NCBI GenBank assembly: GCA_021234155.1
Contig: JAJEKV010000001.1
Coordinates: 33,060,177 to 33,124,176 of the forward strand
Direction: 5' to 3'
Origin: Isoetes taiwanensis
Taxonomy: Eukaryota > Streptophyta > Lycopodiopsida > Isoetales > Isoetaceae
Length of the DNA stretch: 64,000 nt
Position 1 is the stretch's first letter, and each line of letters starts with the position of its first letter. The translations under genes and the position numbers were made by a program. The notes beneath the pieces were generated by a model that saw only the letters and a program-made list of their open reading frames with translations, was not told the origin of the DNA and made no database searches. Positions 1 to 64,000 of this stretch are shown here, one piece after another.

Positions 1-667
1 CTATCCACAGAATAAACTGCGCTTTAAGTACATTCATCTTTAGATAAAGGAATATTCTTCACAAAAGAGCACAAGTACCTTTAGTACTTTAGAGTCCTTG
101 AAGCCAGCTAACTTGAAGGACGATATTCATAATATTACGGCACTAAGGCGTCTCCAATGAAAATCCAAGGACATTGACGAATCCAATTTGGATCCATCAT
201 ATTAGAGTCAACTCTGAGGTCGGGGGCGTAAGATCTGTCCCTTGCCAGCACAAGCTGACACGTTAGAATGTTTGTTAATGCAAATATTTTGACACCTATG
301 TGCTATTATACCCATGCGTTATTAGGAATTATGAACGATCATTGACACCTCGCTTGCTTGCTTTAATTTTCTGGGCACTTTGGAATAGCAAAAGTAGGCA
401 AAGAATATTCCCCTAGGAAATTTAGGAGGTGTAAGGAGTTTTAAAGATTAATAGAAAGCTCCAACTCCCTTGATCATCTCACCGTAGGAGGAATATAGGT
501 GATGATGGCATAGCACAAAATATTGCCTTCTAAAAATTTCACGAAAATAAATGCTCCAGCCAAGTGACCAGAAATAGTTTGAAATTATCGAAACGTGGAA
601 GAGCATGTGTGGAAGAAGAGGCCGAAGCAGAGGAAGACAGGGCATTCTAAATAATCAAAATCAAGTA
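1..667 (+). other. Flank left of copia element; possible gag tail
   Basis: No gene is visible here. The last 60 bases before the minus-strand copia LTR are purine-rich and in one frame encode a run rich in Arg/Lys or Glu. Copia gag proteins often have such a run just before their zinc knuckle. Because the sequence on the other side of that element (from 5805) resumes as a plus-strand copia zinc-knuckle/protease region, this stretch may be the severed gag end of the same older element. That link is inference. The rest of the interval is AT-rich and shows nothing recognisable. Confidence 0.3.
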
Positions 668-948
668 TGAGATTGAGTGGAGAAGATGATCTGAACAGCA
701 GAACACTATAGAGGAGGACATGGAAAATAACAAAAGAGAAGCAGAAACTTTGGCGTAGTACCTAACTCATGAGATGTACATATATATGTACCACGTATAT
801 GTTGGGTGGCGGCAGGAGAAAAAGTAAAAAGAATGGGGGACCCATGGGCTGTATAAAAATGTCCATAGGGTACAACGTTAATTCTAGCGTTAAGTTACAT
901 GACTTAACATGTCCAAATACATATCATTTTACTACTATTTCCCTAACG
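668..948 (-). repeat. 3' LTR of the minus-strand copia element
   Basis: This 281-bp repeat aligns along its length with 5531-5804. Its element-side boundary is set by the adjacent polypurine tract. The outer end is set by similarity to the other LTR, which begins TG on the plus strand. The copies differ by scattered substitutions and short indels, so the insertion is not recent. Confidence 0.85.
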
Positions 949-957
949 CCTCCCTTA
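949..957 (-). promoter_or_regulatory. Polypurine tract of the minus-strand copia element
   Basis: The plus strand reads CCTCCCTTA, which is TAAGGGAGG on the element strand, directly abutting the 3' LTR. In LTR retrotransposons this RNase H-resistant tract primes plus-strand DNA synthesis. Position and composition support the call. Confidence 0.75.
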
Positions 958-3900
958 ATGTGATATTCAGACTCCTCATGGGGAACCAATGAAATCTTCA
1001 AACTTGGCTTTTCTAATAGTTTTTGTGAAAATATCTGCAATCTGATCTTGACCTGCAGTGGCTGAACACCAATTTCTGCATTTCTCAACTTTTTCTGCAT
1101 TACAAAATGGTAGTGGTCTCAGCAATAGCGGTTTCTGCCATGAAAAACAGGATTGTTTTGCAATGGTATGCTGTATATATTATGGGGTGAAATGCAAATT
1201 AAGTTCCTGCTGTCATTGATCCCAATTTCTTCCGCGTTTTTGGAATCCATTTGGCAAGCAGTTCTACGTAAACACTAATGCTACGGCACATATTTCTGCT
1301 TCCAAGCAGATACTAATTACAACAGTGCTTTGTCTCTTACTTTTCAAGTTGCAAGCACCATTTCCAATTGAGAATTGCAACACTTTCATTAAGGGTCTTA
1401 CAACGTGTCACACAGCAATACTGTAGTGCATGTATCCAACTTCACATCCAAGCTGACTATTTTGATTCACCCACGAAGACGAATAAATATTTCCCTTGAT
1501 GTGTATCTCCAGCACTCTCTTGCTTGTAATCCAATGTGTTTGAGTAGGATTAGCCAAAAATCACCACTCCAATACTCTACTACATAAATGATATATCAAG
1601 GTCTGGTCACAGTGAGATAGTTCAAGCTCCTACTAATGACTTGCAGAGTGTTGCATCAAAATGATTTTTTGCACTTTCTGCTGAGCAGAAAGTTTTACGG
1701 CCCTTCCAGCCTCCATTGGCTACCAGAAGCTGGTTTAGCAGTCTCCATGTGTAGATTTCCTTAGTAGATCACCAACATACTTTTTTCTGACAAATAAAAA
1801 TTCCATTGGCAGCCTTCTTTCTTTACTTTAATGCCAAAAGGTATAACTCTCCAAGATTTGTCATGTCAAAAACTCTCCAAATTGTTTTATCCGTAGCAGA
1901 TCAACATGAGAGAACTGCGTGACGTAGGATCGTCGACCGTATACTCGGTCGAAAGTAATATAAATACCATGCTCCATACTTAATATACTCAAACTAGAAT
2001 CTGCATACGAGGTTTTCAAACTTGAGAAGTAGCTATCAGGATTTGGAATACCAAGCCAGGGAATGGCTGTTTGGCCTGCCAATGCTTTATTTAAGTTTGC
2101 AAACAAGATAAATTGCAACCGTGCTTGTATCAATTCAGGTTGCTCCAAATAAGGGCCAACTCCTTGAGCTCTCACGTTCAAAAGCGCTTTTCACATCAAG
2201 TTAGTACAGCTTTAGCCAAATTGAGCACAAAATATGGATAACCTTTGTTTCATTTTGGCTACGAGAACGCGTGTACGGCCAAGCTCGCTACACTTTATAA
2301 CTTTGAGCCGAAACTAGCACGCACCAGCCTGGCTGCGCTGAACGTTATCACATTATACTTTGCTTCCCGCTAGACCCCATTTGCATCCAATGACATTTTC
2401 TATCCAACTGGCAACTTGTTCCCATGTATTGACTAACTAATTATGGTTTTATATATATACATTACAAAATTATTCCATTCCTTAGAATGCCTATCTTCAA
2501 ATGAAATGGGTTCATAAATATTGGCAAAATTGCATTGATGAGCTTATGCACTTACGGACTCGTATTGCCTTAGCTTCTAGTTTGTAAATGGTCTTTTAAG
2601 CCCAAGATTTCCACATGAGTAGTAGGGGCTGATTTTGCATTCAAGCTGTGGGATTGCATCAGATTTTGTTGTTGGTTTTCACCAACATCTTCTTTTCTTT
2701 ACTTCCTTACCAGCTCTTCACTTTCATAGGTAAGCACTTTGCTCCGGGCCCCAGGGAAATATCCTTGTGGTTGAATTGAGGCGTGACGATATTTTGATCC
2801 GTACTTCGTATTTAACTGCCATTTAAGTGGAAATTCTAAAATGGCTATCCTCTTGCTCTTAGTCAGTGACTGATATTGGACCTGCAGCGTTCTTTCATCA
2901 AGCGTCCGCGTCACAGCGAGACAATTATTTTCTGCTTTGGGATCACGAAAATCTGCTAAAAGCCTTAGCCCCTCAAACTGGCCAGCATTGTACAAGCTCT
3001 TGCTTTGTCGCCGAATTTCTTCCTGCATCACTCCGCCCTGGGCATACGCGCCAGTTTTACATCCCAAATACACGCAAATGATTCACACCTGGCTTTCTTT
3101 TGTAAATAAACCTCATGTGGAGTCTTCCCATCTAAAATTCTTGTCCCGTCTATTCAGCAAATACACTGCAGTGAGCACTGTATTCAACCCAAAAGCGATC
3201 GGAAATATATTTCCATTTGAGCCATTAGGCAATTTGCCATTCGCCAAATTGTCCTAAACTAACACTCTACAACTCCGTTTTGTTGTGGAGGAAAGCGGTT
3301 ATCAATTGCGCGCAGTCCCATTGTCTTTACATAAAAAATTGTTCAAACTTTGTGGACAAAATTCTCACCTCCGTATCAGTGCATTGAGTATTTTTCTGCC
3401 TGTTTCCGGATTCCCGCTTCTTCCTTGAAGGCTTTGAAATGATAAAAGGCCTCTGATTTTGTTTTCAAGAAAATAAGGCCATTCTTCTTGAGTGGCGGCT
3501 CACTAACAAGAAGAAATATAAGGATCCCACCAATGGATTTTGTTGGCACTCTAAAGCCACTTAAAGGTCAGCATGCACTAATTCCAATGGTTTTCGCTCT
3601 ATATTCAGATTCTTGAGGAAATGGGCCTATGCTGTTTCCCAGAGCACAAGGCTCCTGTGTCTGTTTTCATCATGTATTTGAAATTAGAAGCCATGCACAT
3701 TTCTTGCCCTTGCTGGGACGATATAACTTCCATAACTGATATAGCCGCGCGCACAGCTGTACACGTCTGATTGGCGCATACTACCCATGCTACGATATTG
3801 GCCTGATTTTGGGCGGACAATCTCATTTTATATAAATTGCCTTCTCAACTGGCACCGCGACGTCACCTTCATCTTTCTTATCATCTTTAGCAGATTCTTC

Positions 3901-5516
3901 CTTACGGCAGAAGAAATTATTGCTTCACATCTTCATCAAGAAAACCTTGAGAGCCATGATAATGCAAAGCAACAGAAAGCAGATTTCTCTTTGAATCTGG
4001 GTACAAGTTTGACATTTTTGAAATGTCACAATAGTCTCCTTCTCCTTTCACTCTTAAAACATTCCTTCTATTGCTGGCGAGGAATCATCCTAAAAGTTTT
4101 TATCTCCATCATACTTTGCTGAATTTTGAGAAAAGGATTTATCACCTGTTACATGAGTTAGGCATTACTATCCAAACAAGCAATGCACCTATGGGACTTT
4201 GTACTCTTTACATGATCGACTTCATCTGTGAACATTGCAAAATCTTGTACGGCCGTGGGGGTTTTACTCCTTTGAGCTTGATGGCGACGCTTCTTCAAAG
4301 GTATCGACTCCTTTTCAAGTTTGTTTTCAATATACTCTTCTTTAGAGAACTGATGTTCACCATATAGCCATCTAACAATAGCATTTGATATTTTTTGTTG
4401 GGTAGCGAACTCCAGCGTTCGCCCTCTCCTCACACCTCTATTTTATGCGCCCCACTTTCATGGCCTCTTCACCGTTGAGGTTCTCCTCGTTAGGGATTTA
4501 CTCCTGCGATTGAGAATGATGTGTTTGAGGTATTTTGAGGGTACTTCTTCTTGGTGTTGGGTAAGATTTCACCGACCCCTGCTCCCGCCTAGCTTCTTGA
4601 TTGAGAAACAATTCCTTCTTGATTGGCTGAAATTAACCTGCTCCATTTGTTTCCCAAGATTTGTGATCTCAAAACTTTCTGCTGTAGGGCTGCTGCAAAC
4701 TCTTGAGAAGCTAAACTCACTCTCCGTGCTTGAAAAGCATCAAAGGAAGTGCTCATATTCAGGTGCTCCTTGATATATGGCATTTAGGAGCTCCTCTTCA
4801 ACTTCAACTCAATAGAAGCCAATTGTGCAGCGATTTCTGTAGATCGCCGCGAAAGTAAGTCATACATCTTCACATTCTCTTAACTTTAGACATTTCCGGC
4901 TGGATTCCCTTAACATGGCTACTTCCTTATATGATTCTTTATACTGCTATATTTATTTGAAATCTCGCCCAGCTTCACTAGCACTTTTCACTCCAGAAGT
5001 ATATTGCCTTTGCATGGAATCATCCGCTGCAAATTTGATGGTAGCAAGAGTACTTTTTGTTCAACTCCTCCCATTTGTCATCTTCATTTTACATTAGCTA
5101 CCAGCTACTACATCTAAACTCCGGCAAGATCAAGTGCCAAAGTCATCTTCTCCTTCCAAAATAGAGTAGTTCTTACCTTTAAGCAAGAACTTCTCATTCA
5201 TAATTTCTTTCAGGCTGTCCATTGTAGCACAAGCCTCTTTCTAGTAAAGCCACAAATCTGCAAACCTATATCTTCTAACATGCAGAGGCAGTATGCGAAG
5301 CTGCTTAAAGTCTTGGATCTTCACTCCAGGGGCTGCTTTTGGCTTGGTTGCAGCTGCTTGCAACTCTCATAACAGAGATGCTTAAGAATGCTTCTCTCTA
5401 GGCTCAAACCTGTGAGTTTAGGGTTAAAATCTGCTCTGTTTCACAAGGCAGAGAAAATCCCAGCTATCCAAAAATGCTTCCTCATACACACAGGTGGAAA
5501 CTTAGGATGGAACACG
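958..5516 (-). pseudogene. Degraded copia gag-pol
   Basis: Fragments in shifting minus-strand frames match the Ty1/copia polyprotein. Around 3,620-3,650 is the CxxGKQHR signature that ends the GAG-pre-integrase domain. It is followed leftward by a PLELVHADL integrase start (about 3,560-3,600) and a SHLRVFG-like integrase tail near 3.1 kb. Around 2,000-2,110 a frame reads NKALAGQTAIPWLGI, the counterpart of the KALYGLKQAPRAW block of copia RT. At 990-1,060 the polyprotein ends with DQIADIFTKTIRKAKFE, the classic C-terminal RNase H tail. Stops and frameshifts break every domain. This was the enzyme set for reverse transcription and integration and is non-functional now. Confidence 0.85.
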
Positions 5517-5528
5517 GCTCTGATGCCA
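5517..5528 (-). promoter_or_regulatory. Primer-binding site (initiator tRNA-Met type)
   Basis: The complement of GCTCTGATGCCA is TGGCATCAGAGC, one base from the TGGTATCAGAGC site used by most plant copia elements. It lies two bases inside the 5' LTR on the minus strand and fixes the element's orientation. Confidence 0.8.
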
Positions 5529-5530
5529 AA

Positions 5531-5804
5531 TGTTGAGTGGAGAGATGATCACAGGTGGCAGGCACTATAGAAGAGGGACAGCAAATAACAAGGAGAAGCA
5601 AAAACTTGTGTATTACCCTAACTCATAGAGATGTACATATATATATGTGCGTCTCATGTTAGGTGTCGTCGAGGAAAAAAGGTAAAGAATGGGGACCCAT
5701 ACGGGCTAATATAAAAATCATCATAGGGTACAGCGTCAAGATTACAACGTTAAGTTACATGACTTAACATGTCCAAATACATATCACATTATACTATTCT
5801 AACA
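5531..5804 (-). repeat. 5' LTR of the minus-strand copia element
   Basis: On the element strand this 274-bp LTR starts TGTTAGAATAGT, typical of plant copia LTRs, and ends two bases before the primer site. It pairs with 668-948. A TATA-like TATATATATG segment lies in the middle, as expected for an LTR promoter. Confidence 0.85.
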
Positions 5805-5809
5805 ATAAT

Positions 5810-6365
5810 ATGGATCCACATACTCTTCATTGTCACAATAGATGTCAGCTATTTTCCTGTCTGAGCTTAATTACCTTGGTGGGAATAATGAGGTTTGATC
5901 AGACATACAATCAAAAACAAATGATAAGTCTTTTATCCTTGACACTGGCACTAGATATCCCATCACGTGAAATCGAACGCATTTGTTATAATAGGCGGCG
6001 GCTCATGCACAAAACATAACGTTGAAGCAGATGCGAAGAGTTGGAGAGTGGGTGATGTAAAACTTTCCATTCCAAATGGTGAATTGAGAAAGTTCCTGAA
6101 GGTACTGTATTCCCACACTGGAAGAAAAATCTGCTGTCAGTTGCTTCCTTCACTGATAGAGGCCTTCATTGCCACATTTGAAGAAATATCTGCTGTCAAT
6201 TCTATTAGAGACCCCGAAGTTATTGGAAGAGCCAAAAAGGGAGGAAGATTTAATTCTGTGGTGCTCCATATGTGCCATCTCCTCTTCTCCACTTACAAAT
6301 AGTAAAAGGGTTCTGCAGCACTTGGGCAAGACAAGCCGATCTAATGTCCAGAGTTTGGAGGCCTA
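5810..6365 (+). pseudogene. Plus-strand copia protease / GAG-pre-integrase fragment
   Basis: Reading on the plus strand, 5936-5965 encodes ILDTGTRYPI, a decayed version of the aspartic-protease DTGA/DSGA motif. About 100 bases on come GDVKLSIPNGELRK and KVLYSHTGRKN, and then, after a frame change, NLLSVASFTDRGLHC (6128-6172). These match the segment between copia protease and the GAG-pre-integrase domain. The fragment fades near 6365. It has the opposite orientation to the element at 668-5804, so it is a separate, older insertion, probably the host of that element. No LTR of its own was found. Confidence 0.7.
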
Positions 6366-7192
6366 GTCCAGCTAGTATTAATCTGGAGTTATTTAGAATC
6401 AGATTAAACACAAATTTATAATATGAACACAATGTTACAAGCTCGACTTAGGGCGTGTATGTATGAGCCTTACTTGATTGCGTTCTCACCAGGGGTACAT
6501 ATCAATGCATTTTCATATTTAGAATGTCGGCATACCGGAAATCTGCTGGCAAACAAAAAATTAATAAACCCTGCAGTCCAGATGAACGGGGTGGCGGTGG
6601 TACGTGGACGTAGCGGGACGTCGATATCACACATCTTACCAGAAGGCCGCATGTCCACATGATAATCAAATCCTAGACCACCTCGATAGATGATGCGCCG
6701 TATTAAACTTTAGGATAAAAGGCTGGCCACACAGCATGCAAACAAACATTGTTAATTCATCACGAGCGCAATAGAGGTATATCTTATCAAAGGGCATGAC
6801 ATATGTTTGCAATCCAAGCAAACAAACTGGATATATTGGGGTCACTTGATGTTCATTGTACATAGCATGTTTAAGAACATTAATATAAATTTGTTATCTA
6901 ACAAGCTGGGGCTTACATCTTCTGCTATGGTAATGATGTCAGGTTTTAGCTCATGCAACATTTCGTTTGCGAGAATCAAGTAAATAAATTAAATTATATT
7001 AAACATACTGGTTTTGACGCACTGGGCCAGCGCGCAATAAATATCAGTAGTGAATAGATATCAACTTAATTGGTAGTAGTAAAGGTATAACTTCTGTTTG
7101 TTTAACGAAAAAGACAATAAAAGAGCTTAGAAAAGCTTATCTATGCGCCTCCTTGACGGCAAAAACTAACAATAGTTACAGCATACATGTGC
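6366..7192. other. No recognisable feature
   Basis: Only short random-looking open frames occur, on both strands, and none resembles a known family. The interval lies between a copia fragment and the 5' LTR at 7193 and may be the unrecognised continuation of the plus-strand copia remnant. Confidence 0.5.
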
Positions 7193-7467
7193 TGACGCTG
7201 AAACATACTATTTTACGCAGAGATTTGGTTTATAGTTTACCATGTATTTACGTTCATGTATGTCCCTAGCTGACTAGGTTAGGATATAGTTAGCATGTTA
7301 AGATAATCACGTGCTGTGCTCTGCACATCCCATATGTATTATATACTTGTAACAAAAAAGAAACATCCCAAATCCATCATGGTTCTGTTTTTCTGGGTTT
7401 CGCTCACGGCTCTATTCTCTCTTGTTTCCTTTGCTGTTGGTTTTAGCTTAGATGTAGGTTTAAGTCA
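7193..7467 (+). repeat. 5' LTR of the outer copia element
   Basis: It begins TGACGCTGAAACAT and ends AAGTCA next to the primer site. Compared with the right LTR it has about 20 extra bases near the start and scattered substitutions. A TATATACTTG segment about 150 bp in may be the promoter TATA region. Confidence 0.8.
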
Positions 7468-7479
7468 TGGTATTTGTGG
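7468..7479 (+). promoter_or_regulatory. Primer-binding-site remnant
   Basis: TGGTATTTGTGG abuts the LTR end and keeps the first six bases of the methionyl-tRNA site TGGTATCAGAGC. The rest has decayed. Confidence 0.55.
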
Positions 7480-7829
7480 CTAAATCAACCACTGAAAATT
7501 GTCACGTCAGGGTGAATTCAGAGTTGTTGGCTGGCACACCACCCGCCCGAAATTGAGCGTCTTCAACCAAATTTACAAAATGAACGTGCACATGCTTTGT
7601 ATAGCTTTCAAATAGTATATTTTGACCAAACTACAATGTTGGTGGGCTGATTTCTGTGACATACCATCGTCTGCAGTAATTCCTGGTTTCTTTTTGTATT
7701 GTGCATCTAAAGACTCGCTTCGCTCTCCTCTCGGTACTCTTTGGTAGAAGTTAATAGGCGATCAAGTTGATTCTGCAAAATTTAACAATCAAATGCTAAC
7801 TTGGCGAAGAGAATAAGTGGTAATAATTG

Positions 7830-10800
7830 GTTGATGTGTTTGAAGGCTATCTCTCATTCATAGTTTGGATGGACTTGTTCATAGCTCTCTTGATATAAAA
7901 AAAGGATGTTGATTTTTCGTCAAAAGAAATAAAGAAGCTTGAGGCCTCTTAGAAAGTTCTTGCATCACCAAGTTCAGGTAGCATATCTATAGGGTTATGC
8001 ATTGTTGTCGAAGAATTCGGAATCCGGCTAGATTACGGTGCCCCATGCTGAATATACACTAGAGCCTTTTCTTGAGAGATGAGTTGCACTTTTTTGCGCG
8101 AGACATTGTCTGGATATACTTGATATTGATATTTTTTAGGCCAAAGAGGTTAAAACCAAATTGGATGATATGAAACCTTAATCTGAGATGGTGAGTAATT
8201 TCTGCGGTAACACATGTCTTCACAGGCTAGCAGCTTTTATTCTTTATTCTTGCATTGGGGTGCAAGAGACAATGAGCCAGATGAACTAAAGAAGAACGCT
8301 GTCGCTACTGCAGACTGAATTGGAGTTGAAAAGTGGTCAGATCAGAGCGCTTTCTTTTCAAAAGAAACATAATTCTAAGCTTTTTACTGACAAGTTCTCT
8401 CGGGAAATACGTGCTCTGAATCTTTGCGGTAGTAATTCTGGTAGGCGGGGTAGAAGGTTCCGCGCGGATATCCAATGCAGGTATTGTGTGAGAAAGGGCA
8501 TTGGATTGTGGAAACGCACTGGCGTGTAAAGAAAGAGCCAAAGCTGCTGCATCAGGTAAGATCAGCCGACACATGATTGTGAGCAATCTAATTTTGTGTC
8601 TGCTGAATTTATACTAGAAAATGCTGGTATTGAATGCTTAATCAAAGCTTCTGAGATGCCTTTGGACAGATCTGATAGTGATCCGTAATACCTATGGCGT
8701 CCGGTGCCACTTCACACATGGCGGGAAAAGAAGTACTTTCAAACTACAGCAACGGTGTTGGGTAAGTCAGTTTGCGCGACGGTACGCTATCCGATTCAAG
8801 GAAAGTACGTACATTTTTCAAGCCAGGAAAGTGGCATAAAGTATATAAAGTATGTTAAGTATGTTAAAGATGTTATTTACATTCCTGGGCTTAAAGAAAA
8901 TCCGTTGTCTGTTTCTAAGGTTGATAAAAGTGGCTTGTATGCTCTATTTGGACAAGGAGAAGTTATACTTACTCCGACGCATCCTGTCGTTTCCGACTCA
9001 AATTGTTGCTCGCAGCATTCTCCAAAATGGTTTGTATAAGTTTTGTGCTTCTGTCGTAGAGCAAAAAGGCTTGATTGCTGCTGCTGTTAGCATGTCTTCG
9101 AATGAGCTATAGCAGGCTTGTTTTGGTCATTTGAGTTGCCAATCTCTTTGTGTGATGCATGGCAAAGAGATGGTTGTTGGGCTGCCTGCTGTACATGCCA
9201 TAAACTGCGATGTGCTGGTTGCAATCTTGGAAAGCAAGTAGCTGCACCTTTTCCCAAGGAAGCCATGAAGAAAACAAATGACATCTTGCAGCTGGTGCAT
9301 AGTGATGTGTGCGAAATCAGAGTCCCTTCTTTGAGTGGAGCACTCTACTTTTGTACTTATTGATGATCGCTCTAGGATGACGCTCTAGGATGACTTGGGC
9401 GTACCCTTTGCATTAAAAATCTGGTATACTCTCTAAGTTTAAGGAGTTCATGTTTATGGTTGAAAATAAACAGGGAAGCTGATTAAGGAATTCAGGTCTT
9501 CGAGATTCTGGCATTTTTCGCAAGTTGAGTGCTCCATATTGTTGGCCACAAAATGCTATAGTTGAACGCAAGAATCTCGCTCTCATGAATTTGGCAAGAA
9601 GCATTGCTTATAAACACTTGCCGTTGAGCTGCCCATTCCTGAACCACAGCAGGAGGCAATAGTTCGGTGTTTCCCTTTAGCAGTCTGCGAGGGAATTGCC
9701 GGAGTTACAGCCTGGCCAGGCTACTCGAGGAGGTAGGCTTCTTCTAAAGTTACGTAGCTATATACTTATGACGAGATGTATCAGCTGAAGTTAGATCCAT
9801 ATTAATCATGTTGGCGATGAAGAACCACTGCTTGGGTTGCAGCAATGGAAGGCAATTACACTTCGTACATAACCAAGGTACATGGGAATTGGTTCCTAAA
9901 CCAACAGGGAAAAATATGATGGAGCTAAATGAATTATTCAAAACAAAAGTACCATGATGATGGTACTCTTTCTAAGCACAAAGCGAGGCTGGTTGCAAAA
10001 GGGTTCTGATCAAAAAATAAGGGTTTGATTATCATGATGTGTTTGCTCCAGGTACGTAAGTTGAGCACGCCAAGCAGTATTAGCTTTAAACGCGCAAAAG
10101 GCTGGCCTCCTCTATCAGGCCGGTTTCAAAATCCTACGCCTTTTTGGATGGAGATCTAGAAGAACTTTACATGTTTCCAACCACGGGCTTTAGAGATAAG
10201 AGCATCAACTGCGTGTGCAAATTGAAGAAAGAGCACATATGGCCTCTGACTTAAACTCCATGCTGGGGTCGAAAATCAATGCATTTCCTCTTACATCTTG
10301 GTTACCAGAGATCACGGTAGACCCGACGCACCATGTCGCGATTCTCAAGTTAGTATGCTCCCTTCTCTATGTTGATGACACGATTATGACAGGGATGCAG
10401 ATCCTATTATTTCTCCGCACTAAGAAAGCACTAAGAGAAACTTTTACAGGGAAGTAACAGATTTGGGCCTAATGCATTATTGTTTGGGAATGGAGGGTGG
10501 CAAGGTGCTCAAAGCATTCATCTCACTAAGCAGAAGTACACACTGAACTTCTTAAAGTTTCATATGGCGGTGCGAAGCATCATCCCTCCGCGTTTGAGGT
10601 AGGGTTGCGCTCCAACTCTGGGCTCCCAACCATCAGGATGGCGGGATACCCACTCTTCCCTGAACAGCTGGTGGGGCTTTAGCATCTTACCAACACTACT
10701 ATGCAGGCCGGTTTGAGCATATGCTGTTGCAGTCCTTACTAGGTTTTATGCATCATCCTAAGTACACGACTTAGCTAGCGAGTTCTCCATTACCTCAAAA

Positions 10801-11392
10801 GGTACTCAAAGTGAAGAGTCCTATATGCAAAAGTTGATCATCCTACTCTTGGATTCTCAGATTCACGATATAGCATCTACAGATCACTTGAGAAAGAAAA
10901 ATGCGTGGCAGGATTCGTTTCCTTTCTTGGAGGCAATCTATTAGTTTGGGGATCTAAAGCAAGAACAAACAGTAAGTACTACTGGGGTAGACTACAGAAA
11001 ACTGTTACAAGCAATTTTAAGAGATGTGGCTGGTTGGACATAGCGAAGATTTGAGCTGCATACACTCAAACCTGCAACCATTTCTTTAGCCGATAACAGT
11101 GGAGGCCATTAACTCGCGAGGCAGTTTTAAAATGGCAATAAGGGCATGTGGTTATGGAACACCTCAAAAATGAATATCTCTTGCTGTCTTATAACCACCA
11201 GGCATCAAGGTGCTGATGGGCTTTGCAAACCTCTTGGAGGACATGAATTCGTCGGATCAAGCAGCTCTTGCATGTTCTGCCTATGCTCATTCTCGGGGGA
11301 TATGTGGCTGCTTTTCTCTAAGCCTCCTCCCTGGGAGTTTTGTTTATTCTCTGTTTCTGTTTTTCAGTTCAGTCCTGCTAGTCATCAGGGGA
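7830..11392 (+). pseudogene. Degraded copia gag-pol, first module of the nest
   Basis: All domains read on the plus strand in several frames. A zinc-knuckle remnant (CRYC then GHW) lies near 8473-8520. KDVIYIPGLKENPLSVSKVDKSG, split across the usual spacer, marks the region before GAG-pre-integrase at 8860-8935. A CAGCNLGKQ-like motif is at 9210-9236, followed by the integrase start LQLVHSDVCE (9287-9316) and IDDRSRM. In RT, FLDGDLEELYM is at 10141-10173 and an intact YVDDTIMTG box is near 10368-10394. RNase H keeps a GFVSFLGGNLLVWGSKA stretch at about 10910-10960, and the C-terminal tail ADGLCKPLGG is at 11212-11241. Frameshifts and stops break the chain throughout. Confidence 0.8.
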
Positions 11393-11650
11393 TGTTTAGC
11401 AAGGGCCCATGTCGTATCACTATTCATAGATGACAGGCATGCCACCTAGGTGTTACTGACATGGCTCTTTCTATAAAAGCCATGAGTACGCTTCATTGCA
11501 TTTTTCATTCAGAGTTCTCCACTTTCAGGCCTTCAGATGAGTCTATCTCATTTTCTATCCTTGCGAGTCTTCATCCTATTTCGCCATTTCAGTCATATCT
11601 TCAGAGTTCAAGCACTCAATTATTCCAGAAGTTCACTCATCTTCCATGGA
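11393..11650 (+). repeat. Probable internal copia LTR (end of first module)
   Basis: The first pol module ends in a purine run ATCAGGGGA directly followed by TGTTTAGC, the usual polypurine-tract/LTR junction. A TATA-like CTATAAAAGCC follows about 80 bases in. The sequence at 16546 has the same layout (ATCAGGAGGG then TGTTAGAC, then ATATAAGC), and the two starts are 5.15 kb apart, one typical copia length. They could be the LTR pair of the second module. The right boundary is a guess. Confidence 0.45.
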
Positions 11651-11759
11651 GGCGTTGGTGATACACTAAATATGTATGCCTTACAAAAGGGTTTAATAGA
11701 GAATATAAAACATATCTCTGAGTCACACACACAAACTAAAGGCCAAGATTAAAATCTCT

Positions 11760-13690
11760 TTTTAATCAGTTGCAACAACAACATGATGCGGGGTGAGAAT
11801 AAGAGACATGACCAAGTTCAAGAAGCACTCCAATTATTCAAGGTTCACTCATCTTCTAGTAAAAGTTAATCCAGCTTCTAATTTATTTATCTTCTTCTTC
11901 CAATCATGTTTTTCTTCACAAGTTTCGCTTTCTTTGCAGCATTTGTGGAAAGAAAAGGACATATAAGAAGGGTACGAACAATTTCGCAAGAATTGCTCAA
12001 TATCTTGAAATTAATATCGAAGCACAATCATCTCCTTCACACAAGTGTCACAGGTTGATAAAGCCCGGCGGTTTCGTAAGCCAAATTCTGACAGCAGGTG
12101 GTTCCAGCCAATACGGCGGCATTGGTTTCAACAATCGTTTATTCCAGCTAAACAAGAACTATCTAAGCGTTCTCATCTTTCTGTGAAGACATGAAGCTGA
12201 GTTCTCCAATATTGCACACCGTTACCTGAAGGCGAGGCCGTTTGCCCAGGTTACGTGCTACTAAGCATTTGGCAGGAAAATCACATATTTTTAAGAGATG
12301 TCTTACACCTCCCTTGAGAACACAGTGGTTAAAATGGCAGATGGTATCTTGCAAAATCTCTAGCAAAGGCGCTCTCACTTTGAAACAGATCAGTGCCTCC
12401 CATTGAACATGAGAAGATGTTATTTTGGGTACTGTACCACTTGTGCTCTTTTGCAAAAGTGTTTCTGAATTTGATAGAAAAGGCCGGATACTCGGTCTTG
12501 TTCTCTGAATAATTGAAGTTCAAATTACACAAAAGAATCACTCTTCAATATGTGGATCTGCAAAAATTAAATCCGGATTTACTTGCGAAGCGGACTCAAT
12601 AAGGATAGTCTTTATATTCTTTACTACTAACTCCCAATTCTTCTCCATCTTCTCTATCAGAATCTTTGCTTTTAACTGGCTGCAATTTAAGAAGAACCGT
12701 TGAATCATTGTGGCATAACATTAGTAGAGATGGGATAGATATGATTTTACTCCTTTTATCAACTGGTAGAGATTGTGGAGTCAAGCATCATGTAATTATA
12801 AGCTTTTAGAAGGCGAAATCAAGCAGGGAAGTTTCAGGACTACCGTTTATCGACGGTCTTGAATCATATCCTCCCGGCATGCGCCCCAAAAGGCTTTGCC
12901 CTACCACGGATACAGCATCGGCTCGAGGTGGAGGACAGAGGTACGCGCCGGGGACTCCGCCAGCTGAAACCAGGTCAGTATGCGTGGAAGGGCTGGAGCT
13001 TCCAAGTATATTGGCATGTACTCAGCGAAGAACTGCACCACGGCCTGGCCGGGTTCACTCATTGCGAGCAATCGGGTAGCCATTGCGGCCGTTAAGCTGC
13101 CAGACTGCGCCACCTGCGGTAACACTGATGGACATGGGCCTTCCCACTACAGCTGGGTTGTGTTCACCTCAGCATGAAGCACTGCTGGCAGCAAGTGGCA
13201 CAGGAAGTTAGTTTGTTTCCCTCAATTTGCACAGGCTCTTATTCCGCCAAGGCGGGGCAGCAGTCCCTACATAAGGTGCCAATTCTTAATAAGAAGGGTA
13301 GCGGACTTGCTTGGAGCCTGCAGGAAGGCATTTACAAACACTGCCTACTAATGGTTTGAATTCAAAGGCTTTCTTAGCTAAAGTAAAAATACACCTGTAC
13401 GTGCAAATGTAGCCAAACATTTCACCCACAAAACGTTAGTTGCTCCATACCATGTGCTGCCATAATATACCACCAATTTTTACTATAGGAATTTGTAGTG
13501 CAGCCATAATCCTTAAGCAATCGGCGGCGGCTTTTGCATGCTTTCCCATTTTCACAGGTCTGTTTAAGCACGTTATTTGGCAGGGTCATTATCAGGATTG
13601 GATTCCATGTCAATATATGTTTCACTTGATGGGGTATGTGGAACATACGCTTCCGCCTCAGGTTTTGCTTCCAGGTGCATCATAAATTAA
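11760..13690 (+). pseudogene. Probable gag/protease remnant of second copia module
   Basis: This stretch lies between an LTR-like end and a clear copia integrase. Little is recognisable. A plus-strand frame near 12277-12320 reads ENHIFLRDVLHLP, similar to the RDVLHVP block that follows copia protease. A GC-richer segment at 12,870-13,150 has overlapping open frames on both strands and no family match. By position it should be the gag and protease part of the second module. Confidence 0.35.
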
Positions 13691-16545
13691 GGGACTGCTA
13701 AACTTTCTGGATTTGGTTGTCCTGCTTGCAGACTTGGTAAGCAAGTTCAAGCTTTTATCCTTTGCAAAACCGAACATAGGAGCTATAAACTTTTGGAAGC
13801 TTGTTTAATTAGGACATATGTTATATACTGTTGCATCGGTAGCAGGCAACAGGTACTTCTTAGTGCTCATTGATGATTTCAGTAGAGTTTACCTAGGCAT
13901 ACGCTTGAAGAAACTTAGGTCCAGCATTTTCAGTTCAACTTTTCATGCCGGAAGTTGAAAAAGTTGCTGTACCATCAAAGGCCGATCCGTACAGATAATG
14001 CTGGAGGTTCTCTCAGATCAGTTTCAACAGGATTTTTCTTGTCATAGGGCATTCATAGACAATTGCTTGGTTCCTTATGTTCATCCGCAGAATGGTGTGG
14101 CAGAGGCGAAATGTCATTATAACATGGATCTTGCAGGAGTATGATTAAGCACGACAGTTGTCACCTAGTTTTTGGGCAGTATAATCAAAACAGCAGTCTA
14201 TATTAAATCCCAATAAACACAAAATCTTACGAACCTCAAAGACTCCGTTTGAAGCTATCTGGAGTTCGACCAGATGTCTCATTTCAGAACTTTTTAGGGT
14301 AATACTTGCCTATACGACCTTACCCATGAAGATTTAAACAAAATTTAAGCTAAACTGATCGATCAGTCAAGTAGATTTTTCGTGAACCATCTATAATACT
14401 CGAAGACGCCGGAGATGCTGCGGGGAATCGGTTACCGGCAAGGGGTTTCAACTAAATTATTGCAATTTATAGAAGAGACCCGTTTATTCTTCTGTTTTTA
14501 TGGAGCCACCTAATTCGAGTATGACAAATGTCTTCAAGATTTATTAGATGTTAGATGTTGCTGCGCACCTCTGCTAGAATTGATCCTAAGCCTATTATTA
14601 CTCCTCCAGTATGTTCCTCCGCTGCGCTGAATTTGAGATTCGTAGCAGGTTCCATTGATTCTTTGTACTCTATCCACTTGATCCGCTTTTACCTTTTGTA
14701 CAGCGGCTCTTTGCTCTTCACTTGAGCCTTTACCTTCTTCCGCTACCTCTTAAAGTTTCACGATTCTCCTTATCCGTTAGTCATATGCCTCTTTTGATCC
14801 AATTGATTACCTTCAGCCTGCTATGTCTCCATCAGAAACTCTCAGCATGCGATTCCACTTCAAAATCAAAACACAGGTTGCGCGCTTTTCACCAACCAGC
14901 CCAAGGAGATCAAAAAGACTAGCTGGTATACACTTGAGGGTTTCATGTAACTTTGCACTAGCAATACGCAGTTCTTATCATATTGATCCTCTCCGCGCCG
15001 CTCCAAGCAGCCAAGCATCCTCATTGGGCACAAGCAGCTGCAAAGAGCGAAAGTGATATATTGCACAAACAGCAAGCATGAAGTCCCAGTTCTGAAGCCT
15101 TTGAATACTAATATTGTTTGGGCGCCAAGGTGGATTTACAAGACAAAATTTCCTTTCGGATGGTACGTTATCCAAATATAAGAGCACGGCTCGTGCTAGG
15201 CTTTACTCAACTTAGGAGGTTTCTGATTATAATGAGGTGGTACTTCCCCTATTTGTAGGTTGAATTCTATACGTGCAGTCTTGGCCTTGGCGGCATCAAA
15301 AGCGTGGTCTGTCTATCAGCTAGATTTTAAATCAGCTTTTCTTAATGGAGATCTGAAGAATATTTACATGGAACAACCACCTGGTTTTTGAAGATCCGTG
15401 GGTTCCTGATTATCTTTGCAAGCTAAAAGAGTGCATATGGGCTCAAGCAGGCTCCTGAATCTGTTGGCATCCCGCAAGATCCAAGTCTTGGTTATCAAGA
15501 TCGAGGCTGACTATAATGTTTACTATCAGCTTAAGGGCTCAAATTTCCATTATACTTCTATGTTGATGATATGGTACTCACAGGAGATGCTACTGATTTG
15601 ATTTCTAGCACCAAGGATTCCCACAAAGATGCAATTTTGGGAACACAGACTTGAGGTTGCATACATTATATTTGGGTTTACAAGTTTGGCTGCTCCTTGG
15701 CATTTTCTCTTAACATAAATATTAATGAGGTATTACACAGGTTTCATATAGCAGATTGTAAGCCCTCAGTTATACCTCATGATTCAGGTAGAAGAACGGC
15801 TCTTAATTCAGCGCTGAGAGCTGATGCTGCAGGCAACTAGTTGGAGCTCTTCTTTTTGTTACTGTACCAGTCCTGATATGATCTACATTGTAGGGTTTCT
15901 TACCGCGTTTCATACATCATCCTAAGTCCTCTCACTGGCATCACAGCTAAGAAGGTTCTTTACACATGGGAACTGCTACAGAAGGTGTCTCATTACACTT
16001 GTCTCACCGGATAATGTAAAAGCTTCTTATCTATGCAATTTATGATCATGCCACAAGCGTGTCGAGAAAATAGAAGATCTCGCTGGTGTTTGCATATTTC
16101 GCTTCTTTGCTGTAGTAGTAATCCAGTTACATGGGGATCAAAAAAGAAACCAGCGGCACGATTTCAGTACCACTGACGAACTTAAACGTACTACAGCAGT
16201 GCAGAAATGCGCTTTGGTTTTGTTCATTTATATGAAGATTTAGGGGCCAAGATACACCAGCCTCTATCTCTGTTAGGCAAATATGATTTTAATTTCTCAT
16301 ATAAAGATATAAATGGCATCATCTGACTAAACATCTAGATATCAAAGAGTAATGTTTCATTACTTAAAGCAGCGATGCTGGAATTATCTCTCTTTCACAT
16401 TGTTCTTCACAAGGACAGGTAGCAGATGGAGTTGACAAAAGCCTCTTGTAGGCAAGCATTTTTTAGTACTTTGTAAAACAAAATGTTTCACATTGTTTTC
16501 TTTAACTATTTTCTTTCTCCAGCGGTGTACACATCATCAGGAGGG
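13691..16545 (+). pseudogene. Degraded copia pol, second module of the nest
   Basis: Plus-strand fragments give the copia order. CRLGKQV (about 13,725-13,746) ends GAG-pre-integrase. LVLIDDFSRVY (13,860-13,893) and YVHPQNGVAEAK (14,077-14,112) are integrase core motifs. RT begins near 15,118 with WAPRWIYKTKF. It continues with VYQLDFKSAFLNGDLK and IYMEQPPGF (15,312-15,390) and an intact FYVDDMVLTGDA box at 15,556-15,591. RNase H gives TWGSKKK near 16,130 and a SSQGQVADGVDK tail at about 16,400-16,440. Multiple frame changes mean it is dead. Motif spelling differs from the first module, so this is a different copia copy rather than an internal duplication. Confidence 0.8.
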
Positions 16546-16740
16546 TGTTAGACTCAGGATGGCGTCCACACTGCTGGCGATGTCATTACGCCGCTGACAT
16601 GGCTGCGTTTGTTGCTGACATGGCAGTCACATATAAGCTATAGTCATGCCTGTCTTTCTTTAGTTCAGTTTCCAGATTCCCTTTTTGTAACGATCCGTTT
16701 TAGCCAATCTATTATAGTCTTCAGTGATCAGCCATGATGC
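16546..16740 (+). repeat. Probable LTR at the end of the second copia module
   Basis: It follows the polypurine-like ATCAGGAGGG (16536-16545) and starts TGTTAGACTCAGG. An ATATAAGC promoter-like element lies about 90 bases in. The layout mirrors the LTR-like sequence at 11393. The downstream limit is unclear. Confidence 0.45.
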
Positions 16741-19100
16741 AAAATTTTGGAGGATGGCTTTCACAATGCTTTTAAGGATGATGTTTAAGCGCCATTTTAT
16801 ATTCATTCTTTCCTTGATGTTGTGATATAGATACAGTGCGCTGCTTCAGTTGCTGCTGTGCAAATAGCCCTTGTGATCATACTGGCGATGGAAATTTAAA
16901 GAAAATGATCCATATTATCTTGCTGCTTTTGTCTGATATTACGACAATCCAACTTATGGTTCTGGGGCTGCTCCAGCCCCGTCTCTTGCTGAAATCATGA
17001 TGATGGTGTGCCTCTTAGGGGATCTGAGCGGCTTAAAGCCTTAGCTGATGCACAACCAAGTGTTACAAACACTTGTACTTTTGCTTTGATGGCAAAGATC
17101 TATGAAGATCATACCACCTGTTTTCTGAAGCCCTTACCAATCAGGAAGTGTACGTGGCTCTTGATGAAACACATTTATGAATATAATATATTAAGAATGG
17201 GAGACTTGATCTAAGTTCCCCTTCTTAAAAAAAAGCCATTGGACAAACTGGATACTCTAAAAAAGACCCAGTAGCAGAACACTTTGGTTTGGGACGCAGG
17301 ACACCGGTAAATCACGCATGTAAATTATCACATCTAGAGGGTCAAAACCTCAATGTCTAGAGCGTTTTTTACTTGTTAGTTGGAGCGATAATTTATGGAG
17401 TTATCAGTAGTATAATTGGGAGTCTAGGTTCGGAGTCTCGGGGAGGCGTTCCAATTGGTAAGTGCCTCATGAGCAGCATGAGCGCGCTAATCTCGCAGCT
17501 ACATATGCTTTCAGTGAGCATTCGAAGAGGGAGGAATTGATATGGTTTTGGGGGCCATAAGGACCCACTCCCAGGTAATCTTTGGGCAGGGGCACCTAAT
17601 TATCACATCTAGAGGGTCAATTAAAATAGACGCTTTTGCCCAGTTGGTTGGTTGGGGCACGATAGTTAAGGTGTCATATCACACTCAGTAAACATAAGGC
17701 GGAGTTGTTTAAAGGATTACGCTCCAGCATTTGTTTGAGAATATTTCTCGCCTACAAGGGGATATGGTTATGCTTTAAAGTGAGGATACACATTTCTAAT
17801 CGTAATATTCTACCGGGTGTTAATGCATTAGAGATGTAGAGATTATCTAAAAGACAATGATATCTGCCTCTATGTAGTAGGTTGGGCGAGTAAAAAATAA
17901 AATGTTCTAACCACGACTCAGCCATATTTAAGTCGCACATGACATTTCCAGATCTTACACTAATATTTTTCCACTACAACACTCAATCTCCCAGCTTTAG
18001 AATGGCGCTCCTAAACTGCACGCGGTATCTCACACACTTTGTACGGCGAATCAATATCCCAAATATCCAGGCCTTATGATGAAACCATCTGCTGATATGG
18101 CTGGCGGGGTATTCCCTGTAATTCCTTTTGTAGGCAGATCCTTTGGCCAGGTTACCCATGCTGTTTGAAACACTTGAGGCATTCTAAATCATGGCCTGTA
18201 AGCTGATAACTTCTTCCTGAGTAAAATCCAGAATATCATCCATGCCTCGTACATTGAAAAGGTAGGATGGCTGCCGAGGGCTCCTCCAAACCAGTATACC
18301 TCGCCGAGGCCAATCGGGGGCAACACACGCAACCCAGGGAATTCTTTTTTAGAAATTAACGACCTTGTGATTGTCCAAAGCGATTGTAACTTGTATAGCG
18401 AAGCAAGTCACTTTGTTTGAAGGCATTTCAGAAAGCGAGGTTTCACATTAAATTCAGCAGCGTATATCATGCGGATACAGAATCTTTACTTCTAATCATT
18501 CTAGAAAGAAGAACATTTGGGGCCTCTCTGAATTGACAGCCATCAGTTAAGTAGATCAACTACCATGACATGCACCGTATAAAGCTGCCACGGCTTCACC
18601 AACATGTCAGAGGCAGGAAGGCTTTCTTATCTTAAATGGCGCACACAACAAGCACCTGGTAGCACAGTATTTATCATAAAAGATAAGATTCTTATCTTAA
18701 GCACACGCTATTCTTCTTCCCACGCCGGACCAGATTTTTATTGCTTTAAAACCAAAGGTACATCTCTTTGCATGAATTTGTGTTATGCGATTTCAGGTCA
18801 TTTTGCTTGCTAAAACCAAAAGGTACAATATAATTTGGCATTTGTACATTGATGATTTTGCCACGAGATTTCCATGATCTTAACATGATACTATTGAATA
18901 ATTACCCGCCGGCTTATTAAAATTTATATGACAGACTTTACATTTTGCTCATTTACTTTTGGAAGATTTGAAATTTGGCGGACTGATGGCAGGCATCACT
19001 TTGACCAAGGTAAGTAGGTGCAGGTTATCTCACAAAATTCATATGACCCAGATTGCAGATTTACCATGAAACAGCCAATGGAGCCCTGGTTGAGAGTTAT
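16741..19100 (+). other. Internal sequence of the outer copia element, mostly unrecognisable
   Basis: No domain could be read with confidence. A short direct repeat (TTATCACATCTAGAGGGTCA) occurs at about 17,325-17,345 and again near 17,600. Several long AT-rich tracts and no long frames are present. By position it should be the decayed RT part of the outer element, whose RNase H end survives further right. Confidence 0.4.
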
Positions 19101-19384
19101 GCCTATGATGAGTCTCTCAGGTAGATGCTGCCGCCATGGCTACTTGTTGGCGGTCTGGTTACTGCTTACAGTCTCTTTTGCAGTATTCGGCGCATGAAGC
19201 TGGCGCGGCACTGTCCAAAAGCAGAGCCATTGGCAAAAACTGTAAAAAGAGTGCTTTGCCTATTTAAAGTACTGTTAATAGAGGGCCTCTGCTATATCGT
19301 GATCCAGTACTTCTTTGCGCCAGTTTTGCAGATGCTGAGTCATTCTGGTTGTGCCATTACCGGCGCCTTTCCCCAATTATATTT

Positions 19385-19784
19385 TGGCACATCATTATGG
19401 CTCAGCAAAGTAAGTCTTCAGTCTCTCTTTCTAGCAGGAGACCAGTATAAAACTAGCCATTGCCCTTTCAGATCCGTTTGGTTAATATTAAACTTTTGCA
19501 GAATTAGCCTTTGACACCAGCACTATTCCACTTCATTACAGTAGCAAAGCTCTTTTGCAACTTGCTAATAATCCCATATGTTTCATACGCACGAGAGCAT
19601 TGAAAACGCTATTATCATTACAAAGAAATACGCGGATGGTCGAGCTGATCTCTCCGTAATTCCAACCTGTGATCAATTGGCTAACCTCTTCACCAAGCCA
19701 TTAAAAGGGCCTACATTTCAGAAATTCAAGACTCAACTTGGCATTCGAATGTTCACCTTAGAGGTTTACCACGATAAGCTGTAG
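19385..19784 (+). pseudogene. RNase H end of the outer copia element
   Basis: The open frame at 19578-19784 reads from HESIENAIIITKKYADG through PTCDQLANLFTKPLKG to FQKFKTQLGI. This is the C-terminal copia RNase H block (HIEIxxHFIREK ... DQVADIFTKPL ... F.KFR.KLG). About 150 bases upstream, SKSSVSLSSR recalls the SKKQxSVSLSSxEAEY block. It ends about 35 bases before the polypurine tract at 19820, the normal spacing. It therefore belongs to the element owning the 19829-20065 LTR. Confidence 0.8.
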
Positions 19785-19819
19785 CATTCTTCTTTTGTTC
19801 TCAGTTCATGAATTTGCTT

Positions 19820-19828
19820 AGGGGAGGA
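19820..19828 (+). promoter_or_regulatory. Polypurine tract of the outer copia element
   Basis: AGGGGAGGA directly precedes the TG that opens the right LTR, where plus-strand DNA priming would occur. Confidence 0.75.
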
Positions 19829-20065
19829 TGACAGCAATAACCATGGTTTACAATTTACCATGTACTTACATTCATGCATGTCCCTAGCTGACTAGGTTAG
19901 GATATAGTTAGCATGTGGTAATGCATACTGTGCTCCGTCGTATGTGACAAGTTCTTCTATAGCACTAAAAGAAATAAAAATACATCTTTCATTTCCTGAG
20001 TTTCACTCCGTCTATTTCTCTTGTTCTTTGCTGTTGGGTTTTCGACTAAGATAGTTTGGAAATCA
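19829..20065 (+). repeat. 3' LTR of the outer copia element
   Basis: It runs from TGACAGCAATAACC to AAATCA and pairs with 7193-7467. It ends inside the territory where 3' exons of the branching-enzyme-like gene (minus strand) would be expected. Confidence 0.8.
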
Positions 20066-20189
20066 CCTTAGAATTGAATTTCAGGGGTAATCTGTTGCCA
20101 CAATGACTGGCGGAACCTATCACTGATGCCTGCAAATCCTTCCACATCACTAAAGGTGCTTCCTGCACTCCGGCAGCTTGACATTCAAC

Positions 20190-20262
20190 CTGCCAATAGA
20201 AACTACAGACTTCTTGCTTGAGCATCAGAGTAATCTCGTTAGCCCAATACAAGTAATAATAC
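20190..20262 (-). other. Candidate extra exon of the branching-enzyme-like gene (weak)
   Basis: On the minus strand a 73-base segment is bounded by AACAG on the acceptor side and GGCAG/GTTGAA on the donor side. It encodes YYYLYWANEITLML near its start. In branching enzymes of this type an exon downstream of the THNGF block encodes a YLILANEILH stretch, so the resemblance is suggestive. The following residues do not match the expected PNIITIAEDATYYPG block. It may be chance or a decayed exon. Confidence 0.2.
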
Positions 20263-21732
20263 CTGTTGTAGTTTTGGGTCAATAGCAGTTCATATTTCAG
20301 GACTTGAAAACGAAGTTTGCACGCGAAAGCACAAGTCGGCGAATTTTATTGAAATAAAGATTCATTTACCACCAAGAAACAACATTCACATACGGAACAC
20401 ATGGCATGCAACATGCTTTTTCAATCGTAAATGCATTTAAGTAACAGTTCATGGTAGATACACTGCCTCGGCAAAGTTTGAAATTTGATCCTGGCTGCAT
20501 CATGATGATGAAATCATCCAAAATCCAACAGCGTGAAGAGTAGATTTGTGCGTGCAAATTGGGATCTCGCGGGATTTTGTCCTAAATCAGGCAGCAATAG
20601 ATCACTGTTGGTACGGATTCCAGCACAGGAGCTTATTCAAGACCACACAAACTCTTCTTAATCTGCAAACAACCATGCTTGAGTGGCATATCATATTCAT
20701 CTTTAGAACAAATTTTGTCATTGTTTTCCCATAATAAGACAAATCAAAAGGTCGCAAAGATTGTCCGCGGTAAATAAATTCAAAATTGGTCGGCGGCAGT
20801 CCTGCTTTACAAGTCTAAAACTGCTACGTACTGAACCTTTAAGCTACGGCTCTGTGGTAAATTTGACACCGGAACAAGCGCCTTAACTTTTCGAGAATGT
20901 ATTGTTTTCACAATGGAACCTCAAGCTTCACTTGTTTTGACATCTGAAATGGGCAAAAGAGTCCCATTAGACACTCTCATGGTATCTGCACTCCATAAAC
21001 CGAAATGACCCATATTTACTTTCAAAGGTGGCCGCCTTAAGTGCTTTTTAAGTATCCTACAATTTAACGGCTCAAGTAGTTTAGAAATTTAGAAGTATAA
21101 TCAATCTTCGCCATTTATAAGTCACGTGGCGCTTCTGTTCCCAGTTATGCTAGATAATGAGCAGGTCTAAAACTCGGTATCTAGTTAAATTCTCTCTTCA
21201 TACAGTCATCAGTCAAAGTCATAAAATAATCCAGTCCTCCAAACAAGCTGGCGGACATATCAGACTAAACGTTGAACCTAATCGGCAACATTAGCGGCGT
21301 AGTATAAAATTAGATGCTATATATCCTCGTACGCTTTTCGTGCATGATTGCGCTTGGTAAAATGCCTTTGCTGCAAATACAGCATTGGGCAACTAAATCA
21401 AAAGTTTAATAAATAAAATAGTTTGAACTACTACTGCAACGCACGGCTGTTGCGGTGGATCGATAAAAAGCAGGGTACGGATGGACTGCCTGAAGGCATT
21501 AAACCTTTAACCCTGCTTGGTGCCCAATAGGTCCTATTTACTGGGACGCCAGCTGTAGCCATGATGTATATATTTTGCTTAATTTGTAAAAGATAAAGTG
21601 TATTCAGGCAAGCTCGCCGGGAAAAGGATGTGCGTGACTGTTCCAATTTAATTTGTTTTTAATAAAGGTGAGAGCGCTGTATTTTCACCTAGATAAGAAG
21701 CATATTTTCACTCTTAGGGAATGGCTTTAAAC

Positions 21733-24700
21733 TTCTTGCAAAACCATTATGAGTATACAGCATAGAGGTGACGGAGTGGAACTGGAACCCATCAATCTGG
21801 TACTCTTCCACCCACCTGGAACAAGCACGACTTCTTAGTGGTCCTAGAGCACGGCACGCCGCCGCATAATAATCTAGAGTACAGCGCACATCTTAAGGGT
21901 TTTGATGGGAGAAGAACTTCATAATCCTCTGCCATGAACATTAATTGTTGTTTAGGCTCTTTTCCTACAAATGCATCAACTTTATGTTAACAGCAGGGGA
22001 TGTTTTCATCTTTGGCATGGAGAGGATAGTCACCACATTATTATTAAATAAATGGGTCTCCAGGCAACCATGTCTGGCAAAGTACTTGTATTTCCATTAT
22101 GCAATAAATTATATCTGGCAGCGGCAGAAGGTAGACATAAAGCATCGCAGCGGTGCCATGGACATGGATGTGGACATGGACAAGGACAAGGAGGATGGCA
22201 GGAACAACAATGATGGTTCTTAGTATATACACCTTTCAGAATGAATGGTAACGAAACTTAATGCAATGGTGGCAGGAAGAATTCCAAATACATCCCATAA
22301 GTTTGCAATTATTCCCACTCATATTGGGTATGTACCTGAGTTGTGTTCACAAACATTATAGATTAGGATAAGATCTTTCCCACAAGATCACATCCATCTA
22401 AATTGGAGTTGAAATTTACAAGTTATGCTCATTTGAGTTGTATTTTATAACACTCTTTTAAAACACTGTAAGTTGAAGATTCCAACTTCATTTTTTACGG
22501 TAGTTCTTTATTGGATTAGGTCTGCTTTCTGTCATGAGTTTGTAGAGGCACTTTTATATTTATTCTAAAGAGTGCAGTATTACATTTAAAATACTTATGT
22601 TTCTGAAGGTAACTTTGGAATATTTGCAGAGTTAAGGGGAAATTTACATTTTAAGATTCCATGGTTTAGGTATACTTGCTAGTTCAGCAGCAACCACTTG
22701 ATTGAAGCTACTTGCAAAACATCCACCTGTTGACTACACCTTGGGACGTCATTGCAGCCTTAAAGGTGTTCATGTCATGTTAGCATGTTGGATGTACATC
22801 CCCATAAGTTGACGCTGTTGAAGGAAAGGGCGTACGCAGTACATGCCGTGGTTAGAAAAATATAGGTAATAAACTCATTTTACACAGTTTTGTATACCAG
22901 CGCATTAAATGTGCCGTTATGCTCTGATAACCATGACAGAAGATCTAGGCTACAAGTACCAGGCAAAGACACACCAGAGAACTATGAGAGCAAGTATGAG
23001 AATGTCTGAATTTGAGTACAGAAGGATTGTGGACGTGCATGTCCATGCCTAGCATTTCTAGTCACTAACTTTAACAGCTCGCTTCTAACGTAATCAATCC
23101 TGGGACGTGGCGCAAGTGTTCCATGGTTAATGAATATTTGACGTGACACCTAGCTGGTTACGAATATGGTTGGCCATAAGGCTTTGCGCATCGCTTCAGC
23201 ATGCCGCTTCCTTGAGGTTATATTTCAAAAACAGAATAGCTACTGAATGCCCTTTATATTAAAGACACCATAAAAGCTGAATTTGAGAGGAAGCCCTGGT
23301 TTTGGCCAAGGAAGAGTCCTGGGATATCATGCACCTATGTGTCGCCGTAAAGTGCGTGCAGTCCGAAATTCGTCATATGCCAACCTATCAGGGTAACACT
23401 TTGAAACTGATTAAATGCTATCTACACCACAAGGTGCATAAGGGGCAGGGCGAAACCAGGATGTACTATGTAAGTTATATGCCAAAGGGTGCCTGCCTTT
23501 GCTGGGTAACGCAAAACACCGAAGACGCAAAACACCCTGTACGTACAAAATTTTTTAAAAACCAAGAGTTGGAACCTCTCCGCTAATACCAGTTTACCCC
23601 GAATACATTAAGTAAAACTTGCTCCAGAAGCGCCCATAAAATCAGGGGGACGGTATGAACCTTGAAAAAGACCAGCACTATATGCATGTTTATTGTATAT
23701 AAGTTGAATATTTAAATAAAATACATCACTTTTCACTTTCTTTCTTGCTTCTTGATGTTTCTCTTTTGCATATATCTATTCCCACGGCCTTCTTTCACCT
23801 TACTAACAAAATGCTTGTCCCAAGCTATACATACCATAAACGTGATCATAAGCACTTTACCTGAATGGAAGTAGCAATCATTAGCACCATCAAAAAATGC
23901 CAAGCCATTCATCTCATCAGGAGCAGAATGTGAATGCACAATATCCATCAGAACCAACAAGCAGGAACCTGCGGTCCGGCGTTTGGTACTTATAAAGCCA
24001 AGGGAGTTAGGCCAGATCCTTGGTTTAAGCTTTGAGACGTACCACTGGGCGGCAAGGTGCCGCCGTACCAGCAACCATGAACATATAATAAAACTATAGA
24101 CTCTGCTGTTGGGGCAAGGACTAATTCTTTGCACTCATTTGAATACCTTTCTATGAAAAACAAAATTAACAACAAAATTAACAAGAGCAGAGCATCTAAG
24201 CCACCTCCAAATGTTGTTGAAGTTTTCTAGGAGACATTATTTCAGGGGAACCCTTAATTTGAGACACTTTTCAGTTCCAGCCTGCGAATAATTAGAGCTG
24301 GGTTAATGACCATTATTCATGACTTTATGCGCAGCAGCTCCATTCAACGTAAAGAAAACAGAGCATCTCAATGCCTGACCCTCCTGACTTTGGTGCTTTC
24401 AGATTTAATTTCTGAGTCAGTGATGCTAATTCAGGCAAACAACTTAAGTCATTCCATAAGGCCAGCAAGCTTACTGGAGCTTCTGGTCTAAAGGCCTTTC
24501 TAAATTTGACTGGGTACAATACCGCCTCAAAACTGTTTGAGTCTTTCTAAAGATCATTTTGCCACCAATTTTAAGTCTTTAAAAGCCATTTTCTTATTAT
24601 GCAGATTTATCACTCTAAGAACTTGTATCAAGTCATGAACTGCTTTTTAGGTTTTCAGGGCATTTATTTAATTCCTCGTGTATACTTGTTTGTGCCTATC

Positions 24701-27700
24701 ACTCACTAAATACATAGAATACTTTGCATGGAGGTGCATCACATATATGACTATATAGCCATTTATCCCAGCTATCAAACCCCTCACTATACCATCCTTT
24801 TCCCTAGTTTTCCTAATTCCTAAGTCTAGCAGTTCAAGTTTGAGGCAGCAGAATTTTATAATAGGGTTTCATTCCTAATGAAGTTTGCGTCTATAAAAGA
24901 CAGCACGAAATCTCCATCTCTGACTAGATTTGAGTCTTTGACTTGCTTCCAGTTTTTCCAGATCTGAGCCAGGGCAGAAGGCGGTCAATCTGTTGGGTTT
25001 CCAAGAGATTCATTGGTGCAGTGGTCGTCATAATCAAGTCCTTCTATTTAGTGGCATTGAAATTTGGTTTCAGCAGCCTTCACTCCCTCTAATATTTAGA
25101 CTCACGTCACTTTCCTGCCATATTCTACACAACAAGGAACCTGTTTCTCCGGCTCTGCTTTTTTATCAAGGCTGGTGATTCCCAATACAGAGCCAAGTGG
25201 GAGCCGAGCTTGCCATTAAAACATAGCAATGGGCGCTACTGTATGGCTGGCTGGTTGCTTTTGCAGTAAATGCTGGAGGAAGAGATTTTGGTGATCTGGT
25301 TTGACACTGACCAGAAACCGCCTTGCAATTCGGCAGACGCAAGCGTCAGAGTGCCCATTAGCTGATGATGAGGAATACATTGTCGATTGCAAGCAAAAGC
25401 TGGAACCTCAATTTTTGACACTTTCTTCTACTGATTATCTTTGCTCTAAATTTATTCTTTTACCAGCTTCTCCTGTTTTCCCTAAACTGTGTTCCTGTGG
25501 AGCATATTCTGGAAGGATACTGGTAGTCTGGTTAGTGTGATTTTAAAATTTGTAACATATGAGCCGTGAGGGTTTCCTTTCTCTGGGGGTATAGGTGGCT
25601 TATACCTTAGCATCCTTTAGGCTGGATTTGGAATCCCAGTGCTCTACACAGAGCTAGACCAGGAACTTAAATATATAGAAAAGAACTATGCAATTATGGG
25701 TTTAAAAATCTAACATGTATAGACTGGACTTTTGAAATTCCCTCAAATTAAATTTCTTGATGATGGCCCCTTTTCTTCTTGAGGTTTGTACCCAACTGTC
25801 GCATCGCGCAGTGAATTCAGATCAATTGACTTGTTCATTCAAAGTTTTTCTTAAACCACCAGGATATTCAGATGCACTTATATACAGCACTTAACCCTAA
25901 AGGGTAGCTTTTCGGACGATATGAACTTGAAGCTGGCGGGGCAGAGGCATAGCATAGCAGCAACTTCGGGACAATTATACTCCCAACTTTAAGAAATGGC
26001 TGAAATCAGAAGCATTTCTCTTCTGAACATATATTTCAAAAGGTCCACACGACCCCACTATCATGGGTAGTTGATGAATTTTTAGGGGCGAAATGCTGCT
26101 TTGTATATCTTTACAGACTCATCCAACTCAGAATGCATTATCAAAGCGGAAAGAATCAGCTACATGAGGGGCAATCAAGGTAAAGTGTTGCCCTCTTTCT
26201 TTTCTCACCTCTCATTTGGCGTCACATTATCCAAGTGCTGAATAATGCTACTAAAGTATTTGGGCAGTTTTGAGACTAAGTTGTGAAGGCATTTGTATTC
26301 TTTCCCAAATATTTGCACAAGATACTTAGAGGCCAACAGAGCCATCGCATCATTTGCTTGCGAACCCACGAGGACATGCACAGGACCAGTTAGTTGGGCC
26401 AAATTGTGGGTCAGGCCCCCTGTAGATGTTTCTTCTGTTGTGTTTTGATTCGCCGCACTGGCAACCCCTACTTAATGGTGCTTTAAAGCTAGGAACTTCT
26501 AGATGATAAGAATTCTCTGTGCCTACTTAGTCTCATAAGGGTCTGTAGTATATAAACACCTGTCAACATCCACAAATCCTTTACCCCTATGAACTGTGTT
26601 AGTTTGGTCTTCCAAGTGATGCTCCAACTTTACTTATTACTTTTCCTGATACCACTGATAAGATTAACCAAAAGTAAATTTTAACTGAAAAGTTAACAGC
26701 CTGGAATAATCACCTTGAATCATCGATTAGTTCAAGCAGCAGAATCCTCTAACAGTTCTTCAAAAATTCTGCTCCCCATTAAGCTAACTAAGAATCTCTG
26801 ATTCAACCTCCACAACAAGCTTTGCCATTAGGCTAACTAAGAATGTCCCGCAGAAAATTGGTCAGCACTTGACAACTGTGCCTTTCTTCTGATCTCGCAA
26901 TGCAGAATGTTGAAGCATCTCTTTATCTATGCAGAATGTGTCTTTTATTTATGTATTCTTTAGCTGAGAAACTGCATTCACTTGTTGTTCGGTGAAACAT
27001 GCACATCTGCCACCTGTTCATTGTGGAAATGTACTTTTAACTCTGCAAGTTACCGAACTATATGATTATCATTAGATGAATCAGAAAGAGACAACTCGAA
27101 AAGCTATTTGAATATATCACCCTACAGCTAATGCATGCCAACTACCTCTCCTTTCTCGAGGAAGCAAAGTGTTCAGTTTCTGTAGTTAATTTCTCAATTT
27201 ATTCATTATTATAAGATAAGAAACAAACCGTGGGCTGTATCAACAAGACACTTAAAGTCCTCCGGCGTACCAAAACGACTGCTGACTGCAAACATGTTCG
27301 TGACCTAGGATATTCAAAGAACAGAAGATAAGATTTTATAATGTAACTGTAAACCTCTAAATATGGCATCAGACTACACTCTTCGGAGTCAGCCGTAAAT
27401 ACGTTAATACCTGATTTGATCACAAGAAGCAAGATCAACAGAATCTTGTACGAACTCGTTGAGTCTACATTGGATTGATATGGATTGAATTAATTGGAGC
27501 ATTGCGAGGTTGTACCATTAGGATTAGCATGTAACGTTAGGAGTTGTGTTCGACCTAGAAACACTTAAAGCTATGAGGATTGGCAAGACTAATAGGATGC
27601 CGAGGGCACTGAAGAAGGCTAGAAAAGTGGGTAAGACTGGAGTGATTTTGGCCTTGGATGCATGAGTAAATATATAGGTTTAGGGAGATGATTTTGACCA

Positions 27701-30700
27701 TAGTGGACTTAGCCCCTTGGAGTATGATGTATAAAAGATAGCTTGAATGTCACATGGATTACACTCCGGGGTCATATCTATGGGCTCTTTCTATTACTAA
27801 TTGTGGGGACATAAATGATGAATGTAGTCCCATACCTGGCACATGGTCTTTTAGCACCTGGGAATCAAGTACTACCATCTTATTGTGGCATGACATAATG
27901 TTGTTGCGCTATCATGTTTCTTGAACATGACTAGAACCTTGTAAAATGGAGATTACTTGTATTCCCTGCCATGTGGGTGCATTATTTTCCAGTATTATGT
28001 TAAGATGTTTTCACTATGCTGGAACTCAGGCCCAAGGATTTCCAGGGGATTCTTAGCACTGCTGTTAGTACCATGTCTATTCACATATAGGACAAAGCTA
28101 CATATCTGGTTCTGTTGACTCTATAATAAAGGTTTGGATCTGCTCTGCTTCCTTTGAGTCGTTTTGTGGATCTCAGCTCGTCAAACATCTTGTTTCAGCC
28201 ATACAAACTCCTCAACCGGCACACAAATTGACCTGCCTCCTACTTTGGTTGTTGCATAAAAACTGCTTCCTCTGACTAATCAAGAATGCTAATTGAAATC
28301 TATCTGCAATAATTTCAGCCCTTGCTGGCTCTTGTTGCAACAAAACAAAGTTCAAGCAGATGGTACAATGTCCAAGTACAAGCTCGATTGGTAGCTAAGA
28401 ATTTATTGAAGTGAGAGATCTATGAGAGATAGAAACAAGAGAAGAGAAAACAAGAACGAACTGTTCCACTGTATAAATGAGAATGATACAAATACATAGG
28501 GACATGGTGCCAGCTGTACAAATGTACATGTCAGCATATGTACAAGTATGTACATGTCACATATGTAGGTTCTAATTTTTAACAGAGTACATGCAGCAGA
28601 TGGAAGTGTTTGATCTAGTTTCTCAGGACGGCAGTCCTGTCGCTAAAGCATGCCAATCACTTTGCGTCTGTACTTACCGACACAAGCGATTTCGTTTTAC
28701 ATGGTATAGGACTTTAGCCATCAAAGCAAAGTTACATTTGACTTACGAGCTAAAGTTTGGCTAGTCATTCTGATCACCTTTTTGCTGGCTGCTCCACTCG
28801 TGACTGCTTAGCTTCAACACTAGAACTGCATACGAATCTGCCCTGGGATCATCAGTGATGCCTAAATTTAATAGGGCTGCTGCTATCATCTCTTCCACTC
28901 TATAGCCTGAGACTCCTTCAAGCCTAGAAGTGTTTTCTCCTGCATTGGTTCCTGCCAATAATATGCTGAATTATGAGCTTGAATCCAAGGAGTAGGAGGG
29001 TGCATGCTCCTGAAACCCTGTTTTTGAAAAGGACCATGAACAACTTGTAGCAGGTGTGCACGTCAGACATGCTGATACTTCAAAGACAGTGATTGATGGT
29101 GGTGTGATGTCACTTGATTACATATAAAGGGACAGTCATGCCTAGTTAGATTTTAATTTGGTTTTCCTGTTTGTATGAGTGATTAGGTTGCCACATTAGA
29201 GTAGGGCTGACTTATTCCTCTTCATCCCTTGTGATGCTTTCTTGTGATATATTATAGATATTTCAGCCTTTCGATTCTTGGCACAACCAATCAAGATGTA
29301 CTTTATGGAGCTAGCGGCCAACAGCCCACCTGCATGAGCTTCTCTTGGCAGCATATACAAGGCGCCCAAACCCCTCAACTCATCCACGCTTCAAGTTGGA
29401 AACGTCAGGGTTGATCCTGATAGCTACCAAGGAGACAAGCCAACTGTACTACTCCCGAAATCACATTAACTGAAGACTTCTTCAAAGAGACGCACTTGTC
29501 TTGACATGTGCATTAATCTGGGCCATCCTGGCTTCAGCATGTAAACCATTGACTTGCAAAATTTATCCTGAACACACACATGTTTAGTCATTACCACACT
29601 CCAAACCTCCCCAGACAATGCCTCACATGGTGCTCTCTTATTTCCTTCGTTCCCTATTCATTGCTGACTTCACAAACAGAGTGCCATCTAAAGATCATTT
29701 GGCAAATCCTTGGAACTGAATCATGGATCCGACCAAATCGACTCAAGACTAAATATCGGCACTCTCTCACTCCATTTCGTTGATGAGCATAAAGAATGAT
29801 AGCTTCTGGTGCCAGAAAGGTGCTTGATAGTCGTTAAATGAGTTGTTACCCTGTCATTAATCAGATGCTTTATTAAATATCCTTGTGGCATTCTATAATT
29901 GAGGAAACACTCTTCAATATCTTTGGCAGGAGCTTCCACATTTTGATGAGCTGGGTATTCAGCTGCCTCCTAAACTCTTGGTCCAATTAGGACTTCCATT
30001 TGATTCAAGTCCCTCTTACTCTCTTTGAGTTTGTGCCTACCTACCAACTAGGGTCCAAGCCATCATCCAGGCCTATAGACCTCAAAGAAATCACTCAAAT
30101 TCTCCATACCTCCACACTTGTCATGGCTCAGTTTGCAAAAACGCACAAACCTTCCAGTAAAACCAAGACATCATAAAAATGTTACTTCTTACTAGGGATA
30201 CTACACAATTTCTTCAAATATTTGCACATAAACGGAAGAATTTGTGAAATTCTTCACCAATTCTCCCAAAAAACTTGTTGGAATTGCAAGTTCAATGCTT
30301 CCCAAGATTATTCCAATTTTCTGTCTCGACAACTGTACTTTGAAATTCTTTGACAACGTACTGGCCAGTGTTTCCTAAAATCCAACCCGCTGGCTATCGC
30401 AGCCTAGATACAATAAAGCTATTTATCTTGCTAAATTTACACTCCAAGATCCCCAAGTAGGTTTCCATACGCAAAAGCAATAGAGAAATTTAATAGCAAG
30501 CTTCGTAGAATGTACGAAGATGGAAAAGATGAGCAAGAATCCCAAGTAAGACTGCCAAAGAAGACGAAACCAGGAAAGGCTAAATAATATGACATTGAAC
30601 GCCTTAATATATTGTCCGTGTTACTTTTGGAAGCTCATATCCATTTATGGAACTTAACAAATGAAACCAAAGAGGAAGAGGACTGGAAACCACAGGTAGA

Positions 30701-33700
30701 TGAACAGATATTACCTAGTTAGTTCATGGTTGATAATGAAGTTATGTTGGCATTAGAATAATATAAGCGTTTTATTTGGATTGATCCAAGCAGTTTCCTT
30801 CCTTCTGAACCTTTTTTTAAGTATTTGAAAGGAACGCATGGAATCCAACACATAAAATAGATTGATTGGTCCATTCCAGCCCATAGAAGAGGTCAACTTT
30901 TGGCATCTTTCTAAATCTTCTTACTAGAATCTGGATATACAAGGATAGATATATACAAAAAATTACCTTATATCCTATACTGGAATATTCAGCATGTTCT
31001 TGAATCCCAATTAGTTGTATTGTATTGTATCCTGCATTCTTCACATATGGAAGCACCTGCAAATTCAAAACAATGATGACCGAAGGAATGACTAATGGAC
31101 CTACTTATGGGTTAAAATATCACAAAAAAATTAGGGATTTTTTGCTTCATTTCCTATTAAGTTTTGTGGACTATATTTTCAAAAATCCTTTTAAGGTCTA
31201 ATTTAGGGAGCAGAAACTGGCAAACCTCATGAAGAGACGAAGATTTCAAAAGCGTGACAGGATTCGACGTCTTATATTTTAAACAACCTAAGGCAAAGAC
31301 ATCCCCAAGGACAAAGGGCAAAGGCAGGTTTTGCTACCTTCTCTGTAAACTCCTTAAATGTAGAAACACGGGCACCTTCTCCACTTATACCAATGTGGCA
31401 TTCGTATATACGTAGAGCTCTAGGAACGTCTGGACTTGCATTCTTCCACTGGTGCCTCTCATTCATTGGAGGGTCCCAAAACACAGCACTCATGCGCTTC
31501 CTGTCAGGATCTACACAACTTGAAAACATAAGGGAACTTTAGAATTGAGCAGCAATAACAAACACACAACTAACATAATTTTATAACACAGGAAGGTTGA
31601 ATGAGGACCAAGATGCACAAATTCAGAATCTGACAGAACTAATCAAAATTGGGTTCCATGGGCATAGCAAATTACTTATATGCATGTTAATTTGCCTGGA
31701 AAACAAGATAAGACTAAGGTTCTATACATGCACCTTGCAGTTCAATGGCTTTGCATCTCATCTAAACTATTACTAGATCAGCCATAAAAGCCCAGGCCAC
31801 AGGATTGAGGATTATTTCCAAAAAATACTAGGAACCATCCTATTAACGTCTAAAGCTATCAAAAGCACAATCTTCGAATTATGAGCTATTTGAGTAGGTT
31901 TTCAATGAGTACAATACATCTCAAAAAATCAGTCACTTCTTAAATCTGTATAGAAACTAATGACCTGTCTTTGCCGCACACACAATATATTGCTTAAGGG
32001 ATTCAAAGGGTCTTCATCCTAAAATGGACTAGCAAACTTGCATGGTGCCTTGTATTTACACTGCCCATCAATATCTACAATTGCAGTTTACATACCTGGC
32101 AATACATATGTGGCCCATGCTGGCACACGTTCCAAAGGGCCCTCCGGGGTATGCAAGTAAACTCTAACACGTCCGCCATGCGGTATTCCAGGCACATATT
32201 TCTTCTCCCATGCCTTTCGGCCCTTAATAAAATATAACCAGTAAGCTAATGGTGGTTTCTTCTTTGCAACCCTCTTGCGCCAAACAGGATCATCTATAAT
32301 GGTTAGTTCTTTTGGATTGCTACCATCATCAACAACTTCAACAGGGGGCAAGTTTGAAGTCTGCTTTCCAGCTTCAGTAGCTTTCCATTCTTCATATCGT
32401 GTCCTTGCATCAGCTGGTTCATCCATAAACTTGTCATCATTTTCCTCTTCATCTTCTAGTCTAACTAGACCACGTTGAGTACCGAAAATGGAATTGTATA
32501 GCTCTTCTGCAAAAGCAGTTGGATCTTTAATGTACTCATCCTCCCCAGGTTCCCAATAATCATCATCCATTTTTTTAAAGAGAGCTTCAACATCGACATC
32601 TTCATCACCGCGATCGTAATCCTGCAAATAATTATACTCTTGTAAAAAGTCATCCTCCTCCTCACCATCTCGGAGCTTATCCGAAACAAATATCTTCCAG
32701 TATCCATCATCATCACGACCCAAGTAACCCTCTTCGGCACAATTCTGTCTATGGACCCAGCCATTGAAATCTCCAATAAGTGCACAAAAACGTGCCCCTG
32801 AATCAATAGTGCTTCAGACAATAATGACCAATGATGCTGACATATGAGTTATGACAGTCAAAGAAAGTATATCAGACACAAAGATATGCATTCCAAATTC
32901 CAACAACAGCAGGTCATTTCCATCCACATTCCTGAATCGGTGCAGGAAATTTCGCAGTCTTGACATTATCCAGAAAAAGGAAGTATAAAAGCAGAGATTG
33001 GACAACAAAAGGTTAAAAACCTACCAGGCGCCCATTCATAGAACTTGATGCCATGTCGAGCATGTCGCTTAAGACCCATAATAGTGTACCTAAATACCAT
33101 GAGATAGAAAACCATTGCCTCTCGTAGAAAAAAAGATTCAGGGCAAATATTAATCACCAAGCATTTACTCACGCCGATGCCATATCAAGCAGGCTCCAAT
33201 CCCTCTGAACGATTGTATCCTTCAAATCTTTCATAGCTTTATACCTGGCATAAAATTTGTTTGCAGAAATGAGGACCTACTATCACAGAATAAATTCTAC
33301 ATGTGTAACATTCAGTCTATTAACCCCCTACCTTTCATTTGTATAGGATGTGAAGGATGCAGAGGAGAAGAAGATTTCTTAGAGCGAACAAGTAAAAACA
33401 ATTTACAAAGTATAAACAATCCTTATGTTATATAATTGGAATGTCCCTCGTGTAGCACTTGCTTCTAGACCATACTGATCTCAAGTTATACCCATTGAAA
33501 GATAGGGACGTGACAACCATCCATATGAAGTGAGAAGGTAATTCCCATAGTAACATTGTTATGCCCTAATTTTGCCAAAATCCCATCCCTATATAGAAAT
33601 GCTCCAAAAGCTCATAAGGCTCATTTGACATTGAAAATCTGCCGTTGCTTGTGCATGTCTCAAATCCATAGGTGCAATGCATCTGATTGTGAGTGTTGTT

Positions 33701-34728
33701 GGGTGTAAAGGACCCATGGTAGACATCTCCAGTAGATCTTGACGTGGCTTTTACTGATACAACCATACGAAGGTGAAAATCGATTTCCGTAGACATCCGG
33801 ATGTTTTGACCAGTTGGTTAGGCCGGGGTGGTTACGAAACGTTACACTGAAGTGTATTTGTCCATCAAAATAAATCAAGACCAAATGATCTAATCTCTAA
33901 TGTCCACAAAAATTAAGGCTGATCCAATACAGGCAGCTAGTCTTGCCAGCTCTAATTGATCGGAATAAAGCTGGAAGATAACATGACCTGGAAATGAACA
34001 AGGCCACTGAGCAGGATAGTTCCCAGACTCTAATTTTATGAATAACTAATAATAGCGTTACTGTTGTATTTCAATCTTTGCAGTTAGTAAGTTCGTATTT
34101 CTAAAATGAAATGCAGCATTTCAAAGTAATTTTGAAGTGTAACTTCTGAACCAAATGGACATAATCTAACCTTCTATTACTCTGCCAAATTAGTTAGTCC
34201 GTTCATTTTTTAAGGCTTGATTAATAGGTGTTGAACTACCTGAAGCTCAAAGGTCAGATAGAAAAAATAAATAAAACTGCAAGGATACCCGATGAAGGTT
34301 GTGCAGAAAGACTGGAAAAAGTACAGATAGTGTACTTCATAACTTCAATTAAACGAAATAATGTAAGGTTTAACTAGATACAACGTTAATCCTATTTAAC
34401 TCGTGCAGATTGTAGAAGCTATGAGACATTGCCATGGGACTATAGAGAAGTCCTTAATTACAATTGCAAGAGTGATGTTCTCGTACCTTTCTCGCAGGAA
34501 CTGTGCTAACTTCTGCGTAGAATGGTCGACAACATCTATAATCCCAACTGGGTCTATTCTCTGTCCGGCTTCCTGGTCTTCTCGAAGATTACTCCTGCAC
34601 ACTGAGATGGCAACTTTGTGTTTTGGCAAACAAAAATGAGCTTCGGGAACTCTATTTGAAAAAACTGTGAGGGAAAGGCTATTTCTCTGTCCCGTGACTG
34701 GAATACAGGAATGACAGGCAAGCGCCAT
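21733..34728 (-). CDS. Starch-branching-enzyme-like protein, plastid, BE1/EMB2729 type (5' part of gene)
   Basis: Eight exons join in frame with GT-AG borders: 34487-34728, 33173-33244, 33025-33089, 32096-32797, 31338-31510, 30967-31056, 27229-27304 and 23861-23968. A further exon lies near 21733-21815, and the one between is not found. About 510 residues are readable of roughly 900 expected. Residues 1-50 look like a plastid transit peptide (Ser/basic-rich, few acidic). Then come DPVG and QFLRER, a CBM48-like region ([18 protein letters not shown], about 124-141), [20 protein letters not shown], and the GH13 block LMDIVHSHS. The last exon reads [18 protein letters not shown]: the RFD nucleophile site is QFH. 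Arabidopsis BE1, as I recall it, shares this and is needed for development rather than bulk starch synthesis. Introns reach 3.7 kb. Catalytic role is doubtful, and the 3' end is missing or beyond view. Confidence 0.85.
28364..28584 (-). repeat. Possible solo copia-type LTR in an intron
   Basis: On the minus strand this 220-bp stretch starts TGTTAAAAATTAGAACC, carries alternating TGACATGTACA-like motifs and a TTTATACAGTGG TATA-like element, and ends near GTACTTGGACA. That is the layout of a plant copia LTR. No partner LTR, primer site or pol sequence is next to it, and no target duplication was found. It lies in the large intron between the exons at 30967 and 27229. Confidence 0.35.
29095..29165 (+). 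repeat. Possible fragment of the nest's internal LTR family
   Basis: The segment with TACATATAAAG and then AGTCATGCCT resembles the LTR-like sequence at 16,630-16,655 (CACATATAAG and AGTCATGCCT). Only short blocks match, so this could be coincidence. Confidence 0.2.
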
Positions 34729-34750
34729 ACCCGGCTGGCCAAGGTTTAAT

Positions 34751-34760
34751 GATATATAAA
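34751..34760 (-). promoter_or_regulatory. TATA-like box upstream of the branching-enzyme-like gene
   Basis: On the minus strand TTTATATATC lies 23-32 bases before the chosen start codon at 34728. It would place transcription start almost on the ATG. The leader is therefore either extremely short or the real promoter lies further right. Confidence 0.35.
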
Positions 34761-34764
34761 CGCC

Positions 34765-36400
34765 AGTATCACGATAAACCCTTCGGTAGGATCTGTGCTG
34801 GCTATTGATGTTTGGGGCTCTATTCGTTCCTTATCGGTTTTTTCCTCAACTCTCAATCTTGACCATTGATGGCTAGCATAGTCGTGGCATTGTGCCAGAT
34901 CCACGACCCATAACATTTTTACTTAAGAAAAACACATACCATATGGTACAATGGAAAAGTGCAAACCATGCCGTTCTCGTCGATCAAACTGAAGGCGAAA
35001 TTTTGGCCTTGCTCCGCACCCTGCTTATTAGCGTCTGGTCTAAATTCCAGCAAAGAACAAAATAGCATTTGGATAAGACCTTTGAGGAGCACATTTGGAG
35101 GAATCGAACCTCGAAGGCCATACGAACCTCACCGGAGAGGAAGCGCGGCTGGGCCATCGCATTATGCGATATCATAACGAAACCCAAAATCTGCTTCTCG
35201 AAACTATGTGCTGTAATGGGACTCTCCCGAACAACCCGATACCTCTATTAAGCACTCAAAGCATGCGCGCTGGCGGACTACTCTATCACGGAATTCATGC
35301 GTTATTAAAGGTTTGGTGGCGATTCGCCGACACAGTACCTCGATACCGCTTCCATACGTCTGAAATAGACCTCTGCCCGGCTTGCATCTGTGGGAAAAAT
35401 GAATTGCGACCATCATGAGGGATTGAGTAGGCTCAATAAGCGCCAGTGTAGATCTCCTGTATCCCGATTAAACCCTCTCTCTTTGATATTTTCAAAGCGC
35501 CATACGCCTGTTTCTATCCTTCGCCTTGCATGCTTTCCGGACAACGGCCCAATTGTCGGCAAGGCCTTTCTGCAGGCGTGAAGAATGGCATGCCATCCAC
35601 ACATGCGCTAGCGGACATGCCATGTCGCCATTCCGCGCTATCCTGCATTGCCGCACGTACTAGAAAGCCAAGAAAACACATGCCATTTGCGATTTGAGAC
35701 ATCTACCTTCGGGCAACAAGCGGCTTCAAATGAAGCTAAAAATCTGATTTGACTACATTTTTATACGATACAAGAGAAATCTTGTAGGCTCATGCGAAAT
35801 ACGCTTTAATACCGACTGATAATTAGAAGTTTATTGGGATCTATTGAAGTAAAGCTATTGATATTGTGGGGGGCTCCATGTCCCACTAAACCTCCGATGT
35901 TTTATTTTAAATTGGGAGGAGCTTCCGCATAATGTTGGGGATTCATGATTGTATTGCGTATTGTACCGTAGTCTTTAATGTTGAGAACGTTTCTACTTAT
36001 TTTAGATGTCAAATTTCTATTTACATTATTGTGTGGATGGTTTTCTTGGAGCGGTTGAAAAGGAGAAAGCCCGAATTTCATGAAGTGGGTCAGGAGCTCC
36101 GCGATTGTTGGTTTTCTATTTGTGAGCAAGGGTAAACAAGAAATGAGAGTAGTTTTGTTTTGCAGATGTACTTGCAGAAGTGGCATGAATTAATGACCAC
36201 GAGAACGTATTAGGATGTGGCGATGGGGCCTTTCAGGACTAGCATTTGTTATAGAGGACTATTCTTTTCAATCTAGAATGGAGTATTTTTAGAATTTGAT
36301 TGGTAAATGTTTTTTTAAAGGTGAAAATTATGGGACAAGTTGATGCCAATTACTTGGCTAATATCTTTACCAAAAACATACACTTTCTAAGGTCACTTTC
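34765..36400. other. Intergenic region upstream of the branching-enzyme-like gene
   Basis: No gene is supported. GC content rises between about 34,950 and 35,700. Several short overlapping open frames appear there on both strands, none resembling a family. The only interpretable piece is the tRNA-like SINE head at about 35,100-35,160. Confidence 0.5.
35095..35160 (-). repeat. tRNA-derived SINE-like head
   Basis: On the minus strand an A-box-like TGGCCCAGCCG (35146-35156, one mismatch to TRGYNNARNGG) is followed by a perfect B box GTTCGATTC (35101-35109). CCGGTGAGG lies between them, and the A-to-B spacing is about 47 bases. No acceptor stem or anticodon arm can be folded, so it is not a tRNA gene. 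This is the RNA polymerase III promoter head of a SINE. The body and ends were not delimited. Confidence 0.45.
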
Positions 36401-36419
36401 AAACATTTCAACGTAAAAT

Positions 36420-36870
36420 TTCAGCATTCATTAAATTTCAAACCTTTGCACATCATCATCATCATATTGAAACTAAAAAACCATTACATTGCTATTCACA
36501 TTTCAACACAACGGATTACAGCAGAGAAAAAGAAATACATACACACAGCATATATGCAAGCTACTAGAAACTCCTATTACATGAACAATGCTTTTCTTGG
36601 AGCACCCCGATACTAGGATCATGTATATGCAGCCTAAATTGCATCAAGGAAGACATAATAAAACAAGCGTTCAAATGAAGCCGGCCCGATGCTCCGGCTG
36701 CTTGCCTTATAGAAGAAAACCGCAGGCGGCGACGAGCACCCCAGGCATGATGACCCACCCAAGCGGGGCCTGATGAAATTTATTGCTCGATCTGCGTGCG
36801 AAGCACGATTCTATTCAAAGGCGGGGAAGAAGAATAGAGGCTGGCGCACTGACAACTAAGCCCTGAAAAA
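36420..36870 (-). other. Possible 3'-terminal exon and 3' UTR of an unidentified gene
   Basis: On the minus strand, TTTTTCAG at about 36,865 is a good splice acceptor. One frame after it ends RIVLRTQIEQ-stop. A second frame, opened by a later AG, reads KFHQAPLGWVIMPG and ends VLVAACGFLL-stop at about 36,712. The next 280 bases are T-rich and stop-rich, like a plant 3' UTR. No upstream exon was recognised between 36.9 and 40 kb, so the gene, if real, is unidentified. It could be a decayed retrocopy or chance. Confidence 0.25.
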
Positions 36871-36924
36871 GCGAGAACACAATAGCAGTTTAACCAATAT
36901 CACGTAACTGGCACCATAAAATGA

Positions 36925-36990
36925 CTCGAGGAATCGAACTATCAAGACCCATCGCGGGTGGTACCGAAGACTTGTTAGGAAACTTCGCGA
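36925..36990 (-). repeat. tRNA-derived SINE-like head
   Basis: The minus strand has a perfect B box GTTCGATTC (36931-36939), preceded by GATGGGTCTTGATA and, further up, TTCCTAACAAGTCTTCGG. Together these resemble the tRNA-related head of plant SINEs. It has no foldable acceptor stem. The rest of the element is not delimited. Confidence 0.4.
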
Positions 36991-37439
36991 GCGACAATAT
37001 AAGACAACAAACTATGATAGAACTCTCAACTCCGGAACATCACACACAAATCCACCAATATTTCCTCTCGGCCAAAGCGGAAGTACACTGAGTACTTCCT
37101 TTCCACCGGCGCTATAAATGCCGGGGAATTTGCACTACAGGATGGAATGGCGGTGCCAGCCGGCGGAAATCGACATCCGACCCTAACATTGTATGCAGGA
37201 GCTTGGTGCGCCCGAGACACGGAAATAGATGCGTGCTTTTCGCGTCATGAAGTTTGAAGAAACGCTATAAAAAGATAGAAGTCAGGAGAGCGCAGGATTT
37301 CAAAAGAATTCCAATAAATATAAAGTACTGGCCCAGTTCCAATGTTTTTAAACCTTGACGGGCGGGCGTGAGACGAACGAAGACGAGCGAGATAGTATTG
37401 TTTACATGGAGTACCCACATTAGCGTACGGCGCAAGGAC

Positions 37440-37500
37440 ACATGGCTGGTTTTGAGAGACTTGAACACAAGATCTCTTAATTGCTAACCCAATGGACACT
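37440..37500 (-). repeat. tRNA-derived SINE-like head
   Basis: On the minus strand CCATTGGGTTAGCAATTAAG is followed by AGATCTTGT and a perfect B box GTTCAAGTC (37458-37466). TTAGCA plus AAGAG.TCTTG.GTTC is the usual look of a SINE head derived from a tRNA that has lost its anticodon arm. It is the third such minus-strand head within 2.4 kb. Confidence 0.4.
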
Positions 37501-37860
37501 TAGATATTTTCTCTTATGTTAGGTTTATAATACTTACAACATGATTTAAAATTTTGCACATGGTTTTAAGATGTAGAAGTGATAGTAAAAGCAATAAAAC
37601 GAAACTATTATCTGTTTATCACAGAATCTTTACACTAGCTTGTCCACCTTCTAAGATTGGATTTCACTACAGTTTAAAACACAGGTTTTAAATATATACG
37701 ATAGAGATATGAATGATTGCGTATATAAAATTCTGTATTTAGAATAGATTAAGAAATGGGTGTGTGCATATTAGAATATTATAAATTGATTTAAATGTGG
37801 ATTTACAAGTGTTTTTAAATGGACATAAGATTGTATACATTATTCATGGGGCCAGGATAG

Positions 37861-37933
37861 TTAAAAAATGTCGTGCAATGAACAGCTTTCAAAAGTATAT
37901 AATGGTGTTTAATTAAACACGACATTTTTTTAA
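37861..37933. repeat. Inverted repeat with central palindrome
   Basis: Left arm TTAAAAAATGTCGTG (37861-37875) is complementary to the right arm at 37918-37933 (CACGACATTTTTTTAA, one extra T). The right arm overlaps a perfect 16-bp palindrome GTGTTTAATTAAACAC (37905-37920). The whole could fold into a hairpin or be a tiny non-autonomous DNA transposon remnant. Confidence 0.6.
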
Positions 37934-38280
37934 CATCACATCTTCGTTTAACGTTATGATTATATGCTTTTCAATGCCATGTGGTAACATTTAATCGAAT
38001 GTGTGCAAGCGTATTGAGGCACCGTGAAATGTAAGCGATCATGCAACGTACTTTATATATTATAGCGCATATATATATTAACGGTTCGACAGCCAATGCT
38101 TGTATCAAAGTACAAAAGAATTAAAATGTGATACATTTCGTATTTTGAAAACGCTTACATAGATATTTTTATATGAATACATGATGAGCGAATATCTTTG
38201 ATAAAGTATCGTGTTAATGTAATAATATAGAAGCTCTTCTATAATCACTCCAATAACATGGAAATACATCTGACATTAAT

Positions 38281-38358
38281 GTTAGAAAATTGGTCCATAT
38301 CCTATCCTCCTATTATATGATAAGAAAATAGTGTCAGAAAGTTGGTCCATATCCTATC
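38281..38358. repeat. Short direct repeat
   Basis: A 26-bp unit containing TTGGTCCATATCCTATC occurs at 38281-38306 and 38333-38358 with two substitutions. The intervening 26 bases are AT-rich. Confidence 0.75.
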
Positions 38359-38640
38359 TCACATAATATAAACTTGAAAATAATTAATACCCATTTGTGA
38401 GTATATAAACAGTGGGGTAGAATCGCCCCCATAGGTATTAAAAGGCACTTGCGTATACAGACCCTCAATCGGAGTCCCTAAAATGAAAAGTTTAGAATAC
38501 TTTCGAATTAGTAATAGATGTAAGTAAGCTCTTCAATAGGTGATACTTTTAAATTATTGGCAGTAGATGGCATTCATGTAATCTCATTGTATACTTTGAA
38601 ATTAATGGTAGTAAATGTCAATAATCTCATGAGCGATACC

Positions 38641-39380
38641 TTAGAATTGGTAGTAGAGTGTAAATCCGGCGAAAATAGACAAAAGGGAAAAAGAAACGGG
38701 ATAAAGAAAGGAAATAGAAAGAGGAGACATTAGATAAAGAAGGGATAATCTTACAAGTGATACTTTAAAAGAGGTCTCCATAGATGGGAGTAACATGGGT
38801 AGATGTGGTTTTGTCCAAATCAAAGCGAGGATTATAAAAACTGGCCCGAGGCATACGGTAGAAGAGGAATAATTAAGAAAGAGGGTCCCAGCATGAACGC
38901 TTGCCAAATTGACCAGCGAACGCGGGTAAATACTTAGAAAGAAGGGACCATCTCGCGGTGATGCGCTGGGGATACCTAGATGGGGAGTAACATGGATAAG
39001 GCGATGCTTTTATCGAACAAAAACTATTCGCCCGAAACGAGCCTTACCGGCGAAAGGACTGCGCTTTCGGTTTGCGGGCATCTTTGGCACTAACGGGAAG
39101 AGCACCGCGGGGAACTCACAAAAACCACAAAAACTTGCTTGAATCCATTTTTCCCCTTTGTCCTTTACTTGATGGGATCTTGAAGAAGGTCGTCTCGAGA
39201 TCATGACAAAAGGTTTTTCCTATTTTTAACACGCGGCGCGCCCTCGCGCCAATAGCGCTAACTTCGAGGGGTTAAGATTAGAGATAATTATCTCTGCGGC
39301 ATATATATAAAAAATCGTAGAACTTTTTATCTCACCAAATTAGGTATAGTGTAGGGGATAAAAAAATTACAATATTAATG
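38641..39380. other. No recognisable gene
   Basis: Mixed composition with short open frames only. The minus-strand frame at 39010-39204 is proline/phenylalanine-rich but matches nothing I know. A GC-rich patch (CGCGGCGCGCCCTCGCGCC) occurs near 39,232. Confidence 0.4.
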
Positions 39381-39428
39381 AGAGAGAGGGAGAGGGAGAG
39401 GAGATGGAGGAGAGGGGGGAGAGTAAGG
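39381..39428. repeat. GA-rich purine tract
   Basis: Nearly uninterrupted purines (AGAGAGAGGG, GGGAGAGGAG and similar) cover about 48 bases. Such tracts mutate by slippage and sometimes lie in plant promoters. No gene start is recognisable next to it. Confidence 0.7.
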
Positions 39429-39730
39429 CGCGCGTGGAGTGCGCCACTATAGATTACTGCATCCGAAGCGACAAGTGCTACAGCGGGAAGTGCGAGGGGC
39501 ACGATACAAAAATATAGAGAAAACTGGTCGATCCATCACCATACTTTGTTAGAATGGCGAAACCAGCGGTGTTAAAGGCCAATACTAGGTATTGGGCTTC
39601 GAGAGGAGGAGGAGGCTTTGGAACAAAGCAATTGGCTCGAGCCCAGATGAAGTATGATAGCAGCTTGACATAGATATATAGTAGGCGAATTACCTGCAAA
39701 GAAAACCTCGCCATAAGCTTCGAGGCTATA

Positions 39731-39836
39731 GATAGACTTGGCGCCCAAAATGGCGTGATACCCAGCGATGTCCTTTCGGAATGGTGGTTCTCTTCTTTTT
39801 ATATAGATAGATTTGGCCCCAAAATGGCGTGATACC
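39731..39836. repeat. Imperfect direct duplication, about 75 bp apart
   Basis: The segment CAAAATGGCGTGATACC with its upstream GATAGA.TTGG occurs at 39731-39762 and 39806-39836 with few differences. The 44 bases between include ATATAG and pyrimidine runs. It looks like a local tandem duplication. Confidence 0.65.
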
Positions 39837-39904
39837 AAGGCAATTATCCCTTTCACGGTGATGGTCCATACATAAAGAGAAGAGAACCATGGCATTATTC
39901 TCAA

Positions 39905-40480
39905 AATAATAGGTCAATCCAGCTAGTGGATAATAAAAGAAATTAAGGAAAATCTCCAAAATACCCTTATGTTTTGCTAAAATTTCCAAAACGCCCCTAG
40001 TTTTGGAGGTATTTTAATGGAAATGATTATAACTTTTTTAAGATAATCGAAATAAGAATGTATTCTGCAGATTAATTATAGAAGAGAATTGAGTTCTTTC
40101 TATGAGGATTTAAAGATCTCTGGTGAGAAGATAAGAAATCTTAAGTTATAGTCGAAATCATAGAATTTGTCTGATGTTGCTTGTATTTAAACTAGGTAGA
40201 ATATGATTTTATCGTCCACGGAGCATAACTTGTGATTTTAGGCTCTGATTTAGGTGATCTTAATTTTGATGGAAAGATCCCATCCTCCACTACAATATAT
40301 CTAAAAGACATACTCCCATATTTGAATCGTCATAAAAAGATTATGATCATTTTCATAAAAATACTACTCAAAATAGTGGCATTGATTGTAAAACGTAAGA
40401 ATGACCACCTGGAAGTTCAAAATTACAGTATTTAAATTTAAGAAACCCAAGTAGTAAAAATTGTCGTATTCAAATTCATG
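39905..40480. other. AT-rich spacer downstream of the cysteine-rich protein gene
   Basis: No gene was seen. The right part should hold the 3' UTR and polyadenylation region of the minus-strand gene that ends at 40607. Confidence 0.4.
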
Positions 40481-40606
40481 TAATATAATATCTGTTTTGC
40501 CATCTTCACAAGAGAGAACCTTAAAACTTGTACAAATTAAATTTCATATCATTCTTGTTCCATTAAACTCCAGTTCTTGTAATATACATGTTTATATAGC
40601 AATTAC

Positions 40607-42849
40607 CTATAACATAGGTGGACTATATCCCAAGCTATTCAAGTCTATATATTGGGAGGGTTCCTGCCGATTGCGATGCATTTTTACAGCAGCCACAAAT
40701 GCTCCAAAGGTGAGAACCAAAAGAAATATAAGGAACAGAAGAACCTTTGTATGGCTGCCTCTTGTTGTGGCATTTTGCTCCCATAGTCCATCCAAAGTCA
40801 GCTCAGTGTCCCCCCCAGCAGACAAAAGAACGTTTGCAACTCCAGCCTACAATTATGATCAAATGAATAAGATGAGTCTTCTTGAGTGTTCCCAAAGATG
40901 CATTAACTTTTACCTGCATCATTCCAGACACAGACTGATATATGTGTAAAATAATTGGCTCAAAGAACAAATATGACTTCGGCTTTTTTTTGCACCATTC
41001 ACATCTTGTGCCCTCTTGAATGTCACAAACACCAATAAAACCAGGGGCAGTCTCCTCGGAAAACAGATCACATATTGGCTTATGCCAGATTCTCTCAAAA
41101 ATGTCTTTTGCAGTTGACAATGACATATTGACCTGGTAAGCACTGGCCTGTAGTTCTGTCATAACCTGGCAGCAAATATAGTCCATAAATTTTTTCTCCG
41201 ATAGCAACTGCATGGGAAATTGAATTAGTTATGACATACATACCACACCAAATGTTAGGAATTGGCCACATGCACAAGTGTGACTTATGGCATCACACAT
41301 CTTCTTGCATGGAAGTACAAGACTAAGTGCTTGAATCATATGGGGAACAAAGCCCTTTAATCCTTCTCTTGCAGATTCTTTTTTGCCTGCTATAGATGAA
41401 AGTACTGGCTGCCAATAGATCAGTATGTCAAATATGAAAGCTAGACAATAGAGGTAAGCATATGGGACTTGTCAATTTTTTTGTAAGCCACATATATATA
41501 CAACACAAAGTCAGTAGAAACATCAAACAACTGAAAAATAAGCAAAACTGTACAAAGTCTTACAAAAACGTTAACACCAAACTTACCAATATTTCATCAA
41601 TAACGTAACTAAATGCACCACAATGAGGAAGAACTTGTCCACACCAGAACTGTTGTATAGCCATTGAACATTGCAAGCATTCTGTGTATCCCACAAAAAA
41701 GAATGTAAACAAGCTGATAATATTCCCAGAATAAACTCATAAGGAATATCCATGAACATAATTGCCTGAACACAGCAAGCAGCTACGTGCAAACAGGCAT
41801 TGCATTCAACAGAGAAAAGGAGCAAAACTGCCAGATGAACAAGATATGCGTATGATGGGAGGGCTTGCTTCCTTGAACATAATTGTCATAAATACTTTGC
41901 ACTACCTCAATCCTTACCATTTTCATTAAATTTCAGTAATGCTTTTGGATCATTCTTGATCCCTTGTAAAGCACCAGGCTCCAGGGCACAGTCGACAGTT
42001 CTGTTTTTGATATTGCAATGGCTAATAAAAAGTGTATCATCTGGAATTGACACGCATTCATCTACACCACCAAATATGTTGCAGCGAGAGTTTCCAATGC
42101 CCACAAATAATTCACCAACCAGCTTCAAAGTTGCTCGTCCTGATTGGAGTGGCAGGGCAGCAGACATCTGTAATGCACGCTCAAGCTTCTCCACAGAGGA
42201 GGTGTCTGCAGCATTTCATAAGACTGTCAACATCAGCACCAGCATCAGAATCAGAAGACGTCCTAGTAGAACAGATTTGTGTCAAGCAGAAGTCATATAT
42301 AGCAGAAAAGCTTGTGAGGACGATGTGAAGTTTAGTCTCAGTAAGAGGTTTTTTTAATTGGTGAGGATTGGAGAGTATAGAATTAAATATCAGGGAGGAA
42401 AACCCCTCAACAATATACAATTAAAACTGAAGAACCTCACATGGACCGTCCACGAACCAAACAGATGTTCACATTCACAATATCAAAGCAAGGTGAAAAA
42501 TAGATCGAATATGGCTGTACACAGACACACCACAATCAAAGCATCACCGAACCTGAAGAAGGACCCATGAAACATCTGTATATAATATGCAGTGTGATAA
42601 ATTGAAATCATGCCATGCCTAATTCTGTCAGAAATTAGCTTTAAAAGATTTTTATGGACCCCTTAATGAAAAAGAACCCACCACTGACCTACGTATCCCT
42701 AGGGCTAGCAGACCTGGTTTATCCACAGCGATATGCGGAGCGAGAAAAGCATCGACGACATGTAGAGTGAGTATGCCAACAAATATAGCGAACAATAATG
42801 CGACCGGTTCAGCTCCTACGCTCAACCGGGGAAGACGAAGCTGCAACAT
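40607..42849 (-). CDS. Type I membrane protein with Frizzled/Mid1-like cysteine-rich ectodomain
   Basis: Six exons join in one frame with GT-AG borders: 42693-42849, 41918-42205, 41587-41681, 41244-41408, 40914-41207 and 40607-40846. They encode 412 residues plus stop. An in-frame TAG lies four codons before the ATG. Residues 16-32 form a hydrophobic signal peptide, probably cut after VDA34. The ectodomain has about 20 cysteines, including ECLQC-x8-C-x6-C (C150, C153, C162, C169) and LPC-x3-C-x6-C (C214, C218, C225). This spacing is like the Fz CRD (FLC-x6-C ... PC-x3-C-x6-C) and fungal Mid1/animal NALF channel subunits. A transmembrane helix spans about 368-388, followed by a short basic tail ending SLGYSPPML. 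Predicted N-glycosylation sites are at 120, 262 and 358. No frame damage is seen. The function and ligand are unknown, and the family assignment is inference from cysteine spacing. Confidence 0.85.
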
Positions 42850-42929
42850 CGTCTCAAACTACGATCTCACGCCATGGAATTCGGAAATCCTTATTGCCAT
42901 TCCGGCCATTTGAACTCGTTTTACTTTCT

Positions 42930-42959
42930 CCTTTTTCTTTCTTCTTCTTCTTCTTCTTC
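42930..42959 (-). repeat. GAA microsatellite in the presumed 5' UTR
   Basis: CTTCTTCTT repeats on the plus strand give (GAA)n upstream of the start codon at 42849 on the transcribed side. It lies between the TATA-like box and the ATG, so it is probably transcribed. Confidence 0.7.
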
Positions 42960-42979
42960 GAACTTCCTACAATGCGTAG

Positions 42980-42994
42980 TATAATATAAATAAT
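42980..42994 (-). promoter_or_regulatory. TATA-like element of the cysteine-rich protein gene
   Basis: The plus strand reads TATAATATAAATAAT, complement ATTATTTATATTATA, about 130-145 bases upstream of the ATG at 42849. A core TATA box here would leave a leader of about 100 bases containing the GAA repeat. It is a composition-based call. Confidence 0.4.
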
Positions 42995-42999
42995 AAACC

Positions 43000-45900
43000 A
43001 CCATCCTTAACCAAATATGTTATCTTCCTATTAATCTATACGAATTAAGGTTCCCATACTTTCGCTTTGATGACGGGGTTAGGGCGGAAAAAGAGGACGG
43101 GTTTTATTTTTTGTTTAATGAAAGTTGCGGTTTTGCATCGCTTCTTAAGCGTTGGCTGAGCATGTGGAGGCCGCCGTGAGAGAAGTGGCACCGCTTTGTC
43201 TACGGAAGTTTTAACATACTCCAGCATTTCAGGATGAATTGCGACGAATCGAGCCTAAATTGCGGTGATGAATCGAAATGCAACCGCGAAGCAGAACAGG
43301 TTGATTCAAGAATAGATGGGCTTTGATTTTAGCCGTTTACTTATGCTCGCGGGTTTCATCCGCTTTGATCCAGAAGTCCGTGAATCATGAAGTCCGGGTT
43401 TCATCCAAATTTCGCAGGGTCCAGAGTCCGGGCTAGGCCTGTGACGCAGAGGCGACCGCTTCTTCTCGCGATGGGTCTGCATTTCTCTGCCATGGCTATA
43501 CATATTTTCATATATACATATGGATGCGCGAAGTATATGGCGGCATGATATGTATATTCCGACTCGATCCGCATATTTGTAGAATATGCCTAAACCAATG
43601 TGAACTTAAAAAAAAACACAAGGAGGAACAGCCAACATGCCAATAATATACCCAAGACCAATCAAAAATGCCTGGCGGCGAAAGATGGCTGTTCTCTCTC
43701 CATTTCAGGGTAAAGGACTTCAACAATCAGGAATCGTAATTGACTTTGAAGCCCCACCACATTCATTACCACTGCTTAAATTAAAGTGAACTCTACCATA
43801 TTCTTAGAGGCCATTCCAATAAGTGCCTCGATCAATCAGGTATATGGAATCGTTGAGTGTTGCCTGAAACGCTTAGCGATGCTTGATTATTATATCGTAA
43901 GAACAGATTTTCAAACATACCTAAGCAAATAAAGAGATGTGAAGATAAGTATCCACCATTTTGGTCATGAAGTCGAGGGTGAGATGTACCCTATCAAAAT
44001 CACATGCCGGGGGTAGATTTCCATCGTCTCCTTGCAAACTTCATATTTGTAGTGGATCATGGAAAGCATTGGCGATGGACTAATTTGCAAAATGGGAACC
44101 ATGTCCCTCACTGGCCGAGAGTCCAAAATGCAATGGAAGTCTAAAACTAGTTCCTGTGAAAGGTAATTGTTGATGGATTCTAACTTGACAGTTATGCAAG
44201 GATTCATAATGCCTAGATTTTGTGCGATGAAACCGCTCATCATTTTCTATGCAATACCCACTTTAAAGAATAATAATCGCGGATGGATCGCCATATAGTA
44301 AAGTTAGGAAGATGCCTTTGCCCAAAATCGATTTCTTCTGTTTAGTTGTGGAGTATCACCGTGAAGACAAAATTTGTTTCCTATAAAAGAGAAGTTGATG
44401 CATGTTATTTAGAAGGCATATAAGAAATGTTTTAATCCAGGAACATACATTCCAATTAGAGGATATTACAGTAAAAAGCTGATCTTGAAGTGAATAGAGG
44501 ATTGGAGCAAAGATTGTAGGCTAAAGTTGAGAAAGGGTCCAGCTAGTTGCAAGAGCCTGGTCTAGAAGGCCTTGACCGACAGCCCATTAAGATTTAATTT
44601 CCATCCATGCCTAGTATATTTGTTTGATTTGTGACAACCTTACAGAAGGCATAGACTACACCTTTGCATGTGTGGGAAATATTGAATGATGATCAAATAT
44701 ACGAAAGCCAAATAGTATTAACTGAATACAGCACCAATGCTTTTTTATCCTCTAGCACATGCCAAGCATGTAATGACATGCTTGTCAATGCTAACTTGTG
44801 TCATGCAAATTTGCTAGAGTTAAAAGCTTTTGAGCATGCATACCATCAGCTGATACGTGCTTTGAGGATGCGAATCCATGCATTTCCATAGCATATTTAG
44901 ACAAGTCATAATTTCACGAACGTAATGATATGAAAAAATAGCTTCCATGTGTACAAAGACGTTCCCCAATCACATGATTTGATGTCTGTAACAAGAAGGC
45001 ACTCCTTACCACGAGATTAGTGCCTTTGCTAATATGAAGCCATAGGCTCATGCATGTAACTTATTCTGTTACATGGGGAAAGAGTAGGTTATCTTTGGAA
45101 CTTTCATATTGATCTATTTTAGACTTGAACAAGGTATTTGTTCAGTAAATTCAGGTTATATGTTTTTTGAATACGTGACGGATGAACCTAAACCCTGTCG
45201 ATTGCAATCATTTGGAGTCCGTGGTTCAGCTCGAACCACTGGTCTACAATAAATCCAACTATCTCACATGCATTTAAACCGTGACTTTTGTGATAAAGAC
45301 TAAACAACTCAATGTAAGACAATAAGATACCTACACAACACAGCAGAGGATTATCATAAGAGTTATCACAATAACCTCAACAGAGGATTCTCATAGTAGG
45401 AGATTATCACAATAACCTCTTGAATCGCATCGGCTTGTTAATATCTTAAAATGAATCTTACGTCAGATATAAACCCTCCTCAATTTTCAATTTATATGTC
45501 AACCTTCCCTCACACAAAATACCTGCCTCAAGCAGGCCTCGCCATGGGGAGGATTAACCCTCTAATACAATGAAGGAGATGGAGCAGTGTGGATAATCAA
45601 AACATGGGTGTCATCACACTTTTACGATTTCTTTAGGGCTTCCCTTTAGAAGCAGTAGACCAAGATAGGAGGTGACTAGGAATTGACATAATAATAATAA
45701 TAGTAAAGGAGGGAATTTAGCATAATTATTGTGCCTAGATTATCCATTTCTATATGCATCTTCAAGTTCTCCTCATAAAAGTTATATTCTCCCAAACAAA
45801 ATGGTTGTTCTGAAGAAAACTTCTTAAGTCGCCAACAGGATACTTTTACTCACTCATTCCATACACCGCAATTATGAGTATATAGTGTTTATCAATGTCT

Positions 45901-47600
45901 GCAAGAACAGGATTCTCTCATGAAGCTATTATATTAGGTGCTTTTCTCATCCATGTGTACCAGGTTTTGTCAGTTTCCGATGTTCAAATCTTGATGTTTC
46001 TACACCCCAATGGTCGCAGCTTACGTGGTATAGGCAAGAGATATCCATGTTGCATCTCTCAACCGAAGACAGCATATACCACAGTCGAGGAGAGACATAT
46101 TCTGACGCAGGTGCACTCGACTACTACACCATCGGATTCACGATCCTATGACCTGACTATATTGGGCCTTCCGGGTAACTTCCTCGCTTCGCTTTATAGT
46201 CATTTATGATTGATGCTTTCATTGAAATATGAATACGATTTCACTTGGTTGCCTTTTGAGGGAATATCAACCCCATATGGATTTGTCTGACATTTTTAAA
46301 ATATAAAATATGGGGTTCAAACTTCACCAAAATAATTCAATATCCTAATAAAACTACTTTAACCAATATATCCAGAAGTCAAGCAGATTATTTTCATCTT
46401 GAATCTATGTTTTTTTATATAACAACCTATTCAATTGTTTTAGGACATGGTCTATGGTTTCAAGAATCTGTTATTTTACATAGGTGAGGACCCTGCATGG
46501 CTTGAGCTGGCATCCGCCAACCCTGCTCATGCATTATATCCAATTCTAGTGTGCTCCAATGTTTCACCTTGCCAGCAAAGCAAAATAACAAAGCCAGAGA
46601 TCCTAATCGAGGTCCAGAGATAAAGGGAGTCTAATCCGCCCAGGATCTACCAGAGCCGGTCCAAAATGGGAAACGCCAATTAGGTGCGTGGAGATATTGA
46701 TCGCTAGCACTCCCGCGATGCATACAGATGATTTTCTGTGGAGGCCCATCGGGGCTCTTCTATGCCCATCACGGAATCTTGAGGAGATCAAAGATCCAAA
46801 GTTTGACACTCATTGGTTTTGACACCACGTCTCTCACCAACAGGTGCAGCAAAGTGTGCACAGGAGGAACTCATCTGCGGGAATGGTTTGACTTTCAAGG
46901 CATGCAATTAAGAGTGTTGAATCCATCAAGATAGAAATTAGATCTATGCAACCGGAATTTGCTATCTTCATTCAAATTTTTGGCCTTCGACTCAAAAGGG
47001 TAGTTTCCTACAATCCAAAGAGGGAGGCGGATGAGCAAGCTCGCATATACTTGTCCTTTTGAAAGTGCGGCCCATGTTTGATCCTTCCGATATTTATTCT
47101 CATACATCAAAGCCATTTAGCATTTTCTACTGCTACGGAAAGCGCTGCTTTGTCCATCATCAAACTTCTTATCCGTGAGTATCACTAAATAAAAATCATG
47201 ATTGTCTTCTAAGTGGAGAGATCGCCAAATGGTAACGTAAGACTATCCGCGGCCGAGGGCTCATTAATTTGCCATTAACCTTTAATACCACTGGCGGTGA
47301 AAAGATAATGATGAGACAAATATGCCAGTCTAGATAGCTTGTGGGTGTTGAGAAATCACGCGGGAATAAAGTGAGTGCTAACTGGTTATATGTCTCATGT
47401 CGAAGTCCGAAGCTTTCACAGACCGAACAACTTGCTTCAACCGATGTTCCGTATGTCATGAATTCTGCTATTCTTTCTCAAAGAAGAAGGCGAATCATCT
47501 CCATCTCTTATGGAGTTAGTGGCCTTCGCGGACGATGAAGGTCCATAGACAGCCGTAGAATTGAAGACTGCCGCATTTCGTCATCAATCAACTTCGCTTA
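43000..47600. other. Intergenic region, no recognisable gene
   Basis: Short open frames occur on both strands (for example minus-strand 43965-44243 and plus-strand 45895-46209), but none shows a known motif, and their composition is that of random frames. Two near-copies of GGGTTTCATCC about 50 bases apart lie near 43,350-43,410. Much of this is probably ancient transposon debris. Confidence 0.45.
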
Positions 47601-47658
47601 TGGGCACTATGAGCCGTTTCGTTGTGACCCGTGGTCCGAATCACGCGAGTTGGCTTTC

Positions 47659-47856
47659 TCAGAGCAGCAGGATGCGACTTCCTGATGTTAAGATGAAGCC
47701 TCTGACGGGTGCAATCACTGTGCTTCCTTTAAAATGTGATCCCGGGACCGGCCAACCAGAATTTTGTTCCTTTGTCCGAGTTGTTTCTAAGTTCTGTATA
47801 GTAGCTTGAAGCTGAACTTCCGTCTTCTTAACGCGGCTGGTGGTGTCTTTGTTCAA
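47659..47856 (-). pseudogene. Possible gypsy gag fragment
   Basis: The minus-strand frame contains VQLQATIQNLETTRTK, followed by a glycine/proline segment. Gag proteins of plant Athila/Tat gypsy elements often have an IxNLExQxGQLA heptad-like stretch followed by LPSNTE. The match is short. It lies downstream (left) of the gypsy pol at 51-53 kb, so it would belong to another copy or a rearranged one. Confidence 0.25.
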
Positions 47857-50800
47857 ATTTTATGATTCACAGCCTAGCTAAAGCAAAGTTGTATTTAATT
47901 CGGCTACCGCCTTCAAGAGTCCGAACTTGTGAAGTACCTGAGATCAATGCAGAACGATCTCAGGAATCCAGGCACCGCTTATTCTCATTCGCGAAGTGCT
48001 CTTGAGTCCCGGTTTTAGCATGTATCTCGAACATCCGTCTTTGGTACTCCAGGCACTTTTGGACGAGGAGGAAACAAGAGGCTGAAGCGTAACGAGGCCA
48101 GAATGGTGGAAGCAAAGGCTTTGAGAAACTTGTTGAGGGAATTTTCAACTTGTGTGGACTGAAGAAGGGACATTTATGATATGACGACGACGGTTTTTCG
48201 AGGGCTGGGGAGGGTTGTGCTTCGTGACGCAAGACTTTCTTGGAGTTCCAGATAGCAGGAATGACAAAGGTCAATGACTGGAGGCCAGGAAGGGGCTTCG
48301 GTGATTTGTAAATGCCAACCGGCTCAGCGTTGATTGATGATGGCTTGGCAAACAGCTCTATAGTCATCAAGCGCTTAACCTGGAGGATCACCTCGATATG
48401 ATCAACTTGGCGAAGGTGCTGGAACATGATTTAGCCAATCTACAAACCGGGTGGAGTAAAATGGCAATGATATATGAAAATGTTGGTTTATGGGTGTTCT
48501 TGATGAAATAAATCCATAGAACTTTTCTCCAGCAATAACTTCCACAAAGGCTTCATGGGTTTGGGCAATGTTGTGAGCTTGTGAGGGTGGCCGCTGTGAT
48601 GTGGTGTTTTGGCCACATACCGTGACATCATAACTCTGAAATGCCTTCACCCTAAAGAAGGAGTCCTTCTAGGTAATTGCACCCAGCCAAAAAGAACTGG
48701 ATTGAGAGTGATACGATTTTGATCCAACATTGTTTGGCAACCCCGACCGCCTTGATGAAATGAGCAACGAATCAGCTCTGAGTTGAGGGATAATGTGGAG
48801 TTCTTGTTTGGAGAACTCAAACAACCCCCGCCTCTTCAACAACTTCGATTTGCACCTTCCAGTGCGGATCGCCACAAATCCAAGCAATGAAAATAATGGT
48901 AATCGAAAGAGCCGGATCCATTGGGCAAAGTAATCGGGAAAGAGTAGGAAGCTGGGAGGTAGCCATGGCGCATCGACATAAGGAGCGAAGCATGGAAAAG
49001 CGAAGCGGAGTTGCAAAGCTGGCGTTTCAGGGTGCCATTTTTCGTGAAGAGGTTTGAAGTACCGAAGTGGTGGTGCTTCGAATCCGCTACAGCGTGATGG
49101 CAGAGATGAAGAAAGCTTCCCAAAATGCAAAATTTTGGTTAAGTCCTGCCAACTAAGAGTGAATGAAGGTGAAGATGAACCGGAGTGAACTGTGAGGATG
49201 GGACGCCATGAGGAGGTATGGTAATGATAGTGGGATGGTCGTGGATATTAAGGTTAGTGGCACCCGAGAGTCAAACGCTTTTAAAGATGGTGGCGTATTA
49301 CCAAAGAAATACAGAGGGATGGTACTATGACGTAGATTTATGCTAGATAGCGCTAATCTTAGATTGAATGTGTTTACTAATAATACCGTAAATGCGATTG
49401 GACCACAGAGGGGCAGCCCGAGAGTGGCGGTGAAGAGAGCAAGGTTGGCGTAGAGGAGATCACCGGGGCCAGTTTCATGGGATATGCCCAACACCATGCC
49501 GAAGAATCTCGCAATGAATGGATTACTTTGTTGATGAATGTTTCACCTTCTTAGAAGCCGCGAAACTGCGGGATCCCGATGGATTCGGGGTGGGCCGGGC
49601 GGATCAGCCGACATCCCCGGATCCCACTAACTGCGATGACGTGGTACCGTGATCTGACTGACTCGAGCAAGACTTATTTGATCCTCGTATGCCTCAGGCT
49701 GCCGAATCCGAGTAGCCGGGCTTTAATTTAAGATTTTGTACATATGGCTAAGCCCATAGCCGCATTAAGCATGGGTGATTTGTAATTTGTTTTTGATGCC
49801 CCTTTTATAATATAAAATATGTTGCTACTCACTCTTGAATCATTCCAATCTGATGTCGCCTGTGTTTATATAAAAATTTAAGGCGAATTTAATAACCGTG
49901 AAAGTGGGTAATGGAGTGCTATCCAATTCAAATGAAGTTGAAACACACTAGGTCCGATAGCGACCAAATGCAATGGAAACTTCCTCTAATTTCTCCGAAA
50001 GTTCTTTCAGATTCCGAAACGAAGAAGAACTATGACTTCTTCCTTGACTGCCTTTGCTTGGATGTGCTTGTTTCATGCCATGATTTCCTTTAGTTGTTAA
50101 GTTAAGAAGAAATGTGAAGATATGCCCTCGCTAAACCTCATCCAACTATTGTAATTGATAGATTCCACTCTTTGGCGCAGGGGACTGGCGCAATCGTGAG
50201 CCATTGGAAATGTGAGAGGCCAAATGTAATCCAATTTGCATGTTTTTTCAATGCCCTCGCTCTTCATTGCTTTGGATCTCGGCCTTAAATCTTTGTATGG
50301 CTTCACTCCGTTCTTTCCTCCTGGGTAGAATTCTTTGTCTTTGAATTTCCTTAGTGCCTTTGTGGCAAATTTTGAGAACTGGCCCTTTAGTCCGCTTTGG
50401 TGCTTACCTCAAATGATCCTTCCATGATCGTGCCATTTAATCTTAATTGATCAAAATCCGCTTTTCACCTCGGCCGGGTCGAAAGACCGCTATTGCTCAT
50501 AAAAGATGCAGGCCCAAAGATATGACAGAAATCTGGATTCTTGGAATTACTATGGTTTTTTATGTTTACAAATTAACCATCTCTCAAGGCTGATGTTGAC
50601 ATTGACAAATCTCAGGATCGAAAGCATTATGATATGGCTATCCCTTCTGGAAGATATGATCCGGCTTCAATTCTCGAAAGCAAAGGAAGGGGAAAGTAAA
50701 GCCAAGATGATTACTTTGAAGCCAAGTTAATATTCTGGCCTCGCATGTACTGAATCAGTCCGAATATGAAGATCTTGGTGGTGAACATTTGAAGATCCAC

Positions 50801-51170
50801 TTTACGCCAAATGGAGGAGCATCGACATCACTCGAAATCATGTACCGTAATTCATGGTCCACACCTCTTTGATTCCATGAACTTGAGACAAGATTTCATA
50901 TTGTCCAGGGGCTTCCATCCACCGGAGTTTGCCCTGGGCTATGAATAGGAATTGGGAGATCCGGATTCCGGCACTTTGAACTATTGCAGCATCCGGGATA
51001 TTTCCTTCTTGACTTTTTGATCTCTGGCCAAGGCCAAACCTACTTTGCTGACGAATGTTGCCTTTCTTTCAGTCCCTTCTGGGGATTGGTAAGTAAGGGG
51101 CGGTAAAGGTTTGTTTTGTCCTTGCAACTGCTAGATATATTCATGTAATTTCTTTGCATAATATCAAAAC
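47857..51170 (-). other. Moderately GC-rich block, probably gypsy-derived
   Basis: Several long open frames, mainly minus strand (47960-48427, 48669-49130, 49153-49497), lack any recognised motif. At 49.80-49.88 kb TTATAATATAAAATATG precedes a pyrimidine-rich stretch, which could be the promoter of a degraded LTR. A homopolymer of 17 A sits at 51,183-51,199, just past the right limit. By position the block would hold the 3' part of the gypsy element whose integrase lies to its right. Confidence 0.3.
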
Positions 51171-51179
51171 CGCTTTTAA

Positions 51180-53480
51180 CCTAAAAAAAAAAAAAAAAAC
51201 AGAGATGAAGAACATACTCAAAGGCATGGAGAGCCTCTACCAAACCAATTTGAATGGTGGCGCCCCTGAGCAAATTTTGAAACCGGCTATAAGCCCACAA
51301 ACAATAGGTAGTTTTTCCCTGCCCTGCGGATGAATGTGTAAATAATCCGGGCTATGCTTCGATGGCTGGTTTACAAAATGAACATCATGATCATTAACAA
51401 GTTCCGGTGGAACAGCCAAACGCTGATGATATGCGTGTATAAGACCTTAGCCGACCGCAAAGAGTATTGTCGCTAGCGCACAGCCTCCGCCACCTTGTGG
51501 CAATAACCGAGAACCAGACAGCGGCACGGTGCTGCGCCTTACTTCGCCGTATCGCACCCAATACCGACAGACATCATGCCTGAGCTGCTAAGCATCCTTG
51601 AAGAGCGGGCCAAAATAATAGCCTATTAGAAGAATCTTATGCACGTGGGTATCGTCGCATTGAAATGTCCTCCAAATAGGGCCTTCACGAGTTTACAACA
51701 CCCTAAAATTTCTATGAGGAAGAACGATCGACATTAAAACCATGTCCTGCTATGTTTGAGTAGAGATGGGTCTAACCATGGTATAGCCGCGGACCTCACG
51801 AGGAACTTGACGGGTGTGACCCTGAGCTTCTCGTGATGAAGCCGTGGGGGTCTTCAGACTGTGAAACTGCAGAGAAGATAAGCATCGGGCTGATAGTCAT
51901 GGTGAAAACCAATTAAAGTACAGACCAAGAAGAGTTGCGCATCCGAAAGACATCGAAGTACCCATGGACGGTCGCCCGAAGGCGGAGATAATCCGCACAA
52001 CATGAGACTTTAATGCAAATTTCGGTGAATAATTTCAAAGGATCAAATTTAGAGGAGCAAGACTCGTTATAAATGTGATGGCTGGTTTGTTGATGGGTGA
52101 AAGTATACGTTAGGGCCTACATAAAAATTACCAAAAGGTACTTTTTGTGTAATTTCGCGTATACATAATTGTATTTTAAAGTACCTAGACTACATGATTG
52201 ACAAAAGAAATTGTGTTAAGTGTTCAAGAGAGTAGTATTAATAAGATGTTAGCAATTTGTGATGTCAAGAAGATGTTAAGAACCAAATATCATCATCTTG
52301 ACTACCCGCATTTCTAGGTAGTTTCAAAACATGTAGGCCCTCTACGATCAACAAAAACTTGATCTTGGCAACAACAAAATAATGACGGAATCTTGAACAC
52401 AAGACGAGGCCAGTTTCTCTCTCTTTACTTTGGCGTAATAATTTTGCTCAAATTCGGATTGTTTCTCGCCAGCATCAATAGGTTTGTCTTATGAGCATCA
52501 TATGCTTGAGGAAAGAACAGCACCAATAGCAAATGCCGACATCTACATTGATATGAGGCTTGTCCCAATCGGGTGGAACAAGAACCGTATCTTTGCTAAC
52601 AAAATCTTCAAATCTTGAAATGCCGTGATCCGCCTCAGGGATTCCAAGCTCCAAGAGATCTGGGCCACCGTGAGTTTATGAATGGATCGACAATACAGCG
52701 AGTCTAGGAATGAAGGTTGCATAGGGAACGAACTTTGCCCAAAATGAGAGGTCTTGATGTTAGAAGGTGCATGAGCTCAACATCAATAACTCCATTTGCG
52801 GTGATCCGCGGTGATTTCTTTACCCATTAACATGACCAAGAAGAAGAATGCAGGTGACACTGAAAGTACACTTTTCTGGATTTTAAACTTCACTGCATCA
52901 TTACATTTTTGAAAAAACAAGCACCACCTGTCAAAAATGTTCTTCCATGGGCCATATATGCAGGAAATCGGGCCCCAAAATTTTGCAGCATTGTCTTCGA
53001 TAATCTTAAATACGTAGCTAATGATGCGCTGAAAATGGATGGTGAATTTGATAACCAAAAAGGCACCACTCCCAGCAAAGTGCCCCACGCATGAGGAAAG
53101 TGGTTTTCAATTGATCCGACGTGATGAGACGACATACCCTCAAACCATCCATAGCTGAGCACATTTCGCGGCCTCGCTAATTCTTCCGCGCTAATCCTTG
53201 GCCCCTCGTGAAGGGTAATAAGAAATTGATCCTGCTCCGGTGGCCTAATTTAATTTCCTCAGAGGTCCACGCAAATGCGATTTTGCCGTGTAGAGAGAGT
53301 GTCATGTCGCCAAGGATCCGGGCCAGTATACTCGTGGTAGGGAAGACAGAGAAGATCGGGACATTGAGGAGCCCAACACGACAAGTATTTTGGAGCTTCT
53401 TCCGAATCCACGTCCGAAAGAGAGATGGCTCCAGCATGCCCAACGTAGTCGAGCTTACTCGGGGCCTTATCCACGGTGGC
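51180..53480 (-). pseudogene. Degraded Ty3/gypsy pol (RT, RNase H, integrase)
   Basis: Reading leftward on the minus strand, RT begins near 53,290 with TRQNRICVDL (cf. RICVDYR). It continues with HAWGTLLGVVPFWLSNSPSIF (cf. WGTFxxxVMPFGLxNAxATF) near 53,000-53,090, then a FQRIISYVFKI frame and a decayed LLGH block near 52,830. RNase H starts with PDWDKPH at about 52,560-52,580 and has a later EFEQNYYAK segment. Integrase core motifs appear at 51,240-51,410: PPELVNDHDVHF (cf. PxEIVSDxGxHF) and AYSRFQNLLRGAT (cf. AYRTxxRTxTGAT). The order RT-RNase H-integrase identifies Ty3/gypsy, and the motif spelling favours the Tat/Athila side. Many stops and frame shifts make it defunct. Element ends were not found. 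Confidence 0.7.
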
Positions 53481-56190
53481 ATCTAATGCTATCCGTGGAT
53501 GACAAGTTGATCGGTCACCAATAATGAATGCTTTTAGCTTTGGCGAGGAAAGGTCGTCCCATCAGCATTTGCAATCACCGATCTTCACCAGCTTCCAAAC
53601 ATCAAATCTTAAGGAAATTTCAGAGATCCCCACACCGCATGGAGCAGAGGGTGACGCCTTTGTGGGTCGCGGATGGGCCATTGGCAAGCTTGATGTCATA
53701 AGTGGCAATGATAAAGTTGTTTTGATGCCCAACCGCCTTCAAGTTTGTCCGGTGGATGAGGTTGACGGTAATTCACTCGCCATCGACGGCATATCATATG
53801 TTGATTTCCACCGCGGCATGTACCATTGGAGAGAAGTGGCCACAACACTACCAAGACTGGTAGGGTAACTGCTCCTGAGGACAGACAGCAATTTGAGAAT
53901 AGTAGCAAGACTCGTGGGAATCTTTAATTCTTTTGCCAAATTCTCTTGGAGTCTCTAAAGGAATACGCAGAAAGGATTTGCAGTTCCAACGGTGCGGAGT
54001 CCGAGGTACGACACGAGACTTCCCTTTGAGGAGTTCTACTCAGCAGAATGTTAGGCACCGCCAACTGCGGGTTTTGGACATGGAGCATGATCCCGACACT
54101 GCCGCGACGCATGTGGTGGTAGCGAACGCTAAGTGTTTGGCACTTCAACAGCCTTGTAGTTTCTAAGAATGCTTTGGTGCACCTTAGTACGACATGAAGC
54201 ATTAGCCATGAAGATCAGATCGTGCATCGCTTTGTGTTCATCATCGCCGCACAGTATCCATGTTAATGGTGCTGCGCCTCATGATGATTGTCAACGCATG
54301 ATGCTCAACTGACCAGACCAACCCACTGGATGGTCGTGACCGGAGGATTTCAAGACCGTAGATTTCCTGAGCTTGTTGGATTCAGGAGGTGGAGGAAGGC
54401 TTATTGAGGTCTCTCGCTGATGTGGTGGTCGAGGGTTTCTTCAAAACCGGACGTGGGCCCGGCTTTGGCTATTATTGATTCCACCCGTGAGTTGGTGCCA
54501 CGAAGATGAACCGGGCTTCATTTGATTTGTTCCCTCGAAGCTGAACCTCGGACTTGCGAAGTCAATGACATGCCATGGTGGTATGACCCCATTCTGATAG
54601 TGATAGCACTGCGGCTTTTAGAAGGATTAAATGAGTTCGAACCTTGACCCCCTAGGATTGTTGGGGTCATTTAGGATCATGGATATTGTTGAGGGCGGAT
54701 AGGATTGTTGTTGTTGTGGATATTGCTGTATGGTCCGCACTGAAAGATCATCTTCGCCTAAAGTGTAGGATATAATGGTACACTTTCAGTAGAATGATTG
54801 CAATATATTGAAACGCTTATAGCAGAGGAGGGCCATTGGTGGAATTGCACTCTTTAAAAGATGACCTTACTGCGATGTGACACCAAATTTGACTTCGCTG
54901 GAGGAGATGTGATTGAGGCTGGGTAATCGCGATTCGAGGAACCATGATGATAGAGGGGTATGAACGGAAGCTCCCCGAGGAACACCCGGAGAAGAGACAT
55001 GATTGACGAAAGATCGCAACATATTTGAGGATGGCCCAAGGTCCAGGGACGTAATTGGCCATGAGACTTAATGGCGGAGACTCTCAGAAACCATAATGGT
55101 AACTGCCTCATGCGGATACCTTTGGCTTCGCCGGCACTAAGAGACGATCGCGAAATCACGATCTGTGGGTTGTTAGCTGAGATCATTACTATTTCCAAAG
55201 GACTTTGTTGCCATGAGCCACTGACATGAGGGGTGCCTCTCTCTACGTAGTATGAAAATGTGGAACCTGGAGCTGAGGGGCCGAATGACCATTGAGAATA
55301 GCCAAGGCCTTAAATTCCATTAGGCACTTTGATCGAGGGGCTTCCTTTGTATTCTAAAAATCGGATATGTGAGCTCGAGATTTTGAATGGGGAGACTGAG
55401 TCCGAATCCGCGCAAAGCGGTGGAGCATATGAGAATATATCCTTGAGGCATGCTTCATGGCCAGAGAACAAGGTGGTGGCATGGAAACTCAAAACTGTGG
55501 TCCGAGAGGGGCCCGCGGGCAAGGGCCCCGGGTGTCAGCTCCCCCCATTTAACTTGAGATCAAAAGAATGTTGTAAACCTGAACCGAAAAGCCGGAAGGA
55601 GGGGAAGACTGGAAATTCATGAACATGAGGAGGGCTAAAGGAGACATGAGGATAGGCCATCCCAGCTTGGAGGAGAAGAGGCTATGGAAGGCAAAGGATG
55701 CATGGCGATAAGGAACAGCCACCGCCGAGTCCGGCAAAATAATGATATGTAGGATGAATCCCGCAAGATGGTGTATGATCAGTTATAAGCAATGCTTGCA
55801 ATAGGGGGTGACCCTGGTCGGTGAGAAATCCGATAATGGTGGGTGGGTGGAAGCTAGACTGAAAGGTCATGAGTATGACGACTCCTCTCACGTCAAGACC
55901 ATGATTTCGCTGAAAGCAGCTCTTCTGCGGTATAATCGGGATGTCGTGCTCCAATCGAGCCTAGCTTGGATCGAAGGATTCTCTGTGAGTGAAAGCACGA
56001 AAGAGATATATAGAGGGGAGAAAAAAAGAGAACCAAGACCCTATGAAGGCGATGTTGTTTATGTCCGGTCAGATCTCAAGCAAGACAGCCTCTATGAGGA
56101 CCCTTGATCAAACAGAGAATCCATTGCCGAGTGTCACGGATTTTGCAAAGAGAGAGAAGAGAGAAAGTAAAAGAGAGAACAAGACTAAAA
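53481..56190 (-). other. Probable gypsy gag/protease territory, unrecognised
   Basis: This lies upstream of the gypsy RT on its coding strand, where protease and gag belong. There are several minus-strand open frames of 60-115 codons, but no CCHC knuckle or DTGA protease motif could be read. A tRNA-like A-box/B-box pair on the plus strand is noted separately at 54.6 kb. Confidence 0.3.
54600..54730 (+). repeat. Possible plus-strand SINE
   Basis: TAGCACTGCGG (54604-54614, one mismatch to the A-box consensus) is followed 31 bases on by a perfect B box GTTCGAACC (54635-54643). The next 80 bases end in a TTGTTGTTGT run resembling a SINE tail. No target duplication was found. Confidence 0.35.
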
Positions 56191-56199
56191 CAGAGTGGA

Positions 56200-56400
56200 A
56201 ATAAGACTTTGATATCACCTCTATAATACGAACTCCTCGCGGAAGCTAGAGGAAAACAATCGAGATAAGGCCAAAATCTCATCTAAAAACTCTTGAGATC
56301 TGGATCGCTATATATAGTATAACGAATTTTGGGCTCATAAGGTATGCGGCAGGCCTCAGCTACTAACCCTTATCAACTGATTTTCTAGAAAATCATTTCA
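56200..56400 (-). repeat. Possible 5' LTR remnant of the gypsy element
   Basis: On the minus strand ACTATATATAGCG (about 56,310-56,322) followed by a pyrimidine-rich stretch resembles an LTR core promoter. It lies upstream of the gypsy gag territory. No matching second LTR was identified, so this is tentative. Confidence 0.3.
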
Positions 56401-56936
56401 TTAAAAAATTGAACTTCGGGCTGATCTCTTGACTATGCCTCCCACCTGGAGGCCGGCCATTCTGTCCCTGTTCGGTCTCTTGATCATGGTCCTTCCTGCG
56501 GATTTTGGTGGGGGCGTGGGTCTACTACTCCGATGCTTGACCTCGATGTCTTATTCCTGGCCCCCGCCCAAGTGAATAGTCATAAAATTCGATTTATTGT
56601 GAGGCAATAATAACCAAAATACTTTGTGCGACTATAGCCCACCCCCATTTTCTTGTTTTGAAGTTCAGACCAGCCATGACAAATTTCCTAGTACATATGT
56701 CTGTTATAGTGGTAATTTCCATCCACTCCAAAGAGTCTAGCTTTGCCCAAGATACAAATGTGAGATATCCTCAAGGCTCATTTTTGCTTGCAACTTCCCA
56801 AATATCATTTTGTAAGCCCAATGCTTAGAAGGCTATATCTCATGTATTAAAAAGCCTTGCAAATACGTATTACATGATGCACAAACTGATGAGACATGTA
56901 TGAATGTTATGGCATGTAATGATCGAAGAGAATAGT

Positions 56937-57220
56937 ATCTTAAACAAGTGCCTCATGCTTAGTCTAGTGGTACCACACCAGGTCCAGTGAATGAGAATCT
57001 CGCCAGAAGTTCAGACCGCATCAGACTGAATCGCTGGGGCCAAACCCACGTGACGAATGTAAAGTGGTTGGGGCAAAATTCAACAAATATGCGTGGTGGT
57101 CACATGTCCAAATTCGCCTCAACCAAGCAATGTAGTGTGTGGTGTGGTCACATGTCCAGTTTGATGTCACGGAAGTATGGACGCTAAATATACTATCTAT
57201 CTATCTATCTATCTCAAACA
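56937..57220 (+). mobile_element. tRNA-derived SINE with target-site duplication
   Basis: A 264-bp body (56947-57210) begins with a polymerase III head. The A box TAGTCTAGTGG (56960-56970) is a perfect match to TRGYNNARNGG, and the B box GTTCAGACC (57009-57017) has one mismatch. The body holds a partial internal repeat (GGTCACATGTCCA, twice) and ends in a (CTAT)n tail at 57192-57210. It is flanked by 10-bp direct repeats ATCTTAAACA (56937-56946) and ATCTCAAACA (57211-57220), differing at one base, as expected of a LINE-mobilised SINE. The element encodes no protein. The family is not one I can name. Confidence 0.75.
57192..57210 (+). repeat. (CTAT)n microsatellite forming the SINE tail
   Basis: About five uninterrupted CTAT units close the SINE just before its right target duplication. 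Similar short (CTAT)n runs recur at 60.82 and 60.99 kb. Confidence 0.8.
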
Positions 57221-58555
57221 TTCTTTTGCCTTATTGAATCACTTAACCGTAATTGTACAGGAGCAAAGTGGAAAAAAATACCTTGAGGCATTACTACATG
57301 TCCAAGTATGCCCACAACAACATGTACAACATTAGGGGGCACGTATGTTATAGTCGGCCCTGCAAGAAATGCATGTTGTGTCATGAAAGTATGCACACAG
57401 AATCTATATGCTAGAAATTTTCTAGAACTAAAAGCTGCAATACCTAAAAGCATCTCATCAGCAATGAAGTATTCATACTCAATCTCATGAGAAAGTTGCA
57501 TTTAGATACATGCAGTTTTTTGCCATTCTTTCTTCTGTTTGAGGCATTTTACCAGTAGTCTTGCCTAGAAGGCAATCTGTTTTACCTTAAATGCACAAAA
57601 CAAAATTCACAGATGGCCTTTTTTCCGACATTGTTTTCTCAGCACGCATTGCCACAGTAAGTATTGCCACAATTGCCTCATGAGTTTTACATTACAAATA
57701 GGCTACTTGTGAAATGAGAATAATTTAATTTGTTTCTAAAAGATTGGCACAAATTAGCATGATGTCATTGGAGAAAGAAGCATGGTACCTATTTGTATCT
57801 ACATTTACAATATCTATAAAAATGAGGATAAGAATTATTTACAATAAATGGCTAGCACTTTAGAGTATAGTCATAGCCACACTGTATAGTTTGGTATGCT
57901 ACAAAAGAGGCATAAGCTTTATACAATTTGTTTGAGAAAGTATGCAATGTTTGAAATTATGTGTTTGGTATATTGTATTATACAATATTTCCTTGATTGA
58001 TGCGAATGCCATCACCTATGAATCAAAATGCAGTGGTGCTGCGCACCAAGACATAATACGTCTTGAGTCACAAAACGTTGAAACAAATATCAGTTTCTTA
58101 TAGCATGTCCAACACATGAAACGCCTTAACATATTGGATCTTATTAGTATGTATATTGTTTTGCAAATGCCTTCAAGAATTCAGCAAGGTCCTTTCAAAG
58201 AAATGCCGGGTATGTTAAATGCTCACTTAAATGCCTCCTCATTTTTATAAGTAGCTCTTTAGAACCTTGGGTAATTGTGGCCAACATTTTGTCTAGATCA
58301 AATATATCCATATGCACTTTGTTTTTCATTTCACATTCGTAGTTTCCTATGCATATTCTAAATCATCATAGATTGTAGGAATAGATTTACAGTCGACTAG
58401 CACATTGTGGGAAGATGAGATTTTTTACTTACTCAGAGACCAAGGTTAACAACCTAGGCTAGATTATGCCATTATATCTTCATGTAACATTGGAATATCA
58501 CTGCCTCTTGCTGGAAACACTCCTTCCATGTCCTGCACCTACTCACTACTCTGAG
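57221..58555. other. AT-rich intergenic sequence
   Basis: A minus-strand open frame at 57214-57501 (95 codons, hydrophobic, with HVVVGILGHVV) is the only notable frame. It overlaps the SINE's target duplication, resembles no known family and is probably chance or transposon debris. Nothing else was recognised. Confidence 0.4.
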
Positions 58556-58559
58556 GTCC

Positions 58560-59400
58560 CCATTGTGACGCCTCCTTAACATATACGACGCCGCACAGAT
58601 AATACGTGGGGACTTTTCCTCCCATGGCGAAGCCCATCCACCATTATGTGGCCCTCCTCGCCTAACTCCGCCATCTTATGGAGGATGCTCGAGTGAAGGG
58701 ATAATGCAGGGTTACCCGCCCACGCCTTCAATGGACTCCTGTCGGCTGAATACAAAGTTAGCATACAAGATAATTATATCATAAATACTCACCACGAAGG
58801 GCGTACATCCATCCAACCGAGAACAACAAATAAGATGCATCTAATGGGACAGAGAAAGTGTCATTCCAAACCCCTCCTGCTCTGCACTCGCCCATCTCCA
58901 ATGAGGATCGACTCCATGGTGGTCTCAAGAGACGATCTGGCATGGCGGTTGGCATAGGAACACGTTAGGTTGTCCACTCCATCCGGCTTCTGTGCACACT
59001 TTGGTGTGATGAGCCTAATCCATGCTATGGCATCACTATAGCTCTCCTGAGACGCGACCAAGGTATCACCCTTCTGTTTCCACTCCAGGTTCACGGCCTG
59101 GAGGAGGCAGGTCAAGTTCTCCTGTGATCATGGTGGTTCCATGGTGAGCTTGTAGGAAGGCAGCTGCATCGGGCACTCTCTGCGATCCATACCCTCGGAT
59201 TTACTCACCCTAAATCTACTCAGTACAGAGGCTCCCATAATGGTCACACCTTGGCACCCTAGAGTGTTTCCAGGACTTCCATACCTGCCCTCACGACTGC
59301 CATCGTGCCTAGCCCCATCAGAGGGAGTCCTGAGCCTTGGCAGCCTGCAAGACCCCACCCGGTCAGCATGGGAGCCGGGGCTCTGCAACAAATTAAGCAC
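58560..59400 (-). other. GC-rich block with long minus-strand open frames
   Basis: This island has clearly higher GC than its AT-rich flanks. Minus-strand open segments at 59128-59400, 58861-59115 and 58576-58764 lie end to end, separated by single stops or frame changes, as in a decayed coding region. Readable pieces (NLEWKQKGDTLVAS, GRYGSPGNTLGCQG) recall the charged, Arg/Gly-rich text of retroelement gag or a transposase linker, but I recognise no motif. Confidence 0.35.
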
Positions 59401-60720
59401 CCCTAAGCACCTAATGCTGGAAATTCTTGCATTTCATTTTATATCTTTTCTATAACCCTCATGAAGCTTTGAAATTTGTATTCCACATGAATATGAATGC
59501 GTTTCAGCAAAATTTCATCAAAAAATAAAAGAAAAATATTTTTAAAAATATGTTAAAATAGCTCCTGAAAGCAACCCCTAAGCACTATGTCACACAAAAG
59601 TGTCCCCCACTCTGCTTAATTCACTTAATTTCATCACCACACTTTCTTCTGTGCTAAGCTTATTCCAGCATCCACGACTCACATGGTCTCTGTGCATGTG
59701 TGCCAAGGAATTGGGAATTAAAGGAGCTACTAGGAGCGTGATTTAAAAGCATATGGTAAGTATAGTCTTACCCCTCTAATCCTCGCCATGGAAGTTTAAC
59801 AGAGCTACTTCATATGAACACATCCATCCATCCATAATAACATAATCCATAACTAAAGTCGTAACTTAATACTGCCATGCCAACCTAGCTTAAGAATAAC
59901 CAACTAAGACTCCAAGAACTTTGTAAACCTAAATTAGCCTTAAAGATATCAATCAGATTATCTTACTAACCCGAACTCCAGCCTTTTGATCCATTGTCAT
60001 GAGGGCTTCCATCTCTTTGAATCATGTTCAAAGAACAACCTGGGTAAGTTCAAGAATAGCTTGTGTTTAAGCGCTTCAAATGCTTCCTTCTTTCCTGGAC
60101 TCACTTTTTAATAAACGTAGGATAGCATCCCACTTCTATGGCCCAAGTTAGCATTCTCATGTTGTTTGGGAATCCTAATGCTTCCTGAACCCATATATAT
60201 TAATTAAACTTTAATTAAACCACTTAGATATTAATTCCTTTAATTATAGGTTATTATCTCAATACCAAATTCAGCATAGCCACTTAATCCCTTTATACTG
60301 TCCCCTTAGTTACAATACCCCATGGTGGAGCAGACTTTTACCGGGTGATTTGTCAAGATATTTTGAACATACCGGCAACATTTGGAACATCACACCAAAT
60401 TTCATAAATATACACGCCATTAAGATGATTTCACCATAGAAATTTTTAAACCAATAAATAATTTCTAAAAGACAAGATCATAGGATTCCATCCACTTTTA
60501 CTAACAAGAAGACTTCGTTGACTATAGAAAGCACTGGCCATAATGTTATAAATAACAAGTGAAATTATTGTTTCAGATCACATATTAAGTATATGATACA
60601 ATATTCTCATAAAGGTTCCACTCATGCTTATACCAGGTAGAATATAAGAGCGGTGCAAGCATTTTGAAGCACAAAACAACCACGGAAGCCAGTTGACATC
60701 TAGGTATGCTTAGAATCTAA
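59401..60720. other. AT-rich intergenic sequence, nothing recognised
   Basis: There are no long frames, no RNA gene and no repeat beyond short AT-rich motifs such as ATTAATTAAACTTTAATTAAAC near 60,200, split across a line of T/A runs. Confidence 0.4.
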
Positions 60721-60723
60721 CGA

Positions 60724-61055
60724 GGTGACATTGAGGAATAAGGCCTAAATTGAAGGTGCCATGGATCTGTGTCATAGTTTAGACTCAGATGCCCATAAAA
60801 TAAATCCATTAAAGATTTCCATCTATCTATCTAACTCATATTTTGGATCGACCATAGCTACGTCCATGTCATGGTATTTTTATACTACCAGTGGTGACAT
60901 TGAGGAATAAGGTCAAATGAAAAGGCAAGCAGCAGATCTTGTGCCGGAGAACTCAGAGAATAGATGGCCAGAAAATAAATCCATTAAAGATTTTCATCTA
61001 TCTATCTATCCGAGAGCTCGGATCGACCTATAGCTACATGTCCATATGTGCATGG
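60724..61055. repeat. Tandem duplication, two units about 170 bp apart
   Basis: Each unit starts GGTGACATTGAGGAATAAGG (60724-60743 and 60893-60912, exact). Each then carries AAATAAATCCATTAAAGAT, a TCATCTATCTATCT-like run and GGATCGACC...ATAGCTAC...TCCAT. The middles differ more than the ends. This is a local duplication, not a pair of transposon ends. Confidence 0.75.
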
Positions 61056-63796
61056 CTTGGCATCAGTCTGCCGGATGAGTTCCTACGGAAAAATAAACAG
61101 AAATAAAAAGACTCATGGCTTTGGTTGACAGAAATTGTTAGCTGTGAATCAAGCTTATCCCCAAGCATTCAAAATCAAGATTGTTGCCAAAGCTCCGATG
61201 TACTATACTGGAGGGTTCTTTCCATTCTCAATCAGATTTGAAAAATTAGATAATCCTCATCGCGTAAATTCACAGCTTATGTATTAACACGGAGAATGAG
61301 CATCCTAAGTAAGCAGCTTGCAATCTTTGCGCTTAATGGCCTCACGTGAGTCTCTTATCTATCATAAACTACTATGTAACCAATTGGTATCATTGATTCA
61401 TCTGTCGTGATTATAATTCAAGCATAAAGAGACACCCCGCATCTTTGCCAAACGTGAAACAAAATTCTGTTTCATAGTGAGCCACCATCTCACCATTCTC
61501 ATCAGCCCACTACACTTTGCCCAAGGAGGAAGCTTCCCCGGAATTTCATTTGCTAACTAAACACATAGAAATAAGTTTTAGGCTAACAACATACATCGAT
61601 ATAATCTAAATTGCATAAACATACTCCTTACGCCGGATAATTTTAAAAGATGATTAATTAAATTGTCAAATGGATGCTGTCAGCTGTGAGCACTTTGAAT
61701 TTTCGTCTGCCTTTCCTTCAAAAGCAGTTTTGATAGATCAAGGCACGTGGCAAAGCCACAAAATGATCTATAGACTATTTCTCGCTTACATCCCGTGATA
61801 TAAAAGTAGTGTCGAAGTAGCTATATTGATAGCAAGAAACACATGGCTTAATTACGACTGCCAAGCCTTTGACATTACTCTTTCAACATCAAGAAAAGCC
61901 TCACATGAGCAGTCAATTCTGATTATATTCTCAAAAGAACCAGATATGGCGCAATGAAGCTTCAAATTTCGCCTTTACTCGGCCACATCAGCCCGATTGC
62001 ATCACGCATCATAAATCCTACCGCTTATCCGGCTACAACCCCAAAAATCTTTGCCGCCTATTTGTCACAAACTCCCTAAACAATCCTAAGCAATCGGCAG
62101 CCTCGGCCTATCTCGGCTTCACAAACGCCACAAGAACCCTAACTAATCCCGCATAATCGAAACCGCGCATAATTCTGGGTTTCCGGGAATTTAAGCAATC
62201 TCGAAGCGAAGTTGGTTATCCAACTGGTTTGCCGAATCAAGAATTACCAAGCGAACCTTTAACCCAAGCCGGGTCAGCAGACGTATTGCGGCGGCCGGGC
62301 TTGATTTGCGGATACGCCTGGTTCTGCCAACCCTTAACCCGTTACTCGCAAGATTAAGGTGGAGCGCTGAGCTGCTGGTGCCTCGGCCAATTCATCGTTC
62401 GGGCTTCTGTTAATCCCGTGGTGTACGATACAGCCAAGTAAAACTTTGCATGGTTATTACCTTTACGCAGTCGAGATTCAACATATTCGGGCTCCTTACG
62501 TTGTGGTCAGATCTTTTATAATCATAGTAACTAACACAAGATCTCTCCAATGGCTACATTTGTGTATAAATATTTCAGGCCGGCCCAAAGCAGATCCGGC
62601 CATAATTTTAAAACTCGCTTACTGGCTATATATTCCCAAAATTGTATGTGGTTTTTATGAGGTAGCAAAATCAAGAGCGGCGGCGAGGCTTCGTCTACGT
62701 AGATCTCGGGATTTTTACTAATTAAGCCTCGCCCATTTTGGGCGTATTCAAAATAAGAGACCTGCTTTGAAGGGGAGCATATAAGAAGAAAATCTGGTCT
62801 TCTTACCATTATTTTCACATCGCTGAATCGCTCTTCAACCCTTTGCAGCCATCCGCCAGCTTCCTTCCTTTCTTTGCCATGCTAAAAAATCCGGGCCTTA
62901 AATCTCCAGCTAACTACCGCACCTATAGCCAATGGGAAAAATAGCCCCTGCTTCTTGCACATCAATAAAACTGTGGCCGCAAGCTCGTGAAACGCTTTTG
63001 TGAGTTTATTTCTCAGATAATCGTATCAATAATAGCCCATATTTCAAAGACCGGCATAATGAGCCCTGTGCTTGGCGTAGTCTCGATTCTTCAAGGTCTC
63101 TCAGATGAGAGGATCCGGATATGAATTGGTCTTTGATCCCAGAAATTGACCTGATGACATCAAAAATGCGAGGAAACAGAAAAATGGGGCAGACCGGTGC
63201 ATGGATGGAGAGAGAGTTAGCCAGAAATGGCAGCAAACTCCCATTTGAGTCGCTGCTCGGCCAGACCGTTTCCCAGAATCCATCCCTGCATGGTTCATTT
63301 CAAAGGACCCAGAGGGAGGCATCACCATTCACTATGCCTGACAGCCACGCCACGCCGGGCCCTCGAACTGCTGGTTCGCTTCGAATTTCTCCGAGCCCAC
63401 GGGCGAACCCACTTGGTCTAACTTGTCTGTGGTTTCAATAAAGCAAGAGCACTGGAATATTTTATGACCAAACTGCTAGCCTCTATATGCTCCACCTTCA
63501 AAGGCTGCACTCAAACCTATACAAAGCGAAACATAAACTCACAAAGGAATATAAAATGTGCTTGAATATCTAAAACACAATACTGTCTCGGCAGTAGCGA
63601 GCATATATGATATCACTATTACCCAAAACATGGTATTTTGTCAACAAAACGTAGTTGATAACCACTTATATATTATGTAGGTGAAGCCAAATCCCTTTGA
63701 CTGTGGTGTCTCCTCGAGGAGAAGTTATAGCAGGCAAGCAAATGTTGCACAGTAGATGCGTTTCAATTTTATTCAGGTTAAGGATGTGAAAAAAAG
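61056..63796. other. Non-coding region; right part likely 3' UTR or downstream DNA of the edge gene
   Basis: A GC-richer patch lies at 62.0-62.4 kb and overlapping short frames at 63.1-63.45 kb, none with a recognisable motif. No RNA gene was found. Confidence 0.4.
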
Positions 63797-64000
63797 CTAT
63801 TCAAATTCCAAATCAAATCCCCTGACGGAGATGGATTCCCCTCCACCTCTAGGCACCAAAGTGAGCACAAAATTATCTCCACCTTTGATACCCAAATCTG
63901 CAAGAGTCTCGCCTATTCCAAGCCTCACTGTCACGGTCTCCATCATCTTACCAGATCTGGAACTCATGTGAGGCAAACGCACAAAGCTTCCTGCATATTC
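63797..64000 (-). CDS. C-terminal exon of an unidentified protein (partial, runs off window)
   Basis: The minus-strand frame is open from the window edge (or from an ATATGCAG splice acceptor near 63,991) to a stop at 63797, giving about 60-67 residues. It reads as ordinary protein: GSFVRLPHMSSRSGK, then MMETVTVRLGIGETLADLGI, then KGGDNFVLTLVPRGGGE, ending in an acidic FDLEFE. The pattern of short beta strands (TVTVRL, NFVLTLVP) would suit a small ubiquitin-like or beta-grasp fold, but that is a guess. The codon pattern is clean with no internal stop. I do not recognise the family. Most of the gene lies beyond 64,000. Confidence 0.5.
   Translation of the reverse strand, partial: EYAGSFVRLPHMSSRSGKMMETVTVRLGIGETLADLGIKGGDNFVLTLVPRGGGESISVRGFDLEFE

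Follow-up and report, generated by a model that had tools for sequence, protein, structure and literature searches.

We asked whether a gene in a window of Isoetes taiwanensis DNA (the whole stretch analysed, 64,000 nucleotides) encodes a plant membrane protein whose ectodomain is related to Frizzled (Fz) type cysteine-rich domains (FZ-CRDs), and whether such a protein would stand with Frizzled or with Mid1 and FAM155 (NALF). FZ-CRDs are ligand-binding modules in Wnt receptors and channel-binding modules in FAM155 and Mid1. To our knowledge, plants lack a Wnt pathway.

Joining six minus-strand exons with GT-AG introns gave 412 residues followed by a stop, reproducing the length of the original prediction (Table 1). 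The join and its borders stood; intron 4 did not, as it measures only 36 nt in this model, below the workable size for a plant intron. We prefer an alternative that keeps the donor and takes an acceptor before 41165, giving an intron of 78 nt and a protein of 398 residues; further in-frame acceptors for this intron are present. The shorter model lacks 14 residues, two cysteines among them, and leaves the cysteine signature in exons 3 and 4 unchanged. Intron 3 (178 nt) separates the two halves of the CRD core. At the junction of exons 1 and 2, a single frame-keeping acceptor was seen among those inspected by eye in the three-frame translation. Translated in a frame not continuous with exon 2, the stretch directly upstream of it (42206-42262, minus strand) would give SDSDAGADVDSLM; this stretch is most likely intron. 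The 36-nt intron might point to a decayed or mis-spliced gene without a functional protein, but we consider this very improbable, as six exons remain open across 412 codons with GT-AG borders and the 78-nt alternative is in frame. The gene is genuine and its six-exon structure is open throughout.

Table 1. Features of the window gene (window positions) and of two Mid1-type genes elsewhere in the assembly (contig positions).
Feature	Position	Strand	Remarks
Exon 1	42693..42849	-	start codon; signal-peptide-like hydrophobic stretch at about 42748-42849 (join, hydropathy)
Exon 2	41918..42205	-	Cys 94, 103, 116, 125 (candidate C1, C2); sequon NRT at residue 120
Exon 3	41587..41681	-	C150-x2-C153-x8-C162-x6-C169, corresponding to Fz C3-C5 plus an extra Cys
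Exon 4	41244..41408	-	bulk of C5-C6 insert, then P-C214-x3-C218-x6-C225, corresponding to Fz C6-C8
Exon 5	40914..41165	-	preferred start (78-nt intron 4); candidate C9, C10 (alignment)
Exon 5, originally predicted version	40914..41207	-	implies 36-nt intron 4
Exon 6	40607..40846	-	juxtamembrane stretch, TM, short cytosolic tail, stop
CRD core, C150 to C225	41274..41679	-	intron 3 (41409-41586) inside span
Single C-terminal transmembrane helix (predicted)	40685..40750	-	residues ~366-387 of the 412-residue model; hydropathy
Tail motif YIDL	40640..40651	-	residues 399-402; YxxPhi-like
C607 Mid1-type gene	C607:13338-14973	+	CRD exons 14372-14449, 14514-14699, 14902-14973; GT-AG borders checked; 78-kb contig
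C1038 Mid1-type gene	C1038:7247119-7246031	-	CRD exons 7246366-7246289, 7246222-7246031; last exon not found; 15.8-Mb contig

Hydropathy averaged over 19-residue windows reached 1.6 or more in only two stretches, residues 6-42 and 363-391. The N-terminal stretch resembles a signal peptide and the C-terminal one would be a transmembrane helix (TM), a topology judged from hydropathy that agrees with the predicted secretory type I membrane protein. After the TM comes a tail of 25 residues with basic residues and the motif YIDL, a putative YxxPhi-like sorting signal. N-glycosylation sequons lie at residues 120, 262 and 358. The seven transmembrane helices of a Frizzled receptor are absent by hydropathy, which shows a lone hydrophobic segment towards the C terminus in addition to the N-terminal stretch. 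A search of the assembly (1.66 Gb, 1110 contigs), of a kind that can miss weak matches, turned up no second copy of the gene; all five scored candidates were the gene's own exons. By one test the host is a land plant: the NAC-domain profile PF02365 gave 62 matches at E up to 1e-10 from 119 candidates, and NAC domains are not known outside land plants and their close algal relatives.

FZ-CRDs follow the pattern CnCnCX8CX6CnCX3CX6,7CnCnC, with pairs C1-C5, C2-C4, C3-C8, C6-C10 and C7-C9, as given in an excerpt of PMC6938638 quoting Pei and Grishin 2012. The ectodomain of the window protein has the core C150-x2-C153-x8-C162-x6-C169-x44-C214-x3-C218-x6-C225, with Pro before C214, in both splice models, and satisfies the C3-C8 core CX8CX6CnCX3CX6,7 of the FZ-CRD. 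The two cysteine clusters that had been described are therefore present, 44 residues apart. Fz spacing had been claimed for the second cluster and is borne out there; since the spacing equals the pattern in PMC6938638, the first cluster also fits Fz exactly.

Eighteen cysteines offer many spacings, a point in favour of convergence, under which the cysteine-rich ectodomain would be specific to plants and bear no relation to FZ-CRDs. However, when 18 cysteines were placed at random in 290 residues, C-x8-C-x6-C together with C-x3-C-x6-C (20-80 apart) arose in just 145 of 400,000 trials. Taking C116 as C2 leaves 36 residues between C2 and C3, as in five of the six Fz-type CRDs compared (39 in SMO), an agreement that is suggestive only, given several cysteines upstream of the core. 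An alignment finds candidate positions for all ten Fz cysteines, C9 and C10 included, yet the flanks give no extra score: on a local Fz profile, C1, C2, C9 and C10 brought no gain (26.0 for the core alone, 25.7 with all ten sites).

Membership in the Pfam Fz family (PF01392) failed on profile search, as the unmodified protein scored 10.7 bits (E 0.83) in the 412-residue model and 13.8 bits (E 0.091) in the 398-residue model, against a gathering cut-off of 32.1 bits. The IL-33 family outscored Fz on the former (E 0.22) and reached E 0.21 on the latter; this match is surely unrelated to the window protein. Likewise, a phmmer search of the PDB placed Frizzled-6 (E 0.28, at C6-C8) behind IL-33 (E 0.19), and nothing in the NCBIfam profiles matched the protein. 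Such non-significant matches of the unmodified sequence, with IL-33 equal or better, speak for convergence. The Fz alignment is split in two by the long C5-C6 insert. Removing this insert, a post hoc edit, raised the 398-residue model to 24.1 bits (E 5.7e-5) and the 412-residue model to 21.3 bits (E 4.1e-4), still under the gathering score; none of five shuffles matched Fz.

The local Fz profile was made of six Fz-type CRD sequences entered by hand, five of them without a full check. A 290-residue segment of the 412-residue model scored 16.3 bits on it, a value reached by none of 2000 full shuffles (1852 reported, maximum 9.8), none of 2000 cysteine-preserving shuffles (1947 reported, maximum 13.5) and none of 2000 cysteine-relocating shuffles (1878 reported, maximum 10.5). 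Residues 89-300 of the 398-residue model scored 18.7, rising to 27.3 with the C5-C6 insert cut and 25.7 with three stretches cut; in each of these three variants 0 of 3000 cysteine-preserving shuffles came as high (2973, 2999 and 2999 reported; maxima 14.3, 21.5 and 20.4, respectively). The best of 15 cuts gave 25.9; when 1000 shuffles were cut in these 15 ways too, their maximum was 15.4. Because cysteine-preserving shuffles never reach the Fz score, non-cysteine residues add to it, which argues against convergence. FAM155A scored 13.6 bits on the same profile.

Alignment of the window protein to the six Fz CRDs by hhalign matched the six core cysteines unaided (30% identity over 43 columns; P 0.015), with a homology probability of 2.9%. 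Low hhalign probabilities, this one and the 4.8% obtained with the Mid1-type genes described below, favour convergence. Set against the shuffles and the random placements, we consider convergence unlikely. Together these comparisons are good evidence, not proof, that the window protein is related to FZ-type CRDs in divergent form, a relation that appears somewhat better backed than the original prediction had claimed.

Pfam Mid1 (PF12929) returned no match to either model at E up to 10, so that membership in this family found no backing; the profile does detect FAM155A (22.1 bits, E 9.7e-5), itself under the cut-off of 28.6 bits. A search of the whole genome with the Mid1 profile yielded four matches from five candidates, the best of them a gene on contig C607, with a relative on C1038 also in the list. 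With their CRD exons joined at checked GT-AG borders, the C607 gene scored 52.7 bits (E 5e-14) and the C1038 gene 34.9 bits (E 1.2e-8), both over the Mid1 cut-off; on Pfam Fz the two matched weakly (E 0.0013 and 0.011). Longer joins made by hand, whose upstream junctions are unchecked, scored 49.7 and 32.2 bits on Pfam Mid1 and are 41% identical to each other. The C1038 gene has an intron one residue ahead of the Cys matching C4, and an intron lies at the same place in the C607 gene. Against the PDB, the C607 protein found Frizzled-4 alone, non-significantly (E 1). The C607 product is probably secreted, because the hand model, provisional at its start, stops soon after the CRD. A fungal contaminant would not account for the C1038 gene, because a 15.8-Mb contig is too large, an argument that covers C1038 only.

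These two genes resemble the window gene in several respects. Their inter-cysteine gaps run 2-8-6-34-3-6 (C607) and 2-8-6-36-3-6 (C1038), as against 2-8-6-44-3-6 in the window protein, so that the extra cysteine (the first of C-x2-C, its partner being C3) and the 2-8-6 and 3-6 spacings are common to all three. The motif F-x-[PW]-H-x9-P-C, its Cys being C6, is likewise shared by the three plant proteins, as seen by eye and post hoc. On a profile of the C607 and C1038 proteins the window segment scored 10.6 bits, a score that cysteine-preserving shuffles reached 13 times in 3000 (2894 reported) and full shuffles twice in 3000 (2489 reported), and hhalign against the pair gave P 0.0083, though at the low probability noted above. 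Because both genes pass the Mid1 cut-off and share the spacing, the suggested Mid1/NALF layout gains indirect support, even with the PF12929 match absent; an early doubt about this layout, that the C-x2-C of FAM155A seemed too far from C3, was dropped after these genes were found.

The same likenesses would fit a plant protein of the Mid1/FAM155 branch that is anchored in the membrane and serves a cation channel or other transporter as its auxiliary or trafficking subunit. Against such a protein stand the silence of a profile that does detect FAM155A, the higher score of FZD4 (14.8) than of the window protein on the C607/C1038 profile, the hhalign comparison with FAM155A (P 0.13), and a genome search with an UNC-79 profile in which both candidates remained under the cut-off. 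We regard it as possible but rather unlikely.

Compared with known CRDs, the window protein is alike and unlike on both sides. With Mid1/FAM155 it shares the extra cysteine just before C3 and PC-x3-C-x6-C, whereas the Pro directly after C8, conserved in Mid1/FAM155 according to an excerpt of PMC7489899, is replaced by Ala226, and FAM155A itself reads C-x3-C-x8-C-x10-C-x5-C-x3-C-x6-C. With Frizzled it shares the C3-C8 spacing CX8CX6CnCX3CX6; Fz also gave the best local score and the sole relevant Pfam match. It differs in the C5-C6 gap, 44 residues as against 9-11 in five Fz/sFRP CRDs compared, in a longer C8-C9 stretch, in extra cysteines and in lacking the 7TM region, and it lies under the gathering score. 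The C-lobe of FAM155A is described as resembling the Fz-like CRD of MuSK by DALI (PMC7672056, in part). Neither the Fz nor the Mid1 curated threshold is passed by the window protein, a divergent variant that would fit either branch of the superfamily.

Further searches returned mostly chance matches. Judged by eye, the Mid1-profile matches on C1031 and C1098 appear to be chance. In a separate list of 17 matches, C607, C1038, C1059 and C1066 were examined, and those on C1059 and C1066 look like chance. The only genome candidate on the Fz profile (C1050, 18.5 bits) lies near a long open frame that by eye resembles reverse transcriptase, and we take it as a chance match; this search is uninformative on the window gene, which it missed, probably owing to the division of the core between exons. 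A Wnt profile gave two matches from three candidates; C1015:346028-346189 on the minus strand (23.4 bits, cut-off 20.3, E 0.035) is a short cysteine-rich frame that looks like chance. In viral contigs five stretches fitted a pattern and none was confirmed. The window holds 10 open frames of at least 130 residues; the seven outside the gene were scanned and gave one Pfam match, CBM48, in an exon at 32088-32813 on the minus strand (22.8 bits, cut-off 22.4), a piece that is presumably branching-enzyme-like.

In the open-licence literature we recognised no description of a plant FZ-CRD or plant Mid1 protein. A survey of 185 eukaryotic proteomes, plants included, lists animals, fungi and Cryptista as the groups with FAM155/Mid1 and admits to missing a known apusomonad homologue and possibly others (PMC12412391, in part); oomycete Mid1 homologues had been published before it (PMC5395580). 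Since the survey missed known homologues, the lack of plant members in it argues only weakly that plants have none. Pei and Grishin 2012 reportedly state in their abstract that FZ-CRD proteins occur in plants, so their mere presence there is not new. Arabidopsis MCA1 and MCA2 have, as far as we know, neither homology to Mid1 nor a CRD. These plant proteins are tied to Mid1 through partial complementation of yeast lacking MID1 CCH1 (PMC7256069, in part). Another parallel is oomycete PpMID1, a small protein with a signal peptide and Mid1 CRD only, for which the excerpted text mentions no C-terminal TM (PMC5395580). The same excerpt states that oomycete Mid1 is required for normal sporangia and zoospores and that no Cch1 was found in oomycetes. 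Because this Mid1 is needed where Cch1 was not found, Mid1-type CRDs need not serve Cch1, a point in favour of the Mid1 branch.

The reading we prefer, to which we give about an even chance, is that the window gene encodes a type I membrane glycoprotein with a divergent CRD of the Frizzled/Mid1 superfamily and a long C5-C6 insert, acting as an escort or co-receptor. Its ectodomain would fold as an FZ-CRD. Fz-like CRDs often bind small hydrophobic molecules (PMC3809587, in part), and the FAM155A CRD binds the extracellular loops of its channel (PMC7712781, in part). Likewise, either outside the cell or within the ER/Golgi lumen, the plant CRD may hold a hydrophobic ligand or a partner such as another membrane protein. 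The window protein would then serve as its membrane-anchored escort or co-receptor, with the YxxPhi-like motif of the cytosolic tail directing sorting and traffic. An escort or co-receptor appears the most likely role because there is one TM, no kinase and only a 25-residue tail bearing that motif. A role as Wnt receptor is unlikely.

A broader proposal, which we hold to be unlikely, is a land-plant family of Mid1/FAM155 type, with C607 and perhaps C1038 as apparently secreted members and the window gene as a membrane-anchored one, that would escort a calcium-permeable channel or surface receptor. If true, the module would be older than the split between plants, fungi and animals and would work in plants without Cch1/NALCN. 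Perhaps more surprising than the window protein is that a plant genome holds two genes exceeding the Mid1 cut-off. With a candidate CRD scaffold and two more Mid1-type genes in this genome, plants may use the module without the known animal and fungal pathways. A membrane-anchored plant CRD, apparently single-copy, would offer a handle on CRD roles outside Wnt signalling, and the window gene bears on whether plants own Mid1-like channel or receptor escorts.
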